NCBI GenBank assembly: GCA_028716525.1
Contig: JAQUPQ010000005.1
Coordinates: 1-64,000 of the forward strand
From: Terriglobia bacterium
Lineage (GTDB): Bacteria; Acidobacteriota; Terriglobia; JAIQFV01
DNA length: 64,000 nucleotides
Direction of reading: 5' to 3'
Shown here: positions 1-64,000 of the stretch, piece after piece
Layout of the letters: each line of letters starts with the position of its first letter
Numbering within the stretch: the first letter of the stretch is position 1
Position numbers and translations under genes: made by a program
Notes under the pieces: model-generated
Databases searched by the model: none
What the model saw: only the letters and a program-made list of their open reading frames with translations
What the model was told of the DNA's origin: nothing

Positions 1-39
1 TTCCGCTTTTGCGGTTGAACTGCTTTCGTTTTCACTCAT
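1..39 (-). CDS. Possible start of a CDS running off the left edge
   Basis: An ATG at 39 on the minus strand opens a frame of 13 codons (MSENESSSTAKAE) that runs to the window edge without a stop. The Ser/Glu-rich beginning looks like an ordinary soluble N-terminus. It would lie downstream of the putative outer-membrane gene and in the same direction. Only a weak purine-rich stretch precedes the ATG, and nothing can be said about function. Confidence 0.3.
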   Translation of the reverse strand, partial: MSENESSSTAKAE

Positions 40-95
40 GACTTTTCCCGGAAGATCCCTGTGAACTCAAAGATCGTTCAGCCGACTCCAAAGAT

Positions 96-1544
96 TCAGG
101 GCATGCTTTCGTGATGCATCATACCGTTGCCTAGTAAGCGGAATCGAGCAAAGAAAATCACCCCCATGGGACGATCTCCATACGAAGTCTTGAGAGTGTC
201 CGGCACCGAATAGAATGTAAAGTTGGCTCCCAATCCCGTCTGGATTCCCGGCAAAAAAGGCACATCCCGAGTATATCCCACTGTGAAGGCCCCGATCCGA
301 AATACCGGTCCAGGAGCAGAAAACGGGGATGTTTTCACGATGCTCGGAAGAAGGTCCTCTTTATCGACCAGCTCGATGCGTCCGGTCAAGTAGTTCTTCT
401 CCTGAAAGTGAAACACCGACTCCAGCAAGTAAGAATTCAAGTCTCGATGGTCGGCGGTTTTATGATTGCGTCCCCAAACGATGCTGCTGGCCCAATAACC
501 GTCTTTCGTGTTGCGATTGTAAGAAATCGATGCGGTCGACCGAATCACATCGCCATTCTCCAGGGCCTCGGGCTTGTTCAACCGGCCAATGGATACTTGG
601 CCTACCCAATTGGCCGAGGGCGTGAGGGTCAACCGGGTGGCCCAAGAGTCCACCGACCCGTGATCGATATCCCAGCGATTCTCATCCGGTTCACCGCCGT
701 GAAATCCGCTGGCCTCCCAGCGAACGATTCCGCGTTGAAATCCGACGGTGACCACTTCATTGGCCACATGGGTTGAATCCTGAAGATGATGCGACAGGGT
801 CGCCTGTGGAAGCTCCGCGGCGGAAACACGATGCGGAAAAGCCGCCGGCCCCAGCGCGGGATCGCCCACCGGGGCAAAATAAAAATAGACCAGATTCTTT
901 TCACCGAGGGATCGAACATACTCCATGGCCAATTCCATAAAAAAATCGTGGGGATGTTGGGCGTCCACCAAAGTCTGTCCGAATGCCGTTTCGCCGGTTT
1001 GAAACAGAAGGGGGTAGCGCCGCTCCGTGATCGTGGCGGGATCGAAACTCAACATGGAACGAAAGAGGATCTGGCCGCCCCCCCAAGGATGTGACGCCAT
1101 ACCCATCAGCCAGTTGACCGAGAACAGCTTGTCGTCACCGCGCGGGCCCGTTTGTTGTATGTCAGCCAGAAATCCCTGCCCGTGCAGCATCAAGTTCCAG
1201 GACTTAAATGTGAATCCATACATTTCCATCGGCGCGGAAGACGGGTTAGTGCTTGTTCCCGAAGCCTGACTCATGGCAAAGGTCTCTGCAGCATTCTCAT
1301 TCCCCATTTCCATCCCTGGCATTGATTGATCGTTTCCCGACTTGCGATCGGCATCGATCTCATGATCGCGATGCCTGTGGTTTGAGTCAGGACGGCTTTC
1401 TGGAGAAGTTGGCGAAGGAGCCTTTTCTTGGGGCGGTGTCTGAACTTGACGGGTATCGTCGTGCGGGCCTGGCAGACAGAACGCGCCAACCGAGAACCCG
1501 ACCAGTACTACCAAAGTCCGGATAAGGGGTAATCTGATCCTCAT
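96..1544 (-). CDS. Secreted His/Met-rich protein, putative outer-membrane beta-barrel
   Basis: The preferred start is the ATG at 1544, which gives a 482-residue protein beginning MRIRLPLIRTLVVLVGF, a clear export signal. The longer frame to 1613 only adds residues in front of that signal. After the signal comes a low-complexity linker rich in His, Asp and Met (NHRHRDHEIDAD, then SMPGMEMGNENA), and from about residue 105 a region of alternating aromatic and polar segments that looks like a transmembrane beta-barrel. The protein ends in MMHHESMP. The Met/His motifs resemble copper-binding segments of periplasmic copper-handling proteins, but that role is inference. I do not recognise a named family. 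It is divergent from the epimerase gene at 1734. Confidence 0.75.
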   Translation of the reverse strand: MRIRLPLIRTLVVLVGFSVGAFCLPGPHDDTRQVQTPPQEKAPSPTSPESRPDSNHRHRDHEIDADRKSGNDQSMPGMEMGNENAAETFAMSQASGTSTNPSSAPMEMYGFTFKSWNLMLHGQGFLADIQQTGPRGDDKLFSVNWLMGMASHPWGGGQILFRSMLSFDPATITERRYPLLFQTGETAFGQTLVDAQHPHDFFMELAMEYVRSLGEKNLVYFYFAPVGDPALGPAAFPHRVSAAELPQATLSHHLQDSTHVANEVVTVGFQRGIVRWEASGFHGGEPDENRWDIDHGSVDSWATRLTLTPSANWVGQVSIGRLNKPEALENGDVIRSTASISYNRNTKDGYWASSIVWGRNHKTADHRDLNSYLLESVFHFQEKNYLTGRIELVDKEDLLPSIVKTSPFSAPGPVFRIGAFTVGYTRDVPFLPGIQTGLGANFTFYSVPDTLKTSYGDRPMGVIFFARFRLLGNGMMHHESMP

Positions 1545-1733
1545 CACAATCGTTTCTCTTGGAAGAAGAATTGTTCGCCGGCCAGAATAACCGAAAGAAA
1601 GGTTTTGGGGCAAGGCTGCTCATCAAATCCCGGTCAATCCAAGGGCATCTTCATCCCCCGCCAGATTTGATATAGTATGGGCGCGCCAGCGGTTTCCACT
1701 TCGAGGCCAACGTTAAGGAAGGCTCAAATCCAC

Positions 1734-2363
1734 ATGAAGATCCTCTCAGTTCGAGACCTGAAGATTCCGGAAATCAAGGTCATTCGATTCGAGCGGTTCA
1801 AAGATCCCCGCGGCTATTTTGCCGAGCATTTTCGCCGCAGCGACCTTCAATCCCATCCGCAGACCGCCTTTTTGCGCGGCGTAGACTTTCAACAGTCCAA
1901 CGAAAGCCATTCCCGCGCGGGAACAATCCGGGGATTGCATTTTCAATGGAATCCTTACATGGGAAAACTGGTGCGCACGATCCAAGGCCGCATGGTGGAT
2001 CTGGTGCTGGACATTCGAAAGGGCGCCTCCACCTTGGGTCAAATCATCGCTTACGACATGCCCTCCAACAAATCCGATGATTTTAATGAGTGGATCTGGG
2101 TGCCGCCTGGATTTGCCCACGGCAATTTCTTTACCGAGGAAACCACCATCGAGTACCTGTGCTCCGGAGAATACAATCCACGCTGCGAAGCCGGCATCTC
2201 ACCTCTGGCCTCCGACATCGATTGGTCCATCTGTGAGCCGGCCCTCAAGAAACAATTCGAAGGCGTGGCGCGTGATTCATTGATGACCGACAAAGACCGC
2301 AATGGATTCACCCTCGGGACGTGGAGCCGGAACGAGGCGTCGAACCGGTTCGTCAAATCGTGA
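1734..2363 (+). CDS. rfbC: dTDP-4-dehydrorhamnose 3,5-epimerase family protein (RmlC-like)
   Basis: This is a cupin-fold sugar-nucleotide epimerase of 209 residues. The start at 1734 (MKILSVRDLK) is chosen because an AAGGAAGG ribosome-binding site lies at about 1715-1722. RmlC landmarks are visible: RGYFAEHF, the catalytic-His motif IRGLHFQ, GKLVR with the active-site Lys, WVPPGFAHG, EYLCSGEYNP and DIDW. In the rhamnose pathway this enzyme converts dTDP-4-keto-6-deoxyglucose to the 4-keto-rhamnose form. No rmlA, rmlB or rmlD lies beside it, so it may serve another 4-keto sugar or draw on genes elsewhere. It stands alone on the plus strand and converges on the GH18-like gene. The family call is firm, the exact substrate is not. 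Confidence 0.85.
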   Translation: MKILSVRDLKIPEIKVIRFERFKDPRGYFAEHFRRSDLQSHPQTAFLRGVDFQQSNESHSRAGTIRGLHFQWNPYMGKLVRTIQGRMVDLVLDIRKGASTLGQIIAYDMPSNKSDDFNEWIWVPPGFAHGNFFTEETTIEYLCSGEYNPRCEAGISPLASDIDWSICEPALKKQFEGVARDSLMTDKDRNGFTLGTWSRNEASNRFVKS

Positions 2364-2414
2364 AGTGCGCCCGCCTTCTCACCGCTGCTCTCCAAAAAAT
2401 CCGGCCGGTATTCC

Positions 2415-3467
2415 TCAAGGATGTTTTCTGGCCAAACTTTTCCAGATTTCCGGATCTTCCTGTCCCAACCGCCATGAAGAAAACCCCCGGAGCTTGTATT
2501 TCTTGACCAGCTCAAGCTTGGAGGCAAACGCCTTGGAGTCCTCGAAGAACACGTATTCATTCTGCCCGTCATGCTTGAAGATCGTAAAGAAAACCTGGTC
2601 CTGATTGTTCCACTCGGGTTTCCCGCCAAACCGCTCCGTGACCCCCATCGCCTCCCGATAAGAAATTTGCTGTGCCCAGGGGCGGATCTGTTCCGCCTGC
2701 ACGGTGGAATACCAATAGGAAGAATAAAGTGGAATTCCCAAAGAAATTTTTTCGGGCGGCACTTCCTTCATGACAAACTGCAAATCCTTCTCCATCCAGG
2801 GCTCCCCCGCCACGGGTCCCGGTGTGGTGTAACGCGTGTGTTCATCATAGGTCATCAGGGAGATAAAATCTCCGGCCGCCGCCAAGGCCTTGTAGTCGTA
2901 CACGCCGCGCCAGTTTTCAAAAATCCATTTGGAGTAATCCGTCGACCCCGCAAAATCGCTGGAGCGAGGCACCACGGCGATGCTCAACTGCAGGTTCTTC
3001 TGGTGGAAGGCAACCGCCGCTCTTTGATAAAAACTGGTCAACGCCTGCTTATCGGTGACGTGAACATTTTCAAAATCGAACTGGAAACCGGTGTAATTGA
3101 ATCGAGCGCATTCTTCCACCATCGAACGAATAACCCGATCTTGGGCCTCCGGGTTCTGAAGCAATTTGTGAATCAACGTTTGATTAAATCCGGGATTAGT
3201 CACCAGCGGCATGACCTTGACACCCTGCTCCTTGGCCAGTCGGAGAATGCGGGAGTCTGTTGCGCCGGAGAGCGTTCCATTTTCATCAACCTTGTAAGTT
3301 TGAGGTCCGACCATATCAATGAACCCGATGTTATTCTTGAAGCTTTGAAAGCTTTCCTCGTTGTCCACGGTATAAAACAGCGTCTCCATCTTCTGCGCGA
3401 AGGCTGTCGACACCGCCATCAAACCGATCAAAAAAACCCATGTCGCCTGTCTGATAAAGTTGTTCAT
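2415..3467 (-). CDS. Secreted glycoside hydrolase family 18-like protein
   Basis: A 350-residue protein with a classical signal peptide (cleavage after STAFA, about residue 24) and a strong ribosome-binding site (GGGGAGGATGAA directly before the ATG). The body is a TIM-barrel chitinase-like fold of the YaaH/spore-cortex type. It contains YTGFQFDFENV with the family's acidic pair at about Asp131 and Glu133, SLMTYDEHT, and the late strand RGFSSWRLGQEDP. Glu133 would be the catalytic acid. Family members hydrolyse beta-1,4 GlcNAc-containing glycans such as peptidoglycan. It lies 36 bases after the last hydroxyproline gene on the same strand, so it may be co-transcribed, an unexpected partner for amino-acid catabolism. 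Confidence 0.83.
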   Translation of the reverse strand: MNNFIRQATWVFLIGLMAVSTAFAQKMETLFYTVDNEESFQSFKNNIGFIDMVGPQTYKVDENGTLSGATDSRILRLAKEQGVKVMPLVTNPGFNQTLIHKLLQNPEAQDRVIRSMVEECARFNYTGFQFDFENVHVTDKQALTSFYQRAAVAFHQKNLQLSIAVVPRSSDFAGSTDYSKWIFENWRGVYDYKALAAAGDFISLMTYDEHTRYTTPGPVAGEPWMEKDLQFVMKEVPPEKISLGIPLYSSYWYSTVQAEQIRPWAQQISYREAMGVTERFGGKPEWNNQDQVFFTIFKHDGQNEYVFFEDSKAFASKLELVKKYKLRGFSSWRLGQEDPEIWKSLARKHP

Positions 3468-3503
3468 TTCATCCTCCCCGGTTCTTTGCGAAGCACGATT
3501 TTC

Positions 3504-4415
3504 CTAGGAGATCGGCTGCAACGTCGGCCGTGATTTTAATGCGCGTCGAATCGTCCCCAGGGCCTCTTCGAGTTCAGATCCCACCAACTCCAGGCGTGGC
3601 GGCCGTACGCGGGCATTCCCCATTCCCACCTCCTGCTGCACCAATTTGATGAGCTGCACGAATTTCGGCACGGTGTCCATTCGGAGCAGTGGTAAGAACC
3701 AGCGATACAACGCCAGAGCCTCATCGTGTTGGTGGGGGAAGGCCAACTCAAAGAGCCGGACAGATTCCTGCGGCAAGGCATTGGCCAGACCGGCGATCCA
3801 ACCGACCGCTCCCATGCCCAGTCCCTCCACGATGGCGTCGTCGACACCCACAAGAATTTGCAGCCGCTCCGCCACTCGAGCTCGAATGGCGGTCACTCGC
3901 CGAACGTCGGTACTCGACTCCTTGACAGCCGAGAGATTTCCTTGTTCGTGTGCCAGTTCCTCAATATGTTCCGGCAGAAAATCCGTTCCATAAGCCACGG
4001 GATTGTTATAGAGCATGCAGGAGAGCGGCGTGGCGTTCATTACAGCCAAGAGATAAGATTTCATTTCCCGCCAATCGCCGCGATACACATAGGGCGGCAA
4101 CACCATCAGACCTTGACATCCCAGACGGGCGGCCTGCCCGGCCAGTGCGACAGCCTCGGCCGTGCTCAAAGCCGAGATGGCCGCGACGACCGGAACACGA
4201 TTCCCCACGGAGTGAACACAGGTCTTCCAAAGTTCTGTTTTTTCATCGCCCGTCAGCGTGGTGCCTTCCCCCAAAGATCCGGGCGTAACAATGCCCGTGC
4301 AGCCTTGGTCCACCAACCATCGGCAGTGCCTGGCAATGAATTCGTGATCAACGGTCAGATCCTCTCTAAAACACGTTGTGATGGCAGGCATTACGCCTTT
4401 CCAAATAGAGCTCAT
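3504..4415 (-). CDS. DHDPS-family deaminase, probable 1-pyrroline-4-hydroxy-2-carboxylate deaminase
   Basis: A 303-residue class I aldolase of the dihydrodipicolinate synthase/N-acetylneuraminate lyase family. The family signatures are present: GSLGEGTTLT, the active-site Tyr in LYNNP (about 136) and the Schiff-base Lys in SAVKES (about 165). Four genes upstream on the same strand are a 4-hydroxyproline epimerase and the three dehydrogenase subunits. That context points to the deaminase that converts pyrroline-4-hydroxy-2-carboxylate to alpha-ketoglutarate semialdehyde (LhpC-type). From its sequence alone it could be another family member, so the substrate rests on gene context. Cytoplasmic. 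Confidence 0.85.
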   Translation of the reverse strand: MSSIWKGVMPAITTCFREDLTVDHEFIARHCRWLVDQGCTGIVTPGSLGEGTTLTGDEKTELWKTCVHSVGNRVPVVAAISALSTAEAVALAGQAARLGCQGLMVLPPYVYRGDWREMKSYLLAVMNATPLSCMLYNNPVAYGTDFLPEHIEELAHEQGNLSAVKESSTDVRRVTAIRARVAERLQILVGVDDAIVEGLGMGAVGWIAGLANALPQESVRLFELAFPHQHDEALALYRWFLPLLRMDTVPKFVQLIKLVQQEVGMGNARVRPPRLELVGSELEEALGTIRRALKSRPTLQPIS

Positions 4416-4454
4416 AAAAATTCCCTTCTTGAAGAATGAAACGTCCGATCGGTT

Positions 4455-5738
4455 CTATGATTCAGCGGGAGCGTCGCCCGCCGAAGACGGGACGAAGCTG
4501 CCGAGTCGAACCGGAAAAACAGGAGGGCGCACCGACTCCGTCTTCCAGCCGAACAGAAACTCCGTGGCCGGTCCGCAAACCCGTCCCTGGCACGGCCCCA
4601 TCCCGCAACGTGTTTGAAGTTTGGCCGACCGCCAGGAATGTTCCGATTGCAGCCGCGAGAACGGGACATCTTCGCAACGACAAATGAAGGTCTCCGGCGT
4701 GGGAAGTTTCTTCAACTCCCGGCGCAGCTCAAATGCCCGATTCAGACCGGCAGCAAATCCCCGCCATTTTCGGCGTTCAGAAAAACGTTCTCGTGCTTTT
4801 TCCTTGAGGTTTGTGGCCGCCCAGCCGGCAACTTCGCCTTCCACCAATGCCAGTTCCAAGCCGCCTACCCCGCAGCTCTCTCCGACACAGTAGAGGCCCT
4901 GAACCGAGGTCTCCTGAAATTCATCCACCCAAACACTGCCTTTCTCAATCCGACATCCCAGCAACTCCGCCAACTCGGTATTCGGAAGCAAGTGAAAACC
5001 GCAGGCCAGGTAATCACAGGATACAGCCCATTCTTTGGGACCCTGCTGCAAGGTCACACTTTCGACGGCGTTCCGACCTGAAGCCGAAACCGGCCAGCAG
5101 TTCGTGAGATAAGGAATTCCCTGGAGTTTCATTTTCAGGTCAAAGGCTTGCTGCAGCTTCTTGGGGCATTTCAAAAGTCGTAATCCAAGCTTCACCAAAT
5201 CAAAACGGCGGGTCTGCTCGGCAATGATTTGGATCTTCGCCCCACGCTCTTTGAGATATCCCGCCACGGCCAGTAGCAGCGGGCCGCTTCCCGCCACCAC
5301 AATCCTCTTTCCCTCAATGGGAAGCCCGGCTTTAACGAGGGCTTGAAGTCCGCCCGAGCCGGTCACATTGGGGAGCGTCCAACCCGGAAAAGGCAGAAAA
5401 CGCTCTCGCGCTCCTGTGGCCAGAATTAATTTTTCAAATCGACATGCGACCACCTGGTCGAAGCCTTCGGCGCGCATGACGCCGGGCTCAGGTCGGTCAA
5501 AGACTTTCAAACCCCCGAGAAATTTCACGGAGCTGTCCCGGATCCGATCCAGCCATTTTGTGGCGTCCTTATCCAAGGCTTTTTTCGAATCGGCGCGCCA
5601 GATTTGACCGCCACACTGCGGATTATCGTCGACCACCAAGACTCGTGCTCCACTCTCGGCGGCCCGAAAGGCGGCCGCCACACCCGCGGGCCCGGCGCCC
5701 ACGACGAGGATGTCGGTGCGGTAGCGTTGTTCAATCAT
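4455..5738 (-). CDS. D-hydroxyproline dehydrogenase, NAD(P)/FAD-binding alpha-type subunit
   Basis: This 427-residue flavoprotein begins with the dinucleotide-binding motif VVGAGPAGVAAAFRA. A second nucleotide-binding motif, VVAGSGPLLLAVAG, lies near residue 150, followed by ATGARERFLPFPGW. This is the layout of the larger flavin subunit of HcnB/OoxA/sarcosine-oxidase-alpha-like dehydrogenases. The C-terminus carries a BFD-like [2Fe-2S] domain with FICRCED and RCGMGPCQGRVCG. It overlaps the small ferredoxin-like gene by 8 bases, which shows translational coupling. With its two partners it should oxidise cis-4-hydroxy-D-proline and pass electrons to the respiratory chain. Substrate is inferred from the epimerase and deaminase neighbours. 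Confidence 0.85.
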   Translation of the reverse strand: MIEQRYRTDILVVGAGPAGVAAAFRAAESGARVLVVDDNPQCGGQIWRADSKKALDKDATKWLDRIRDSSVKFLGGLKVFDRPEPGVMRAEGFDQVVACRFEKLILATGARERFLPFPGWTLPNVTGSGGLQALVKAGLPIEGKRIVVAGSGPLLLAVAGYLKERGAKIQIIAEQTRRFDLVKLGLRLLKCPKKLQQAFDLKMKLQGIPYLTNCWPVSASGRNAVESVTLQQGPKEWAVSCDYLACGFHLLPNTELAELLGCRIEKGSVWVDEFQETSVQGLYCVGESCGVGGLELALVEGEVAGWAATNLKEKARERFSERRKWRGFAAGLNRAFELRRELKKLPTPETFICRCEDVPFSRLQSEHSWRSAKLQTRCGMGPCQGRVCGPATEFLFGWKTESVRPPVFPVRLGSFVPSSAGDAPAES

Positions 5739-5979
5739 GGGTTCGAACCGTCATTCCTTCTTGACAGAGAATTTGGCAACTGCGGCAATGGGCCTGGTTA
5801 TCAATTTGGACACGACATTCCATGCAGATACCCATTCCACAGAGTGGCCCGCGTGGTTCCCCACTCACCGACCTGCGAAATTCGCTGTGGCCGGCCATGA
5901 GCACAGCAATCGATACCGGGGTTCCCGCAGGAACGCGAACTGCCGAACCGTTAATCCAAATGGTGACGAACTCAGGCAT
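5731..5979 (-). CDS. Small [2Fe-2S] subunit of D-hydroxyproline dehydrogenase
   Basis: An 82-residue ferredoxin-like protein of the HcnA/OoxC/sarcosine-oxidase type. The cysteines at about 47, 52, 55 and 68-72 (PLCGMGICMEC, HCRSCQILC) match the plant-type [2Fe-2S] arrangement of this family. It overlaps the genes on both sides by 8 bases and so is a fixed member of the heterotrimer, relaying electrons between the two flavoprotein subunits. It also appears too short to act alone. Confidence 0.86.
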   Translation of the reverse strand: MPEFVTIWINGSAVRVPAGTPVSIAVLMAGHSEFRRSVSGEPRGPLCGMGICMECRVQIDNQAHCRSCQILCQEGMTVRTHD

Positions 5980-7102
5980 CGGCGCGTCTCTCCCCGCTTC
6001 GCCCCGGCAGATATGGTTCGTAGGGAATTTTCGAGGGGCGCTTCAACAGTTGATCAACCAACAATTCGGCCGTGGCCAAAGAGGTGGTGATGCCCAAGCC
6101 TTCATGTCCCGTGGCCAAGCAAATATTTTCATTGTTGGGATGGGGTCCAATGAAGGGCAGGTTGTCGCGTGTGGCCGGCCGAAAGCCGGTCCAGGCTCTG
6201 ATGGTCGAGAGATTTTTTAGTTCCGGCATATACTCGGTGGCCTGCCGGATCATCTGTCTCAAAAGGAGGGCATCGATTCCTTTTTCACGATTGCCGTACT
6301 GGCGGGAGGATCCAATCAAGATTTGCCCGTTTTTTCGCGGTTGAACATTGAACGCCACAGAATCGGAGGTCACTGAATGCGCCCTCTTCAAATATCCCAA
6401 CTCCACCACCTGGTGATTCAGGAATCCGGGATAACGGTCCGTGATCAGGAGATGCCCTTTTCGTGGTTGCACCTCAATGCCGGCAACCAACTGGGGTGAG
6501 GAAATACCCGCGGCATTCACCGTGATTCCTGCTGAAACCACGCTCCCGTCGCTCAAGACCGGACCATGGCTTCCCAGCGACGCCACCGTCGAATTCAGTC
6601 GAAGAACAGCGCCTTGTTGCTGCGCCTTTTCAATCAAGAAGCGCGTGGCGCAAGGGGGATAAAGGACACTGTCATCACGAACCAGCAGGCCGCCCACCAA
6701 TCCCTCCCGAAGATTCGGCTCCGCTTCGGCCAGCTGTCGGTAGTCCAGAACCTCCACGGCAACCCCTCGCGATGAATAGAAATCCTGCTTGCGATGAACC
6801 TCCGCCATTTCCACTTCATCGGCAGCCACCCAAATGGTTCCGCATTTCTGGTACTCGACCTCGGGTGGCAATTCGACACCCCGCTCATTCCACAGCGAAC
6901 ATGAAAATCGGGTCAGAGCGAATTGAGCCTCGGAATCATCCATGACGACGAGATGTCCCATGCCGGCGCCGGTGGTCCCGCCTCCGATAGGGTCGCGATC
7001 CAAAACGATCACCCGCAACCCCGCACGGGCGCATTCCAAGGCACACGCCGCTCCCACAACTCCGGCGCCTACAATCGCCACATCAAATCCCGCGGTTGTC
7101 AT
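5972..7102 (-). CDS. D-hydroxyproline dehydrogenase, FAD/DAO-type catalytic subunit
   Basis: A 376-residue D-amino-acid-oxidase-fold protein. The start at 7102 (MTTAGFDVAIVGAGVVG) is chosen because its ATG overlaps the stop of the epimerase as ATGA. A longer frame to 7120 uses a poorer start. Visible features are the FAD motif VAIVGAGVVGAACA, DRDPIGGGTTGAG, RAWTGFRPATRDNLPFIG and ATGHEGLGIT, all typical of HcnC/glycine-oxidase-like subunits. It should bind cis-4-hydroxy-D-proline, the product of the upstream epimerase, and oxidise it to pyrroline-4-hydroxy-2-carboxylate. Proline- or sarcosine-type substrates cannot be ruled out by sequence alone. Confidence 0.86.
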   Translation of the reverse strand: MTTAGFDVAIVGAGVVGAACALECARAGLRVIVLDRDPIGGGTTGAGMGHLVVMDDSEAQFALTRFSCSLWNERGVELPPEVEYQKCGTIWVAADEVEMAEVHRKQDFYSSRGVAVEVLDYRQLAEAEPNLREGLVGGLLVRDDSVLYPPCATRFLIEKAQQQGAVLRLNSTVASLGSHGPVLSDGSVVSAGITVNAAGISSPQLVAGIEVQPRKGHLLITDRYPGFLNHQVVELGYLKRAHSVTSDSVAFNVQPRKNGQILIGSSRQYGNREKGIDALLLRQMIRQATEYMPELKNLSTIRAWTGFRPATRDNLPFIGPHPNNENICLATGHEGLGITTSLATAELLVDQLLKRPSKIPYEPYLPGRSGERRADA

Positions 7103-8043
7103 TTTGGAATGCCCCAGCAAAAGGGATCGGCCTCATCGAGAATCAAGGTGGATTCTGAATTCACAAAGGCAGTTCCTGTGATGGTGGGAATTACTTTCTC
7201 GCCGGATCTCCGGACACGTCCTTCAAACACCGACCCGACAATGCTCTCTTGCCTCCACAATTCGCCTTCCTTCAATTTGCCGTCCGCAAACAAACACGCC
7301 ATCTTGGCGCTCGTTCCCGTGCCGCATGGTGATCGATCGTAAGCCTTGCCCGGGCAAAGGACGAAGTTCTTGCTGTCGACACCCTCCTTGAGAGAAGGGC
7401 CGAATAATTCAATGTGATCGATTTCCTGGCCTTGAGCGCCGGTTATACCGCGATCGGAAAGCGCCTGCCGAATACGCCAGGCAAAGTCCGTCAAAACTTC
7501 AACATTTTCAAACGCGATCGCGAGGGAATGGGCCTTTACAAGAAAAAACCAGTTTCCACCCCAGGCGATATCGCCGGTGACGGGATCCGTGCCGGGAATT
7601 TCGACCGACACATTAGCTGCGAAGCGATAACTCGGCACATTGGTCACAGTGACTTCATGATCCGATATCAGTTGGACTTCGACCACCCCGGGAGGAGTTT
7701 CGATGCGATGAACGCCCCGTTCCAGACGACCTTGAGAGGCCAGCGTTATGACCAACCCCATGGTTCCGTGCCCACACATCCCGAGATATCCCACATTGTT
7801 GAAAAAAATGACACCGGCAGCGCACGTCGGATCCACCGGTTCGCACAAGAGTGCGCCCACCATGGCATCCGAACCGCGGGGCTCGTTGACAACGGCGGAG
7901 CGAAAAGAATCAAATTCGCTCCGAAATCGTTCGACTCGACCTGCCAGCGGGCCACTTCCCAGATTGGGTCCACCACTCATGACAACACGCGTGGGTTCAC
8001 CCGCGGTGTGCGAATCAATGACGTGAATGCGACGGGGATTCAT
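7099..8043 (-). CDS. 4-hydroxyproline 2-epimerase (proline racemase family)
   Basis: A 314-residue proline-racemase-fold protein. Both catalytic cysteines are present: GYLGMCGHGT (about Cys90) and DRSPCGTGTSAK (about Cys240). That pair separates racemases and epimerases from trans-3-hydroxyproline dehydratases, which replace the first Cys by Thr or Ser. The enzyme would invert trans-4-hydroxy-L-proline to cis-4-hydroxy-D-proline, and the downstream dehydrogenase and deaminase genes support hydroxyproline over proline. It is first in the operon, and its stop overlaps the next start by four bases. A plausible promoter lies about 50 bases upstream. It corresponds to LhpA/HypE proteins of other bacteria. 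Confidence 0.9.
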   Translation of the reverse strand: MNPRRIHVIDSHTAGEPTRVVMSGGPNLGSGPLAGRVERFRSEFDSFRSAVVNEPRGSDAMVGALLCEPVDPTCAAGVIFFNNVGYLGMCGHGTMGLVITLASQGRLERGVHRIETPPGVVEVQLISDHEVTVTNVPSYRFAANVSVEIPGTDPVTGDIAWGGNWFFLVKAHSLAIAFENVEVLTDFAWRIRQALSDRGITGAQGQEIDHIELFGPSLKEGVDSKNFVLCPGKAYDRSPCGTGTSAKMACLFADGKLKEGELWRQESIVGSVFEGRVRRSGEKVIPTITGTAFVNSESTLILDEADPFCWGIPK

Positions 8044-8095
8044 ATGAGGAGTGCCTCGAATAGCGGAGTGTGACGCTTAATCCGGCGCCTCACAA

Positions 8096-8123
8096 ATTAT
8101 TGCACAGCCCCGACAGACGGCAA
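8096..8123 (-). promoter_or_regulatory. Candidate sigma70 promoter of the hydroxyproline operon
   Basis: On the minus strand there is a TTGCCG box and, 16 bases later, AATAAT preceded by TG one base away (extended -10). The resulting start point would give a leader of roughly 45 bases before the ATG at 8043. This is a consensus match only, and no operator was recognised. Confidence 0.4.
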
Positions 8124-8185
8124 AACTTTTGCAGTAAGAAGCTCGAATCAAGTCTTGATAGATCGAATGAATTTCTATGGGATTC

Positions 8186-8267
8186 GACCGCAAAGATAAC
8201 AGAGCACGCAGCAGAAAAATTCCTAGTCTCTGGCGATCTCTAGGCATTCTTTCCGCTCTTTGCGGTC
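8186..8267. repeat. CCGCAAAG palindromic repeat, copy 1
   Basis: GACCGCAAAG (8186-8195) and CTTTGCGGTC (8258-8267) are exact inverse complements around a 62-base centre. The same outer arms, with a similar right half (TTTCCGCTCTTTGCGGT), occur at 42847-42943. It is therefore a dispersed intergenic palindrome rather than a chance hairpin. Confidence 0.6.
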
Positions 8268-8771
8268 AAGACCCCAGGTTTTCGGGCGAAGGTGAAAGTG
8301 AATCTCCGCCTGATTTCACCTCCCATTTGTCGGAATGGTTCATATTCCAGGCTCGAAGTTCGTCAATTCTTGAGATGTTTCAAAGCTTCAAACAGATTGT
8401 TCCGTAAGGGTCATATAAATTAATACCTTCAGGGTTAATTTGCGATACTTGCTCTTGACAACAATAAACCGACCAAGTAGATTGACTTTGTCCAAAATTG
8501 CACAAGGACACCTGTTGTGGAGGCTTTTGAGATTTTGTTTTCTCCCGTTAGTCAAATATAGAAGGCACCTCGAGTAAGCATCAGGATTTTTTATCCAGAC
8601 CCCGTAGGCTGACTTTCGGCTTCCCCAGCAAGTCCCATCAGCAATGGGGCCGTTTGAAATCATAATACGTAACGCTCTTATCCATAAATCTTAGCGTTCA
8701 AATACACCCTGCGTTTTTTATCGGTACGTCTGTGAAGAAATTCACATTAATTCAGAAAGGAAACGAGGACC

Positions 8772-9689
8772 ATGTGGAAGAAACTCCGATTATTCTCAAT
8801 CATTCTTTTGCTTGTCATTAGTATTAGCATAATCAGCCGGGCGGCGAATCCCACTCCCCTTCCGTTGGAGGATCCGCGGTACGACCGCACGGAGCCGAAC
8901 ACCTGTTCAGCTTGCCACTTTACGATGGGAGCGAACGGTGATCACAACATGGAGGCGGTTGGACTTAAAATCGATTCTGCCAATACGGCCTTCTCTCTCA
9001 CCGGCAGCGGCTGGTTGGCGGCGCGTCACTCCCAATCCAATCACGGCTCCACCCAGAACACCTTCTGCTCCAAATGCCATTCACCACTTCAAGCCACTCC
9101 TCAAGCCAGTTTCAATAACGGCTTTTTCCAAAACACGGATCTGATCGCGGATGGAAAGTCTGAAGGAGTGGTGTGTGCCACGTGTCACCCCTCGCACACC
9201 GCAGCGGCGGCGTTGGGGCGTCGACTGGGAATCTACAAGTTTGGGACCGACCGAAACCTCGCCTCTTCCTATACCGTGGTTAAGGAAGGTGAAGAGGACA
9301 CGCTTTGCCTCAACTGTCACGTCCAGCGCCATAACGAGACCAACGTGGCTTTCCAGCGGATGTACAATGCCGGTGTTCGTTGCATCGATTGTCACATGGC
9401 GGTTTACGGAACGGTTGTGAACACCACGGTTCCGAAGCGATTCCATGACTGGAAAGTGGCACAGAACCTGCCCTATTCCTGCGGTGTCAGCGGCGCCCAA
9501 CCGGGATATCAATGTCATCCGGAATTCAGCGTGAACTCCACCCTGGCGTTTCTCCCTTACTTGAAGGAGCAACACAAGGACTGGTGGCCGTTAGGGCCGG
9601 GTTCCAAGAGAGCTTCACGTTTGCTGCAAACGCCGGAAGATTATCTGGCACTGTGGCGGGAAATTCAGAAAACCACCGACAATCAATAG
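8772..9689 (+). CDS. Secreted multihaem cytochrome c
   Basis: A 305-residue protein with an N-terminal signal or anchor (residues about 5-24, rich in Ile/Leu) and a good ribosome-binding site (GAAAGGAAACGAGG). Five CXXCH haem-attachment motifs are seen: CSACH (45), CSKCH (99), CATCH (135), CLNCH (179) and CIDCH (204). A further CGVSGAQPGYQCH at 237-249 has the form CX10CH and could hold a sixth haem in an unusual site. Many extra His residues could act as distal ligands. It is probably a periplasmic electron carrier or reductase subunit. The exact family is not recognised. It is monocistronic, with a strong hairpin after the stop. Confidence 0.88.
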   Translation: MWKKLRLFSIILLLVISISIISRAANPTPLPLEDPRYDRTEPNTCSACHFTMGANGDHNMEAVGLKIDSANTAFSLTGSGWLAARHSQSNHGSTQNTFCSKCHSPLQATPQASFNNGFFQNTDLIADGKSEGVVCATCHPSHTAAAALGRRLGIYKFGTDRNLASSYTVVKEGEEDTLCLNCHVQRHNETNVAFQRMYNAGVRCIDCHMAVYGTVVNTTVPKRFHDWKVAQNLPYSCGVSGAQPGYQCHPEFSVNSTLAFLPYLKEQHKDWWPLGPGSKRASRLLQTPEDYLALWREIQKTTDNQ

Positions 9690-9730
9690 TCGGCTCGTTT
9701 CATCAATCTGATTTTTGAAGGAATCTCGGA

Positions 9731-9773
9731 CCACAGCAAGAAGGGCGTCATCAATAACGCCTTCTTGCTGTGG
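9731..9773. terminator. Strong hairpin between convergent genes
   Basis: CCACAGCAAGAAGG at 9731-9744 pairs with its inverse complement ending at 9773, leaving a loop of roughly ten bases. It sits between the stop of the cytochrome gene and the stop of the convergent acyl-CoA dehydrogenase gene, so it can act in both directions. There is no clear T tract, so rho-independent function is likely but not certain. Confidence 0.7.
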
Positions 9774-9805
9774 ATTCGGATTCGACGCAGTTCCCTTTCC
9801 TGAAC

Positions 9806-11275
9806 TTAGATACTTCCCTCGCCGGACTCATATTTCTTCAAGAGGCATTGGCCCGCAAACCGGGCGAGATGACGGAATAAAATCTCCGCATCCGCCTCCT
9901 GACGTGCCGGCTCCAACGCCAAGTACTGCTCCACATGCTCTTGAATCTCTTTGAGCTCTCTACCCTCCGCCCATTTTTCCAGATGTTTCCAGAGCAGGCG
10001 GTGGGCATGCTTGCGCTGCATGACTTCGAGCCCGTCGAGAATCTGACGATGAGCCGGACCTTCCCAAACCGCCAGGATCATGGCCTCACGGAACCAGCGC
10101 TCTGCGGAATACTCCGCCAGCGTACCCATCCCGCCATGGACCTCCATCTCCCATTTCGCCGTCTGCGCCGCAAATTCGGCCGTCCAGTACTTGGCCAGAT
10201 GCGTGACCAGCCGAAAGAGATGATGACGATCGCTGAGGGGTGGTATCTCCTGCCACACTTCGTCGAGAAGCTGCACCGACTCCCAGGCCAGGGCAAACGC
10301 CAGTTTCAGCCCCGCCCAGCGATCTTCGAATTGCTTCTTCAACAGAGGATGATCAGAAATGGTCCGCCCGAAGGCCACTCGTTGGGACGCAAACGTCCAA
10401 GCTTCGGAAATGGCGCGTTGTGTCAGAGCGACGCTTCCGACACTGTTGGCGACCCTTGAAAGATTCAATACTTCCAAGATGAGGTAGATCCCCCACTCCG
10501 CCTTCCCCAGCAGAAAGGCCTCACTGCCTTTGAGCTCCACCTCGCCCGTAGGAACCGACCGGGTGCCGATCTTGTTCTTCATCCTGCGAATGTAATAATT
10601 GAGGGTGCCGTCGGATTTGTATTTGGGCAGAAGAAACAATGCCAGCCCGCGCACCCCGGGAGGAGCCGTTTCAGGTCTGGCGGCAACGACGGCCAATTCG
10701 GCTCCGGCGTTGCTGGCAAAATATTTTTCTCCGGTCAGCAACCATCGATCCCCGATGGGTCGTGCTGTTGTTTCCACATTGGCACCGAGATCCGATCCTC
10801 CTTTGGCTTCGGTCATCCAAGTGGCGCCCTGCCAAGCGGAATCATCCCGCCGCAACATCGGTTCGAGGAACCTGGCTCGAAGTTCCGGTGTGCCGTATTT
10901 TGACAATGGAATGGCCGTCGATAGCGACACCGTATAAGGGCAGTAAAGGCCGGGATCGTGAAAGGCCGTGACGTAACCTATAAGATAAGAGGACAGTGGA
11001 GATTTATCCTCGAAGCAACTCCACACCGCGCCGGCGCGATAGCCGCGTTTGAGCATCGTCCAATACTCCGGCGGATAGAGAATTTCGTCGATGCGTTGAC
11101 CCCATTGATCAAACATCCTCAACCAGGGTGTTCCCGCGCGATCAATTGATTCCGAGATGGCGTCTCCCTGTGAGGTCCACCAGGCTTCGTAATCTCGAAG
11201 GCGGGGTTCTTGCTGAATGGAGACTTGAAGGTGTTTTAGAAAACCAACAGCGGTATTGACACTTGCATATGACAT
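9806..11275 (-). CDS. Acyl-CoA dehydrogenase family protein (AidB-like)
   Basis: A 489-residue flavoprotein. The start at 11275 (MSYASVNTAV) is supported by GCAGGAG eight bases upstream. Residues about 140-400 carry the acyl-CoA dehydrogenase core: GATWMTEAKGGSDLGAN, WLLTGEKYFASNAGAEL, and SQRVAFGRTISDHPLLKKQ in the C-terminal helical domain, then EVHGGMGTLAEYSAERWFREA. The length, above the usual 380 residues, and the arrangement resemble the AidB/long-chain subgroup. It would use FAD to oxidise an acyl thioester. The next gene upstream on the strand encodes an acyl carrier protein, so an ACP-bound substrate is possible, though 477 bases lie between them. Confidence 0.83.
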   Translation of the reverse strand: MSYASVNTAVGFLKHLQVSIQQEPRLRDYEAWWTSQGDAISESIDRAGTPWLRMFDQWGQRIDEILYPPEYWTMLKRGYRAGAVWSCFEDKSPLSSYLIGYVTAFHDPGLYCPYTVSLSTAIPLSKYGTPELRARFLEPMLRRDDSAWQGATWMTEAKGGSDLGANVETTARPIGDRWLLTGEKYFASNAGAELAVVAARPETAPPGVRGLALFLLPKYKSDGTLNYYIRRMKNKIGTRSVPTGEVELKGSEAFLLGKAEWGIYLILEVLNLSRVANSVGSVALTQRAISEAWTFASQRVAFGRTISDHPLLKKQFEDRWAGLKLAFALAWESVQLLDEVWQEIPPLSDRHHLFRLVTHLAKYWTAEFAAQTAKWEMEVHGGMGTLAEYSAERWFREAMILAVWEGPAHRQILDGLEVMQRKHAHRLLWKHLEKWAEGRELKEIQEHVEQYLALEPARQEADAEILFRHLARFAGQCLLKKYESGEGSI

Positions 11276-11752
11276 GGAGTCGTCTCCTGCAGCACTTTGA
11301 CGAGGTCGTTCAGCCACATCCTGCTCATGGCGATTCTGAGTTGTTCTTATCGAGACCCTGAAAACTCTGACTCAATCGCTTATGCGACAAACCCTTCTTA
11401 CCGAATCATTTTCAAAAAAAGTATACGCTCGGTCACAGGGACCGGCAACTTGAGGAAATCTGCCGTTGGAGCCTTACCGTTGCCCGCACTGGCTACAAGA
11501 CGGCTTGAAATTGCGGCGGAACCCCTGGGGTTGACACTACTCTAAGAATCCCGAGGAGCGACTTCGTTTTGATATTTTGCCCCTCTTGTTGCGCCGATGT
11601 GCGGCTGCTCCGGCCTAATTGGATCTTTCGATTGCTCGGGAAATCACAGCAACTCATCCTCTACCCGCCAATCGACTCATTGTTGGAATGATTTCAATTC
11701 TGAAAGGCTGGGGGCAAGGAAGATGGACTGCAGCACCGTTGGGGTTCAACCA
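11276..11752. other. Intergenic region, nothing recognised
   Basis: Between the acyl carrier protein gene and the acyl-CoA dehydrogenase gene, both on the minus strand. No frame with a plausible start and protein-like composition, no hairpin with a T tract and no repeat shared with the rest of the window was seen. The gap is long enough for the downstream gene to have its own promoter. Confidence 0.4.
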
Positions 11753-12058
11753 CTAGTTCGGTTGTTTGAGAGTCTCGTCGAGGTAATCAATCAGTGTTCT
11801 GATATTCGAAAAAGGGCTCTTTTCTCGCGACAACAGATTCTCATCAGCGATAGTAACTTCGACGCCGAATGCAGCTTTGACCTTTTCCTCGACTTCCATG
11901 ATCAACGTAACGAAGTCCAGTGATTCGAGCTTTCCGGACGGACCATACAACGGCGCATCCATCGATTTTTCGATCCGGGCGCCCTTCGTGGAAAGCTGTC
12001 GGTTGAGCTCATCCACTGCGCTGTAAACGGCCGTCTTGATTCTATCGCGGTTGTCCAT
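11753..12058 (-). CDS. Acyl carrier protein
   Basis: A 101-residue acidic helical protein with the carrier-protein signature GKLESLDFVTLIMEVEE. Ser46 takes the place of the phosphopantetheine-bearing Ser of the usual DSL motif, here ESL. The sequence differs from primary-metabolism ACPs (no DSLD, longer N-terminus), so it is probably a dedicated carrier for a specialised acyl chain. It is divergent from the KASIII-like gene, which has its own promoter, and upstream of an acyl-CoA dehydrogenase. Together these suggest a short acyl-modifying pathway next to the polysaccharide locus. Confidence 0.85.
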   Translation of the reverse strand: MDNRDRIKTAVYSAVDELNRQLSTKGARIEKSMDAPLYGPSGKLESLDFVTLIMEVEEKVKAAFGVEVTIADENLLSREKSPFSNIRTLIDYLDETLKQPN

Positions 12059-12169
12059 GGTTCTTCCCTCGGTTGATGGATCCTATCCGGGCCGTCCCGA
12101 AGATGAAGCGAACGGAGCGCAGATTTCTGTCAAACCCTAGGCCGCCCTCGATGCGGGTCTGTTCTGCAA

Positions 12170-12198
12170 TAAACACGGATGAGGCATTTTGCTATAAT
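12170..12198 (+). promoter_or_regulatory. Sigma70-type promoter for the KASIII-like gene
   Basis: A perfect TATAAT at 12193-12198 has an upstream TG (extended -10), and TAAACA sits 17 bases before it. The expected start point is about 25 bases before the ATG at 12231. The match is by sequence only. Confidence 0.6.
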
Positions 12199-12230
12199 GA
12201 CGCCGCAAGTGAGTCACTTGCACCACACTC

Positions 12231-13253
12231 ATGCATCCGAGAGCAGCTATCAAAGCCATTGCATCCTTCCTGCCGGCGGGAACACTGACCAACGAAGAAT
12301 TAGCTGAACAATTCGGCAACTGGCATGCGTCCCAGATTCTCTCAAAAACAGGGATTGCCGTGCGCCACGTTGCAGCCGCCGATGAGTGCGCTTCGGATCT
12401 CGGCGTGGCCGCCGCCCAGCGTCTGTTCGAAAGCGGTGCGTGCGCCCCTGAAGGCGTGGATTTTCTGCTCTTCTGTACGCAAAGTCCAGATTATTTTCTG
12501 CCCTCAAGCGCGTGTGTAATGCAGCATCGCCTGGGCTTAAAAACCACCTGTGGAGCGCTCGATTTCAATCAAGGTTGCTCCGGTTATGTCTATGGTTTGG
12601 CGATGGCAAAGAGTTTGGTCGAGACCGCCACATCAACCAATGTGCTGTTGATCACTGCCGATACTTACACAAGATTCATCAATCCCCGCGATCGGTCGGT
12701 GCGCACTCTGTTTGGTGATGGCGCTGCGGCGACTTTAGTTCAAGCCGTCAAGGCGGATTCAGAATTTATCGGCCCTTTCGTTCTGGGAACGGATGGTCGC
12801 GGAGCCGACCGGCTCATTGTTCCTTCCGGCGGCCTCCGCTGTCCCCCCACGGCTTCGACGGCAGTCGAAAAGCAGGACAGCAGCGGAAACTGGCGGTCCG
12901 AGCAAGACCTCTATATGGACGGGGCCGATGTGTTCAGTTTCGCTTTGAAAACTGTCCCGCCAGTACTGGAGGAACTGCTGAGAAAATGCGCTTTGACGCT
13001 CGATCAAGTGGATATGGTCATCTTGCACCAGGCCAACAAGTTCATGCTCGAGAGATTGCGCGACAAGATGAAAATACCCCATGAGAAATTCTGGATTGAG
13101 ATGGAAGAGACGGGTAACACGGTTTCTTCAACCATACCGATCGCTCTGGAGAGCGCCCGGAAGCAGGGCCGCGTGAAGCCCGGCGACCGTGTTGCCCTGG
13201 TCGGTTTCGGTGTCGGTTATTCCTGGGGCGCGGCGATGATTGAGATTGCATAG
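12231..13253 (+). CDS. 3-oxoacyl-ACP synthase III (KASIII/FabH-like)
   Basis: A 340-residue thiolase-fold condensing enzyme. The complete triad is visible: Cys116 in NQGCSGYVYGL, His266 in ILHQANKF and Asn296 in EETGNTVSS. The C-terminal GDRVALVGFGVGYSWGAA is typical of FabH-like proteins. It should transfer an acyl group from a CoA or ACP thioester, by condensation or, in some relatives, by plain acyl transfer to an amine or hydroxyl. Context (an ACP gene upstream on the opposite strand and an AAC(3)-type acetyltransferase 6 bases downstream) favours a specialised role over housekeeping fatty-acid synthesis. It has its own TATAAT promoter. Confidence 0.88.
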   Translation: MHPRAAIKAIASFLPAGTLTNEELAEQFGNWHASQILSKTGIAVRHVAAADECASDLGVAAAQRLFESGACAPEGVDFLLFCTQSPDYFLPSSACVMQHRLGLKTTCGALDFNQGCSGYVYGLAMAKSLVETATSTNVLLITADTYTRFINPRDRSVRTLFGDGAAATLVQAVKADSEFIGPFVLGTDGRGADRLIVPSGGLRCPPTASTAVEKQDSSGNWRSEQDLYMDGADVFSFALKTVPPVLEELLRKCALTLDQVDMVILHQANKFMLERLRDKMKIPHEKFWIEMEETGNTVSSTIPIALESARKQGRVKPGDRVALVGFGVGYSWGAAMIEIA

Positions 13254-13258
13254 CCAGA

Positions 13259-14158
13259 ATGACCATCGAAAAGATCGTCAGAACAATCTTGCCTGCAAGC
13301 GCGCTGGCTTCCCTGCGCCGCGCAAAGTGGGAACGAAAGAGGCACCGAGTAGCTTCCCTCACCCCGCTGACGGAAAATGAGTTCCGAGACATTCTCACCG
13401 GCGAGTTGGGCCTGGGCACCGGGGACGTGGTTTACGTGCACAGCGGCATGGATGGACTCCATCTCGCCTTCCCGTTTTATCGAATCCTGTTTTTGATTCA
13501 GCAGGTCATTAGCCCCGCCGGAACCGTGCTCTTTCCCACTTATCCCAACCATCGCATATCCTCGTATGAGTATCTACTCCAGGGGAGAGTCTTTGACGTA
13601 CGCCGGACTCCCTCCTACACGGGGATTTTGACCGAGTTTGCGCGCCGGCAACGAAACGCCATCCGCAGCCTACATCCCACAAAATCGGTTTGCGCCATCG
13701 GAGGTGTGGCCAAGGAAATTACCGCGACGCATCATTGCTCCCCTTATCCCTACGACACGTGCAGCCCTTATTTCAAATTGATCGAGCACCGCGCGAAAAT
13801 TCTCGGCCTGGGAGCCTCCACGAATTACCTTTCATTCATTTACTGTGTGGATGATGCCCTCAAGGAAGAGTTTCCCGTGCAGGTCTACCACGATCGGATT
13901 TTCGATGCGCGATGTATTAACACGGAAGGGGAACACGTGGTCGTGAGAACCTATGCGCACAATATGGACCGCGTGATTCATCCGGATATGCCCCGCTTTA
14001 TGAAAACGCATGTCTCTACCGAAGCGTGTTGTGACCTCAGGGTCCGGGGGATGAAGTTTTTCCGCGCCAGTGCACCCAAGCTGTTCGATGAACTGTTGCG
14101 GCTCGCCGCCCAGGGCATCACCACCTACCCGCGATCCGTCTATCGAAAACGGAAGTAG
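13259..14158 (+). CDS. AAC(3)-family N-acetyltransferase
   Basis: A 299-residue protein of the antibiotic acetyltransferase (AAC(3)/FrbF/YokD) fold. The family landmarks are VVYVHSGMDGL near residue 58, RTPSYTGILTEFARR, RSLHPTKSVCAIG with the conserved His and Ser, and LGLGASTNYLSF. Relatives acetylate amino sugars on nucleotides or secondary metabolites as well as aminoglycosides. It starts 6 bases after the KASIII-like gene and lies beside a polysaccharide locus, so an acyl transfer to a sugar amine in that pathway is more likely than drug resistance. Confidence 0.8.
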   Translation: MTIEKIVRTILPASALASLRRAKWERKRHRVASLTPLTENEFRDILTGELGLGTGDVVYVHSGMDGLHLAFPFYRILFLIQQVISPAGTVLFPTYPNHRISSYEYLLQGRVFDVRRTPSYTGILTEFARRQRNAIRSLHPTKSVCAIGGVAKEITATHHCSPYPYDTCSPYFKLIEHRAKILGLGASTNYLSFIYCVDDALKEEFPVQVYHDRIFDARCINTEGEHVVVRTYAHNMDRVIHPDMPRFMKTHVSTEACCDLRVRGMKFFRASAPKLFDELLRLAAQGITTYPRSVYRKRK

Positions 14159-14215
14159 GTTGCGCCCGGCGGCCGACAAACAACCACCAGTCAACGGCTC
14201 CCCGGGGTCCTGAAA

Positions 14216-15361
14216 TCACTTGTTATCGGTTTCGCGGTTGTCCCGGCGCCGAATGTAAAACGCACCGCCTCGGAGCTTCTCCGCCATCTCGGCCAAGGTA
14301 ATGAACTTGAAGCCTTCGGTTCGTGAAACCTCGGCCAGGAGGTGCTCAATAGCGTTGATGTCGCGAATGTCCTTGGGGTGATTTGTTAACATTACGGGAA
14401 GCTCCGCCAAACCACTTGCTTCGGCCTGTTCCCTGATCGATTTGAGCATCTCGATCATCAAGGGATAATTCAGATTGCCCGTGTCGGACACGAAATGTGT
14501 TCGTTTCATTAGCGGCAGGATCAGCTTGGTATAGACTTGCCCGATTCGTGAAGGCTCGCTCCTCAAACGTCCATTCACAGGAGCCGCGCTGCCGGGCCGT
14601 TCAACGCCCCTGCGATGCCGTCGAACTTCTCGCCAAGCCAGTGACAGATTCCGTTGCGTGACCGCACGGCGCGACCCGTAAAAATGGTGGATCGGAACAC
14701 AAACAATCGGTTCGTGCTTGTCTGATACCTTACGCGCGTCTTCCATCAAGGGATAGAAAGGAAGAAACGTTTCTTCACAATGACGATAATCAAGCTGTAC
14801 GTGGCCATGGCTGACAAATAGACCGCCGACGGTGCTTACATCCAACTGCAGGCCAAGGTCGGCGAGGGACTTCAAGAGATGATCCGACGGGGCGGCGGCC
14901 AAAGCGCCGGCCCGAAAGGCAACGCAACGGTAGGCCGCATCAAGGGGCCGTAGAAGGTTTTCCAAATATTGCCGCCCCTCGGCGATCATCGCGTAAGCGG
15001 CTTCACGGTCGTAGGTCAGAATCGACCAATCGCCTTTCAGACACCATCGTCCATTTTCATATTCCGCGTTAAGCCACTGCGGGTGCAGGTGCAATTGCAC
15101 GTCATGGCCTCGAAGAAAAGTTTCGCGCACATGCTCGTCCCAGCGATCGGCAAAGCGTTTCAATTCCGGATGTTTGCCTTCCAGGCGTCGAAAACTGAGT
15201 TGCTGCATCAGGTCGGGAAGAAACGTCACGCGGGCACCGAACTTGGCGTAAATTTTCAGGAGTTTTCTCATCGGCGCAAATTGAATCTGCTCGATGTCTC
15301 CCGAGCCGTCACCGCGCAATTCCCAATCGTGAGTCAGAGCAAAATAGATCGTCGTTTTCAT
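14216..15361 (-). CDS. Polysaccharide deacetylase-like protein
   Basis: A 381-residue protein. The ATG at 15361 (MKTTIYFALTHDWEL) is preferred to an upstream TTG. The N-terminal THDWELRGDG and later QLHLHPQW recall the metal-binding Asp and His-rich motifs of carbohydrate esterase family 4 NodB domains, but spacing is atypical. A segment with FRAGALAAAP and the C-terminal MLTNHPKDI also fit deacetylase-like proteins of surface-polysaccharide loci. It would remove N-acetyl groups from a glycan or a precursor. It is convergent with the acetyltransferase gene and divergent from the main polysaccharide operon. Confidence 0.68.
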   Translation of the reverse strand: MKTTIYFALTHDWELRGDGSGDIEQIQFAPMRKLLKIYAKFGARVTFLPDLMQQLSFRRLEGKHPELKRFADRWDEHVRETFLRGHDVQLHLHPQWLNAEYENGRWCLKGDWSILTYDREAAYAMIAEGRQYLENLLRPLDAAYRCVAFRAGALAAAPSDHLLKSLADLGLQLDVSTVGGLFVSHGHVQLDYRHCEETFLPFYPLMEDARKVSDKHEPIVCVPIHHFYGSRRAVTQRNLSLAWREVRRHRRGVERPGSAAPVNGRLRSEPSRIGQVYTKLILPLMKRTHFVSDTGNLNYPLMIEMLKSIREQAEASGLAELPVMLTNHPKDIRDINAIEHLLAEVSRTEGFKFITLAEMAEKLRGGAFYIRRRDNRETDNK

Positions 15362-16060
15362 GATGCACGGATGACCCAATTGGTGTGTATTGCACTTTCA
15401 AGGAGCGCCAGGCCACAGACATCACTTGTGAAGCCTTAACTGGGATCGATCAAGTCAACGGCCCCCGACTGAGTGAAATTTGGAAAATTCCGGCAGAAGG
15501 AGCGGGTAACCGCCGTGAAGACTTTCATAAACACGACGGCTAGACCAAAAATAACCTTGCCCACCAGGAGCAGACGCCCGGTGTCTCATTGTGTTGTCTC
15601 TATAGAGGCACTTCTTCACTCCAAATTCTACCATGCTTCCTTCGCGAGATTGTGGGATTGAACCACTATTCCAAGTCGTTCGCAACACACCGCTGAAGCC
15701 CTCCGCCAAATCCTGGTATTGAGACCCCATTCCCCGCGCAAGTTGGTTCCGGAGTATAATGCCTCCTGCTGGCTCCCAGTCACGAACAAGCTGCCGCTCC
15801 GTTGTCTTTGATCCTAAGAGGCTTGACGCGATGCGGACCGTGATGGATCAATGCCGTCTTTTTCGCATCCCAGCAACCTGCGAAGCTCTCCGACTGGTAT
15901 TTCAGACCACACGGACCAGAACAATGGATCCGAACCATTCCGGAATCGTCGCCACAGATTCAAGTCGGCGGGGGCGGAATCACTCTCAAAACGGATACAG
16001 GAATATTGCAGAAGGGTCCAGGGAGAGACGGGCTGGCCAGACGCCTCAAGAGGATAGATT
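15362..16060. other. Leader region of the polysaccharide locus
   Basis: About 700 bases between the deacetylase-like gene and the first plus-strand sugar gene. There is no credible coding frame. A perfect TATAAT occurs at 15755-15760 but has no good -35 box at the right distance. No JUMPStart/ops element or riboswitch was recognised. The length suggests regulation of the downstream operon, but the sequence does not show how. Confidence 0.4.
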
Positions 16061-17167
16061 ATGAAGGTTCCCTTCGTCGATCTGCATAGCCAATACTTGG
16101 CTTTAAAGCCGCAAATCGACGCTGCGTTTCAGCGCGTTGTGGAGCAAAGCGCATTCATTCTGGGTGAGGAGCATGATGCCTTTGAGCGCGCCTTTGCGGC
16201 TTACATCGGAACCCGGCATGCGCTGGGTGTTTCCTCGGGTACAGACGCGCTCGAGTTGGCGCTGTTAGCGTGCGGGATTGGACCGGGCGACGAGGTCATC
16301 ACGGTCCCCCATACTTTCATCGCCACGTGCGAAGCGATCACCCGTACCGGTGCGACCATCCGCTGGGTGGACGTCGATCCCTCCACTTACAATATGGATC
16401 CCCACCTCATCGAACCCGCCCTCACAGCAAAAACGAAGGCGGTCTTGGTGGTTCATCTTTACGGACAACCAGCCGACATGGATTCCATCAGTAAAATTTG
16501 CCGCTCCCGCAGACTGAAAATCGTCGAGGACTGTTGCCAAAGCCATGGCGCCAGGTTTCACGGACAAAGGGTCGGAACTTTTGGCGATGTCGCCTGCTTC
16601 AGTTTTTACCCCGGCAAAAACTTGGGTGCTTACGGGGATGGGGGCGCGGTGGTGACCAACGATCAGGCCATTGCGGACCGCGTGCGCCTCTTGCGAAATC
16701 ATGGTCAGCGGGATAAATATACTCACCTTGTCGAGGGCTATTGCCATCGATTGGACAACCTTCAAGCTGCTGTTCTCGGAGTGAAGCTTCCCCATCTGGA
16801 TGAATGGAATCACCAGAGACGGCAACATGCTGCCCTCTATGACAAACTTTTGAATGGAATCCCGGGCGTGATCACACCCCGGCTTCACCCGCACTCCGAA
16901 CCTGTGTATCATTTATATGTTGTTCAGGTGCCGCAACGAGACCGCGTCCAAGATGTTTTGAAGCAGGCGGGGATTGCCACGGGTATCCATTATCCCATTC
17001 CCTTGCACGAGCAGCCGGCGTACCAGCACTTGGGACACCCGAATGAGGACTTTCCGGTCAGCCATGATCTGGGACCGCGCGTCTTATCGCTTCCCATGTT
17101 TCCGGAGCTGACTTCCACCCAGATCGAGTTCGTGGTCGAAAATCTGAAAACGTCAATTCGGTCATGA
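16061..17167 (+). CDS. DegT/DnrJ/EryC1 sugar aminotransferase (WbpE-like)
   Basis: A 368-residue PLP enzyme with an AGGAT ribosome-binding site. It opens VPFVDLHSQY and has VSSGTDALELAL for phosphate binding, EDCCQSHGA and the PLP Lys at about 186 in FYPGKNLGAYGDGG. This is the NDP-keto-sugar aminotransferase family, which adds an amino group from glutamate. Together with the Gfo/Idh oxidoreductase, hexapeptide acetyltransferase and UDP-sugar 2-epimerase in this locus it matches the WbpE step in the formation of UDP-2,3-diacetamido uronic acids. The exact sugar is inferred from that combination. Confidence 0.9.
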   Translation: MKVPFVDLHSQYLALKPQIDAAFQRVVEQSAFILGEEHDAFERAFAAYIGTRHALGVSSGTDALELALLACGIGPGDEVITVPHTFIATCEAITRTGATIRWVDVDPSTYNMDPHLIEPALTAKTKAVLVVHLYGQPADMDSISKICRSRRLKIVEDCCQSHGARFHGQRVGTFGDVACFSFYPGKNLGAYGDGGAVVTNDQAIADRVRLLRNHGQRDKYTHLVEGYCHRLDNLQAAVLGVKLPHLDEWNHQRRQHAALYDKLLNGIPGVITPRLHPHSEPVYHLYVVQVPQRDRVQDVLKQAGIATGIHYPIPLHEQPAYQHLGHPNEDFPVSHDLGPRVLSLPMFPELTSTQIEFVVENLKTSIRS

Positions 17168-17332
17168 GCGAGCCCGTATACAGCCGAAATACTCCACGTC
17201 CCGGAGCCGGCCCCATTGCACTCGAGGCGCGGATTTGTAATTTTTCTTTTTGAGTGATTGTGATTGAATAGGACCCTGCAGTGAAGACCATGGGTGTTAC
17301 ATCTTGTAACGGTTTCTGGATGAAGAAAGCAC

Positions 17333-18844
17333 ATGCTCAGCCAATTTAGCACCCGGCGCATTGTCGGATTTTTCCTGATTGACTGGCTTGGCACGCTCGG
17401 CATGCTGGTGCTGGCGGCGCGCCTGCGCGCACAATTCTGGATACTGCCCGCGGGCTTGACGTCTCTTTTGCGAGACCTGCGGATCCCGGTGGGCGGCGTG
17501 CCGGACCCGGTGGCGCTCCGGGATTTGGTTTCTCTCCCCCTGTTGTTTGCAATCGTCAGCATCATCTGGCCGTTCTACCTCATCGTCTTCTCCGCTTATG
17601 ACGGCCGCCGCAATGACCGCTTGAAGGCCGAACTGATGAACGTCTTTCTGGCCATCTGCGCCTCATCCATCACCCTGGCCGCCACCTTGTATCTGACGTA
17701 CCGCGGGATCGCGCGTGTTCTGTTCGTCATGTTTTTTGTATTTGACGTGGCGCTTCTGCTGGGTTCCCGCGTTATTTTGTGGACGGCTCGTAAACGCTGG
17801 CGCATCGAATGGCATTCCCGCCGCCGCAATGCCTTGGTAGTCGGAGCCGGCCTGGTGGGACAAAACACCGTCAAGGAGTTATCCAAGCACTCCTGGGCCA
17901 ACATCAACCTGGTCGGATACCTGGACGATGACCCGAATCGGCAAGGCCAGAAGTTTGAAGGCGTGGCGGTGATCGGGACATTGGATCAACTTATCGGGAT
18001 CGTGAAAGGCCGGAACATTGACGTCGCCGTCCTCGCCCTGCCGCTGCGCGCCCACGAGCGCGTTGTGTATGCCGCCGAGACCTGCCAAAAGCTTTCGGTG
18101 CGCGTGTATGTGATTCCCGATCTTTTTGCGCTCTCTTTTCCCAGCGCCACCCTCGACGGGTTCGGCGGGATTCCTGTCATCGATCTGGGAGAGCCGGGGA
18201 TTTACGGATGGCGAAGAAGTCTCAAACGAATTTTTGACACCGTGGCAGCTTCCACCGTCTTGTTCCTCCTCTCGCCGATCCTCCTGCTCTTGGCGGCGGC
18301 CATCAAACTGGATTCCGAGGGACCGGTCTTCTATAAGCAGCAACGGGTTGGCGAGAACGGTCGTCTATTCTATATGCTGAAATTCCGCTCGATGAAGAGT
18401 GGATCGGACCCCGAACCCCATAAGAAGCGGGTGGCCCACTTGATCGAGCAGAATGCCGGCATTGATCCCGAAGCCGCTCCCAGTGAGCGTACTTTGAAGT
18501 TGGTGAACGATCCCCGCGTCACCCGCGTGGGTCGATTCATTCGGAAGACCAGCCTTGACGAGCTGGCGCAGCTCATCAACGTGCTGCGTGGGGAAATGAG
18601 TTTGGTGGGGCCGCGCCCCGCCATCTCCTACGAAGTGGAACTGTATAAAGATTGGCATAGGCGGCGCTTTGAAGCCATTCCCGGGATGACCGGCATGTGG
18701 CAGGTCAAAGGGCGAAATCGCGTGAGCTTCGATGAAATGGTCCGGATGGACTTGGATTACATTCAAAACCAATCCATCTGGCTGGACATTAAAATTCTTC
18801 TTCTTACTCCCATGGCTGTTCTCACGGGGCGCGGGGCAGGATAA
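17333..18844 (+). CDS. Polyprenyl-phosphate sugar-1-phosphate transferase (WbaP/WcaJ-like)
   Basis: A 503-residue inner-membrane protein that starts glycan assembly by moving a sugar phosphate to undecaprenyl phosphate. It has about four to five N-terminal membrane helices, a central Rossmann-like domain (NALVVGAGLVGQNTVKEL near residue 165) and a C-terminal catalytic domain from about residue 300. That domain holds KRIFDTVAAS, a long helix, YKQQRVGENGRLFYMLKFRS, RKTSLDELAQLINVLRG, EMSLVGPRPA and PGMTGMWQVKGR. These are the hallmarks of the bacterial sugar transferase family. It lies 165 bases after the aminotransferase and ahead of the sugar-nucleotide genes. Confidence 0.9.
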   Translation: MLSQFSTRRIVGFFLIDWLGTLGMLVLAARLRAQFWILPAGLTSLLRDLRIPVGGVPDPVALRDLVSLPLLFAIVSIIWPFYLIVFSAYDGRRNDRLKAELMNVFLAICASSITLAATLYLTYRGIARVLFVMFFVFDVALLLGSRVILWTARKRWRIEWHSRRRNALVVGAGLVGQNTVKELSKHSWANINLVGYLDDDPNRQGQKFEGVAVIGTLDQLIGIVKGRNIDVAVLALPLRAHERVVYAAETCQKLSVRVYVIPDLFALSFPSATLDGFGGIPVIDLGEPGIYGWRRSLKRIFDTVAASTVLFLLSPILLLLAAAIKLDSEGPVFYKQQRVGENGRLFYMLKFRSMKSGSDPEPHKKRVAHLIEQNAGIDPEAAPSERTLKLVNDPRVTRVGRFIRKTSLDELAQLINVLRGEMSLVGPRPAISYEVELYKDWHRRRFEAIPGMTGMWQVKGRNRVSFDEMVRMDLDYIQNQSIWLDIKILLLTPMAVLTGRGAG

Positions 18845-18874
18845 AATGGAAGACGCCATCCACAAGGAAGCATA

Positions 18875-19894
18875 GTGACGAATACCAAAGTTGGGGTCAT
18901 CGGATGCGGGTACTGGGGACCGAAGCTGGCCCGCAATTTTCATGGTCTGCAGGGAACGGATCTCGCCTGGGTGGCGGATCTACGCCCCGACCGGCTGGCC
19001 CACATGCAGGAGCTCTACCCGGAAGTGCGCACCACGAAGAATTACAAGGAGCTGCTGTCTTCCGACATCGACGCGGTGGTGGTGGCTGTCCCGGTGGGGC
19101 TGCACCACGCGGTCGCCATGGAAGCGCTCCGATCCGGAAAACATGTTTTGGTGGAGAAGCCGCTGGCGGCAGGAGTGGAGGCCGCCACAGAAATCGCAGA
19201 GACTGCGGACAAACTGGGATTGATTGCCATGGTGGGACACACCTTCCAATACAACCCCGCCGTCAATGCCGTCCGCGACGTGATCGCTTCCGGCCAGCTG
19301 GGACAGGTGTATTACATCAATGCCACCCGCGTGAATCTGGGTTTGCTTCAACCCGATATCAATGTCATTTGGGACTTGGCGCCCCACGATATATCCATCC
19401 TATTGCATGTTCTCGGATGCGATCCCCACGCCGTCAGCGCCCAGGGCGAGATGTTTGTGCAAAAAATTCGCGGCATCCATGAAGTCGCTTATATGACCTT
19501 GCGGTTTCCCACCGGTATTTTGGCCAACCTGCGCCTGTCGTGGCTCGACCCCGTCAAGATCCGGCAGATCACGGTCGTCGGGAGCAAGAAAATGCTGGTG
19601 TACGACGATCTGGCCGACAACAAGGTCACTGTTTTTGACAAAGGGGTCGACGTCCAACCGTATTCCGATACCATGGAAGAATTTCAAGCCTCCTATCGCC
19701 ACGGAGAAGAACAAGTCGTCCCGGTGAGTTGGCAGGAACCGTTGAACTTGGAGTGCGCAGCCTTCGTTCAATCCGTCCGCACCGGGAGCTTGCCCGTCAG
19801 CAACGCCTGGATGGGAGTGAAAGTCGTCCGGGTTTTGGAAATGGCGCAAAAATCGCTTCTTAACGGCGGCGGGTGGGAGGGTCTTTCCGCATGA
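18875..19894 (+). CDS. Gfo/Idh/MocA oxidoreductase (WbpB/WlbA-like)
   Basis: A 339-residue NAD(P)-dependent dehydrogenase starting with GTG, supported by ACAAGGAAG just upstream. The N-terminal Rossmann domain has VGVIGCGYWGPKLARNF. The middle holds GKHVLVEKPLA with the catalytic Lys, and MVGHTFQYNPAV and DLAPHDISI follow. This is the pattern of WlbA/WbpB enzymes that oxidise the C3 of a UDP-N-acetyl-glucuronate before transamination by a WbpE-type enzyme. Its stop overlaps the start of an acetyltransferase by four bases, which would catalyse the step after transamination. Confidence 0.87.
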   Translation: MTNTKVGVIGCGYWGPKLARNFHGLQGTDLAWVADLRPDRLAHMQELYPEVRTTKNYKELLSSDIDAVVVAVPVGLHHAVAMEALRSGKHVLVEKPLAAGVEAATEIAETADKLGLIAMVGHTFQYNPAVNAVRDVIASGQLGQVYYINATRVNLGLLQPDINVIWDLAPHDISILLHVLGCDPHAVSAQGEMFVQKIRGIHEVAYMTLRFPTGILANLRLSWLDPVKIRQITVVGSKKMLVYDDLADNKVTVFDKGVDVQPYSDTMEEFQASYRHGEEQVVPVSWQEPLNLECAAFVQSVRTGSLPVSNAWMGVKVVRVLEMAQKSLLNGGGWEGLSA

Positions 19895-20388
19895 CAGACG
19901 CCTCCACCATTCGAATCGCGCCCGACGTGAAGTTGGGGCGGGATGTGCAGATTCACGCCTTCGTCAATCTGTACGGGTGTGAGATTGGGGACGAAAGCAA
20001 GATCGGGACCTTCGTAGAGATTCAAAGAGGGGTCCGGGTAGGTAAACGCGTGAAAATCTCCAGCCACTCCTTCCTCTGCGAAGGGGTGACCGTGGAAGAC
20101 GAAGTGTTCATCGGCCACGGTGTCATGTTCATTAATGACAAACACCCTCGTGCCGTCAATTCGGAAGGACGCCTGCAAACGGACGCGGACTGGAAGGTCG
20201 TTCCCACCGAGGTCAAACGAGGCGCTTCTATCGGCAGCAACGCCACTATTTTATGCGGGGTGACCATCGGCGAATTGGCCGTGGTGGGAGCGGGAAGCGT
20301 GGTCACGGAAGATGTTGCAGCCGGCACCGTGGTGGCCGGCTGTCCGGCGCGCCTTCTGCGGACAATCAACGAGAAGGAGTGTGCATGA
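19891..20388 (+). CDS. Left-handed beta-helix acetyltransferase (WbpD/WlbB-like)
   Basis: A 165-residue hexapeptide-repeat acyltransferase. The start at 19891 (MTDASTIRIAPDVK) overlaps the stop of the oxidoreductase as ATGA, with GGGAGGG upstream. Repeated [IV]GxxxxI units (CEIGDESKIGTFVEI, GVRVGKRVKI) and HGVMFINDKHPRA with the catalytic His are seen, followed by the second coil block with GVTIGELAVVGAGSVV. WlbB-type enzymes acetylate the 3-amino group of UDP-2-acetamido-3-amino uronic acids. Gene order with the oxidoreductase and aminotransferase supports this. Its stop again overlaps the next gene. Confidence 0.88.
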   Translation: MTDASTIRIAPDVKLGRDVQIHAFVNLYGCEIGDESKIGTFVEIQRGVRVGKRVKISSHSFLCEGVTVEDEVFIGHGVMFINDKHPRAVNSEGRLQTDADWKVVPTEVKRGASIGSNATILCGVTIGELAVVGAGSVVTEDVAAGTVVAGCPARLLRTINEKECA

Positions 20389-21641
20389 CGGGCCCTGCAG
20401 TTGATTCCCCTTCCCCCTGGATGAGTACATTAATTTCAGGTGTTCGAATCTTCACGTTTCTGAGCATCGTTTCGGTCCTGATTTCAATTGCGGCTGCCGA
20501 AACATTTTTGGGCATCGCTTTTCTTTTGTGGATTCCGGTGGGCGTCGAAGAAAGCCGGAGACAAAAACGATTGGCCGTCTTCTGGCCCTCTTATTGGTGG
20601 CCCATCCAATTATTCGTGGCCGCCAGCTTGATTTCATTGTTTCTTTCCAAAGACCCCCTGGCGGGAATGACCGTCGTTCGAAAATTCCCCCTCTATTTCT
20701 TGATCTTCCTGGTGATGCGGTTTTTCGACTGGACGTGGGTGAAGCGTACGTTCTTCGCCGTCATCTTCGTCGGCTGCGCAGCGAGCTTTGTGGGAATAGG
20801 CCAGTTCGTCAAGAAGTGGCTGCACTACCGCCACACCGGCAATGTGTTTGACAACCCTTTCATGCTTGACCGCATTCACGGATTCGTGGGTCACTGGATG
20901 ACCTTCAGCGGACAGCAGGTTCTGGTGATGTCGGCGGTCCTGGCTTTTTTGGTTCTCTTTCCCAAGCAAAGAACCTGGTTGTGGATACTGGTGACCGGAA
21001 TCGTCGCCACCTCGATCACCCTCAGTTTCACCCGGAGCATCTGGTTGGCCACGTTTGTCATTCTGGGACTGGTGTTAATCTGGTTCCGAAGCAAGATCGT
21101 TCTGGTCATTCCTGCCGTGATCATCGTGGCCGTCCTTCTGTTCCCCCACGCCATTTATAAGCGCTTGGCCTCAGCCACGCAGCCGCCTTTCGCCGCCGGT
21201 CGATTGGAGATGGCCATCGCCGGCTGGCATCTGTGGCAACAACATCCCTGGTTTGGCGTGGGACCGCAACGTGTCGAACCGGAGTTCATCGCTTATTTAC
21301 ATTCTCAGGGTGAATATCATCCCCCTTTCTATACCGGGCATCTGCACGATAACTTTGTGCAAATTGCTGTGGAACGGGGCATCTTCGCCCTGTTAGCTTA
21401 CCTGTGGCTGGTTGTGGAATTGATCGTTCGATTCTGGCGGGGGAGCCGGAAAACATCAAACCCGGTGGAATTGCGAATTGCATGCCTGGCTGGACTTCTG
21501 GGGACGTCGGCTCTATTTGTGGCCGGGTTCTTCGAATATAATTTTGTGCACTCCCCGGTGTTGATTTTGTTCCTGTTCTTCATCAGCGCACCGTACGCCA
21601 GGATTATTGGAGAACCATCGGTTTCACGGAGCGGTGCGTAG
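20385..21641 (+). CDS. O-antigen ligase/polymerase-type membrane protein
   Basis: A 418-residue integral membrane protein. The start at 20385 (MTGPAVDSPS) overlaps the preceding stop as ATGA and has AAGGAG upstream. Longer frames are overprinted on the acetyltransferase. About ten to eleven hydrophobic helices are seen. Between late helices there is a periplasmic loop with HPWFGVGPQRVEPEF and PFYTGHLHDNFVQIAVERG, the Wzy_C/O-antigen ligase motif region with its functional His. It would join or polymerise lipid-linked glycan at the periplasmic face. Ligase and polymerase cannot be told apart from sequence. Confidence 0.86.
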   Translation: MTGPAVDSPSPWMSTLISGVRIFTFLSIVSVLISIAAAETFLGIAFLLWIPVGVEESRRQKRLAVFWPSYWWPIQLFVAASLISLFLSKDPLAGMTVVRKFPLYFLIFLVMRFFDWTWVKRTFFAVIFVGCAASFVGIGQFVKKWLHYRHTGNVFDNPFMLDRIHGFVGHWMTFSGQQVLVMSAVLAFLVLFPKQRTWLWILVTGIVATSITLSFTRSIWLATFVILGLVLIWFRSKIVLVIPAVIIVAVLLFPHAIYKRLASATQPPFAAGRLEMAIAGWHLWQQHPWFGVGPQRVEPEFIAYLHSQGEYHPPFYTGHLHDNFVQIAVERGIFALLAYLWLVVELIVRFWRGSRKTSNPVELRIACLAGLLGTSALFVAGFFEYNFVHSPVLILFLFFISAPYARIIGEPSVSRSGA

Positions 21642-21656
21642 CCATTTCTTCCCGGA

Positions 21657-22688
21657 TCAATGCTTCCCTGTGCTTCCCTGCGCCGCCTCCAACATCATCA
21701 GCGTGAGTTCGGACAGCAGATTTTCTCCTTTCAGCCGGTCGTGTTTTTCTCCTGACCGCCGGAGCGGCGGAAAATCTTCGACATTCTGAATAACTTTCAT
21801 TCTTCCTTTATTCAGCAGAAACTCATCCACCCCGGCGAGCCTTCCTGCAAAAATGGTGTAAGAAGGAGTTCCTAAAACAGCAGCTTCCCGGTTCATGGTG
21901 CCCCCGGCGCTGATCACCAAATCCGCAGCCCAAATCAAATTAGGCCCGTCCACCGCCGAGTCCGGGATCCACACGTTCATTCCCTTCCACGGATCGATCA
22001 TGCTGCGTTGATCGGGAATGCGCGGAAGAAATACGACGAAGGTGTTTGGGTCCGCACTCAAGAATTCCATGAGGCGATCCATCAGCTTGTTTCGCTTCGG
22101 ATGATAAACCGTCCAATCGGCGGGTGGTCGCAGCACCACGAGGACTTTATCCCGGGGCAGTCCCAGGCGGGCGGCATAGTCTTTTTCGGGTTCGAAATCC
22201 TGCAGGTAAATTTGTTCCTTAATTCCCGAGTAACGTCTCACTTTTTTGGAGCCTGCGCCAAACCTCTGCAGCATTCCTTGGGGAAACGCCTGGGGGACGA
22301 TGACTCGAGTGGCTAATCGGAAGGCCAGATGGTTTAACGGATTGTGTTCGTAGTCCGTGGCCGTCACCGCCGGAATACCCATTCTCCATGCCGCCAGAAT
22401 CTGGCTGTAGGAATTGTGGCTCAACGCCATCGAAATCTTTCTCCCCGACACGAATCGACGCAACTCATTGGACCGCTCCCAGTTCGACCACACGGCCCGG
22501 CTGCGGCTTCTCCCGCCATGACCCCCCAGCGGGGTGTGATTTAACGCGAAGACATCCGCCAACTCCACCGTCTGGGCGTAGTGTCGGGTGGTGATGACAA
22601 GTTCGTGCCCGAGCGATCTGAGATGAGAGATGATGGGGCGAAAAAAAAGAACCTGCGGAGAATTGGCAAGATCGATCCAGATGTTCAT
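21657..22688 (-). CDS. DUF354 family protein, glycosyltransferase-like
   Basis: A 343-residue cytoplasmic protein with the DUF354 pattern: MNIWIDLANSPQVLFFRP at the start, GHELVITTRHYAQT, a central SHNSYSQILAAWRMGIP, and LVISAGGTMNREAAVLGTP near residue 270. The fold is predicted to be GT-B-like, similar to UDP-GlcNAc 2-epimerases and MurG-type transferases. The ATG overlaps the TAA of the UDP-sugar 2-epimerase gene (TAATG), so the two are translationally coupled. In many polysaccharide loci this family accompanies WecB-like genes. A transferase role is inferred, not shown. Confidence 0.82.
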   Translation of the reverse strand: MNIWIDLANSPQVLFFRPIISHLRSLGHELVITTRHYAQTVELADVFALNHTPLGGHGGRSRSRAVWSNWERSNELRRFVSGRKISMALSHNSYSQILAAWRMGIPAVTATDYEHNPLNHLAFRLATRVIVPQAFPQGMLQRFGAGSKKVRRYSGIKEQIYLQDFEPEKDYAARLGLPRDKVLVVLRPPADWTVYHPKRNKLMDRLMEFLSADPNTFVVFLPRIPDQRSMIDPWKGMNVWIPDSAVDGPNLIWAADLVISAGGTMNREAAVLGTPSYTIFAGRLAGVDEFLLNKGRMKVIQNVEDFPPLRRSGEKHDRLKGENLLSELTLMMLEAAQGSTGKH

Positions 22689-23860
22689 TAAGCTTCCGGC
22701 TGCGGAGTCTTCTGGTTCAAGAGAACGTTGACAATGCGCGCGGCGGCTTTACCGTCCCAAAATTCAGGAAGCACTCCGTTTTTCATTTTCTTCCCGAGAA
22801 CTTCCCGGACGACTTGAAGTACGCGGCTCGGTCGAGTCCCGGCGATACGGTTCATGCCGAGTTCCACGGTCACCGGCCGTTCCGTATTTTCGCGCAAGGT
22901 CACACAGGGCACTCCCAGGATGGTGGCCTCCTCTTGAATTCCTCCCGAATCGGTTAATAGCAGCTGGGCCTGAGCCATGAGTCCTAGAAACTCCAGGTAT
23001 CCCAGCGGTTCGACCAGCTTGAGCTTTTTCATTCCCTGGAGCCGCGGCAGCAACCCGTGTTCCGTGAGGCGGGCCCGGGTTCGAGGATGCACCGGAAAAA
23101 TGAGCGGCAATTGCTCCTGGACACGCTCCATGATTTCACAGAAACCTTCCATCACCTCAGGCCGGTCCACATTGGAGGGTCGATGCAACGTCAGAACAGC
23201 GTAAGACTTGTCAGGCAGTTTGAACCGGGCGGCCATATCGAGTTTGCGGGCCCGGTCCTGATGCAGGAGCAGCGTGTCCACCATGACATTTCCCACAAAA
23301 AAAACTTTAGCGTCCGCAATCCCCTCGCGGCGAAGATTGTCGTTGGCGCTTTTTTCTGTTGTGAAAAGATAGTCGGCAATGGCATCCGTCAGAATCCGGT
23401 TGATCTCCTCCGGCATGGTCCGGTCGAAACTTCGCAACCCCGCTTCGACATGCGCCAGAGGCACACGCAAGCGGGAGCTCACCAAGGCACCGGCCAAAGT
23501 GGAGTTTACATCGCCGACGACGACCACCAGATCGGGTTTCAGTTCCCTCAGCAGGGATTCCAGAACCAACATGACGCGCGCCGTTTGCCAGGTCCCGGAG
23601 CCGGAGCCGATTTCCAGATTGTGGTGTGGCTCCGGGATTCCCAGATCCCTGAAAAACACCCGGGACATGTTCTCATCATAATGCTGTCCTGTGTGCACCA
23701 AGACCGCATCAATTTCCGGAAATTTTCGCATCTCGGCCATCAACGGCGCGATTTTGACCAGGTTCGGCCGCGTGCCCACCACATTCACAATTCGCAATGC
23801 TCTCCAACTCCTTTTTGCCTGATGATTCCTCGCCCCGGGGGTGTCATCCGCCAGGATCAT
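22688..23860 (-). CDS. wecB: UDP-N-acetylglucosamine 2-epimerase family (WecB/WbpI-like)
   Basis: A 390-residue GT-B-fold non-hydrolysing epimerase. Family marks are VNVVGTRPNLVKIAPLM, VHTGQHYDENMSRVF, VVVVGDVNSTLAGALV, HVEAGLRSFDRTMPEEINR, LLTDSGGIQEEA and LRENTERPVT. The sugar could be UDP-GlcNAc, or UDP-GlcNAc(3NAc)A as for WbpI, which would complete the diacetamido-uronate set. The start is uncertain. ATG 23860 is two bases after the previous stop, but family members usually begin just before VNVVGTRP, and a TTG at 23797 with AAAAGGAG upstream would fit that. Confidence 0.87.
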   Translation of the reverse strand: MILADDTPGARNHQAKRSWRALRIVNVVGTRPNLVKIAPLMAEMRKFPEIDAVLVHTGQHYDENMSRVFFRDLGIPEPHHNLEIGSGSGTWQTARVMLVLESLLRELKPDLVVVVGDVNSTLAGALVSSRLRVPLAHVEAGLRSFDRTMPEEINRILTDAIADYLFTTEKSANDNLRREGIADAKVFFVGNVMVDTLLLHQDRARKLDMAARFKLPDKSYAVLTLHRPSNVDRPEVMEGFCEIMERVQEQLPLIFPVHPRTRARLTEHGLLPRLQGMKKLKLVEPLGYLEFLGLMAQAQLLLTDSGGIQEEATILGVPCVTLRENTERPVTVELGMNRIAGTRPSRVLQVVREVLGKKMKNGVLPEFWDGKAAARIVNVLLNQKTPQPEA

Positions 23861-23862
23861 TC

Positions 23863-25029
23863 TCAGATTTTCAGGTCCTCAGAATGGGTTAACAGATTCG
23901 ACATCGCCCAAAGCATCCAGGCCTGCCAACGTAAGTACATGGGCGAGTATCGCCAGACGCGCCATCGCAACGAATAGAAGTAACCGCCGGGATTCCGCAT
24001 CTCCTTCACGGTCCATCGAAAAACTTTGGCCAGAAGACTATTTTGATCTGCGCTCAACCGTTCCATTCTTCCCATCATCGCCATGAACTCGGCGGGATCG
24101 CGAATATCCACCGGATAAGCCATCCCGATTTTTCTTCGAGGCGCACCGCCGGCATCAAACAGCCTCTGTTCATAAAACATTTGACCCTGATCGACGGCTT
24201 GCTGAACGTCCTTTCCCGTATCGTGTTGAAACTGTCTCAAGCACTCCAACACAAAGCCGGTGTGAAAATTATCGATCGTTCCATCGCGACCGGCGTACGG
24301 ACCGTGGTAGTACCATGAGCCATCTTCATTCTGATCGCGAAGAGTATACTCCAAGGCCGGAGTCGCTCCTTCCAGAAGTTCCTTCTCGCCGGTATGGCGA
24401 TAACTTCGTCCGAGGACCGAAACAGCAAGGAGATTGGCGTTGTGAACCGGCAAAGCAGCGACGGGGCTGTAGCTAAAGCAGAAGCCTCCAGCTCCCGGGA
24501 TCCGTGCAACGTCTGTTTGAATAAAATCACAAACCGAACGGGCGACCTTCAGATATCGACTTTCACCGATCAGTTCATAGGCGTCCAAAAAGGCATGCGC
24601 GACAAATGCGGAGCAAACGGTGGAAGGAACGTTTCGTTCCAGAAATTGTCGAACGGTACACCAGGGAAAACTGTATCCCCAACAGGCATTCTCAAATCCG
24701 GAAGAACGATGCTCATCCAACCAGGTGAGACACGTTTGTGCTTTCCGGAGGTACCCGGCATCCGGTGAAAACTGATGCAGCCGGAGGTAGGCGCGAGCCA
24801 ACAGGGCCATCGTCTTGGCATTGGTCGTTGGCGGAATGCGCAGAATGGGCCTGAGGTTGAAGGGAAAGTATCGAAACGCTTGAGTCAGGATTACGCCGGA
24901 CCACTTGCTGTGGTGTGCCATCCACAGGAATAATGGACCATTAAGAACATCGTAGGGATCGTATCCACGGAATTCTGCCTCGGTGATGATCCGATCAAGG
25001 GTTTGAATGATCTCTTGAGGAGAATTCAT
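23863..25029 (-). CDS. Predicted alpha/alpha-barrel protein of a polysaccharide locus
   Basis: A 388-residue protein without a signal peptide. Many paired helices with aromatic and Gly-containing turns (WGYSFPWCTVRQ, GGFCFSYSP, NEDGSWYYHGPY, IDNFHTGFVLECL) suggest an (alpha/alpha)6 barrel like those of GH88/GH105 or the cellobiose-2-epimerase/AGE group. No catalytic residues can be assigned with confidence. It is two bases upstream of the UDP-sugar 2-epimerase gene and in its operon, so it probably acts in glycan synthesis or editing. No firm function. Confidence 0.72.
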   Translation of the reverse strand: MNSPQEIIQTLDRIITEAEFRGYDPYDVLNGPLFLWMAHHSKWSGVILTQAFRYFPFNLRPILRIPPTTNAKTMALLARAYLRLHQFSPDAGYLRKAQTCLTWLDEHRSSGFENACWGYSFPWCTVRQFLERNVPSTVCSAFVAHAFLDAYELIGESRYLKVARSVCDFIQTDVARIPGAGGFCFSYSPVAALPVHNANLLAVSVLGRSYRHTGEKELLEGATPALEYTLRDQNEDGSWYYHGPYAGRDGTIDNFHTGFVLECLRQFQHDTGKDVQQAVDQGQMFYEQRLFDAGGAPRRKIGMAYPVDIRDPAEFMAMMGRMERLSADQNSLLAKVFRWTVKEMRNPGGYFYSLRWRVWRYSPMYLRWQAWMLWAMSNLLTHSEDLKI

Positions 25030-25146
25030 TGGTGAAAGCTCGAACGGGTCGTGGCCAAACTCTTGTCAGGCCGCCTAAAGATTCCATGCAGTGGACTACC
25101 GATGTTTTGCATGGGGGATGCCGCGGCACGAACTCCAAAGCAATCT

Positions 25147-27315
25147 TCATCGCCTGGCATCGACCCGGACGGGCTGTCCTGTGGCCAAGGCCTGGAGAAT
25201 GGCAAATGTGACTTCGGATGTTAACACGGACTGTTCGAAAGGAATTGGGGCCCCGTGTCCTTGTTTTAAGGCTTCAATTGTGGAAAAAATTTCGGTGCGA
25301 TGACCCTTATCGGATTTGGATCTTAAGACTCGTTGTTTTCCGGCAGCTGCCAATGTCAATGTGTGAAAGTCCTCGAGTACGGCCGCGCGACCTCCTCCAA
25401 AAATTTCCAACCGCTCTTTTTCAACTGCCCGATCACCATTGGCCGAATACGTAATCGTCCCGATACTCATATCGGCATACCGGATAGTGATGGCGAGATT
25501 GTCCTGGTTGTAATGATCCCGGTTGGGAAGCGCATAGGCGGCTACTTCCAGAGGAGGATGTCCCACCAAATACATGAGCAAATCGACAAAATGGCACACT
25601 TCGCCGACAATGCGGCCTCCGCCTTCGTCGGCATTCTGAGTCCAATGTTCCAAGGGGACGTAACCCGCGTTGACTCGATACTGCAGAAGCATCGGCTCGC
25701 GCATCTCAGAAACGAAATCGCGCAGCCCGGCCACGAGCGGCGCAAAGCGCCGGTTGAATCCCACCATCAGAAATGGAGATGCTGCAGCTTGATACGCCTC
25801 AGAAACTTGACCCAATTGTTCTCGATTCAGGGCCAACGGCTTCTCGAGAAAAACCGCTTTTCCTGCGGCGAGAGCACGGGACGCCAGTTGTACATGGCTG
25901 TCGTGCCTCGAAGCAATGATGACAAGCTGAACCTCGGGATCGGCAAACGCCGATTCCGAATCGGCCGCACAAAGTTCAAAACCATGCCGCTCTGCCGCCG
26001 AGCGCGCCGTCAGCCCGCTGGGAGTGACGACGGTCCGCAGGTGGAGCGATGGATGATGTTTCAGGTGCGGAAGCAACATGGATTGGGCATAATCCCCGGC
26101 ACCAATCAACGCCACTCCGATTTTCCCGCCTCGCCGCGCCTCGGGCCGGACTCGAATGGGTGGCTGCATAGTGACTTCCATAGCCGGGGCGGGAGCAGCA
26201 TACTCAAGCAGTACACCCAAATAAGGCTCTTCCGATTTGCCCTCGATCAAGGCATAGGCGTGCTGCAATCCTCGAAGCGGAAAGCGATGGGTGATGAGCG
26301 TTTTGACATCGACTTTTCGCCGGGCGATCAAATCGAGAAAGGCTTCCAGATTTCGACCCTCGGTCCAACGCACATAACCCACCGGATAATCATGTCCGCG
26401 CTCCTCGTACTCCGGGTCATAGCGACCCGGCCCGTAGGAGCGCGAAAGACGAACTTCCAATTCTTTCTCATAAAAAGGGGCCCGCGGGATTTCCATCCCC
26501 ACGGATCCCACCACGACGATTCGGCCCCGGTCGCGAGAAATTTTCGCCGCCAACTCCAGAGGGGCGCTGGATTCGGTCGCCGCCGTTACAATCACGGCAT
26601 CCAAGCCCGCCGGATTCAGTTGTCGAACCTTGGTGGTTAGGGCTTCGTCATCCGGCGTCGTGACGGTATCGACTCCGAGGTCAGCCCCGATCTTGCATCG
26701 TTGCGGATTGATGTCCACTCCGAATACTCGACAGCCCGCAGCTTTCAAGATTTGCACTGTCAGAAGGCCTACCAATCCTAAGCCGATCACTCCGACCGTC
26801 TCTCCCAATGACGATCCCGCCTGCCGGACGCCTTGCATGGCAATGGCGCCAACGGTGGCGAACGCTGCTTCGTCAAGACCCACACCACCGGGTATGCCGG
26901 CGACCAGATTCTTTGGAACAAAGGCAAATTCGGCGTGATTCGCGTATCCCGTGCCCGCGCAAGCCACTCTATCGCCCGGTGTGAACCCACTCGTCTCACT
27001 TCCCGCTTGAACAATGACACCCGCGGACGAGTAACCCAATGGCGTGAAGGTCTCGAGGCGCCCCATCACCTTTTGAAACGTCGCTCCCAGCCCCACCTGA
27101 CGAATGCTTTCGAATACCTGGCGGACTTGATCGGGGCGTTCCAACGCTTTGGCCAGAAGATTTTTTTTGGCCCCCTGGACATTGGCGCGTTCCGTTCCCG
27201 AACTGATGAGTGAGAAAGCAGTGCGCACAAGCACGCCGCCGGGACGGACCACAGGGACAGGAACTTCCTCCAGCCGTAGTTCTCCTCCGCGCTGAGTCTG
27301 AATCACTTGTTTCAT
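25147..27315 (-). CDS. Bi-domain oxidoreductase: zinc-type alcohol dehydrogenase fused to Gfo/Idh/MocA
   Basis: A 722-residue natural fusion. Residues about 1-350 are a medium-chain alcohol dehydrogenase-like domain with LISSGTERANVQGAKKN, GYSSAGVIVQAG, PGDRVACAGTGYANHAEF and the cofactor motif VGVIGLGLVGLLTVQIL. Residues about 395-722 are a Gfo/Idh/MocA domain with IGVALIGAGDYAQSMLLPHL, GKAVFLEKPLALN and EVCHFVDLLMYLVG. Such two-domain proteins are recurrent in exopolysaccharide loci, beside AsnB and heparinase II/III genes as here. It may oxidise and reduce a sugar or linked intermediate in two steps. The substrate is unknown. It lies upstream of the (alpha/alpha)6 gene with a 117-base gap. 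Confidence 0.9.
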   Translation of the reverse strand: MKQVIQTQRGGELRLEEVPVPVVRPGGVLVRTAFSLISSGTERANVQGAKKNLLAKALERPDQVRQVFESIRQVGLGATFQKVMGRLETFTPLGYSSAGVIVQAGSETSGFTPGDRVACAGTGYANHAEFAFVPKNLVAGIPGGVGLDEAAFATVGAIAMQGVRQAGSSLGETVGVIGLGLVGLLTVQILKAAGCRVFGVDINPQRCKIGADLGVDTVTTPDDEALTTKVRQLNPAGLDAVIVTAATESSAPLELAAKISRDRGRIVVVGSVGMEIPRAPFYEKELEVRLSRSYGPGRYDPEYEERGHDYPVGYVRWTEGRNLEAFLDLIARRKVDVKTLITHRFPLRGLQHAYALIEGKSEEPYLGVLLEYAAPAPAMEVTMQPPIRVRPEARRGGKIGVALIGAGDYAQSMLLPHLKHHPSLHLRTVVTPSGLTARSAAERHGFELCAADSESAFADPEVQLVIIASRHDSHVQLASRALAAGKAVFLEKPLALNREQLGQVSEAYQAAASPFLMVGFNRRFAPLVAGLRDFVSEMREPMLLQYRVNAGYVPLEHWTQNADEGGGRIVGEVCHFVDLLMYLVGHPPLEVAAYALPNRDHYNQDNLAITIRYADMSIGTITYSANGDRAVEKERLEIFGGGRAAVLEDFHTLTLAAAGKQRVLRSKSDKGHRTEIFSTIEALKQGHGAPIPFEQSVLTSEVTFAILQALATGQPVRVDARR

Positions 27316-27478
27316 TTTCGTATTCGCCCGGTCACTTTTTCGTTGGGTGCATCAAAATACAACCGAGCCGGCTGAAGAGGCACGCCGGCCTGCGAAGCTA
27401 GCTGGAATTGTACCCGGAATGATGCGAAATTCAGAAACGTTCAATCTTGTCGATCCACGCTGAGAATCGCGTGCTCCC

Positions 27479-29449
27479 TCATGGTTTGAAAGACCGATTC
27501 TTCGGCCCCCGGTCCAAAAACGTTTTCGCCCAAATCTCCAGAGTCAGGAGAGCCCAGATTTGGAGCGGGCTATCGGCCTCGCCCTTCTCGTGAGCGCGAA
27601 TCATCTGCTCCACTCCGACCGGATCGAAAATGCCTCGCCGCCGCACACTTTCTTCGGACAACAAATCATGCACCATCTCTCGAAGTTCTCGTCGCAGCCA
27701 GCTCCGCACGGGAGCGCCAAAGGCGGCCTTCGGCCGCCAGATAACCCGGTGTGGGAGAATGCCTTCCATGGCGCGTTTGAAGAGATATTTTTGTTTGAGT
27801 CCACGGATCTTGTAGCGCGCCGGAATTCTTCGCATAAAGGCCGTCAACTCCTGATCCAGCAAAGGAACGCGCGCCTCGATGGAAGCCGCCATGCTGGTTT
27901 TATCGCACACCGTCAGGTTCAGCTCCGGCAGAAAGGTTTTCTGATCAACGTACAGCATTTGATCTACAAAATCGTGACCCGCCACCTGCTGGAAGTACGT
28001 CTGATAGCTCTTTCCCACATCGAGCGATTTGACCCGATTCCAAAAATCAGGCGCGTACATCGTCGAAATTTCTCCCGGGGAATAGTAGGAACGGTGCCAC
28101 ATATATCGTTCCGCGGGCGGATAGTTCGCCACCTGCAAAGTCTTCCGAAAATAACGATGAAAGGCCATGATCTTTCCGGGACGAACTCCGGGAATTCGCT
28201 CCTTGAACCGGGGGAGCGAATTCCAAAGCGGCAGCATCAAGCCTTGACGAACAAACCCGGGGAGAATCGCCAGTGGCTTTGAAAACCGGTCTTGCAGATG
28301 CACCCGATATCCGCCGAATATTTCGTCGCCTCCCTGGCCGCTGAGCATCACCGTCAGATGTTCTCGCGCGGCTTTGCAGATAAGATAGGAATTGATGGCC
28401 GAGGGATCGGCTACAGGTTCATCCAAATGCCACACGACTTTGGGAAGGAGGTCGACAATGTCAGGATGAACCTCGATCTCATGATGCTCTGCTCCAAACT
28501 GCTTCGCCACCTGGCGGGCATACTTCCGGTCCTCATCCGACTGCTCAAAGCGCGCATCCTCCGAACGAAACGTGATGGTATAGGCCTTCATCGAGCGGTT
28601 GGCTGCGCGGGTGCCAAGCGCCAGGAGCGAGCTGGAATCCAATCCCCCGCTCAGAAAAACCCCCAGCGGCACGTCGCTGATCAGATGGCGCTTCACGGCC
28701 GCGAACAAGAGCTCCCGCAACTCCTCGGTCAATTCCCTTTCCGATTTCTTTTGGTTTTCCGATGACGGTCGCCCATCCCAGTAATTTCGAACTTCAATTT
28801 GCCCATGGCGCCAGAGCAGCACATGGCCCGGCATTAATTTGAAAACACCTTTGAATAAAGTTTTGGGGCCGGGAGTCCATAAAAAATTCAGATAACAATG
28901 CAATGATTCTTCATCGATCTCCGGTTTCAAAAGCCCGCTCTCCAAAAAACATTTCACTTCCGAGGCAAATGCCAGTCGCCCACCCTCAAGCGGCAGGTAA
29001 TACAACGGTTTTATACCGAAGGGGTCGCGTGCCAGCAACAACCGTTGCTCCTGTGAATCCCATAGCGCCAGGGCAAACATCCCATTCAGGCGATTCACGA
29101 AATCGATGCCGTGTTGCTCGTAAAGATGAACCAACACTTCGGTGTCGGTACGGGAGCGGAATTGATGGCCTTGGGACTCGAGCGCCGGACGGAGTTCGGG
29201 AAAATTGAAAATCTCTCCGTTGTAGGTGATCCGGACCTTGCCGTCCTCGTTGGACATGGGCTGATGGCCCGCCGGCGAAAGATCGATGACTGACAACCGC
29301 CGATTGCCTAATCCGATCCAAGGCGAACCGGAAGGACCCGAGAGGATTTCAACTCCTCCATCGTCGGGACCGCGGTGGATCAAGGCGCAATTCATCGCTT
29401 CGAGCTGTGCCCGATCCGCAAAACCGGCCGTTCCGCAAATGCCGCACAT
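27479..29449 (-). CDS. asnB: Asparagine synthase-type amidotransferase (copy 1)
   Basis: A 656-residue class II glutamine amidotransferase. The start at 29449 gives MCGICGTAGF, exposing the catalytic Cys2 after Met removal. The glutaminase domain contains LIHRGPDDGG, RLSVIDLSPAGHQPM and FNFPELRPAL. The synthetase domain has the ATP pyrophosphatase loop VFLSGGLDSSSLLALG near residue 265, then DEPVADPSAIN and GQGGDEIFGGYR. A copy inside a polysaccharide cluster is more likely to amidate a uronic acid or peptide substituent of the glycan than to make free asparagine. The paralogue at 34188 is in the same locus in the opposite direction. Confidence 0.9.
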   Translation of the reverse strand: MCGICGTAGFADRAQLEAMNCALIHRGPDDGGVEILSGPSGSPWIGLGNRRLSVIDLSPAGHQPMSNEDGKVRITYNGEIFNFPELRPALESQGHQFRSRTDTEVLVHLYEQHGIDFVNRLNGMFALALWDSQEQRLLLARDPFGIKPLYYLPLEGGRLAFASEVKCFLESGLLKPEIDEESLHCYLNFLWTPGPKTLFKGVFKLMPGHVLLWRHGQIEVRNYWDGRPSSENQKKSERELTEELRELLFAAVKRHLISDVPLGVFLSGGLDSSSLLALGTRAANRSMKAYTITFRSEDARFEQSDEDRKYARQVAKQFGAEHHEIEVHPDIVDLLPKVVWHLDEPVADPSAINSYLICKAAREHLTVMLSGQGGDEIFGGYRVHLQDRFSKPLAILPGFVRQGLMLPLWNSLPRFKERIPGVRPGKIMAFHRYFRKTLQVANYPPAERYMWHRSYYSPGEISTMYAPDFWNRVKSLDVGKSYQTYFQQVAGHDFVDQMLYVDQKTFLPELNLTVCDKTSMAASIEARVPLLDQELTAFMRRIPARYKIRGLKQKYLFKRAMEGILPHRVIWRPKAAFGAPVRSWLRRELREMVHDLLSEESVRRRGIFDPVGVEQMIRAHEKGEADSPLQIWALLTLEIWAKTFLDRGPKNRSFKP

Positions 29450-29735
29450 CAGAGTTCTCTGCACTCCGAATGATTAGATTTATTCCATCCCACTCGCGTT
29501 GTTGCCGTGACTATCCAACTCCCAATATGCCCGGATTAATTCAAGACAGCGACGCCAAGGACGGTAGCACAGGCTGGTGACCCGGCACGATTCTAACTGA
29601 ATCAGACAGATTACTACAGACCTGTTGGATTCGGGCCTCCACGCGGGCCATGCCACCACGGCCAGGGATGCAACTCCGCGAGTTCGGTCTTGACGCTTCT
29701 TCGCCTGATGGCTAGACTGACGATCCTAAGTCAGA

Positions 29736-30626
29736 TTGCGTCCGCGAAAGGATCTGAATACGAGCTCCGGCGCACAATCTCCAGAGGCTGCCTTACCTTC
29801 CCTTCAGGACAAGCCGCGTATCTTGATCGAATCCAGCGAATCGGGAGTCCATCTCGAACTGGGCGAGTTGTGGGAGTATCGCGAGCTTCTCTATTTTCTC
29901 ACCTGGCGCGACATCAAAGTCCGCTACAAACAGACCTTCATGGGTGCAGCCTGGGTTATCGTCCAACCCTTGTTCACCATGATCTTGTTCACGCTCTTCT
30001 TCAACAAGTTCGTGGGCCTCAAGTCCGGTAACATTCCGTATCCTTACTTTGCGTATGCCGGTCTACTGTTGTGGACTTTTTTCTCCAATGCCGTCATCAA
30101 CGGCACGACCAGCTTGATCAGCAACACGAATTTGATCACGAAAGTGTATTTCCCGCGCATGTTTATCCCCGCAGCGGCAGTGGGAGCGGGGCTGGTGGAT
30201 CTCGCGGTGGCGTCCGTCTTTTTGCTCGTGCTGGGATTCCATTACGGAATCCGTCCGAGCTGGAGCCTCCTTCTCATGCCCGTCTTCTTCCTGCTGGCCA
30301 CCTTGCTGGCTTTGGGAGTCGGTTTGCTGGCGTCCGCCTTGACCGTGAGGTATCGCGACCTGCGTCATGCATTACCTTTCATCATTCAGTTTTGGTTGTT
30401 CGCTTCGCCGGTGATTTATCCCTTCGCGATTGTGCCTTCCAAATGGCGCTGGGTGATGCTCATGAATCCCTTCACGGGGATCGTTGAAGGGTTTCGCTCC
30501 TCGGTCACCGGTGCGGCTCTCGGCTGGCACGACATTGTGATCGCTGCGGGGATCACATTGGCACTTTTGGTCCTCTCGATTTACGTGTTTCGCCGCGCCG
30601 AAGACACCTTTGCCGATCTCATCTGA
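29736..30626 (+). CDS. wzm: ABC-2 type polysaccharide exporter, permease (Wzm-like)
   Basis: A 296-residue inner-membrane protein with about six helices. It has the family N-terminal region LLYFLTWRDIKVRYKQTFMG followed by AAWVIVQPLFTMILF, then a central TSLISNTNLITKVYFPRMFIP and a C-terminal VMLMNPFTGIVEGFRS. These match Wzm/TagG/KpsM-type permeases. The frame starts with TTG at 29736 and no ATG is available early, so the exact start is uncertain. Seven bases after its stop begins the matching ATPase gene. Together they would export a lipid-linked glycan completed in the cytoplasm. Confidence 0.88.
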   Translation: MRPRKDLNTSSGAQSPEAALPSLQDKPRILIESSESGVHLELGELWEYRELLYFLTWRDIKVRYKQTFMGAAWVIVQPLFTMILFTLFFNKFVGLKSGNIPYPYFAYAGLLLWTFFSNAVINGTTSLISNTNLITKVYFPRMFIPAAAVGAGLVDLAVASVFLLVLGFHYGIRPSWSLLLMPVFFLLATLLALGVGLLASALTVRYRDLRHALPFIIQFWLFASPVIYPFAIVPSKWRWVMLMNPFTGIVEGFRSSVTGAALGWHDIVIAAGITLALLVLSIYVFRRAEDTFADLI

Positions 30627-30632
30627 TGTCTT

Positions 30633-31913
30633 ATGAAACCCATCGTCCTAATTGAACGACTGAGCAAGCGTTATTCAATCGGCGGACTGCATCCCGGTTA
30701 CATGACGTTTCGCGAAATGGTCGCCGACACGCTCTTTGCGCCCTTCCGGGCCCTGCGCGGCATGGACAATCCGACGTATCAAACGCTTTGGGCTTTGAAA
30801 AACATCAATCTCAAAATCGAAGAAGGCGAACTGGTCGGCATCATCGGCCGCAACGGAGCCGGCAAATCGACGCTCCTGAAAATTCTTTCGCGCATCACCA
30901 AACCCACCACAGGACGGGTGGCTTTATACGGCCGCGTGGGGAGCCTTTTGGAAGTGGGCACGGGCTTTCACCCCGACTTGACGGGACGCGAAAATATTTT
31001 CTTAAACGGCGCCATCCTGGGAATGCATCGCGCCGAAATCCAGCGCAAGTTCAACCAGATCGTCGCGTTCTCCGAGATCGAACAATTCATCGAAACACCA
31101 GTCAAGTGGTATTCCAGCGGCATGTACGTCCGTTTGGCTTTCTCCGTAGCCGCGCACCTCGAACCGGAAATCCTCCTGATGGACGAAGTCCTGGCCGTGG
31201 GTGATGCCGCCTTTCAGCAGAAGTGCCTTGATAAGATGCATGAGATCCGGCAACAGGGACGGACCATTTTTTTCGTTTCGCATAACATGGCGGCGGTCAC
31301 ACGCCTGTGCAAGCGGGCGATACTGTTGGATGAGGGCGCCATAATCAGCGACGGTCCACCGGAACAGGTCGTTAACCAATATCTCAGCGCCACATGGCGG
31401 ATCGGCGCCCAGCGCGATTGGCCCGACGCCTCGAAATCTCCCGGCAACCAAGTCGTGCGCCTGCGGCGGGCGCGCATTCGCAATGAAGCGGGCGAAACCA
31501 TAGCCGCCGTCGACATTCGCCACCCGGTGGGAATTGAAATCACCTACGAAGCGCTGAAATCGGGTCATGCGTTTACTCCGGTTCTCGATGTCCACGACGA
31601 TGAAGGAGTTCATCTCTTCAGCACTCACGACACGGCTTCTGAATGGCAGCGAAAACCAAGGGCGTCCGGAAGTTACACCAGTACAGCATGGATTCCCGGG
31701 AACCTGCTGTCGGAAGGTAATTTCCTTGTCGACGTCTCTTTCATATCTTTTTCGCCCGCCACCGCCCTTCATGCCCAAGAACGAAATGTCGTAGCCTTTC
31801 AGACGGTCGACAATCAACAGGAAGGTTCCGCGCGCGGTGATTTCATCGGGCCAATTCCAGGAGTCGTGCGCCCGCTCCTGATGTGGACTACGGAAGTGAG
31901 TCCCCGATCTTAG
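30633..31913 (+). CDS. wzt: ABC-type polysaccharide exporter, ATPase with carbohydrate-binding tail (Wzt-like)
   Basis: A 426-residue protein. The nucleotide-binding domain (about 1-250) shows Walker A GRNGAGKST at 72-80, an ABC signature variant YSSGMYVRLAF at 160-170, and Walker B ILLMDEVLAVGD with the catalytic Glu next to it. VSHNMAAV carries the H-loop. The extra C-terminal part (about 265-426) is beta-rich, like the Wzt C-terminal domain that reads the non-reducing end of a finished O-polysaccharide. It is therefore of the chain-end-recognising type. Pairs with the permease immediately upstream. Confidence 0.9.
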   Translation: MKPIVLIERLSKRYSIGGLHPGYMTFREMVADTLFAPFRALRGMDNPTYQTLWALKNINLKIEEGELVGIIGRNGAGKSTLLKILSRITKPTTGRVALYGRVGSLLEVGTGFHPDLTGRENIFLNGAILGMHRAEIQRKFNQIVAFSEIEQFIETPVKWYSSGMYVRLAFSVAAHLEPEILLMDEVLAVGDAAFQQKCLDKMHEIRQQGRTIFFVSHNMAAVTRLCKRAILLDEGAIISDGPPEQVVNQYLSATWRIGAQRDWPDASKSPGNQVVRLRRARIRNEAGETIAAVDIRHPVGIEITYEALKSGHAFTPVLDVHDDEGVHLFSTHDTASEWQRKPRASGSYTSTAWIPGNLLSEGNFLVDVSFISFSPATALHAQERNVVAFQTVDNQQEGSARGDFIGPIPGVVRPLLMWTTEVSPRS

Positions 31914-32049
31914 CTCCGTCCGGTGCGTTGGAATAAGACGTAAGACGATAGCAACAACGAAACAGCGCTTATCGTTCCGAATAGCCGGTCCTCCATGAAC
32001 TCCCGGCGCCTGCAGCGGTGCTGCCATTCATTTCAGAAATGAAAACCAC

Positions 32050-34176
32050 ATGAGTTTCACCCGCAAAATCAAATTGGCGTTGCGCGGCAAAGTAAACGTT
32101 TGGACTGTTTTGCTGGAAGCGTTGCGACGGCTGTACCAAGCCGGGCGACAGAAGCTCGAACGGAAGCAACTGGGCAAGCAGCAACACCAACCCTCGTTCA
32201 AGGCCGACCTGGCCAATCTCCTGTCGCCTTATAGCGGCATGAATGCAGACGAGCTCCTGGCTCATTTCCGGCAGTGCCAGATACCGCATCTTTTTGAGGG
32301 CCTCTCTGCCCCAACGATTGGAGACCGTACCTTCCTGCCTGACATATCTCAACCGCTCAATCGTGCTCGGGAGATTCTTTCGCATCAATGGCCGCTGTTG
32401 GGATTCGGCAAGTTTGATTTCGGTGCCAAGATAGACTGGCTACGAGATCCCGTATCCGGCGTGCGCTGGCCGCTGGATTACCATGGCGACTTGAATCTCC
32501 AACGCGGTGACGGTTCAGATGTGCGGGTTCTGTGGGAGTTGAACCGGCTCGGCCACCTGGTCACTTTAGGCCAGGCCTACGCCGTGAGCGGCGAGGAGCG
32601 CTTCGCAGAGCAAGTTTTTGCCGACATTGAAAGTTGGCGAAACCAGAATCCGTTGGGATACGGACCCAATTGGGCTTGCGCCATGGAAGTGGCCTTGCGC
32701 GCCATGAATTTGATGGCAGCGTTTCATTTTGTTCGGCAATCTACAGCCCTCAATCCACAGCGGCTGGCTGCCCTGCTGGGTCTGTTTGAAGAACATGGAA
32801 CATACATTCGAAAACACTTGGAATTTTCTTTTATCGCCACCGGTAATCACTATCTCTCAGATATTGTCGGATTACTCTGGATCAGCCTTTACCTGCCGGA
32901 ACTGCAAGCGGCTGCAGCCTGGCGCCCGTTTGCTCTAAAAGAGTTGCTGCGGGAAATGGACAATCAGGTGCTCCCCGATGGCGCAGATTGTGAGGCTTCC
33001 ACCGGCTATCACCGTTTCGTGACGGAGCTTTTCCTGTATTCCTTCATCCTCTGTCGCGCTAATGGAATTGTGATCGAGGAAAAGTGTTGGCAACGCCTCA
33101 CCTCAATGCTCGAATATATGCAAACCTATTTACGGCCGGACGGAAGGGCCCCGTTGATTGGTGATTCCGATGGCGGCCAGGCGCTTTCACTTTATCCTCG
33201 AGCCGCCGACGAACATGCTTACCTCCTTGGCCTCGGCGCCGTTCTCTTCAATGAATCGCGCTTCAAGATTGAAGAGGAAGTCTCTCCCGAACTCTTCTGG
33301 CTACTCGGCGCCAAAGGAGTTCACGCCTTCAAAGAATTGAAAACCGCCGGACCCCAAGCTGCACGATCAAAGGCCTTCGAACAGGCAGGGACCTGCGTGC
33401 TTCGAGATCGGGATTTGTATCTTCTCCTCAGCGCCAAAGGTGCGGGTTTGCGTGGACGCGGCGCCCACGGACACAACGATGCCCTCAGCATTGAAGTCTC
33501 GGCCTTCGGTGTCAGTTTCCTGAGGGATCCGGGATCGTATATTTATACGGGCGACGTCCGCGCGCGGCATGGCTTTCGATCCACCTCCTACCACTCGACG
33601 ATCGAAATGGACGGCCAAGAACAGAACGCTATCGCAATCGACAGCCCATTCCTTATGCCCGACCAGGCGAAACCGCGAATTGTTCATTGGGAATCGAATG
33701 ACGGCCATGACCTTGCGGTCGCTGAACACCGCGGATATCATGCCTTGCCCGCGGGCCAGGTAACACATCGGCGCGCCGTCTGGTTCGATAAAAGAGATAA
33801 GCACTGGTTGATTGAAGATTCCCTCTCGGGCGCTGGAACGCACGTCATTCGCTTCTTCTTTCACACCGCTCCGGGGCGGGAAATCCGATTGCTCAACGAC
33901 AAAGTGATTGAAATTCGACACGCCGAATCCGGCGCGCGTCTGTTCATCGCATCGCTGGATTCACCGTCGGGCGTGACGCTCGAACCGCGCGGCTCTTCAA
34001 ACCATTACGGATCGAAATCGGTCAGCACAGCAGCGTGTTGGACATTGCGGGCCGAGGTGCCGATTTCGGTCCGCTGGCTCTTGTTACCGCTTGACGCGGA
34101 TGTTGACGAAGCCAGAGTTTTTCATTTGATTGAACAAGCCGGAAGCATGAGCGTCAATATGAAATCTGAGGGCTAG
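32050..34176 (+). CDS. Heparinase II/III-like polysaccharide lyase family protein
   Basis: A 708-residue protein with no clear signal peptide. The N-terminal two thirds are an (alpha/alpha) toroid with YGPNWACAMEVALRAMN, FIATGNHYLSDIVG and DCEASTGYHRFVTELFL. The C-terminal third is beta-sandwich with GLRGRGAHGHNDALSIEV, FLRDPGSYIYTGD and RAVWFDKRDKHWLIEDS, the heparinase II/III signature region with its His and Tyr residues. Relatives cleave uronic-acid-containing chains. Inside a biosynthetic locus such a protein may edit the glycan or act as an epimerase-like modifier. It lies 12 bases upstream of the second asnB gene. Confidence 0.88.
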   Translation: MSFTRKIKLALRGKVNVWTVLLEALRRLYQAGRQKLERKQLGKQQHQPSFKADLANLLSPYSGMNADELLAHFRQCQIPHLFEGLSAPTIGDRTFLPDISQPLNRAREILSHQWPLLGFGKFDFGAKIDWLRDPVSGVRWPLDYHGDLNLQRGDGSDVRVLWELNRLGHLVTLGQAYAVSGEERFAEQVFADIESWRNQNPLGYGPNWACAMEVALRAMNLMAAFHFVRQSTALNPQRLAALLGLFEEHGTYIRKHLEFSFIATGNHYLSDIVGLLWISLYLPELQAAAAWRPFALKELLREMDNQVLPDGADCEASTGYHRFVTELFLYSFILCRANGIVIEEKCWQRLTSMLEYMQTYLRPDGRAPLIGDSDGGQALSLYPRAADEHAYLLGLGAVLFNESRFKIEEEVSPELFWLLGAKGVHAFKELKTAGPQAARSKAFEQAGTCVLRDRDLYLLLSAKGAGLRGRGAHGHNDALSIEVSAFGVSFLRDPGSYIYTGDVRARHGFRSTSYHSTIEMDGQEQNAIAIDSPFLMPDQAKPRIVHWESNDGHDLAVAEHRGYHALPAGQVTHRRAVWFDKRDKHWLIEDSLSGAGTHVIRFFFHTAPGREIRLLNDKVIEIRHAESGARLFIASLDSPSGVTLEPRGSSNHYGSKSVSTAACWTLRAEVPISVRWLLLPLDADVDEARVFHLIEQAGSMSVNMKSEG

Positions 34177-34187
34177 GTTCTCAAATT

Positions 34188-36143
34188 ATGTGCGGCATTT
34201 GTGGTGTGTGGGAATATGGGGCGTCTGCAACAACCGTGCAACCGGCCACGGTGGAGCGAATGCGCGACACCATGATCCACCGCGGACCGGATGACGCCGG
34301 GGCAGAGATTCTCGACGGCGGTCGATTGGGACTGGGTTCACGCCGGCTCTCCATTATCGATTTGTCGCCGGCCGGTCATCAGCCCATGGGCGGATGTCCC
34401 CACCGCCCTGTGCGGCTGGTTTTTAACGGCGAAATCTACAACCACGAAGAGCAGCGCCGCGATTTGGAAAGACGCGGGCATCATTACACCTCCCGCACCG
34501 ACAGCGAAACCATCCTTCATCTTTACGAAGAATACGGCCTCGATTTTATTCAACGGATCGAAGGCGACTTCGGCATTGCCATTTGGGACCCTGAGCAAGA
34601 ACGGCTGGTGCTTGCGCGTGATCGAATGGGTGTCAAGCCGCTTTACTTCTATCAGCAAAACGGGCGACTAATCTTCGCATCCGAGATAAAGGCCATCCTC
34701 GCTCATCCATCCGTGACGGCAGAAGTGGACACCGAAGCGCTCTATCACTATCTCTCGTTTTTGGTGAGCCCCGGACCGAGCACTCTGTTTCATGGTGTTC
34801 AGAAGATTCCTCCCGGACACCTGCTCGTCTGTCATCGTGACGGGCGTGTCGATTCGACCCGATACTGGGATGCCTTGCCGGCGGAGCGTTCCAGCAGCCC
34901 TTCGTCCGGCCCGACCGATGCAGAACGTCGTTCGGAAATTCTGCGCTTGCTTCGCGAATCCATCAAAAAGCGAATGATGTCTGATGTGCCTTTCGGTGTG
35001 TTCTTGTCCGGAGGTGTCGATTCCTCAGCTAATGTGGCTTTAATGGCGGAGCAGATGTCACGCCCCGTAGAAACCTTTACGGTGGGTTTCACAGATAACG
35101 AGGAACTGAATGAATTGGAGTCAGCGCGCCAGATTGCCGAGCGCTTTGGTACGAATCACCATGAAATCCGGATCAGTGAAGATCAAGTGTGCGAGTTCTT
35201 GCCGGATATGGTCTTCCACCAGGACGAGCCCATCGCCGATCCCGTCTGCGTGCCTCTGTATTACGTTTCAAAGCTGGCGCGAAACTCCGGCACCATCGTG
35301 GTTCAGGTCGGCGAAGGCGCTGATGAATTGTTCAGCGGCTATGCCAAATACATTAAGTACCTGCGCCTCTACGAGCGCTTCTGGCGTCCTGCCGGGCATC
35401 TCCCGTTATTCGTGCGCCGTGCCGCCAGCGGCGCGCTGCGCCCTGTGATTCGGTCGGTCACGAGGAACTTCGAGGCAACCGAACTTGTTCGCCGCTTGGG
35501 TGCAGATGAAGAGCTCTTTTGGGGGGCCGCGGTGGTCTTTGACGAGACTTTGAAGGCACCGCTCCTCTCCTCGGCAGGGAGGCAAACATGGAGCACTCTG
35601 TCGTCGCACACGATCGTGCGACGATTACTTGAAGCCCTCGAGCGCGAGCGCCCTTCTTCAGACTTCCTGGACCGGATGACGTATCTCGAACTGAAGTTGC
35701 GCCTTCCCGAGTTGCTGCTGATGCGGGTCGACAAGATGACCATGGCCAATTCGGTCGAAGCCCGTGTGCCCTTTCTGGATCATAAACTGGCGGAATATGC
35801 GATGAGCATCCCGCGAGCTTTGAAGGTGCAAGGGAAGAGTGGCAAGCACATCTTGAAACAAGCCCTGGAAGAAATTCTTCCTCGCGATCTGCTCTATCGA
35901 CCCAAGCGCGGCTTTGGTGCGCCCGTGGCACAATGGTTCCGCGGACGAAACAGTTCTGAGCTCGAGGACCTTGTCATGAAGTCCGCGCTACGACGGCGCG
36001 AGCTGTTTGATTACCGGTTTATTGAACATCTTTTTGACGAGCACCGGCGGGGCACGCGGGATTGGGAGTTCCACCTTTGGACGCTTTTGAATCTCAGTCT
36101 TTGGTATGATCGGTGGATTGAGCCCGGTTCATCACGGCTCTAA
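34188..36143 (+). CDS. asnB: Asparagine synthase-type amidotransferase (copy 2)
   Basis: A 651-residue class II amidotransferase starting MCGICGVWEYG with catalytic Cys2. It shows MIHRGPDDAGAE, LVFNGEIYNHEE and FASEIKAILAHP in the glutaminase part. The synthetase part has VFLSGGVDSSANVALM (PP-loop), DEPIADPVCVPL and VGEGADELFSGY. It is clearly homologous to, but distinct from, the copy at 27479, with differences along the whole length, so this is not a recent duplication. Probably transcribed with the heparinase-like gene. Its stop codon directly abuts the stop of the convergent glycosyltransferase gene. Function as a glycan amidotransferase is inferred. Confidence 0.9.
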   Translation: MCGICGVWEYGASATTVQPATVERMRDTMIHRGPDDAGAEILDGGRLGLGSRRLSIIDLSPAGHQPMGGCPHRPVRLVFNGEIYNHEEQRRDLERRGHHYTSRTDSETILHLYEEYGLDFIQRIEGDFGIAIWDPEQERLVLARDRMGVKPLYFYQQNGRLIFASEIKAILAHPSVTAEVDTEALYHYLSFLVSPGPSTLFHGVQKIPPGHLLVCHRDGRVDSTRYWDALPAERSSSPSSGPTDAERRSEILRLLRESIKKRMMSDVPFGVFLSGGVDSSANVALMAEQMSRPVETFTVGFTDNEELNELESARQIAERFGTNHHEIRISEDQVCEFLPDMVFHQDEPIADPVCVPLYYVSKLARNSGTIVVQVGEGADELFSGYAKYIKYLRLYERFWRPAGHLPLFVRRAASGALRPVIRSVTRNFEATELVRRLGADEELFWGAAVVFDETLKAPLLSSAGRQTWSTLSSHTIVRRLLEALERERPSSDFLDRMTYLELKLRLPELLLMRVDKMTMANSVEARVPFLDHKLAEYAMSIPRALKVQGKSGKHILKQALEEILPRDLLYRPKRGFGAPVAQWFRGRNSSELEDLVMKSALRRRELFDYRFIEHLFDEHRRGTRDWEFHLWTLLNLSLWYDRWIEPGSSRL

Positions 36144-37139
36144 TCACAAGGGGAGCTGGCCGTAGCGACGTTGGGCGCGGCCCTGCTGTCCCTCTCGTCG
36201 CCGCCGAACCCAGATGCTGGGAAGGATAAACCGGAAAAGAATTCGCCCCAGGGCGGCCGCGGAAGGAGCTCCACGCCAACCCTGACGCAAACATTGGAGC
36301 GCGCTGAACTTTTTTCCCAGTCTTAGAAGGTCTTCGGCGACGGCGAACCGCAGCGCCCGTTGAGCCGACTGCAATTGGGCGGAGTTCAAATGCAGGTATT
36401 CAGCGGCGCTTCTCTGGGCAGCCAGGCGCGCTTCAAGCATCCAAAGGGTATCGCGGCTGGTATTGGATTCGTGCCAGCGCCAGGCAGAGAGGACCCGGGG
36501 ATCGAAAGCAAACTCGCCGTCTGCCGAGAGACGAAGGTAAAGCTCGTAGTCTTCCAATCGCGCCTGCTCGTTCCAACCGTGGCGTTCCAGCGCCGCGCGA
36601 TCATAAACGACCGTGGAACTCATCGGAGCGATGTTTTTAACAAGTAACATCTGGCCCGCATCGCCGTCGACATAACCGGCCCAATCCGAGGTGCAGTCAA
36701 TAATATGGTCCTGATCGTCGATATAGAACGCGTGGCCGTAGGCGAGCACCGCATTTCGGCGCTCCCGGAGCAACGCGACGCGGGCGGAGAGGAAATCGGG
36801 AAGCCATAAATCGTCCGATGCGAGATAGGCAAAGTACTCACCGCGCGTTCTCCCGAGCCCTTCGTTCAGGGTCTGAGACAAACCTCGATTCGCGCGCGCC
36901 ATGAATTCGCACGGAACAGGGCTGTTTTTAAGCGCTGTCTCAATCACCTGGGGCGAACCGTCCGCTGACCCGTCGTCAATCACAAGCAGTTCGGCGGGCA
37001 GCAGTTTCTGCCGAAAGATGGAGCGAAGCGCGCTCTCGACAAACGCGGCGTGGTTGTATGATGGGACGACGACCGACACACGCCCGGCGCCTCCGGACGC
37101 GGAAGATTTCAGCCGTTCGATTTGATCGAGATTCTCCAC
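36144..37139 (-). CDS. Family 2 glycosyltransferase
   Basis: A 331-residue GT-A enzyme beginning with GTG. VSVVVPSYNHAAFVESAL marks the nucleotide-binding strand, LLVIDDGSADGSPQVIE the first Asp motif, and FAYLASDDLWLPDFL the metal-binding DxD-like site. The C-terminal half is helical and basic and has no membrane helices. It would add one sugar to the growing lipid-linked chain at the cytoplasmic face. It is alone on the minus strand between two plus-strand blocks. A good ribosome-binding site is not evident, so the start could lie slightly inside. Confidence 0.86.
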   Translation of the reverse strand: MENLDQIERLKSSASGGAGRVSVVVPSYNHAAFVESALRSIFRQKLLPAELLVIDDGSADGSPQVIETALKNSPVPCEFMARANRGLSQTLNEGLGRTRGEYFAYLASDDLWLPDFLSARVALLRERRNAVLAYGHAFYIDDQDHIIDCTSDWAGYVDGDAGQMLLVKNIAPMSSTVVYDRAALERHGWNEQARLEDYELYLRLSADGEFAFDPRVLSAWRWHESNTSRDTLWMLEARLAAQRSAAEYLHLNSAQLQSAQRALRFAVAEDLLRLGKKFSALQCLRQGWRGAPSAAALGRILFRFILPSIWVRRRREGQQGRAQRRYGQLPL

Positions 37140-37311
37140 AGACGCCGGGATGTCAAACGATCAGATCTTCATGAGCTTTGGCTCGTTGGCTCCCGATGAC
37201 CGATAGTACCATACCGGCGCTGCTCTACGCCGACCCCGCAAGTAAGAAGGAAGGCAATTCTGAGTACGGACTGCCTACGGGGCACTCCGCTAAATTCGAA
37301 AGGATTTCGAT

Positions 37312-38382
37312 CTGAAAAGGAAACGGAAAGTCGTCCTCCTCGGACCCATTCCACCGCCTTATGGCGGTGTGGCCATCTTCACAAAAGAACTTTCTGAGTT
37401 CACAAAGGACGAAGATGTGGAATTATGGGCGTCGGGCGACAACCTCCGACCGAGCCCGGGCATCAAGGTCCTGAAACACAAACGCCTCGGACTTATTCTT
37501 CTCCTGATCAAAAGCGGAATCCGAGCCCGCCTTATCGATTCCTTCTATTTTCTCATCGAGTACCCAAACATCCTCATGGCCTCCTTATGGGTGCTCATGA
37601 AAATCCTGCTGCGGTTTGAATGGATCAAGGTGATCCACGACGGTTCACTGCCGTCGCGGTACACCCGGTTCAATGCCTTCCAAAAGTTGGCTTTTAAGTT
37701 TGCAATCGGGTCAGTTGATGAATTCGTTGGGGTCAGTCGCGAGATTGCAGAATTTCTCTTTCAGATGGGCGTGCGGCAGAATATCCTCACGGTCAATGCC
37801 CTGCTCCCGACTCCGCCGAGCGAGTTGACTTGCGCCTTGCCGAAGGAAATGGAGTCGGCTCTGGTTCGACACCGCAAACGCGTGATTTCCACCGGCGTCT
37901 TTATTCCGACCTACGGCTTCGATCACGCCGCCCAAGCGGTCGAGAATCTTCGGCGCGAAACCGGGGAAGACATCGGGCTTATTCTGATTGACGGTGTCTT
38001 TGCTCGTGATGAAAACTACCGGGCGGCAACATTGCAGGGGCGTGATTGGATCGCCGTCTTCGAAAACGTGCCACACCCCCAGGTGTTGGAAATTTTTCGG
38101 CGTAGCGATGTCTTTGTTCGCGGATTCCGTCACGAAGGCTACGGCCTGTCCCGGATTGAAGCCATCTGGCAAGGCATCCCGGTCATCGCAGCCCAGGGCG
38201 AGGAGAGTCGCGGCATGTGGCTCTATGAATTCGGCGATCTGGAGAAGTTGACCACCTATCTTCGAAAGGCCTTGTTTGTGCCGGACACCCGAGAGATCGC
38301 CCATTGGTCGCAAGTGTTTCAGCGCGAAGCGGAAGAGAACCTCGCGCGCTGGAAAAATATTTTGAAGGCGCGTCAACTGTAA
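37312..38382 (+). CDS. GT4-like glycosyltransferase with a non-ATG start
   Basis: The frame is usually read from GTG at 37369, but in-frame codons just upstream encode VVLLGPIPPPYGGVAIFTKE, the typical N-terminal strand and glycine loop of GT4 enzymes. A CTG at 37312 lies seven bases after AAAGGA, and a stop (TAA) at 37291 bounds the frame. I therefore place the start at CTG 37312, for 356 residues. The rest of the protein carries a GT-B C-terminal half with VFENVHPQVLEIF-like and FVRGFRHEGYGLSRIEA motifs. The last contains the acidic residue that contacts the donor sugar phosphate. Substrate unknown. It is followed 17 bases later by another glycosyltransferase. Confidence 0.8.
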   Translation: MKRKRKVVLLGPIPPPYGGVAIFTKELSEFTKDEDVELWASGDNLRPSPGIKVLKHKRLGLILLLIKSGIRARLIDSFYFLIEYPNILMASLWVLMKILLRFEWIKVIHDGSLPSRYTRFNAFQKLAFKFAIGSVDEFVGVSREIAEFLFQMGVRQNILTVNALLPTPPSELTCALPKEMESALVRHRKRVISTGVFIPTYGFDHAAQAVENLRRETGEDIGLILIDGVFARDENYRAATLQGRDWIAVFENVPHPQVLEIFRRSDVFVRGFRHEGYGLSRIEAIWQGIPVIAAQGEESRGMWLYEFGDLEKLTTYLRKALFVPDTREIAHWSQVFQREAEENLARWKNILKARQL

Positions 38383-38398
38383 TCATCAACTTCCAAGA

Positions 38399-39595
38399 AT
38401 GATTAGAGATCACTCCATCATCTGTTTCGGCGGCGAGGATTGGTGGTATCACCATCCGCACTCCAAGACCCACTTGATGAAGCGATTTGCCCGCGCGGGC
38501 AATCGCGTCCTCTTCATCAACTCCATCTCCATGGGACTGCCGGGGCTCAAAAGCAAAGATCTTCTGCCGCGGATCACGCGCAAACTGCGCTCCTATGCAA
38601 AACGAGCGCGCCGGACTCCGGAAGGCATTACGGTGGTTTCGCCGTTCGCGCTTCCCTTCTTTGGCAGCCGCTTGACGCGCCGGATCAATCGACAATTGCT
38701 GACCGCGCAGATTCGGCGACTCGGGCGCCGCGTCGGCATCACGCGCCCGATTTTGTGGATCGCCATTCCCACGGCGGCCGAAATGATCGGTCGCTTGGAT
38801 GAATCGCTGGTCATCTATCAGGTGTCCGACAAGTACGACGCCAACATCATGGACCATGCCACCGACCCGGCTGCGATTCGGCATCTACATGACAAGGCCC
38901 TCGACGCTGCCGACATCATTTTTTACTCCGGACGAAAGCTGTTGGCCGAGGCTGTGCGCGGTCGCGAGCGCTCCCACTTGCTGGAACAGGCTGTGGATTT
39001 CGAGCATTGGTCGCAGGTATCTCGGGGCACACTTGAAGTGGCTCCAGAGATAGCCCGCATTCCTCGCCCGCGGCTCGGGTATTTCGGAGCCATTGAGCCC
39101 TGGCTGATCGATCAGGAATTAATCAAACGTGCCGCCCGTGAACGGCCTTTATGGCATTGGATCTTTATAGGCAACAAATCAGCGGGTGTGGAAATTGAAT
39201 CGCTTCCCAATACGCATTTCCTGCCGCCGGTGCCCTATGAGCAACTGCCCCGCTACGCTGCCGGATTCGATGTGTGCGTGCTGCCGTGGGAAACGGAAAG
39301 GGCCTTCACGAGCTACGGGTCTGCCATCAAGGTGCGAGAGTACCTGGCAACAGGCAAACCCGTGGTCATTTCGCCGCTCGCGGAATACGAGCCGATGAGT
39401 TCCGTTCTGAGAATTGCCCGCAACCACGACGATTTCTTTCGCCTGGTTGAAGAGGCGCTGGCGGAATCAGATCCGAAGGCTGCACAGAATCGTCAAGAGG
39501 CCGTTGCCGGCGGTACTTGGGACGCACGGGCGGAATGGGTCAGCAACTTGATTGAGAACACGCTAGCCAAGAAGGAAGGCGAAAACCAGGGATGA
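38399..39595 (+). CDS. Glycosyltransferase, TuaH/GT4-like
   Basis: A 398-residue GT-B protein opening with SIICFGGEDWWYHHPHSKTHLM and FINSISMGLPGL, a start shared with TuaH-type transferases. Later come VIYQVSDKYDA, LADAADIIFYSGRKL-like and RIPRPRLGYFGAIEPWL. The donor-binding end has YAAGFDVCVLPWE and SAIKVREYLATGKPVVIS. Probably co-transcribed with the GT4-like gene before it. It would add a sugar to the surface polysaccharide. The sugar is not predictable from sequence. Confidence 0.85.
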   Translation: MIRDHSIICFGGEDWWYHHPHSKTHLMKRFARAGNRVLFINSISMGLPGLKSKDLLPRITRKLRSYAKRARRTPEGITVVSPFALPFFGSRLTRRINRQLLTAQIRRLGRRVGITRPILWIAIPTAAEMIGRLDESLVIYQVSDKYDANIMDHATDPAAIRHLHDKALDAADIIFYSGRKLLAEAVRGRERSHLLEQAVDFEHWSQVSRGTLEVAPEIARIPRPRLGYFGAIEPWLIDQELIKRAARERPLWHWIFIGNKSAGVEIESLPNTHFLPPVPYEQLPRYAAGFDVCVLPWETERAFTSYGSAIKVREYLATGKPVVISPLAEYEPMSSVLRIARNHDDFFRLVEEALAESDPKAAQNRQEAVAGGTWDARAEWVSNLIENTLAKKEGENQG

Positions 39596-39711
39596 CCAAC
39601 TGGGTTCATGATTTATTCGTCCTCGTGGTCCTATTCAAGGGCTTAAGAGAATTGCCTCCAGTCGGATTCTTCACTGTGTAAATGAAGAACCGGAATTTCA
39701 GAACTGTCTTG

Positions 39712-40557
39712 TCATATGGGTTTCATATGCACCCACAAATGCCAACCCAGTAAACCTTCTAAAGGGAGCCATCCCACAGGAAGCGGTGGCGCGTGCATAA
39801 AATGTTTATGACACCGTACAATCTCAAAGTTTGGAAAATCTCGCCTGACCTCGCGCAAACCGTAAACCCTTGAATAAGGGTTCAACGGACCATCGGTGTT
39901 CTTGTGAATGAAGTTTTTCATCTCCAAGTAATGCCACAGCCCCATCTCCCGGGCATTCGCAAGATGCTGCCCGAAGATACCGCCGGGATTATAGTGGGTC
40001 AGGAAGAGTGCCATGAGCCCCAGCCGACGCACCGCATAAATTGAAAGCAGATAATTGAGCGACCATTTTGCGTACACCATCACGATCAGCTCTCCGCCGG
40101 ACTTCAAGACGCGGTGCATTTCTCGCTGCGCCGATTCCACATCCGGAACGTGATGCAGCACTCCGTGGCTGAAGATGATGTCAAATGTATGGTCGTCGAA
40201 CGGAATTTTCAGAACACTTCCCTGCTTTAATGATTGGTATGAAAGTTGACGCAGGGAAAAACGCGTCCGCACCCGTTCCACCGACTCCGGGGTGAGGTCG
40301 ATGCCCGACCAGAGGCCGCCGCGTCGAATGATTTGCTCGGAATCCGCGCCTTGTCCCAAGCCGATTTCGAGTATGTGTTTCCCTCGGAAATCAATCTGGT
40401 CGAGGCAACGCAGAATGTGTCCCTCTTTGCGATACCGGTAGCGGTCGTAATCCGAAAAGAATTTTTCGTAGTCCCCGAGATACGGTTGGATCCCTCCCAT
40501 GTGCACATCGCCGCAGGGGTGTTCATTCCAAAACTTCTGGATTTCCAGTTCATTCAT
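39712..40557 (-). CDS. Class I SAM-dependent methyltransferase
   Basis: A 281-residue protein with the SAM motif I HILEIGLGQGADSEQI near residue 55, an acidic strand (GIDLTPESVERV), and motif IV DIIFSHGVLHHVPDVE. LIVMVYAKWSLNYLLS follows in motif VI position. The fold is UbiE/BioC-like. At the edge of a polysaccharide locus it may methylate a sugar or cap a chain, but small-molecule methylation is equally possible. It shares the minus strand with the CAP-domain gene. Confidence 0.82.
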   Translation of the reverse strand: MNELEIQKFWNEHPCGDVHMGGIQPYLGDYEKFFSDYDRYRYRKEGHILRCLDQIDFRGKHILEIGLGQGADSEQIIRRGGLWSGIDLTPESVERVRTRFSLRQLSYQSLKQGSVLKIPFDDHTFDIIFSHGVLHHVPDVESAQREMHRVLKSGGELIVMVYAKWSLNYLLSIYAVRRLGLMALFLTHYNPGGIFGQHLANAREMGLWHYLEMKNFIHKNTDGPLNPYSRVYGLREVRRDFPNFEIVRCHKHFMHAPPLPVGWLPLEGLLGWHLWVHMKPI

Positions 40558-40582
40558 TGTTTTTCAAGAGATGTGGACGTGT

Positions 40583-41395
40583 TTATCGTCCGAAGGCCGC
40601 GGCCACCCAGAAATTGGCATTTCCAAGTTTACGATCCGGCCGGAAGCAAACGCCGATGTTCATCCGCTTCAACATCGCGTCGGAGGCTTGCCGAGCCAGG
40701 CGCTCGGGGAGTTCATGCGGCTCGCTCAAGGTAAACACCACCACTTCGAGGGCGCCCGCCAAGTTTGTGGAAACCAGCGTCGGAATGCCCACCGACGCAC
40801 AGGCGGAATTATGAAGCCGCAGATCGCCGCGAACCTCCACAGACGTCTTACCACTCGCATCTCGAGCACGGTTAAATGCACCCACCACGGCCTCGAGAAA
40901 CTCCTTCTCCGAATAGACCGGAACGGAGTGCACAAAGTCTTCTGCGACATACATCCGACCGTTGCGCTGAACGACCCCGATCCCCACGGCGTTGTAATCC
41001 CGATTCAGGATATTGGCACGGTGTCCCGGCGAATTCATCAAGGCCACATTCGCCTCTATGACATCATCAACCAGAGCCAGATTCTCGCCTGAACTGATGA
41101 AGCGCACACCCGAATGGCCCAACCGTTCCGGCACGCCCGACTCTCCTGCAAATTGATGCGACAATCGCTTGTTCTTCGCCAAAAGCACAGCATGCGCCAG
41201 AGCCGTCCCGGCTGCTCGCTCGTTCCAATTGAGTTTCTGCAACTGTGCGGTTTCCCGCTCTCGATTCAGCAGATCGAAAACCTGCCGCGCCAAGCTGTTG
41301 GAATCTGAAGCCGAGGCCGCAACACTCCTCAAAGGAAACATCACCGCGAGGAGCAGCGCAAACAGTATGCATTTCTTTTTGAAAAGCACGTTCAT
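40583..41395 (-). CDS. Secreted CAP-domain (SCP/PR-1) protein
   Basis: A 270-residue protein with a signal peptide (about residues 1-27, ending RSVAAS). The CAP domain spans about 35-165: DLLNRERETAQLQKLNWNERA with the first acidic site, AHAVLLAKNKRLSHQF with a conserved His, GENLALVDD, LMNSPGHRANILNRDYNAVGIGV and the final MYVAEDFV. These are the usual His/Glu cavity residues. The remaining 100 residues are a C-terminal extension of unknown fold. Exported CAP proteins are widespread in environmental bacteria, with no single function. It is 25 bases upstream of the methyltransferase gene. Confidence 0.85.
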   Translation of the reverse strand: MNVLFKKKCILFALLLAVMFPLRSVAASASDSNSLARQVFDLLNRERETAQLQKLNWNERAAGTALAHAVLLAKNKRLSHQFAGESGVPERLGHSGVRFISSGENLALVDDVIEANVALMNSPGHRANILNRDYNAVGIGVVQRNGRMYVAEDFVHSVPVYSEKEFLEAVVGAFNRARDASGKTSVEVRGDLRLHNSACASVGIPTLVSTNLAGALEVVVFTLSEPHELPERLARQASDAMLKRMNIGVCFRPDRKLGNANFWVAAAFGR

Positions 41396-41832
41396 TCCAT
41401 TGCGAGACGATTTCTTAAATTGTAAATCTCACCCTTTGGGTTCTGGAAAAAAGGTTGAGGCACCAGCCAGAATTCATCACCGCACTTGAACTGCTTCTGA
41501 TTCCCCAAAACGATTCCCAATCACTTCAGAGAATGTACCCTGGGTCGAAGACAAATTCTATCACTGTCGTTTTAGATTGAAGATGGTAATTTGTGGTTCC
41601 GGTCGGAAACCGGGGTTCTGCACGCATGCACGAGCCGGGCGAAACCAATTTCTCCTATGTGAATTTGGGACTTGGTTCTCAAAAGCCTTACAAATAGGCT
41701 CTAAGCCTTCGGGACAATACCTTTGAAGATTGCGCCGATCTGCCCGTGGAGTTTTTACCTCAGGCCCAAAAATACACCGAAGAACCGAAGTCGCTTCATT
41801 CGAGCTGCCCGGCAAGAGGAATAGCCTGTCAG
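41396..41832. other. Intergenic, nothing recognised
   Basis: Upstream of the CAP gene. A run of short palindromes (GGTTCCGGTCGGAAACC at about 41595) and no coding frame. It is the left edge of the repeat-rich island that extends to 43.3 kb. Confidence 0.35.
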
Positions 41833-42037
41833 GTTGCTGAAAAACAGATTTTGGAGTGCGGAGGCAAGTCCGCCGATGGCGGACGCGACGCCGCTTTGGA
41901 TTCTCGAATCGAAAAGAGAGCCGCCAGGAAGAGCATGACCGGGATCAAGGAGTTGCGAGCCACCATCCAAAGCGCCGCCGCAGGCGGCGCATTCCAAAAT
42001 GGCCCATCGCCTCCCTGGAAATTCAGTTTTTCGCAAC
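41833..42037. repeat. Large imperfect palindrome (about 205 bp)
   Basis: GTTGCTGAAAAACAG at 41833-41847 faces TTCAGTTTTTCGCAAC at 42022-42037. Inside these arms ATTTTGGAGTGCG is answered by GCGCATTCCAAAAT, and CGCCGCTTTGGATT by CATCCAAAGCGCCG. The nested arms would fold as a long hairpin with one bulge of about 20 bases. No transposase is encoded. It resembles a small non-autonomous inverted-repeat element. Confidence 0.6.
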
Positions 42038-42042
42038 CCCCG

Positions 42043-42149
42043 AGTGTTGTGTCTCGGAAGTTATTCGAAGAAGTTTCATTTGCTCTGGCCTGACTTGTCA
42101 TTTGCTTGACGGCCTTTTGCTTATCGGCGCATCTGAGAAACACAACACT
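42043..42149. repeat. Short inverted repeat
   Basis: AGTGTTGTGTCTC at 42043-42055 and GAGAAACACAACACT at 42135-42149 are near-complements 80 bases apart. It lies directly between the 205-bp palindrome and the left arm of the 173-bp inverted repeat. Confidence 0.4.
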
Positions 42150-42206
42150 AGGACAATCCGAAGAATTATTACCTTCGAACGGCTTGCAATATTATTGCAA
42201 TCTCCG

Positions 42207-42379
42207 AAAAGACCAGCCCCAAACGTACGACGGTGAGTTGAATCTTTTCCTCCGAACCGATTCAGTTTGTGCCGCAAACCGCCACAAAACCAGTCCCAAC
42301 GGGACGGTGTTTAGTAGCCCGGAGCGTAAGCTCCGGGAAGGTGGCGATCATGGACGCATAGCCCCGACGGGGCGACATA
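42207..42379 (+). repeat. 173-bp inverted repeat, left arm
   Basis: This arm matches the reverse complement of 42952-43124 over its full length, with roughly ten differences. It contains three small hairpins: GTCCCAACGGGAC, CCCGGAGCGTAAGCTCCGGG (42318-42337) and GCCCCGACGGGGC. Differences from the other arm fall mostly in hairpin loops (AACG against GGAG; GA against AA). Translation of this repeat produces a spurious peptide on both sides, so no gene is called. Confidence 0.85.
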
Positions 42380-42457
42380 AGGGGAAATGTCCATCAGTGA
42401 ACCCGAGGTGATTCATAAACGGTGAATATGTTTTATTGAAAACTTGGGGAAAAATCG

Positions 42458-42534
<77 letters not shown>

Positions 42535-42660
42535 ACAATGGTTGTAGCCGACAACAGCGGTTAAGAAAATTATCACAGAACCCGAAATTTCTGAAATGAA
42601 ACTGAAGTCCCAAAATGCGGATCGCAGGGCGGTTCTGGAGACCCTGAATGGCTTAGAGAA

Positions 42661-42727
42661 TCATTCAAATCCACGCCTTCTGATTTCCGCCGCAGGCGGA
42701 CTCTATCCAGCTGAGCTACGGGCGCAC
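42661..42727 (-). pseudogene. tRNA-Arg-derived relic 1
   Basis: The minus strand reads GCGCCCGTAGCTCAGCTGG and GATAGAG as in the intact tRNA-Arg. The anticodon arm is then replaced by TCCGCCTGCGGCGGAA, and the sequence rejoins at ATCAGAAGG and a weak T-arm. The replacement is itself a hairpin (CCGCC-TGC-GGCGG) with no seven-base anticodon loop. There is no proper 3' acceptor half. It cannot be a functional tRNA. A second relic with the same replacement lies at 45881. Confidence 0.75.
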
Positions 42728-42846
42728 AAAAGAACAACTCCTTCAAAGCGGCATAGGAAATTAACATAGTTCATGGGATTTTTGAAGCGATTCTGATTCT
42801 GGGGAAGATCTCATTCTGGGGATCATGCAAATTATTTAACGCGTTT

Positions 42847-42943
42847 TTAACCGCAAAGGACGCAAAGTATCCGCAAAGGGCGCTGAGAGGAAATTGTTAT
42901 TCCCTGGCGCACTCTGCGCCTCCTTTCCGCTCTTTGCGGTTAA
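42847..42943. repeat. CCGCAAAG palindromic repeat, copy 2
   Basis: TTAACCGCAAAG (42847-42858) is the exact inverse complement of CTTTGCGGTTAA (42932-42943). Additional CGCAAAG units inside (GGACGCAAAG, TCCGCAAAGGGCG) make a tandem of related half-sites. It ends nine bases before the right arm of the 173-bp inverted repeat. Confidence 0.65.
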
Positions 42944-42951
42944 TCCAGAGC

Positions 42952-43124
42952 TATGTCGCCCCGTTGGGGCTATGCGTCCATTATCGCCACCTTCCCGGAG
43001 CTTACGCTCCGGGCTACTAAACACCGTCCCTCCGGGACTGGTTTTGTGGCAGTTTGCGGCACAATCGGAATCGGTTCGGAGGAAAAGATTCAACTCACCG
43101 TCGTACGTTTTGGGCTGGTCTCTT
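42952..43124 (-). repeat. 173-bp inverted repeat, right arm
   Basis: This is the reverse-complement partner of 42207-42379, of equal length. It holds the same three hairpins, including CCCGGAGCTTACGCTCCGGG at 42994-43013. The two arms enclose 572 bases with tRNA-Arg, the tRNA relic and the CCGCAAAG palindrome. That gives the outline of a composite element without a transposase. Confidence 0.85.
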
Positions 43125-43134
43125 CAACGGCTGG

Positions 43135-43243
43135 CGCACACATGCGTTCATAGCATGTGTGCGAAAAGTCGGATGACCGTGTTCATTTCCAAGCGGAGAA
43201 CTTTGTGCTTTCCACCGCACACCCCGATAGATCGGGGTGTGCG
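43135..43243 (+). repeat. Two-hairpin repeat, copy 1
   Basis: The hairpin CGCACACATGC...GCATGTGTGCG (43135-43163) is followed after about 50 bases by the hairpin CGCACACCCCGAT-AG-ATCGGGGTGTGCG (43216-43243). The whole 110-base unit, including the spacer (AAGTCGGATGA, TCCAAGCG, GAGAACTTTG), recurs at 58530-58640 in the same orientation. Confidence 0.75.
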
Positions 43244-43432
43244 CCTCCCGCCGGTCAATTGAATTCAATCGGATGTTCGAACTCGTTGTGGGGGCGTCCC
43301 ATGAATGAACAGTGGGGCGCGATCGCAAATGGTCCGGGTCTGCTAAGTCATGCGCGAGCAGTCGGTTAGTGAGTGCCTAGGATGGGCACAAACATGCTCT
43401 TGTCATTCTAAGGCATCTTTGGAGGTGCGCTG

Positions 43433-45880
43433 ATGACCTCGTTCTGGCAAGACATACAGTACAGCCTGCGGGTGATCTTGAAGGCGCCTGGGTTTGCGGC
43501 GATTGCCATTCTGACGCTGGCGTTGGGTATTGGCGCGAACACTACGATTTTCAGTTGGATCAATTCGTCATTGCTGAATCCAGTTCCCGGAATCACTCGG
43601 TCGAGCGAGGTGGTGTCACTGACGCTGAGCAAGCCTGGGGACACTCCCTTGGGATTTACATATCCCGACATTGAAGCGATGCGCACCGGACAACAAAGCT
43701 TTACGGGCATCGCGGCGTGCAATTTCGCCACGATGAATCTCACCCGGAAAGGCAAACCGGAGCGTGTCTGGGGCATGGTAGCATCGGCGAACTATTTCGA
43801 TGTCTTGGGCGTGAGGCCGATCCTGGGGCGGGCCTTTCTGCCCGCGGAGGACGAGAAACCCGGAGGCGCACCGGTGGCGGTGATCAGCTATCGGCTGTGG
43901 CAAACACATTTCGGCGCGAATCCCAATATCGTGGGACAGTCGATTGAAATCAACCAGCACTCATACACCATTGTGGGTGTGACACCGGCGGTGTTTCAGG
44001 GAAGCCAGACGGGTATCCGGACCGAGATATGGATTCCAATCATGATGGAGGAGCAAGTGACACCGCAGGGCAACCTGCTTCAAGACCATCACTATTTCTG
44101 GTTGATAGCGTTTGGGCGGTTAAAGCCGGGCGTCACGCTGGCGCAGGCGCAGGCTGAAATGACGCTGCGACTGAAGCCGGAGGCGAAGAACTATCCCGAG
44201 GAGCACCGGGGCAAAGACACGGTGACGGTATATCCGCTGTGGCGCAACCCGTTTGGTCTGAATCTGTTTCTCTCCTTTTTACTGCCGGCACTGATGTCCA
44301 TCGCGGGCCTGGTGTTGCTGTTGGCCTGCACGAACGTGGCGAATCTGATGCTGGTTCGCTCGGTAGGGCGGCGGCGTGAAATTGCCATTCGAATGTCGCT
44401 GGGTGCAAGCCGCTGGCGGCTGGTGAGGCAACTCCTGGTAGAAAGCCTCATGCTGGCGCTGGCGGGAGGCGTCGTGGCGCTGCTGATCACGGTTTGGACG
44501 GCGGGAACATTGATGGACTTCCTGCCGATGTCGTCGGATATCCCGCTCTCGCTCAGCTTACGGACCGACCGAGCGGTCTTGCTGGCGACCATGGTCATCT
44601 CGATAATCACCGGCGTGATTTTCGGAATTTTGCCGGCGCTGCGGACTTCAAGAGAAGCGCCCATCGGAGTGTTGAAAGAGGAGACGGGGAGCACATCGGT
44701 TGGACTCAGGAAGGCGCGCCTCGCGAACGGATTGGTGGTGGCACAAATCTCGCTGTCGCTGCTTCTGCTGATCTGTGCGGGATTGTTCATTCGCAGCGTC
44801 AGGAACGCGCAGCAAATCTATCCCGGCTTCAACTCCCACAACGTGCTGATCGCTTCCTACGATCTGTTTCCTGCGGGATATTCGGAGGAGAAGGGCGCGG
44901 AATTCGATCGCCAGCTTGTCGCGAAAATAGGAGCGCTTCCCGGTGTTCAGTCGGTGGCCCTGGCAAACCGCATGCCGCTGACGCTTAGCGGGGGTTCGAC
45001 CAGCGTGAAGCCCGAAGGCTACGTCGCACAGACGAACGAGTCGATGGAAATACAGGACGCCATCATCACGCCGAATTATTTCCAGACCCTGCAGATTCCA
45101 ATTGTGAAGGGGCGCGACTTCACGCCGCAGGACAACAAGAGCTCGCAGCGGGCGGTGATTGTCAGCGAAGCGTTCGTGAATCGCTACTGGCCGCATCAGG
45201 AAGCCCTCGGCAAGAAACTCAACTCCGACTTGACGCATGAATGGTTCACGGTGGTCGGAGTGGCGCGCGACAACAAAGTGAGCAACCTCAATGAAAAGCC
45301 TGTGCCCTTCGTATTTTTGCCGTTGTATCAGGTTTTTCGTGCGGACATGATTATCTGCGCGCGCGTGGCCGGAGATCCGTTGGCTTTCAGCCAGATGGTC
45401 GAGAAAACAACTCACCAACTGAATGCCAATCTGGTGGTGTTCGACATCACCTCGCTCGAATCGCGCAATCAGTTTGCCAGCTTCGGTCAACATGTTGCTG
45501 GAACGTTTGTCGGTGCATTCGGGCTGCTGGCGTTGGTTCTGGCCACCGTTGGAATTTACGGGGTAACGGCCTACACCACGCGTCAGCGCACCCATGAGAT
45601 CGGCATCCGAGTGGCGCTTGGAGCGACCAAGAAAGACGTGCTCCGGTTGGTGCTTAGCCATGGAGTTCGGTTGATCCTCACCGGCGTCGGTGTGGGATTG
45701 GGGCTGTCGTTCGCTCTGACGCGCTTCCTGAGTAGTTTGCTCCTTGGCATAACGAGCACCGATGCCTTGACGTTTTTGAGCGTTGCTTTCCTTCTTTGCG
45801 CCGTGGCCTTGTTCGCTTGCTTCATACCTGCACGCCGCGCGACGGGCGTGGACCCCATGGTGGCGCTGCGCTGCGAATGA
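43433..45880 (+). CDS. Orphan MacB/FtsX-like ABC permease of the acidobacterial (ADOP) type
   Basis: An 815-residue membrane protein with a strong ribosome-binding site (GGAGGTG). It begins SFWQDIQYSLRVILKAPGF and AILTLALGIGANTTIFS, a recognised start for the duplicated orphan permeases common in Acidobacteriota. Two FtsX units, each with a helix followed by three more, flank large periplasmic MacB-core regions: around 283-400 (LVLLLACTNVANLMLVRSVGRRREIAIR-type region) and around 680-800 (LATVGIYGVTAYTTRQRTHEIGIRVALGA). It ends DPMVALRCE. No ATPase gene is adjacent, as is usual for this group. The substrate is unknown. Confidence 0.93.
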   Translation: MTSFWQDIQYSLRVILKAPGFAAIAILTLALGIGANTTIFSWINSSLLNPVPGITRSSEVVSLTLSKPGDTPLGFTYPDIEAMRTGQQSFTGIAACNFATMNLTRKGKPERVWGMVASANYFDVLGVRPILGRAFLPAEDEKPGGAPVAVISYRLWQTHFGANPNIVGQSIEINQHSYTIVGVTPAVFQGSQTGIRTEIWIPIMMEEQVTPQGNLLQDHHYFWLIAFGRLKPGVTLAQAQAEMTLRLKPEAKNYPEEHRGKDTVTVYPLWRNPFGLNLFLSFLLPALMSIAGLVLLLACTNVANLMLVRSVGRRREIAIRMSLGASRWRLVRQLLVESLMLALAGGVVALLITVWTAGTLMDFLPMSSDIPLSLSLRTDRAVLLATMVISIITGVIFGILPALRTSREAPIGVLKEETGSTSVGLRKARLANGLVVAQISLSLLLLICAGLFIRSVRNAQQIYPGFNSHNVLIASYDLFPAGYSEEKGAEFDRQLVAKIGALPGVQSVALANRMPLTLSGGSTSVKPEGYVAQTNESMEIQDAIITPNYFQTLQIPIVKGRDFTPQDNKSSQRAVIVSEAFVNRYWPHQEALGKKLNSDLTHEWFTVVGVARDNKVSNLNEKPVPFVFLPLYQVFRADMIICARVAGDPLAFSQMVEKTTHQLNANLVVFDITSLESRNQFASFGQHVAGTFVGAFGLLALVLATVGIYGVTAYTTRQRTHEIGIRVALGATKKDVLRLVLSHGVRLILTGVGVGLGLSFALTRFLSSLLLGITSTDALTFLSVAFLLCAVALFACFIPARRATGVDPMVALRCE

Positions 45881-45959
45881 AAGGTTCGGTGATTCGAACA
45901 CCGGCCCTTCTGATTTCCGCTGCCGGCGGACTCTGTCCAACTGGGCTGCAGGCGTACAG
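45881..45959 (-). pseudogene. tRNA-Arg-derived relic 2
   Basis: Beginning one base after the permease stop, the minus strand reads a diverged 5' half (CCTGCAGCCCAGTTGGACAG), then TCCGCCGGCAGCGGAA in place of the anticodon arm, then ATCAGAAGG and the T-arm GGTGTTCGAATCACC. This is the same altered anticodon arm as in relic 1 at 42661, but both halves differ from it. The two are therefore independent copies of one dispersed tRNA-derived repeat. The rest of the gap to 46217 shows no further feature. Confidence 0.7.
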
Positions 45960-46217
45960 CAAAAAGCCGACCGCTGGAGCGGGTCAGCAAATGAGCGCAG
46001 TTTGCGGGTTTTTTGATGCCCTCGAAAGGGGGCGGTGAATTCCTGGCGGATCTCGATATCGGATCAAATCCGGAAGATCCGCAAGTATGACAAAGTTCTC
46101 CTTTACTCTCCCCAAGACAAGCATTACTCTTTTTCACTCCACGCAGCGCCTGTCCCGCCTTCAGCCTCACAGGCCTGACTTGGTCGCCGGGAAGAAATGC
46201 TTTCCCAAGGAGAACTC

Positions 46218-47678
46218 ATGAAATCAAGATTGAACCTCTTGCGGTTGTGTTGCCGCATTTTTCTATTGGTTCTCACCGCCACAATCACTTTTTCCTGTTC
46301 ATCGAAACCTGCGCCCACAAAAACGGATTCGAGCCAGGCCGCATCCTCCGCACTGCTTGCCGGATCCTCGCGTTACGACAAGAACGGTTGGATCTTCGTG
46401 CACCTCGAAGGCGAGCCAGCGAAGATCGGCTATCAAAACGGAAATCTGCTGGCCAACGAGATTCTTGATTTACGCAACACCTTGTCGATGTTGTTGGAAC
46501 ACGAAACCAAAAAGGGCTGGGATTGGTATCAAAGTGAATCGCTGCGTCTCTTCTGGGCAAAGACGCCGCAAGAATACCAGGAGGAAATCGACGGGATTGT
46601 CAGCGGCGCCAATGCCAAGCTGGGTGGAAATCAAATCACGCGGGGCGACATTGTGGCCATGAATGCCATGGAAGAGATGGCCTACTACTACGTTCCCTGG
46701 CTGGAATCGAAAACCAATCCCAAGGCCGGCGAGAACAAAGCGCCGGGCAATTGCAGCGCTTTTGTCGCCACAGGTTCCTGGACGAAAGACGGAAAGCCGG
46801 TCATCGCGCACAACAATTGGACCAGCTACGTCACCGGCGAGCGCTGGAACGTCATCATGGACATCGTCCCGAAGACGGGCCACCGTATCCTGATGGATGC
46901 CATGCCCGGCTTCATTCACAGCGGCGACGATTTCAACGTGAACGACGCCGGCATCATGGTCACCGAAACCACCATCACGCAATTTCAGGGTTTCGATCCC
47001 AACGGCATTGCGGAGTTTGTCCGCGCCCGCAAAGCCATTCAGTACGCCAACTCCATCGACGACTGGGTGGCCACCATGCGCGAGGGCAACAACGGCGGCT
47101 ACGCCAACGATTGGCTGCTGGCCGACAACAAAACCGGCGAAGTTGCGCGCCTGGAGCTGGGTTTGAAATACACGCCCCTCGAGCGTACCAAAGACGGATA
47201 TTTTGTCGGCTCCAACTTCCCTGTCACCCCGCAGGTGCTCAAAGAAGAAACCACCTTTGATCCCAAGGCCAAAAACACTTCACCCAATGCGCGGCGGGTT
47301 CGCTGGGAAGATTTGATGAAGCAAAACAAAGGCAAAATCGATATTGAGCTGGCCAAACAGTTTGAATCCGATCATGTCGACACCTTCCGGCACACCAGCG
47401 ATGGCGATGCCAATTCGTTGTGCGGACACGTCGACCGCGATCCGCGAGGAACCCCGGAATGGGGGTGGGAGAAGTTCTATCCCGGCGGAACCGTGCAAGC
47501 CAAGGCCATGGACTCGACGCTGGCAAGTCAGATGTCGTTCTGGGCCTCGATGGGACATCCCTGCGGACAGACTTTCGTCGCGAAAGATTTTCTTGCCAAA
47601 CATCCCGAATACAACTGGCAGGAGAAATTCCTGCGCGACATGCCGGGGAATGCTTGGACGCTGTTTGGAAAACGGTAG
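46218..47678 (+). CDS. C45/phospholipase B-like hydrolase, lipoprotein
   Basis: A 486-residue protein. The start at 46218 (MKSRLNLLRLCCRIF) is preferred because AAGGAG lies six bases upstream. A lipobox-like TFSC near residue 27 suggests a lipid-anchored protein. It has the Ntn-hydrolase signature APGNCSAFVATGSW, whose Cys would become the N-terminal nucleophile after self-cleavage. FIHSGDDFNVNDAGIMVTETT and HTSDGDANSLCGHVDRD are further conserved blocks. The family resembles phospholipase B-like/acid ceramidase-type proteins (C45). It would hydrolyse an amide or ester in the periplasm. Substrate unknown. Confidence 0.82.
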   Translation: MKSRLNLLRLCCRIFLLVLTATITFSCSSKPAPTKTDSSQAASSALLAGSSRYDKNGWIFVHLEGEPAKIGYQNGNLLANEILDLRNTLSMLLEHETKKGWDWYQSESLRLFWAKTPQEYQEEIDGIVSGANAKLGGNQITRGDIVAMNAMEEMAYYYVPWLESKTNPKAGENKAPGNCSAFVATGSWTKDGKPVIAHNNWTSYVTGERWNVIMDIVPKTGHRILMDAMPGFIHSGDDFNVNDAGIMVTETTITQFQGFDPNGIAEFVRARKAIQYANSIDDWVATMREGNNGGYANDWLLADNKTGEVARLELGLKYTPLERTKDGYFVGSNFPVTPQVLKEETTFDPKAKNTSPNARRVRWEDLMKQNKGKIDIELAKQFESDHVDTFRHTSDGDANSLCGHVDRDPRGTPEWGWEKFYPGGTVQAKAMDSTLASQMSFWASMGHPCGQTFVAKDFLAKHPEYNWQEKFLRDMPGNAWTLFGKR

Positions 47679-47960
47679 GTGTCAGGTGTCGGGTGTCTGG
47701 TGTCAGGAAAACAGCGGTCAGACTTCAGTGTTCAGCTATCGGCTTTCAGCCATAAGCTTCAAGCCATAAGCCTTGAGCGAACAAAAGCAAATGAAAGAGA
47801 TAATTCAAATGGCTGAATGCGGTTTTGTGTGCTTGGGGCTTAGGGCTTATGGCTTCAGGCTGTATTCTGACGGCTGCTCTCCTGACAGCTATTCTGCATA
47901 TCCCCAATAACCAATTCTCAGTTCCAAACTTTCAATTCCTAATTCTTAATTTTTAATTCT
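47679..47960. repeat. Degenerate low-complexity intergenic repeats
   Basis: Tandem variations of GGTGTCAGG/GGTGTCGGG at 47680-47710 are followed by CAGCCATAAGCTTCAAGCC and, inverted 70-80 bases later, GGCTTATGGCTTCAGGCTG. These form a loose inverted repeat rich in CAGCT/AAGCC words. There is no coding frame. The function is unknown and no exact consensus is clear. Confidence 0.45.
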
Positions 47961-47979
47961 AATCTGCTCTCTCTTCCAA

Positions 47980-48009
47980 TTGACTATTTTCACCCCTTCC
48001 GCCTATTAT
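47980..48009 (+). promoter_or_regulatory. Promoter of the tRNA-Lys gene
   Basis: TTGACT at 47980-47985 and TATTAT at 48004-48009 are 18 bases apart. The tRNA begins 15 bases after the -10 box, the expected distance for a short leader. This is a consensus match only. Confidence 0.6.
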
Positions 48010-48023
48010 TCCATTCCGCGTGT

Positions 48024-48099
48024 GGGCCGTTAGCTCAGGAGGTAGAGCATCTGCCTTTTAAGCAGAGGGTCGCTGGTTCGAGTCCAGCACGGCTCACCA
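48024..48099 (+). tRNA. trnK: tRNA-Lys (TTT)
   Basis: The gene starts GGGCCGTTAGCTCAGG and ends with ACGGCTC, discriminator A and encoded CCA. The acceptor arm pairs with one G-T. The anticodon loop CTTTTAA in the stem TCTGC/GCAGA gives TTT, lysine. The T-loop GGTTCGAGTCC is canonical. It stands alone, directly before repeat copy A. Confidence 0.97.
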
Positions 48100-48130
48100 A
48101 TTCTTTCAAACAGTTCTGCACATTTTTCGA

Positions 48131-48612
48131 ATTCACTGAAATTCCCATTCCATCAATATTGGTCGTTGTTGATTTCCGTTCTCGATTAAAATTGGGATTT
48201 GGTAGCGATGCCAAGTCCCCCGTGGGGGACGCAGGCAGCGGCTTTTGGCCCGTCTGGAAGAGACTGGCTTCGTTACGGGGTCAGGACGTAGCATTTGATA
48301 TTTGGGCCTGGGCGCTGGTGGCGCTTAGATTGCCCCCTCAGGGCAAGAACCTAATCGAGGGGGCTTCGCTCCCAGGGCGATGCCCTGGGCTGTTGAAGAT
48401 TGCCCCTGCGGGGCAATTGGTTTATCGGCAGTGGCGTAGTGAACATTCCATTTTCTGGTCGGGTGGCGCAGACATCCAGTTTTTCAAGATGTCTGCGATA
48501 AACGTTGTTTCGGCTGGGTGGCGCATCATGTGTTCTTGGCATGTGTGCGGATGGCGGAGTGAGGATTATATTATCTGGTTGCTGGGATACCGCGAAGCGG
48601 GATCCCCGACCA
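48131..48612 (+). repeat. Composite hairpin repeat, copy A
   Basis: An ordered series of small hairpins: GTCCCCCGTGGGGGAC (48215-48230), TTGCCCCCTCAGGGCAA (48330-48346), CCCAGGGCGATGCCCTGGG (48371-48389), ATTGCCCCTGCGGGGCAAT (48399-48417), CGCAGACAT...ATGTCTGCG (48467-48497), a CATGTG...GCATGTG hairpin near 48526-48546, and GGGATACCGC...GCGGGATCCC (48584-48606). The same order recurs at 50685 and 58053. It fills the gap between tRNA-Lys and the M20 peptidase gene. No protein is encoded. Confidence 0.8.
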
Positions 48613-48728
48613 CGAACGGCAAATGAATCGTTCAGCTTCATCTCTCCACTGCCGACCCGGGATGCTCTCCGCGGGTGGCGGACGGAGAGCATCCCGGCTA
48701 CCACTGCTGCGATCAAGGAAACGTTCAC

Positions 48729-50294
48729 ATGAGAAATGATTTCAAGACTTTCTTCCTAATTCTGCTTTTCGCGGGGTTGTTGGGCTCGGGTTTTGGGGAA
48801 GTGGCCCAAACGAAACAATCCCCGGCATCCAACTTTCAAGATGAAGTGCGCCGTTTTGTTCGGGAGCAAGAAGTTCCCATCGTCAAGGACTTCTCAGATC
48901 TCTTAAGCATTCCCAATGTCGCCTCTGATCATCCCAACATTCAACGGAACGCCGACTTTCTCGTGAAAGCCTTGGAACAACGGGGCGTCTCAGCGGAATT
49001 GCTTCAAGTGAAGGGAGCGCCCCCGGCGGTGTTCGGAGAATTGAATGAGCCCGGAGCGCAAAAGACCTTGGGCATTTATGCTCATTACGACGGCCAGCCC
49101 GTCGACGAGGCGCTTTGGACCGGGAGCCCCTGGAAACCGGTTTTGACAACCAAACCTCGGGACGCCGGCGGCGTTGAAGCGCCGATTGATTCTCTGAACA
49201 ACAATGGGGAAATGCGGTTGTATGCACGGTCAGCCGGAGATGACAAGGCCGCCCTCATCGCTTGGCTTTCTGCCCTCGACGCCATCAAAGCCTTGGGTCG
49301 CACTCCTTCAGTCAATGTGAAGTTTTTCTTTGAAGGGGAAGAAGAGGCCGGCTCTCCGCACTTGGAAGACATTTTCAAACGCTATCAAGACAAACTGCAC
49401 GCCGATCTCTGGCTAATCTGTGATGGGCCGGTCCATCAGAGTCGCCGCATGCAAATTTACTTCGGTGCCCGCGGCGTGACGGAAGTGGAAATGACGTTGT
49501 ATGGTCCCACGAGCGCCCTCCACAGCGGCCACTACGGAAATTGGGCCCCCAATCCGATTGCGCTTTTGGCCAACCTCCTCAGCCGCATGCGTGACGACAA
49601 CGGGAAGATTCTAATCCCCGGGTTTTATGCAGATGTCAGGCCCCCTTCATCTTCCGAAATGGAGGCCATTCATGCCATCCCGGACGTCGACCCCGAACTT
49701 CGTCATGAATTTGGACTGGCGTGGAGCGAGGGAGACGGTCGATCGCTGGCCGAAAGCATTCTCTTGCCGGCGTTGAATCTCCGCGGCATCCAAGGTGGGC
49801 ACGTGGGCAAGAAAACCACCAACGCCATCCCCACCGAAGCGACCACCTCTATCGATTTTCGCCTAGTACCGGATCAAACTCCAGAGCGAGTAAAGAAATT
49901 GGTGGAAGCTTTCATCGCTCGACAGGGTTTTCATATCGTACATCGAACCCCCACTACTGAAGAAAGACTGCGCTTCCCGAAAACAATTCTTCTGACGTGG
50001 GGTCCGGGATACCCCTCAGCGCGAACTTCCATGGAACTTCCTGGCTCGAAGGCGCTCATCCGGGCCGTTGATGAAGCCATCGAATCGCCGATCATCAAGA
50101 TGCCTACCTTGGGCGGAAGCGTTCCCATGTATCTGTTTGTGGATCTTCTGAAGGCGCCGGTGATTGGAGTACCCATCGCCAACCATGACGACAACCAGCA
50201 CGGGCCTAACGAAAATCTCCGACTTCAAAACCTTTGGGATGGCATCGATATCTTTGCAACGATCCTGATTCGCACCGGCGAACTCTGGCAATAG
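48729..50294 (+). CDS. M20 family metallopeptidase, secreted
   Basis: A 521-residue protein. The start at 48729 (MRNDFKTFFLILLFAG) follows AAGGAAACG and exposes a signal peptide. The M20 two-metal site is visible in GIYAHYDGQP (His and Asp), SAGDDKAALIAWL (bridging Asp), FFEGEEEAGSPHLE (catalytic Glu and metal Glu) and a C-terminal IANHDDNQHGPNEN with the last His. The dimerisation region with GGHVGKKTTNAIPTEATT and SIDFRLVPDQTPE lies between. It is of the dipeptidase/acetylornithine-deacetylase-like group and would trim peptides in the periplasm. Confidence 0.88.
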   Translation: MRNDFKTFFLILLFAGLLGSGFGEVAQTKQSPASNFQDEVRRFVREQEVPIVKDFSDLLSIPNVASDHPNIQRNADFLVKALEQRGVSAELLQVKGAPPAVFGELNEPGAQKTLGIYAHYDGQPVDEALWTGSPWKPVLTTKPRDAGGVEAPIDSLNNNGEMRLYARSAGDDKAALIAWLSALDAIKALGRTPSVNVKFFFEGEEEAGSPHLEDIFKRYQDKLHADLWLICDGPVHQSRRMQIYFGARGVTEVEMTLYGPTSALHSGHYGNWAPNPIALLANLLSRMRDDNGKILIPGFYADVRPPSSSEMEAIHAIPDVDPELRHEFGLAWSEGDGRSLAESILLPALNLRGIQGGHVGKKTTNAIPTEATTSIDFRLVPDQTPERVKKLVEAFIARQGFHIVHRTPTTEERLRFPKTILLTWGPGYPSARTSMELPGSKALIRAVDEAIESPIIKMPTLGGSVPMYLFVDLLKAPVIGVPIANHDDNQHGPNENLRLQNLWDGIDIFATILIRTGELWQ

Positions 50295-50348
50295 TTTCGG
50301 ACGACCATCGCACACGTGGTAGGAAACACGATGTGTGGGCAAGGCGAT

Positions 50349-50666
50349 ATGACTCTCGAAGAAACTCTCATTTCGGCATGGCAACAAACGCTCATTGACG
50401 GCAAGAAGGTGGTCGAGTTGGGAGGAAAATCGAGCACCGTCAAACTCTTTCGCGCCAAGAATCTCCGCAATGTGGAATTCAATTATGGAAACTTTCACCT
50501 CATCGGCATCGAGCAAAATCCTCATACCACCTCGCAATGGGCACTGCTCGCACGTCAGGGAAATCGAATCTTGCAGTTTCGATGCGAGAACCGATATGTG
50601 GCCAACGTGTGCGAAGGAAAGTTGAAGCGTTATCCTGCCTGGAAGTCGCTGGGTCTCCCCGATTGA
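50349..50666 (+). CDS. Small conserved hypothetical protein
   Basis: A 105-residue protein beginning MTLEETLISAWQQTLID with an AAGGCG element upstream; a 5' extension to 50316 only adds an unlikely leader. The middle has LFRAKNLRNVEFNYGNFHL and ends GKLKRYPAWKSLGLPD. It has a balanced amino-acid composition and no signal, so it looks like a true cytoplasmic protein. I do not recognise a family. It lies 55 bases after the M20 gene and may share its transcript. Confidence 0.6.
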   Translation: MTLEETLISAWQQTLIDGKKVVELGGKSSTVKLFRAKNLRNVEFNYGNFHLIGIEQNPHTTSQWALLARQGNRILQFRCENRYVANVCEGKLKRYPAWKSLGLPD

Positions 50667-50684
50667 GTTCGTTGATGATTCGGA

Positions 50685-51240
50685 ACCTGGATTGCCCTTT
50701 CAGGGCAAGTAATCAAAATGGGGGTTTCAGACCCAGGGCGATGCCCTGGGCTATTGAAGATTGCCCCTGCGGGGCAATTGCTGGATTCGCTAACGCAACT
50801 AACAACGGGCGGGGTAGCATAGTACATTTCCAAGTCCGGCTGGGTGGCGCACACATGCGTTCTTGGCATGTGTGCGGATGGCGGAGTGAGGCTTATATTT
50901 TCTGGTAGCCGGGATCCCGCAGAGCGGGATCCCGGAGCAAATGAAACTCAAACGACAATTTCGATTGGATCCCTTCTAGCAGATCATCATCTGCCGCCCC
51001 GCCCGGCGGGGCTGGAGAAGAAAACAAACTGTGATTTATTACAACGGGTCTTTTGCCCCGCCCCTGAAGGGGCGGGCTGAGGCAGACAAGCCGCATGAAT
51101 GCGGCTGGGTGGCCCGCTCATGTGTTATTGGCATGTGCGCGGAAAGCTGGATAAGTGTCGAACATCTCGAGGGCTAGGTCTTGGCATTTGGGTTTGGGCG
51201 CTAGCGGCGCAGACATCGATTTTTTCAAGATGTCTGCGAT
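50685..51240 (+). repeat. Composite hairpin repeat, copy B
   Basis: Hairpins TTGCCCTTTCAGGGCAA (50692-50708), CCCAGGGCGATGCCCTGGG (50732-50750) and ATTGCCCCTGCGGGGCAAT (50760-50778) are followed by CGCACACATGC...GCATGTGTGCG (50848-50876) and a perfect 12-bp stem CCGGGATCCCGC-AGA-GCGGGATCCCGG (50909-50935). After a spacer come a variant of the CATGTG hairpin at about 51115-51142 and CGCAGACAT...ATGTCTGCG (51208-51238). Order and spacers match copies A and C, except that the last blocks are rearranged. Confidence 0.8.
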
Positions 51241-51378
51241 GAACGTTGTTTCGTTATGCAGTGATCATGTGAGTGCCCCTTCGAAACCCGCCCGCCATGG
51301 CGGGTCACCAACGCATGTCTTCGCCACCCGCCTCTCTTCGGTCTCGGCATCGTTGACGGTTTCGCCATTTCACGACGG

Positions 51379-53478
51379 TCACATCTTGAATCCGCTGCCT
51401 GTGGCGTCAGCGATATTTCGAGTGCCCCAGTTGTGCTTTCCCTTTGTGTCCGTCTCGGCGATGGTTTTGAGCTGACAGAGCGAATGGTTCCAAATGACGT
51501 CGTGCACAAAAGCGGGAAACAAGTGCTGAAAGAACCACCACAATAGCCGCGTGATTGCCGTCCGCCCCCGCTGGAAGCGGAAGGCTACGTAAATGGACAA
51601 ATTGCAGAGCTGTTCGCCGGCCGGCTCGACTTCGAAAAACATCACGCCGCCGCGAGCGAAGCCGTTCTGCACGCGATAAATCAGCAGATGGCCTTCCGCG
51701 ATCCTTTCTAATTTCACATCAAAGGAGAACCGGCGGGCGAAGACCTCATAACAAATCACACACCCCACTTCATTCGCTTGGCCCAGGATGCGTCGGATGC
51801 GGACCCAACGGGGAAGGAAATAACCCCGGTCCGTTTCGCCAAAGCGGCCCAGTTGGCGCAGCACTGCGGGGCACGTGCCCCGGATACGAATGGTGTACAT
51901 CCGCTCAAACTCCAACGGGTCAGGTACCTCCACTTGGCATTCGGCCAACTCACGCCGAAATACAGCGCGTTTGGTTTCGAACTGCTCCTTCGCCACGCCG
52001 GTTGTGAACCGGCCAAACCCCTCCCATCTGAGGTGAAAGAAACATTCGGTGAGATAGTTGCGCAACGTGATCGCCAACCCGCCACTTAAGATCAACCAAA
52101 GAGTGGCGGGATGGATCATGGCCCGAAAGGTTGTTTCATACCGATCATCACCACTGGCAATTTTCCAAAGGATTTGTTCCAGACGCCGGTGCTCAGCGAT
52201 GCTGGCTTTTCGCTCCGTGATGACGGCTTGGTAGAGAACCCGACTAAGGACCGATGAACTGAAGACGACGCGGTGCAAGAAGAACACCAGAGCGGCGAAT
52301 CGGTTATCGCGACGAAAACTGCGGATGGTCGGCGCATATCCCTCCTCAAGACTGCGCCGGTCCACGCCCCGATCGAGGAGCGTCTCGGCCAGAGCACTGG
52401 CCGTGTAGTGCGCCGAAAGAATCCCGTCTTTGTAAAGCCGGGCGGTCGCCATGTCACCAATGGCAGCGACTCGGTCAGCGAAGGGCTGTCGCGCCGAGCC
52501 GACCACCAAGCGGGGATTGCAAACGCAGGCCGTGCGCAGTTGTGTGCCCGGCAACAGGAGGTGGCGAATGTGGGGGAGTTCAAGGAACTCGTGGATGATT
52601 CGTTGATTTCCCTTCACCCCGGGCAAGGTGTCGATGCTGGGACCCACGAGGACTACCGTGATGTAGCCTCGCTTAGGCAGCAGCGAACACATCTCAAGCT
52701 GCAATGACGCCGATCCATATTCCACGAAGTGCAGATGGCCCTCCAGGTTCGGGGCCACACCCGGCGGTGATTCCAATTCAAAGATCAAGGCGGGTCGCAG
52801 TCGCGGCGGCCGGTAATCAGGAGCGAGCCGGCGCAACACGCGGGTCAAGGACGGTTTTGACCCGACTGTTTCGGCAGCTTCGTTGACCCCGCCTGCAAAG
52901 ACGACAAAGTCCGCTTCCAGCTTTCTCTCCGCGCCGTCCGTGCGAAAGCGCACCAGAGGTCGGCCCCTTTCCGCGTATTCGACGTCAATCACCTCGCCGC
53001 TGATCAGAGTCGCGCCCTCAGCCAGAGCACGTTCCAGCAACACGGCATCAAAATTGTGCTGTCGGTCGGGTCGCGAGGCAGGTCGCGCGCCCCGAAACAC
53101 CGACACCATCTCCCGTCCGTCGGGCACCTGCAATTCGATGTTTTTCCAATAGCCCTGGACCGTGATCGAATGAATCTGGCTCTGAACGACCTCTTCCGGC
53201 AACTGCAGGTTCAATCGATGCAGCACATCATTCAGCCGGGGTGAAAGCCCGCCCGCGCAACAATTGCAGCCCTGCAAGCCCGCCGTGGAGCATCCGCCGT
53301 TGTGGCTAAACTTCTGACGCCGCCGCTCAATGACCACAACTTTCGCATGGCGTTGTAACTGCTGCGACCGGCGGAGCAGATGAACAGAGAAAAGGGCTCC
53401 CGCCGGGCCCCCACCGATGACGACGACGGTCGCCCCGTCCGCTAAGGGTGTGTGCTTCTGGTTGGTCTTCTCGCTCAT
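51379..53478 (-). CDS. FAD-dependent geranylgeranyl-reductase-like flavoprotein with C-terminal extension
   Basis: A 699-residue protein starting MSEKTNQKHT with no signal peptide. Residues about 15-400 form a flavoprotein reductase: VVVIGGGPAGALFSVHLL for FAD, a Cys-rich CSTAGLQGCNCCAGGLS near 70, FRGARPASRPDR, and AAIGDMATARLYKDGILSAHY for the second FAD segment. From about 480 to the end there is a separate alpha/beta domain with long hydrophobic segments (ILSGGLAITL) and GCVICYEVFARRFSFDV, perhaps a START/cyclase-like or lipid-binding fold. This length is well above the usual 400. It may reduce an isoprenoid or quinone. It is the last gene of the copper/iron-sulphur operon. Confidence 0.8.
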   Translation of the reverse strand: MSEKTNQKHTPLADGATVVVIGGGPAGALFSVHLLRRSQQLQRHAKVVVIERRRQKFSHNGGCSTAGLQGCNCCAGGLSPRLNDVLHRLNLQLPEEVVQSQIHSITVQGYWKNIELQVPDGREMVSVFRGARPASRPDRQHNFDAVLLERALAEGATLISGEVIDVEYAERGRPLVRFRTDGAERKLEADFVVFAGGVNEAAETVGSKPSLTRVLRRLAPDYRPPRLRPALIFELESPPGVAPNLEGHLHFVEYGSASLQLEMCSLLPKRGYITVVLVGPSIDTLPGVKGNQRIIHEFLELPHIRHLLLPGTQLRTACVCNPRLVVGSARQPFADRVAAIGDMATARLYKDGILSAHYTASALAETLLDRGVDRRSLEEGYAPTIRSFRRDNRFAALVFFLHRVVFSSSVLSRVLYQAVITERKASIAEHRRLEQILWKIASGDDRYETTFRAMIHPATLWLILSGGLAITLRNYLTECFFHLRWEGFGRFTTGVAKEQFETKRAVFRRELAECQVEVPDPLEFERMYTIRIRGTCPAVLRQLGRFGETDRGYFLPRWVRIRRILGQANEVGCVICYEVFARRFSFDVKLERIAEGHLLIYRVQNGFARGGVMFFEVEPAGEQLCNLSIYVAFRFQRGRTAITRLLWWFFQHLFPAFVHDVIWNHSLCQLKTIAETDTKGKHNWGTRNIADATGSGFKM

Positions 53479-53661
53479 TGAGATCCCGAGGTCGGCTCAG
53501 CGAGCGTCGTCGCAATCACGACGCATCGTGCCTTCCGTCGCATCCGGCGTGTCGAAGGGTTTCAGCAAACGGCGGTCAAGTTACAATTGCATAAAGGAGG
53601 GGAAAACCAGGTTATTGCCCGCCGTCGCGCTGCTCCAAAGCGGGGCGGAAGTTCACTTCGA

Positions 53662-53889
53662 TTAAGCCCCGGGCTCCGATTTAACCATCCGCAGCCTCAT
53701 TTGAACGGGGGCGCCGACATTCCCGAAACAGTAGTTCACTAGGTGACATCCGCACGAGGCGCATTCGCCCACGCATTTTGGGCACTGCACTTCCCAAACA
53801 CCCGGCTCCAAACGAATGCACGGCACATGGACATTACACACGTCGCAATAAAAGTAGTCTAACTTTCGCTGCATCTCGGCCGGAAACAT
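53662..53889 (-). CDS. Small Cys-rich (zinc-ribbon-like) protein
   Basis: A 75-residue protein with GGAGG directly ahead of the ATG. Its cysteines occur as CDVCNVHVPC, CPKC and CASCGCH plus one more Cys, giving several CXXC-type knuckles. This favours a zinc ribbon or a small metal carrier. It lies 30 bases after the COX2-like gene and is clearly part of the operon. A metal-delivery or assembly role is possible but not shown. Confidence 0.7.
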   Translation of the reverse strand: MFPAEMQRKLDYFYCDVCNVHVPCIRLEPGVWEVQCPKCVGECASCGCHLVNYCFGNVGAPVQMRLRMVKSEPGA

Positions 53890-53919
53890 GGATTCCTCCT
53901 CGCCATCGCGATGTCTTGT

Positions 53920-54399
53920 TTACCAGCTGTCCTCCGACCCGTTGGACTTCACAATGAAGTCGCCCTGAAGCTTCGAGTGTTCCGGGCTGCACACTTGCCA
54001 GCACAGGAATGTCAGGTCGCCGGGGCGGTTCGCGTCGAACGCTACTTCGACGGTGTGTCCTGCAGGCACCTCCACAGGTCCGATGTGCAGCAGGGGAATG
54101 GCAAAACTGTGAAGCACATCGGCACTGTGCAGTTGGACAACAACGTGGTCACCCTGATTCAAGGCGATCTCCCCGGCGCGGGTTGGCTTTCGCCACCAGT
54201 AGTTGTAACCCACGATTTCATCCTGCGTCCAAAGGCCGCCGTCGGCAACGGCAGTGAGTCGGATTACCTTGGTGTTGGGTGGATAACGATGAATCATTCC
54301 GACGGTCCGCCAATACTTAAGCATCATCGGCAGACCCAACAAAACGATCAGCACGGCCAACACACCGGCGGTTTCCTTCCATTTCATTGTTTTTGGCAT
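53920..54399 (-). CDS. CuA-like COX2-type protein without the Met ligand
   Basis: A 159-residue protein: one N-terminal membrane helix (about 9-28) and a periplasmic cupredoxin domain. The metal site shows His97 (VLHSFAIP), Cys133, Cys137 (FLCWQVCSPE) and His141, but position 144, the usual Met of C-x3-C-x3-H-x2-M, is Leu. That leaves an incomplete CuA centre, or one with a changed axial ligand. Cytochrome oxidase subunit II and NosZ CuA domains are the closest relatives. It starts four bases after the polyferredoxin gene. Confidence 0.85.
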   Translation of the reverse strand: MPKTMKWKETAGVLAVLIVLLGLPMMLKYWRTVGMIHRYPPNTKVIRLTAVADGGLWTQDEIVGYNYWWRKPTRAGEIALNQGDHVVVQLHSADVLHSFAIPLLHIGPVEVPAGHTVEVAFDANRPGDLTFLCWQVCSPEHSKLQGDFIVKSNGSEDSW

Positions 54400-54403
54400 G
54401 GCA

Positions 54404-55861
54404 TCACCCGATAAAGAGTTTTAGAAAGAGCACTGTCACGCCCAGCAGCAGAACTGCAGGCGGAATCATGCTTCGAAAAAGTTGCGTGGGATCTTTGAAG
54501 AGTTGACTTCCGACCTTGTGGAGGCCGCGTAGGCCGAAATAGAGACCGGCAAGTAGGATGGGCACCTGGGCGAAGGGCACCCACTGGGGCCACAGCGGCT
54601 TCCAGGGAAACTCTGCCGTGCCCAGCAAATTCATCCCCCAGCCGAGCGGGTCGGAAGCCACGGAAACGATATACGACCCGTTGACCATGATGAGAGGAAC
54701 GCTAAAAGCAATCCAGGCGAGCAGTCCCATCGGCACCAGCATGTAGGCGTATTTCAGGAAAAGTTCTTTGGTGGAAACATCGTCGGCTCGGGCGTACCAT
54801 TTCCCCAACCGAATCGAAAGGTAAAACAGCGCCGGAAAAATAACTAGGGCGAGCAGCGCCTGACCTGCTGCAAACATGCCAAAGCCGCCCCAGTTGTGCT
54901 TTTCGGAGATATTGGCCCAATCCTTCAACCATCCCCAAGGACCCAGCAGCACGATGGAATAACTGAAGGCCAGCATCAGCATAATGCAAGCTTTCCAGAC
55001 TTCATCGTAGCCCCGCAAAGCCACGTCGCTGGTTGAAAATGGCCGAAGGTACAAAGAAATATTATCGTTGGGGCAGCTTTTGACGCATTCAAAACAGAGC
55101 CCACAATAATTATTCCTGTCCAGCTTGCCCATATAGACATTCCACGGACACGCCCATCCTTTGTCGCTGCCTCGGATGCAGGATTTCGTCGTGCACTTCA
55201 GACAGACCTCTTTGTCCGCGGACCGCAGCTCCACGGTGGAGGTCATGGCATAAAGGCTGAGGAAACCGCTGATGGGGCAAATGTAGTTGCAGAAAGTCCG
55301 CAGACGATACACCAGTGCCATTCCGGCAGCCAGTAGAATCAGCACGCCGAAGACGATGGCGCTCACTAACGGGCGCGTTACCAGCAAGGCGCTGAAGGTG
55401 GCCAAAAAGAGAAAACCGAAGTTCTGCAACCAGATGTTGCTCAGCCGCTTGGGCCAGCGCTTCTGAAGCCCGAAGAATTTGTTCAAGGTTCCCGGACTCT
55501 TGCCGGAACGCACCCCCACCACCGACCGCCGCTGCAGCCAGTCGCCGAAGAACGGCAGGGGACACATCGTGCACCACAGTCGCGAGCCGAAGGGCATCAT
55601 GACGGCAATCAGCACGAACCACCACAAGATCCACACAAACACGATAATGATGTTGCGATTGCCGATCGGGGTCCCGAAGAAGCCGGCGATCAAGAACAGG
55701 TAGAACAGGAAGAGATTGGGAAGGATCACCAAAAACTGGAAACTGCGCATGCGCACCAGGCCCTTCAACCAGGGCAAGTGGGCAAACACGTCAAAGCGCC
55801 AAGGCTTTTTCTCTATCTCCTGGGGAACTGGCTCTGTAAGGATCCGTTCTGCCGTTGCCAT
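54404..55861 (-). CDS. Membrane polyferredoxin (NosR/NapH/CcoG-like)
   Basis: A 485-residue inner-membrane protein. The start at 55861 (MATAERILTEP) is favoured because GAGGTGAG precedes it. Hydrophobic helices alternate with RLWCTMCPLPFFG and TFCNYICPISG, the CX2-3CP motifs of NapH/NosR-type proteins. Between helices sits a soluble iron-sulphur part with VCLKCTTKSC, ACPWN and CGLCFECVKSCPND, enough for two [4Fe-4S] clusters. Such proteins move electrons between quinol and periplasmic redox partners. Here the partners would be the CuA-like and blue copper proteins of the same operon. Confidence 0.87.
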   Translation of the reverse strand: MATAERILTEPVPQEIEKKPWRFDVFAHLPWLKGLVRMRSFQFLVILPNLFLFYLFLIAGFFGTPIGNRNIIIVFVWILWWFVLIAVMMPFGSRLWCTMCPLPFFGDWLQRRSVVGVRSGKSPGTLNKFFGLQKRWPKRLSNIWLQNFGFLFLATFSALLVTRPLVSAIVFGVLILLAAGMALVYRLRTFCNYICPISGFLSLYAMTSTVELRSADKEVCLKCTTKSCIRGSDKGWACPWNVYMGKLDRNNYCGLCFECVKSCPNDNISLYLRPFSTSDVALRGYDEVWKACIMLMLAFSYSIVLLGPWGWLKDWANISEKHNWGGFGMFAAGQALLALVIFPALFYLSIRLGKWYARADDVSTKELFLKYAYMLVPMGLLAWIAFSVPLIMVNGSYIVSVASDPLGWGMNLLGTAEFPWKPLWPQWVPFAQVPILLAGLYFGLRGLHKVGSQLFKDPTQLFRSMIPPAVLLLGVTVLFLKLFIG

Positions 55862-55865
55862 TGTC

Positions 55866-56357
55866 TCACCTCGCATTGGAAGCGCCGGCGCGGCCCTTTT
55901 CCGCCAGCCGGTCGTTCAACAAACGCACGTGCGCATTCTCAAACTCACCGAGTTCCCGATAAACTTTTCGCAACTCCGCATCGGATGTACGCGACGATTC
56001 TCGGCTATAGAATTGCCTTGCCATCTGCTCGGCTCGCAAGCCCGCCTTGAGGGCCTGCTCGACGGTCATCGAGTCAAAGACCAGCGCCTCGGGGTCCTCT
56101 AAGTCGGGCGCCTCGATCACTTCCTTCGGCTCCTCTCCTGGAGAGGGCACCGCACCGAAGCGCTCGCGATAAAGCTTTTCGAGTTCCATGCCATGCCGGC
56201 GTTCTTCGGCAGCCAATTCGCTAAAGATTGCGGTCACTGAATCCTCGTAGCCCACGAAGAGCTGGGCCAGAGAGTTGTAGACTTCAGCGTTGCGGGCTTC
56301 AATCTGAATGGCTCGAAGTAACGGGCCACGGCAAACGTCCGACGAAACGGTGCTCAT
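55866..56357 (-). CDS. Ferritin-like (rubrerythrin-type) protein
   Basis: A 163-residue helical protein. The ATG at 56357 (MSTVSSDVCRG) overlaps the stop of the upstream gene as ATGA; longer frames are artefacts. The helices carry IQIEARNAEVYNSL, ELAAEERRHGMELEKL and GEFENAHVRLL, the E...ExxH and ExxH elements of a four-helix di-iron carboxylate site. No rubredoxin domain is present. It would hold a di-iron centre for oxygen or peroxide handling, or metal storage, in this copper/iron operon. It has no export signal. Confidence 0.82.
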   Translation of the reverse strand: MSTVSSDVCRGPLLRAIQIEARNAEVYNSLAQLFVGYEDSVTAIFSELAAEERRHGMELEKLYRERFGAVPSPGEEPKEVIEAPDLEDPEALVFDSMTVEQALKAGLRAEQMARQFYSRESSRTSDAELRKVYRELGEFENAHVRLLNDRLAEKGRAGASNAR

Positions 56358-56875
56358 TTCTTCACTCCTTGCGACGAAGGACGAAAAACCAGCAGCATGC
56401 CAAGCAGCAAACCCATCGAAAGTCCCACCGAAGTGGAGAAAAGGTGATTGGGACGGACAATCAGTTCTCCCTGCATGAACGGATGCATGTAGCCGCACGT
56501 GATCGAGCAGCGATAGCGGAACTTGCCCGGACGGCTGGCGACAAAGCTGACTTCATCAACCTCTTCGAAGTCCCCGCCCTGTGAAGGGTGCCGCACCCAG
56601 AAGGTATCGTTTTCCGGGCGCATCTTTGCCTCCAGGTTGTAACCCTCGAGATAGAAACCGTGCGTGACATCCTGGGCCACCAGGTGGAGATGGATCCGGT
56701 CGCCACGATTCACCTGAAGCACCGGCGGATCGTACGCATACTTGTGAGCAGTGATGGTAATGCTGCGGTCTTGAGGGGGTGCTAGGTGAAACGCAGTGAA
56801 CAAAAACCCCGCAAGTCCGCCCAGAACGATCACCACTGCAAGGCGCACATATTTCGAATCGATCAAATGTTTCAT
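56354..56875 (-). CDS. CuA-type COX2-like cupredoxin
   Basis: A 173-residue protein with an N-terminal membrane anchor (about 10-30), a cupredoxin domain and a hydrophobic C-terminal segment (SVGLSMGLLLGMLLVF). The complete CuA motif is seen: His72 (VTHGFYLEG), then Cys123-x3-Cys127-Gly-x2-His131-x2-Met134 (RCSITCGYMHPFMQG). It would be a binuclear copper electron acceptor on the periplasmic face. There is no cytochrome oxidase subunit I in the window, so it is not an ordinary oxidase subunit II. Its stop overlaps the ferritin-like start. Confidence 0.9.
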   Translation of the reverse strand: MKHLIDSKYVRLAVVIVLGGLAGFLFTAFHLAPPQDRSITITAHKYAYDPPVLQVNRGDRIHLHLVAQDVTHGFYLEGYNLEAKMRPENDTFWVRHPSQGGDFEEVDEVSFVASRPGKFRYRCSITCGYMHPFMQGELIVRPNHLFSTSVGLSMGLLLGMLLVFRPSSQGVKK

Positions 56876-56915
56876 GCTTCCTCCTTCACGCTTTCAATCT
56901 GTACGAAGGCTGGCA

Positions 56916-57479
56916 CTAGAAGCTGATGGTGATGTTCCCTTTCGCCGGTACCTTCACGTTTTGCTGCTTGGTTTTGTCCTGGTACCAGGCTTTGATCACA
57001 TAGTCGCCCGGCGGCACATCGGCAATGTGAAACTTGCCGCCGCCGTCCAGCAGCGAGAAGTAGGGATTCTGCAGCACCAGGATGTACGCCCCCATCTCGG
57101 GATGGATATTGCAGAGAATGGCGATTTCACCGAGTTTATTGAAGGTGTTGCTGCGAGCCATCCCCTGGCTGTAGCTCCCCAGGTTGAACTTGTCGGCACC
57201 CACACCCAACACGTTGTGCTGCAGGTTATCGCTGTTGTGGAACTCGACGGTGGCACCTGCGACCACCGGGAGGACATAAGGAACGAAAACCTTGCTGCGC
57301 TGGTCCATCTTGGCATTGCCGCCATGGAATGTTCCCGGGACTTTTTCGATGTACACCACCGCGTGGTCGGGTTTCGGCACAGCCAGCGCGCCTACGATAT
57401 CTCCCGCCCGCAAATAGCTGACGGAGAGTAAAAGACCGATGGTCGCCGTCACGAATATCGCACCCTTGATTTTGGTCAT
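56916..57479 (-). CDS. Plastocyanin-like type-1 copper protein with C-terminal beta domain
   Basis: A 187-residue secreted protein. The start at 57479 (MTKIKGAIFVTATIG) has GGAGGGAAGT immediately upstream; longer frames lack this. A signal or anchor at about 8-25 precedes a cupredoxin domain with EFHNSDNLQHNV (His81 or His88) and CNIHPEMG (Cys123, His126, Met129), the blue copper ligand set. After that a carboxypeptidase-regulatory-like segment (GKFHIADVPPGDYVIKAWY) forms a second small beta domain. First gene of the operon; 40 bases to the CuA-type gene. Confidence 0.88.
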   Translation of the reverse strand: MTKIKGAIFVTATIGLLLSVSYLRAGDIVGALAVPKPDHAVVYIEKVPGTFHGGNAKMDQRSKVFVPYVLPVVAGATVEFHNSDNLQHNVLGVGADKFNLGSYSQGMARSNTFNKLGEIAILCNIHPEMGAYILVLQNPYFSLLDGGGKFHIADVPPGDYVIKAWYQDKTKQQNVKVPAKGNITISF

Positions 57480-58052
57480 ACTTCCCTCCAGTTTTGTCAG
57501 CGCAAACCCGGATCCGGATCGCGCCTTTCGTTTCGTACTTCGTTCGCCGAGACTTTCGAAATCAGCACGATGGCTTTCGATTTTCACGGCCGCGTTCTCG
57601 TCGAAAAAAAGTGGTGCTGCCAGCGCCGGTGCGCTAAATCTCACCAGCAGGCGCAGTGCTCTCAGGGTAATTGGGTATGTGCAGAACCGGTCTCAGTGAA
57701 ATGTTCTCCATAACCCGGTGGCTGGATTCTCCCGGTCGCCATAAAACCTCCGCTTACAAAAGAAGCGATCGGGCCTAATGTTTTACTTTGGTTTCCTAGT
57801 CTCGGTCCTGCAGGAATGGGTTGGAATGGGAGTTACGATATTGCCGTTGTCAGAACTCGAGACATAACATAAAGCGACAAATAAAGCCGGCTGGGTACGC
57901 GGCGGGTATTAGGGAAGCTGAAGATCAACGGCCGCGAAGAAACTGGACCAAATCACTCCGCTTATTTACTACGCCGCTGGCCAGGTGTCAATTGTTTTCT
58001 TGGGGAAGTTTCGACCCGCCGTAAACAGATGGTGTCAGACCGGGACTACTCG
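57480..58052. other. Upstream region of the copper/iron-sulphur operon
   Basis: No gene recognised. On the minus strand a 26-codon frame (57662-57742) begins with ATG four bases after GGAGG, and could be a leader peptide, but it has no known relative. No clear promoter consensus is visible. The rest is ordinary unique sequence up to repeat copy C. Confidence 0.4.
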
Positions 58053-58521
58053 AGTTCCCTGAAATCTCCATATCGTCAATCTGGTCGTTGTTGGTTTCTT
58101 CTTCGTATCACACTTGGTTTTGGTAGCGATGCCAAGTCCGCCTCGGCGGGCGCAGGCAGCGGTTTCTTGTGCGCGTGGAGAAGACCCGTTTCTACATGAG
58201 AGTGAGGGGTCGCATTTGGGCTTGGGTGCTGCGGGCGCCGACATCGAATTCTTCAAGATACGATTCTTAGATTGCCCTTTCAGGGCAAGAACCTAATCGA
58301 GAGAGTCTTCGATCCCAGGGCGATGCCCTGGGCTATTGAAGATTGCCCTTGCAGGGCAATTACTGAATCGGTTAACGCAACTAGCAACGGGCGGAGTGGC
58401 GTATTACATTTCCAAATCCTGCTGGGTGGCGCATACATGCGTTTTTGGCGTGTGTGCGGATGGCGGAGTGAGGATTATACTTTCTGGTAGCCGGGATACG
58501 CGGCATCTCGCGTATCCCGGC
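58053..58521 (+). repeat. Composite hairpin repeat, copy C
   Basis: Hairpins in the same order as copy A: GTCCGCCTCGGCGGGC (58136-58151), TTGCCCTTTCAGGGCAA (58272-58288), CCCAGGGCGATGCCCTGGG (58314-58332), ATTGCCCTTGCAGGGCAAT (58342-58360), GCATACATGC...GCGTGTGTGC (58431-58457) and a perfect 13-bp stem GCCGGGATACGCG...CGCGTATCCCGGC (58490-58521). Spacer sequences such as TGGTAGCGATGCCAAG and GGATGGCGGAGTGAGG are shared with A, and the second also with B. It lies between the two electron-transfer operons. Confidence 0.8.
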
Positions 58522-58529
58522 TGAGTGGT

Positions 58530-58640
58530 GCACACATGCGTTCTTGGCATGTGTGCGGAAAGTCGGATGAAGGCGAGTTCATCTCCAAGCGAAGAACTTT
58601 GCGCTGTTCACCGCGCACCCCGATAGATCGGGGTGTGCGC
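58530..58640 (+). repeat. Two-hairpin repeat, copy 2
   Basis: GCACACATGC...GCATGTGTGC (58530-58556), spacer, then a stem with CACCCCGAT-AG-ATCGGGGTG (58613-58640). Over about 110 bases it matches copy 1 at 43135-43243. It directly follows composite copy C and stops five bases before the stop of the NrfD gene, so on that strand it could act as a terminator hairpin for that operon. Confidence 0.75.
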
Positions 58641-58645
58641 CGCCT

Positions 58646-59974
58646 CTATTCCGTACCTGGAAGATAACCTTTCACTCTCTCTTCGACTCCTTGGAGGGAG
58701 TTTCGGCGGCCTTCTTGTATCTCCCAAATGGAGATGATGGGGAACAACTTTGTGAAACCCATGTAGAGAAGAATGAAGGTGGCGAAAAAGCCCAGCGTGA
58801 TGGCGATCTCGACCCAGGTTGGTGAATAGTTGATCCGGCCCAAGGGGAGCCGGGGGTGGGAGAGCGTGGGCACGACGATGGCGTAGCGCTCCAGCCACAT
58901 GCCGATGTTCACAAACACCGAAGCCACGACTGTTCCTGTCACCGTGCGCGTCTTTCTCCGCCCAAGAATGGAAACGGGAATCACAAAACAGCTCACCACC
59001 ATGGTCCAAAACATTCCGGAGTATCGCCCGGTCACTTTGGAATAGAACACCGCCAGGTGAATCGGTTCCGATCCGTAGTAGGTGGTCAGGAATTCGGCGA
59101 AAGTAAAGTAGAACCACAGCAGGCTCATTACCAGCAGAAGCAAACCCAGATTATTAAAGTGAATCTGTTTCAGATAGTTCTCCAGGTGATACATGCGCCG
59201 AATGAGGGCCATGGCGATGATGAGCGCCGCAATGCCTGAGAAGATCGCGCCGACGACGAAGTAAGGTCCAAAGATGGTGCTGTGCCACATCGGCTGCACG
59301 GTCATGGCAAACACCCAGGAAACCACGGTGTGAACGGAGACGGCGATCGGGATGACCAGGATGGCCATCACTGCAATGAGGCGTTCCAGCCGGTGTTTCT
59401 GTTTGTCCGTGCCTTGGAAACCGAGGGACAGCAAACGATAGAACTTCTGTCGCTTGCCCGCGTAGTCGCGCAAAATGGCAATGTCGGGTATCAAGGGCAA
59501 GTAAAGATAAATGCAACTGGCTGTCAGATACACCGTGATACTGCAGACATCCCACAACAAAGGCGACCGAAAATTCGGGTGAAACAACACATTGAGCAGC
59601 CGATCGGGTCGACCCAGATCCATGATGACGCTGCCGGCACCAAAGAAGAGCACCAACACCGTAATGACTTCCGCGGCGCGCGTGATGGGACGCCGCCACT
59701 CCGCTTGAACCAACCGCAGGATGGCTGAGATGAGCGTTCCCGCGTGGCTGATGCCGATGAAGAAAACAAAATTGGTGATGTACACTCCCCAATATACCGG
59801 GACATTCAAACCCGTCACCACCAGGCCGTCCTTCAGTTGTTGAACCCAGGCAAACAAACAGGTTGCCCCGAGAAGCATCAAGAGGCCCATGACCTTGTAA
59901 AACTGGCTGGTCGTCTGTTGAATGGGCCGAAGAAGAACCGCTTCTGGTCCCGGATCGAGATTATGATTTTCCAC
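58646..59974 (-). CDS. NrfD/PsrC-family membrane subunit
   Basis: A 442-residue integral membrane protein with about nine to ten helices. It has the NrfD pattern: VYWGVYITNFVFFIGISHAGTL near residue 60, RAAEVITVLVLFFGAG, DLGRPDRLLNVLFHPN, and IPIAVSVHTVVSWVFAM with a conserved His. PYFVVGAIFSGIAAL follows. In Qrc, ActC and PsrC this subunit holds the quinone site. It begins inside the end of the ferredoxin gene (14-base overlap) and closes the complex I call Qrc/ACIII-like. A repeat lies directly behind its stop. Confidence 0.9.
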   Translation of the reverse strand: MENHNLDPGPEAVLLRPIQQTTSQFYKVMGLLMLLGATCLFAWVQQLKDGLVVTGLNVPVYWGVYITNFVFFIGISHAGTLISAILRLVQAEWRRPITRAAEVITVLVLFFGAGSVIMDLGRPDRLLNVLFHPNFRSPLLWDVCSITVYLTASCIYLYLPLIPDIAILRDYAGKRQKFYRLLSLGFQGTDKQKHRLERLIAVMAILVIPIAVSVHTVVSWVFAMTVQPMWHSTIFGPYFVVGAIFSGIAALIIAMALIRRMYHLENYLKQIHFNNLGLLLLVMSLLWFYFTFAEFLTTYYGSEPIHLAVFYSKVTGRYSGMFWTMVVSCFVIPVSILGRRKTRTVTGTVVASVFVNIGMWLERYAIVVPTLSHPRLPLGRINYSPTWVEIAITLGFFATFILLYMGFTKLFPIISIWEIQEGRRNSLQGVEERVKGYLPGTE

Positions 59975-60659
59975 TCCACTCTCCTTCCGCCAGGTAGAAG
60001 ACTTTGGGTTGGGCTCCCAGTTCTTCCAGCAACCGGAAGACTCGAGGGCTGCGGCTCATTTCTTTCACTTTGCTCTTCGGATCCTCCAAGTCTCCAAAGT
60101 ACATCGCTTGCGTCGGGCACGTTTCCACGCAGGCGGGAATATATTCGCCATCCGCCAGAGGGCGATTCTGCGACGCCGCCACCTCCTTCGCTTTCTGCAA
60201 TCGGTGAACGCAGAACGTGCACTTTTCAACCACACCCTTGGGCCGCAACGAAACATCCGGATTCTGGGCTTCCTCCATTCCTTCCGGCCACTCCGGCGCC
60301 TTCCAATTGAAAACACGAACCGTATAAGGACAGGCGTTGGTGCAATAGCGGCAGCCAATACATCGGCCGAAGATTTGGCGGACGATTCCATCGGGGGTAA
60401 TGTTGGTGGCGTCTACCGGACACACCTTGATGCAGGGCGGGTTGTCGCAATGCTGGCACGGCAGGGGCAGCAAGCGCATCTTGACGTGAGGGAATTCTCC
60501 TTCAATAAAGGGAACGATTTTGATCCACGCGAGAGTCCGTCCACGACCCGCTTCTTCCGGGGACGCACACGGCACGTTATTTTCAGCGGCACAAGCCACC
60601 ACGCAGGCCTGACAGCCGCTGCACTTCGCCAAATCGATCACCATCCCCCATCGAGCCAT
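59961..60659 (-). CDS. Four-cluster ferredoxin subunit (DmsB/QrcC-like)
   Basis: A 232-residue soluble protein. Four groups of cysteines are present: CSGCQACVVAC, PCQHCDNPPCIKVCP, CIGCRYCTNACP and KCTFCVHRL with ACVETCP further on, matching four [4Fe-4S] clusters of the DmsB/PsrB/QrcC family. There is no signal peptide, as usual for subunits exported together with a Tat partner. It starts seven bases after the molybdopterin-type gene and would relay electrons between that subunit and the NrfD subunit. Confidence 0.92.
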   Translation of the reverse strand: MARWGMVIDLAKCSGCQACVVACAAENNVPCASPEEAGRGRTLAWIKIVPFIEGEFPHVKMRLLPLPCQHCDNPPCIKVCPVDATNITPDGIVRQIFGRCIGCRYCTNACPYTVRVFNWKAPEWPEGMEEAQNPDVSLRPKGVVEKCTFCVHRLQKAKEVAASQNRPLADGEYIPACVETCPTQAMYFGDLEDPKSKVKEMSRSPRVFRLLEELGAQPKVFYLAEGEWSGKS

Positions 60660-60666
60660 AGATCAC

Positions 60667-63147
60667 CTATCCCGGAAAAATCCGAACTCGAGTCTTAATC
60701 CACGGCGACTGATTGCCCGAAGATTCCATCGAGTCACTCTTCCCTTTTGCCAACACCTCGCAGGGATTCACCCCGCGTCCGCGGCTCCAGCGAGATCCTC
60801 CGTGGTGCCCCAGGCCGACCGGGATGGCCACGACCTCCGGCCGCAATCCTTCGTACCAACGCGCCCGGATTCGAAACTTGTGATTGGGCGTTTCCACCCA
60901 GGCCCAGCTTCCATCTTCGATTCCAAGCCGGTGAGCCGTTTCCGGATGAATTTCGATCCAGCTGTCCCACTTTTGATAGAGATGTTGCCCCAGAATCTGC
61001 TGCATGTAGGGCAGGTCGGCACCCTGGGTCTCGCTGAGAGGCAAAACTTCAAAAAGATATAACGACAAGGGAAATTGCCCGTCGCTACCGGCCTTCAGCG
61101 CAGCGTCATCTCCGGAGACCGTTGCCGCATAATGGGGCAGGCAAAGTCGCTCGGCATTGGAAAGCCCAGCCGCATTCGAGTTTCTTCCCGCTTTGGCCAG
61201 GCATTCGTTCCATCGAATTTGCGAAAAAAATTCAAACTTCCGCGAAGGTGTTTGAAAGACGCCTTCCCGCAGGCCGTAGGGATAGGTGAAATCCCACCAG
61301 CCGCCTTTGGTCTTCATTTGTTCCCAAAGCTCTTCTGCGGTCGAATACTCCGGCGACCACCAGCCGCCTCTCTCAAGCAACTTGTCCCACACTTCTTCGA
61401 GAGAAGAACCAAACAAATTGCCGCGCTGGGCAGCGTATATTTCCTTGGATCGAAGCTGGAGGACTTGCTCGAAATTGTCATAGCGGAGGGCTTGATCAAT
61501 GGGGCTTCCCATGCGCTTGACTATATCCAGGAGGACATCACTCGAGGATCGGCTTGAAAAGCGCGGGGGAACGACTGCCTGAGTAAGCCCGACGATGGCG
61601 TGCGGAAAGACAGGCGCGTTCTCACACAAATCCTGGGTCTCGAGAAAAGTGGGCACGGGCAGAAGCAGATCCGACTGCTCCGTCGTGTCGTCGGGAAGTG
61701 AAGCGAAATTGACCACCAGGGGAATTCTTGCCAAGGCCGCCGAAAAACGTTCCGGGTCCGAGGACATGTACGCCGGATTGGCTTCACGGATAATGAGAAG
61801 CTCGAGCGGAGATGTTTTCTCGTTGAGAACCGCATCGGCAAGTCGATCGGAAAACTCCCCCTTGAAGGCGGACTGAACGGTTTGGAGAGAAGCTGTTGCC
61901 GATATTCCCGAATCGATTCGAGCGCTTGCGGTTTTCCCGGCGGAGGTGGCCGGCAGATTCTCCTCCTGCGTCAAGACCCCGCCCGGCTGCTCAAAATTTC
62001 CCACCAAGGCATTCAAGCTCAAGACCGCCATGGAACCGTTGAGCGTTCCCGGCTGAATGTTTCCCGGTTGATCTCCCAGGGCCAGAGCCGGCGGATTGGC
62101 GGCAAACTCGCGTCCCAATCTCAAAATGGTTTCCACGGGGACACCGGTCACGTCAGCCGCCAGATTGGGCGGGTAGTCCCGCAAAACCGCCGTTGAAAAA
62201 CCCGTATGCTTCCGGCCGGCCGCGTCGGTCCATTCGTCAAATCCAAAAGTTTGTTCGGACACAAAGGGTTCATTGAATCGTCGTTCTGAAATGATGACAT
62301 GGGCGATGCCCAAAGCCAGGGCAGCCTCGGTTCCCGGTCGGATGGGAACCCATTCATCCGCCTTGGCGGCTGTGATGGAGAGCCGGGGCGAAATTTGGAC
62401 GAACTTGGTTCGCTGTCCTTCCATGGCCCGCCACGAACCGAAAACATGTGCTGCATAAGCGGGAGAACCCCAACCCTCAAGCAGATTCACACCAAAACTC
62501 AAAACGTAGCTGGCTTTCTTGAGATCGTAAGCCGGGGCGGCTTTTGCTCCCATCATGTAATGAGCGGCCAGGCTGGGGCCGTCCTGCACACCCGGGTAAG
62601 GAAAATAGTTTGGAGATCCGATGGCTCCCAGGAATTGGCGCCAGAGACTCGTCGACACGCTCGCTCGGGCACCGTCGAGCACCGCTACTTGTTTTTCGCG
62701 GCCGGCTTTCCTGAGGGACAGCAACCGGTCTGCGACGCGCTCGACCGCCTGGTCCCACGAAATCGGTTCCCATCGCCCCGACCCCTTCTTGGATTGCCAG
62801 AGCGGCTGTCGAAGGCGGTCGGGATGATAAAGCGCCTGAAGGAGGCCCTGTCCTTTCGGGCAGACTCCGCCTCGATTGATGGGATGGTTGGAATTTCCCA
62901 CTACTTTGACGGCACGCTTGCCGATCATGCGAATCATGAGGCCACAGCCTCCAGCACAAGCTTGGCACGTGGTCGCGACCCAGCGTTCCGGGCCGCGCGG
63001 GGGACGTCGATCCACCGTCAAAGCATGAGACAGTGTGCTGATGCCTTTTAACGTCACACCAGCGGCTGCCGTTCCGACGGCGGCGCCTCCGGCAAGTCGG
63101 AAGAAGTCACGGCGATTGAAATCTCCGAGTAATTTTTCGGGTTTCAT
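60667..63147 (-). CDS. Molybdopterin-oxidoreductase-like subunit, Tat-exported (QrcB/ActB-like)
   Basis: An 826-residue protein. The start at 63147 (MKPEKLLGDFNRRDFFRLAGG) overlaps the cytochrome stop as ATGA, has GGAAGGAAG upstream and exposes a Tat signal. The N-terminal [4Fe-4S] site CX2CX3CX27C is complete (Cys61, 64, 68, 96: TTCQACAGGC and GGVCPKG). Where catalytic family members carry Cys, Sec or Ser as the Mo ligand (about residues 180-195) the sequence reads YPGVQDGPSLAA, with no Cys. The C-terminus (about 690-826) has the dinucleotide-domain motifs WVETPNHKFRIRA and RSRGRG-like. This fits QrcB/ActB-type subunits, which do not use molybdenum, better than a polysulphide or formate enzyme. 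Confidence 0.88.
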   Translation of the reverse strand: MKPEKLLGDFNRRDFFRLAGGAAVGTAAAGVTLKGISTLSHALTVDRRPPRGPERWVATTCQACAGGCGLMIRMIGKRAVKVVGNSNHPINRGGVCPKGQGLLQALYHPDRLRQPLWQSKKGSGRWEPISWDQAVERVADRLLSLRKAGREKQVAVLDGARASVSTSLWRQFLGAIGSPNYFPYPGVQDGPSLAAHYMMGAKAAPAYDLKKASYVLSFGVNLLEGWGSPAYAAHVFGSWRAMEGQRTKFVQISPRLSITAAKADEWVPIRPGTEAALALGIAHVIISERRFNEPFVSEQTFGFDEWTDAAGRKHTGFSTAVLRDYPPNLAADVTGVPVETILRLGREFAANPPALALGDQPGNIQPGTLNGSMAVLSLNALVGNFEQPGGVLTQEENLPATSAGKTASARIDSGISATASLQTVQSAFKGEFSDRLADAVLNEKTSPLELLIIREANPAYMSSDPERFSAALARIPLVVNFASLPDDTTEQSDLLLPVPTFLETQDLCENAPVFPHAIVGLTQAVVPPRFSSRSSSDVLLDIVKRMGSPIDQALRYDNFEQVLQLRSKEIYAAQRGNLFGSSLEEVWDKLLERGGWWSPEYSTAEELWEQMKTKGGWWDFTYPYGLREGVFQTPSRKFEFFSQIRWNECLAKAGRNSNAAGLSNAERLCLPHYAATVSGDDAALKAGSDGQFPLSLYLFEVLPLSETQGADLPYMQQILGQHLYQKWDSWIEIHPETAHRLGIEDGSWAWVETPNHKFRIRARWYEGLRPEVVAIPVGLGHHGGSRWSRGRGVNPCEVLAKGKSDSMESSGNQSPWIKTRVRIFPG

Positions 63148-64000
63148 GATTTCTTCCTTCCCGGCTTCGAAGGTTCGTCTGGAACCGGGGCTTCCAGAAA
63201 CCTGATGAGATTCTCTATCTCCTCGCGACGCAACGAAGGCCATTCAATCTTTTGTTGCTGCATGTGTTCCAACATGGAGGGTCCATGATTCCACAGGGCA
63301 GCCGCGAGACGGGTCAGTGAAAGCTCTCCTTGCCAGTCTTTGAGATTGGGCCCGACTCCTGCGGGACCGGAGCCCAAGGTATGACAGCCCGCACATCCCT
63401 TGTTCTGAAAAACCTGTTTCCCTTCTTTGCCGTTTCCTGAAATTTCAAAATATCGGGAAGAAAAAAGATAGGAGATGAGATCCGCCATCTCCTTGTCGGA
63501 GAAGAGGGGCTGTTTCATCCCGAGGCTTTGCATGCGCTCGGCCATACGGGGGGCGTGATTCCACATCAATCCCGCAAATTGACCGACCGTTCGAGGCAGG
63601 GCGGCTCGCCCCAATTCCGGCGCTCCGACGGATTTCACTGCGGTGGTGTGAACGGATTTATGGCATTGTGAACATCCCTTGGACTGAAACAACGACTTTC
63701 CAGCAACGGGATCGGCAGGACGAATGTAGACGAGGTTACCTGCCTCGCTGGATTGGGTCCTGACATAAGCGATGAGATTGACCATGTCATTCTCCTGGAA
63801 CTGCGGCCAGGTCAGTCCCTGCCGTGTCATCTCCTTCCTCATTCCAGCGGCGTGGTTCCACATGGTCTGGGCCCACTGCACGGCGTTTCGAAGATTGGTC
63901 CAACGCTCGAGGTCAGGGCCGATCCGTCCACCTTTTGAACCGCTCATTCCCTGAATGGAGTGACATCGAGAGCAACTTTTGCTGGCGAAGACTTGGCGCC
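63144..64000 (-). CDS. Tandem-domain cytochrome c, N-terminus beyond the window
   Basis: The frame continues past the right edge: codons from 64000 to 63948 encode FASKSCSRCHSIQGMS, so the true start lies outside. At least three c-type units of roughly 95 residues are visible, with CSRCH, CSQCH and CAGCH. Each ends in a similar motif: MWNHAAGMRKEM, MWNHAPRMAERM or LWNHGPSMLEHM. This repetition shows internal duplication and leaves Met and His available as distal ligands. The C-terminus is a short charged tail. Its gene precedes the molybdopterin-type subunit with a four-base overlap, so it would be the QrcA/ActA-like electron exit of the complex. Confidence 0.88.
   Translation of the reverse strand, partial: RQVFASKSCSRCHSIQGMSGSKGGRIGPDLERWTNLRNAVQWAQTMWNHAAGMRKEMTRQGLTWPQFQENDMVNLIAYVRTQSSEAGNLVYIRPADPVAGKSLFQSKGCSQCHKSVHTTAVKSVGAPELGRAALPRTVGQFAGLMWNHAPRMAERMQSLGMKQPLFSDKEMADLISYLFSSRYFEISGNGKEGKQVFQNKGCAGCHTLGSGPAGVGPNLKDWQGELSLTRLAAALWNHGPSMLEHMQQQKIEWPSLRREEIENLIRFLEAPVPDEPSKPGRKKS

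Follow-up and report, generated by a model that had tools for sequence, protein, structure and literature searches.

Among the closest described relatives of the system considered here are the membrane modules of NapGH, NosR and RdhC, of which the membrane helices of NapH have been proposed to oxidize quinol and to provide electrons to periplasmic reductases, and NosR has been tied both to NosZ activation and to electron transfer (PMC5928378). The route by which quinol electrons reach NosZ in organisms without NosR, iodate reductase, or the Mtr and Cyc2 conduits outside the Proteobacteria is poorly known. Within the window, a 64,000-nucleotide stretch of a Terriglobia bacterium genome, there is a block of copper and iron-sulphur protein genes, shared with distantly related uncultured bacteria, that looks like a plug-in for connecting the membrane quinone pool to a choice of respiratory end points, and for which no published description was found in the open-access literature.

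Inspection of the window showed that the seven ORFs of this region are all intact and encoded on the minus strand. Six of them are closely packed in the order blue copper protein–cupA–ferritin-like protein–polyferredoxin–cupB–Cys-rich protein, with 40 bp between the blue copper gene (start at 57479) and cupA, a 4-bp overlap between cupA and the ferritin-like gene, 4 bp on either side of the polyferredoxin gene (start at 55861), and 30 bp between cupB and the Cys-rich gene. A preliminary description of this DNA had proposed such a tight cluster, and the conservation of its order across phyla rules out a chance assembly of genes. The families assigned to its products (CuA/COX2-type, ferritin-like and NapH-type polyferredoxin) are likewise upheld by profile and PDB matches, that of the blue copper protein being weak by profile. 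The flavoprotein gene located 183 bp behind the Cys-rich gene had been counted as a seventh member, but it was rejected because it is not conserved with the other six and has no relative beside the core elsewhere. The proposal of a distinct copper/iron-sulphur module thus stands for its core, which is conserved, differs from the oxidases and is more than part of a nos operon, and is not supported for the flavoprotein.

The polyferredoxin (54404-55861, minus strand) has ~9 predicted transmembrane helices, CX2CP and CX3CP motifs and two [4Fe-4S]-type Cys sets; it matches Fer4_5, and its NapH match is sub-threshold (TIGR02163, 22.1 bits versus a cut-off of 213). Like NapGH, NosR and RdhC, it is a membrane module in which two Cys motifs include CP, and it may carry two [4Fe-4S] sets, as NapH and NosR do. 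In those systems both motifs are CX3CP; here, the first of the two invariant motifs (C97xxC100P and C191xxxC195P) is CX2CP in 19 of 19 aligned sequences, and the first [4Fe-4S] set has a variable ligand, since C220, C228 and C238 are invariant in this alignment while the fourth position is His in Chloroflexota; the second set (C253, C256, C259 and C263) is invariant in the same 19 sequences. The protein also differs by five extra transmembrane helices, by a conserved, predicted periplasmic loop (NGSY...SDPxGWGxxLxGT...W), by having CuA proteins encoded on both sides, and by giving no Pfam match to the FMN-binding peripheral domain that is a trait of NosR and RdhC. The K/R bias of the loops predicts that the [4Fe-4S] Cys loops are cytoplasmic. 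An AlphaFold2 model reached a pTM of 0.80, and comparison with solved structures together with a fold search produced no PDB relative. Distant polyferredoxins occur on plasmids (22-27% identity); in the four such records inspected, their surroundings contain no annotated cupredoxin, so the link to CuA proteins belongs to the core clade.

The first of the CuA proteins, cupA (56354-56875, minus strand), is a membrane-anchored CuA cupredoxin with a complete ligand set (DVTHGF...CSITCGYMHPFM), comprising His, Cys, Cys, His and Met in a COX2 fold. It scores above the cut-off for Cupredoxin_1, and its closest PDB relatives are the CuA domains of the Thermus ba3 oxidase, with which it was aligned. 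The CuA motif is present in cupA at 37 of the 47 core loci, most of the others being truncated at contig ends or detected by tblastn. The second, cupB (53920-54399, minus strand), is a CuA-like COX2 domain (CWQVCSPEHSKL; above the PF00116 cut-off) in which Leu replaces the Met ligand, as it does at L036 and L057-L060. In relatives from other clades the Met is retained and a cytochrome c is fused to the protein in many cases, a heme c domain that the window cupB lacks. Compared to the CuA domain of COX subunit II or NosZ, the full ligand set of cupA, the COX2 fold of cupB and the heme c fusion of many cupB relatives are shared features, whereas the lack of an attached COX1 or NosZ, the presence of two different CuA proteins per operon, and the Met-to-Leu change in the window's clade are not. 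The occurrence of SCO1/SenC genes in the L037 and L123 clusters fits the presence of real CuA sites, and a natural CuA-like site with this Met-to-Leu change would be of interest to copper chemists.

The block has three further products. The blue (type-1) copper protein (56916-57479, minus strand) contains a signal peptide, a His...CNIHPEM site and a C-terminal carboxypeptidase-regulatory-like domain; its plastocyanin match is below the cut-off (E = 0.008), but it does have CNIHPEM, the motif of type-1 ligands, and relatives adjoin the core in L056-L059, L037, L041, L042, L063, L065, L121 and L138-L139. The ferritin-like or rubrerythrin-like di-iron protein (55866-56357, minus strand), which has a Rubrerythrin/ferritin-like match and no signal peptide, is encoded next to the polyferredoxin in L056-L059, L062, L063, L065, L122 and L137 and is missing from the Chloroflexota copies. 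The small Cys-rich protein (53662-53889, minus strand; 9 Cys in 75 aa) matched no known family in profile searches and is conserved in L056-L060, L041 and L062.

The preliminary description had called for a search for the same gene set in other genomes, and this search found the core order cupA–polyferredoxin–cupB in Acidobacteriota, Chloroflexota, Planctomycetota, Neomarinimicrobiota, Lindowbacteria and Myxococcota, so that order and CuA motifs together extend over at least six phyla. The neighbours of the core differ by lineage (partners being assigned by gene neighbourhood, mostly in metagenome-assembled genomes), so it does not represent a piece of a single known operon. For example, NosZ is encoded directly behind cupB in three Acidobacteriota of one genus (L038-L040; TIGR04246, 863-873 bits), an AioA/IdrA-type Mo subunit, a Rieske protein and two MauG-like peroxidases lie near the core in the iodate-reductase-like clusters of L063 and L065, and L122 encodes alpha, beta and gamma subunits of a type II DMSO reductase, L123 and L158 having related clusters. 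A DmsE/MtrB conduit accompanies the core in this genome and in L041, and heme-porins with a Cyc2 motif occur in L037, L057 and L059, with only the C-terminal part in L056. The published Cyc2 motif, AXPXFAR[QK][TY]...CXXCH...PXL (PMC8406198), is found in these relatives and elsewhere in this genome; its AXPXFAR[QK][TY] element is exact, and accompanied by CXXCH, in the L057 and L059 proteins, for which a low-confidence model predicts the 16 strands of a Cyc2-type barrel and porin matches were obtained. They differ from Cyc2 as described in being encoded together with a blue copper protein and a CuA module. In a polyferredoxin tree, where the positions of L133 and L140 are to be disregarded because their sequences were badly truncated (11-12% of columns), the MtrAB-associated window protein adjoins Cyc2-bearing relatives (82% identity) and the MtrAB-associated L041 is sister to the Cyc2-associated L037, so the two conduits appear, from these positions, to have been swapped for each other twice. 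Near the Chloroflexota copies no terminal partner is evident, and some of these copies sit among copper-homeostasis-like genes (HMA domain, Met-rich kinase). A link to the Kuenenia NXR was sought in PMC8387239 and none was found there.

In this genome, the copper genes form the end of a ~20-kb minus-strand cluster whose other half runs past the window end at 64000 on the same contig. Upstream of a 1.17-kb gap are genes for an NrfD-type membrane subunit (58646-59974; PF03916, 126.5 bits), a QrcC-like ferredoxin subunit (59961-60659; 296.5 bits, cut-off 400) and a QrcB-like subunit with a molybdopterin-enzyme fold (60667-63147; 308 versus a cut-off of 440), followed by a cytochrome c with four single-heme domains (63144-64000, continuing on the contig to 64472). 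Beyond the window are a pentaheme c7-like protein (64497-65051), a four-domain cytochrome c (65114-66358), a tetraheme protein (66403-67005), an MtrB/PioB barrel (67078-69762; TIGR03509, 385.6, cut-off 240) and a DmsE-type decaheme protein (69790-70830; TIGR03508, 269.2, cut-off 192), the last two resembling MtrAB, MtoAB and PioAB in that both exceed curated cut-offs. Unlike those conduits, this cluster contains no recognized CymA- or MtrC-like gene, and its quinone link appears to be the Qrc-like complex plus the CuA module. That complex shares with Qrc and alternative complex III its NrfD, ferredoxin and Mo-fold subunits, and it lacks the Mo-ligating Cys (there is an alignment gap where ArrA and PsrA have it), which QrcB and ActB are likewise not known to carry, but it scores under both the QrcB and QrcC curated cut-offs. 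The only perfect sigma54 -24/-12 site in 83 kb (70883-70897) precedes the decaheme gene by 53 bp and lies beside genes for NtrC (71145-72641) and a histidine kinase (72634-74040); only perfect matches were used, mismatch-tolerant sites over the window being no commoner than chance. The upstream half is probably under this sigma54/NtrC-type promoter, and the copper genes may have their own; perfect sites also precede cupA in L038 and L063.

Taken together, we favour, at a probability of roughly one half, the proposal that cupA–polyferredoxin–cupB is a portable NapH/NosR-like, quinol-linked electron-delivery module, plugged here into an extracellular conduit and probably working outward. The membrane polyferredoxin would draw electrons from the quinol pool, in the manner proposed for NapH and NosR, and pass them to the two membrane-anchored carriers, whose CuA sites are assigned by sequence, on the periplasmic side; the soluble blue copper protein could act as a shuttle. 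The carriers would then deliver electrons to the partner that gene order shows for each lineage. This may be a reductase, whether for N2O, of the iodate-reductase-like kind or of the type II DMSO class, or a heme-porin conduit of the outer membrane, which here would be the MtrB/DmsE-type porin-decaheme conduit with its multi-domain cytochromes and Qrc-like quinone complex. This proposal draws on the conserved core order and CuA motifs, the alternative partners in conserved positions, the presence of a single MtrB gene in the 4.2 Mb genome at 12-15 kb from the polyferredoxin, the sigma54 sites described above and the quinol oxidation proposed for NapH (PMC5928378). Counting against it are the assignment of partners from gene neighbourhoods, the Chloroflexota copies that have no evident partner, some amid copper-homeostasis-like genes, the predicted cytoplasmic location of the [4Fe-4S] clusters, which sets them across the membrane from the carriers, and the absence in the window cupB of the CuA Met ligand and heme c domain found in other clades. 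More tentatively, the CuA–polyferredoxin–CuA complex might represent an undescribed class of quinol dehydrogenase with interchangeable end points (reductases for N2O, for iodate and of the type II DMSO class, or MtrAB and Cyc2 conduits) in several phyla. If so, it would be the high-potential equivalent, of general use, of NapGH, CymA and cytochrome bc1. A module that gene order ties to NosZ, iodate-type enzymes and Mtr/Cyc2 in uncultured lineages of the subsurface would supply a missing link common to all of these, could serve as a marker gene set in metagenomics and would lend itself to direct testing.

An opposite direction of flow seems unlikely, although it is the best of the alternatives. 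In this reading, MtrAB or Cyc2 would admit electrons released by a reduced donor (extracellular Fe(II) or some other), and cytochromes and cupredoxins would carry them to oxidases and, via the Qrc-like complex and/or the polyferredoxin, to the quinone pool. The heme-porins of relatives bear the motif of Cyc2, a demonstrated Fe(II) oxidase (PMC8406198), MtoAB runs inwards (PMC12016527), and the best profile names, QrcB and QrcC, denote a menaquinone reductase. In addition, this genome has a second locus with Cyc2 and blue copper genes and, away from this contig, two complete sets of COX1 and COX2 (COX1 on C16 and C67, with C8 and C19 giving weaker matches and C5 none). However, several of the partners (NosZ, the iodate-reductase-like enzymes and those of DMSO-reductase type) are reductases, the polyferredoxin resembles quinol-oxidizing NapH, and RuBisCO was not found in this genome, which speaks against a RuBisCO route only. 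The neighbouring quinone complex, which the preliminary description had inferred to feed a copper relay, is not a general companion of the module: QrcC-like genes lie near it only here and in L065, while those of L148 accompany a distant relative.

It is rather improbable that the polyferredoxin, instead of being a respiratory donor, serves the maturation of both CuA proteins and the partner enzyme, either by reducing copper in the way of CcoG or by aiding assembly in the way of NosR. Its association with the CuA proteins is the sole constant one whatever the partner, the copper-homeostasis-like surroundings of some Chloroflexota copies would suit this role, and NosR itself is connected with the activation of NosZ in addition to electron transfer (PMC5928378). 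Nevertheless, the FixG C-terminal domain, a CcoG/FixG trait, was not found in the Pfam scan, some clusters encode SCO1/SenC, the usual CuA chaperone family, and most contain electron carriers (a blue copper protein, or heme c fused to cupB).

We consider it very improbable that the block is a fragment of a cytochrome oxidase, NO reductase or nos operon that has lost its catalytic subunit here. The CuA domains and heme c fusion do recall CoxB, and the three relatives with NosZ next door bear out part of this reading, but the 47 core loci include COX1 only in L128, ~8 kb off, and NosZ in four, and the other lineages have several other partner types, so we regard it as already contradicted. As the preliminary description had stated, neither COX1 nor NosZ is present in the cluster, in its window part or beyond, and no full copy of NosZ was found in this genome.

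FtrB and FtrD, too, combine a cupredoxin and an iron-sulphur protein of the membrane. Ferrous iron uptake by an FtrABCD-like system, which the adjoining cupredoxin and polyferredoxin genes and the ferritin-like gene bring to mind, is nonetheless scarcely credible, because no FTR1-type permease or P19/FtrA was present among the cluster proteins scanned, and cupA and cupB are CuA-type, unlike FtrB (PMC11966278).

Finally, repeat copies with 90% identity over 184 nt flank positions 51379-57479; the reading of the interval as a mobile cassette was dropped, as this repeat family has 45 matches genome-wide.

All seven genes that the preliminary description had grouped at 51379-57479 as a possible copper/iron-sulphur/flavin electron-transfer module are intact open reading frames on the minus strand, with junctions of, in order, 40, -4, +4, +4, 30 and 183 bp, on a contig of 142,958 bases (the window covers its bases 1-64000) from a 4.2 Mb, 96% complete assembly. 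The family assignments were upheld, that of the blue copper protein only weakly. The CuA cupredoxin, cupA, aligns with the CuA domain of Thermus ba3 oxidase across the whole CuA region (E 4e-12), and its motif DVTHGF...CSITCGYMHPFM contains the full CuA ligand set; the COX2-type cupB also aligns with this domain (E 6e-9) and has Leu at the CuA Met position. This natural Met-to-Leu change at the axial ligand is clade-wide (window 53920-54399 and the related loci L036 and L057-L060), and a heme c domain is absent from cupB of the same clade. The flavoprotein (51379-53478; 699 aa, with a geranylgeranyl-reductase-like FAD domain and a long C-terminal extension without known family) is not retained as a module member, since it has no counterpart beside other core copies; the sole weak match (26%, in L037) is on the opposite strand and 10 kb off.

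Upstream of the copper genes the cluster extends beyond the window's end on the same strand, comprising a Qrc-like complex (58646-63147, minus), a four-domain cytochrome c, a pentaheme protein, a second four-domain cytochrome c, a tetraheme protein, the only MtrB gene of this genome (an MtrB/PioB barrel; TIGR03509, 385.6 bits, cut-off 240), a DmsE-type decaheme (TIGR03508, 269.2, cut-off 192), NtrC and, at the far end, a histidine kinase. The Mo-fold subunit of the Qrc-like complex has an alignment gap at the Mo-ligating Cys of ArrA and PsrA, which makes it a probable electron-transfer subunit rather than a reductase. A 1166-bp gap carrying dispersed repeats separates the Qrc-like and copper genes, and the copper set may therefore be a separate transcription unit. 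Copies of a dispersed intergenic repeat lie at 50732-50915, 58314-58497 and 48371-48588; the two best (90% over 184 nt) flank the copper/flavin block, and the genome holds 45 matches, many partial.

A perfect σ54 -24/-12 site, TGGCACGACACTTGC, lies 53 bp upstream of the decaheme start and is the only perfect match within 83 kb, making it a candidate promoter. An NtrC gene is close to many non-Chloroflexota core copies, and L038 and L063 have perfect sites upstream of cupA; across 1.24 Mb, in which some loci overlap, 9 perfect sites were observed, where base composition would give ~2.5.

Scanning named genomes with the polyferredoxin as query, for which the nearest named relatives were Acidobacteria MAGs, returned 17 loci from Acidobacteria, Neomarinimicrobiota, Planctomycetota (including Phycisphaerae), Lindowbacteria, Myxococcales and Chloroflexi, and further loci came from sampled Acidobacteriota, Chloroflexota and Planctomycetota genomes. 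CupA with a complete CuA motif is found at 37 of 47 core-clade loci (most of the other 10 are cut by contig ends, or have cupA seen by tblastn only), and cupB, often fused to cytochrome c, is next in most of the 47. In the divergent subclade L043, L124 and L142 cupB was undetected, though cupA adjoins the polyferredoxin. Genes for the ferritin-like, Cys-rich and blue copper proteins are extras restricted to particular lineages; Chloroflexota copies have a PCYCGC lipoprotein in their place. In the Chloroflexota locus L132 (2763-6024, 12081-14883) the core sits amid DoxX, YtkA-like, HMA-domain and Met-rich histidine kinase genes, company that suggests copper-responsive control there.

Around this conserved core the respiratory partner differs from lineage to lineage. 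NosZ lies immediately behind cupB in L038-L040 (863-873 bits), and L047 has a divergent NosZ. In L063 and L065, from Planctomycetota and Lindowbacteria, the core adjoins a cluster (L063 13468-20073, L065 12597-19217) with an AioA/IdrA-type Mo subunit, a Rieske protein and two MauG-like proteins, resembling the idrABP1P2 iodate reductase cluster. Type II DMSO reductase alpha, beta and gamma subunits are present in L122, alpha and beta in L158, and alpha in L123. MtrB plus a decaheme occurs in the window and L041, and a heme-porin with the published Cyc2 motif (PMC8406198) in L057 and L059, one residue off the motif in L037, and as a C-terminal part in L056; the L057 model, of low confidence (pLDDT 48), has 16 strands and matches porins such as OprP.

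In a quickly built tree of 60 sequences with SH-aLRT support only, the MtrAB-bearing window groups beside relatives that carry Cyc2 (82% identity), and the MtrAB locus L041 forms a sister pair with the Cyc2 locus L037 (support 94). The two conduit types thus seem to have replaced one another at least twice. These apparent swaps are the strongest argument for viewing the core as a means of electron delivery not dedicated to a single enzyme.

An AlphaFold2 model of the polyferredoxin (19 sequences, pTM 0.80) has nine transmembrane segments as read from its helices. Lys/Arg counts are 10 and 13 in the Cys-motif loops versus 1-2 in the opposite loops, which predicts cytoplasmic Fe-S clusters and a periplasmic position for the most conserved non-Cys stretch, NGSY...SDPxGWGxxLxGT...W. 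NapH and NosR have the same layout (PMC5928378); however, the polyferredoxin falls under the NapH profile cut-off and breaks the CX3CP rule at its first motif, so by layout it may work like NapH/NosR without being a member.

Alongside the observed gene order, ligand motifs, partner families and candidate promoter, we propose that the polyferredoxin would oxidise quinol and electrons would pass to the CuA proteins and from them to the partners. We favour outward flow on two grounds: three of the partner types are reductases, and RuBisCO was not found in this genome. Reverse, inward flow is a serious rival, because Cyc2 is an Fe(II) oxidase (PMC8406198) and MtoAB operates inwards (PMC12016527). 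The core may instead serve copper-site maturation, a role made less needed by SCO1/SenC genes in some clusters. Full-text searching of open-access literature (subscription papers and preprints lie outside this scope) turned up no description of the gene set; we call the electron delivery proposed here NapGH/NosR-like, a known kind, here made of CuA proteins.

The genome also has a second heme-porin locus (L179, 9368-19472, on contig C23), in which a Cyc2-motif protein and a blue copper protein are followed by genes resembling those for a GltD-type oxidoreductase, a Rieske protein, cytochrome b, and octaheme and mono-heme cytochromes.
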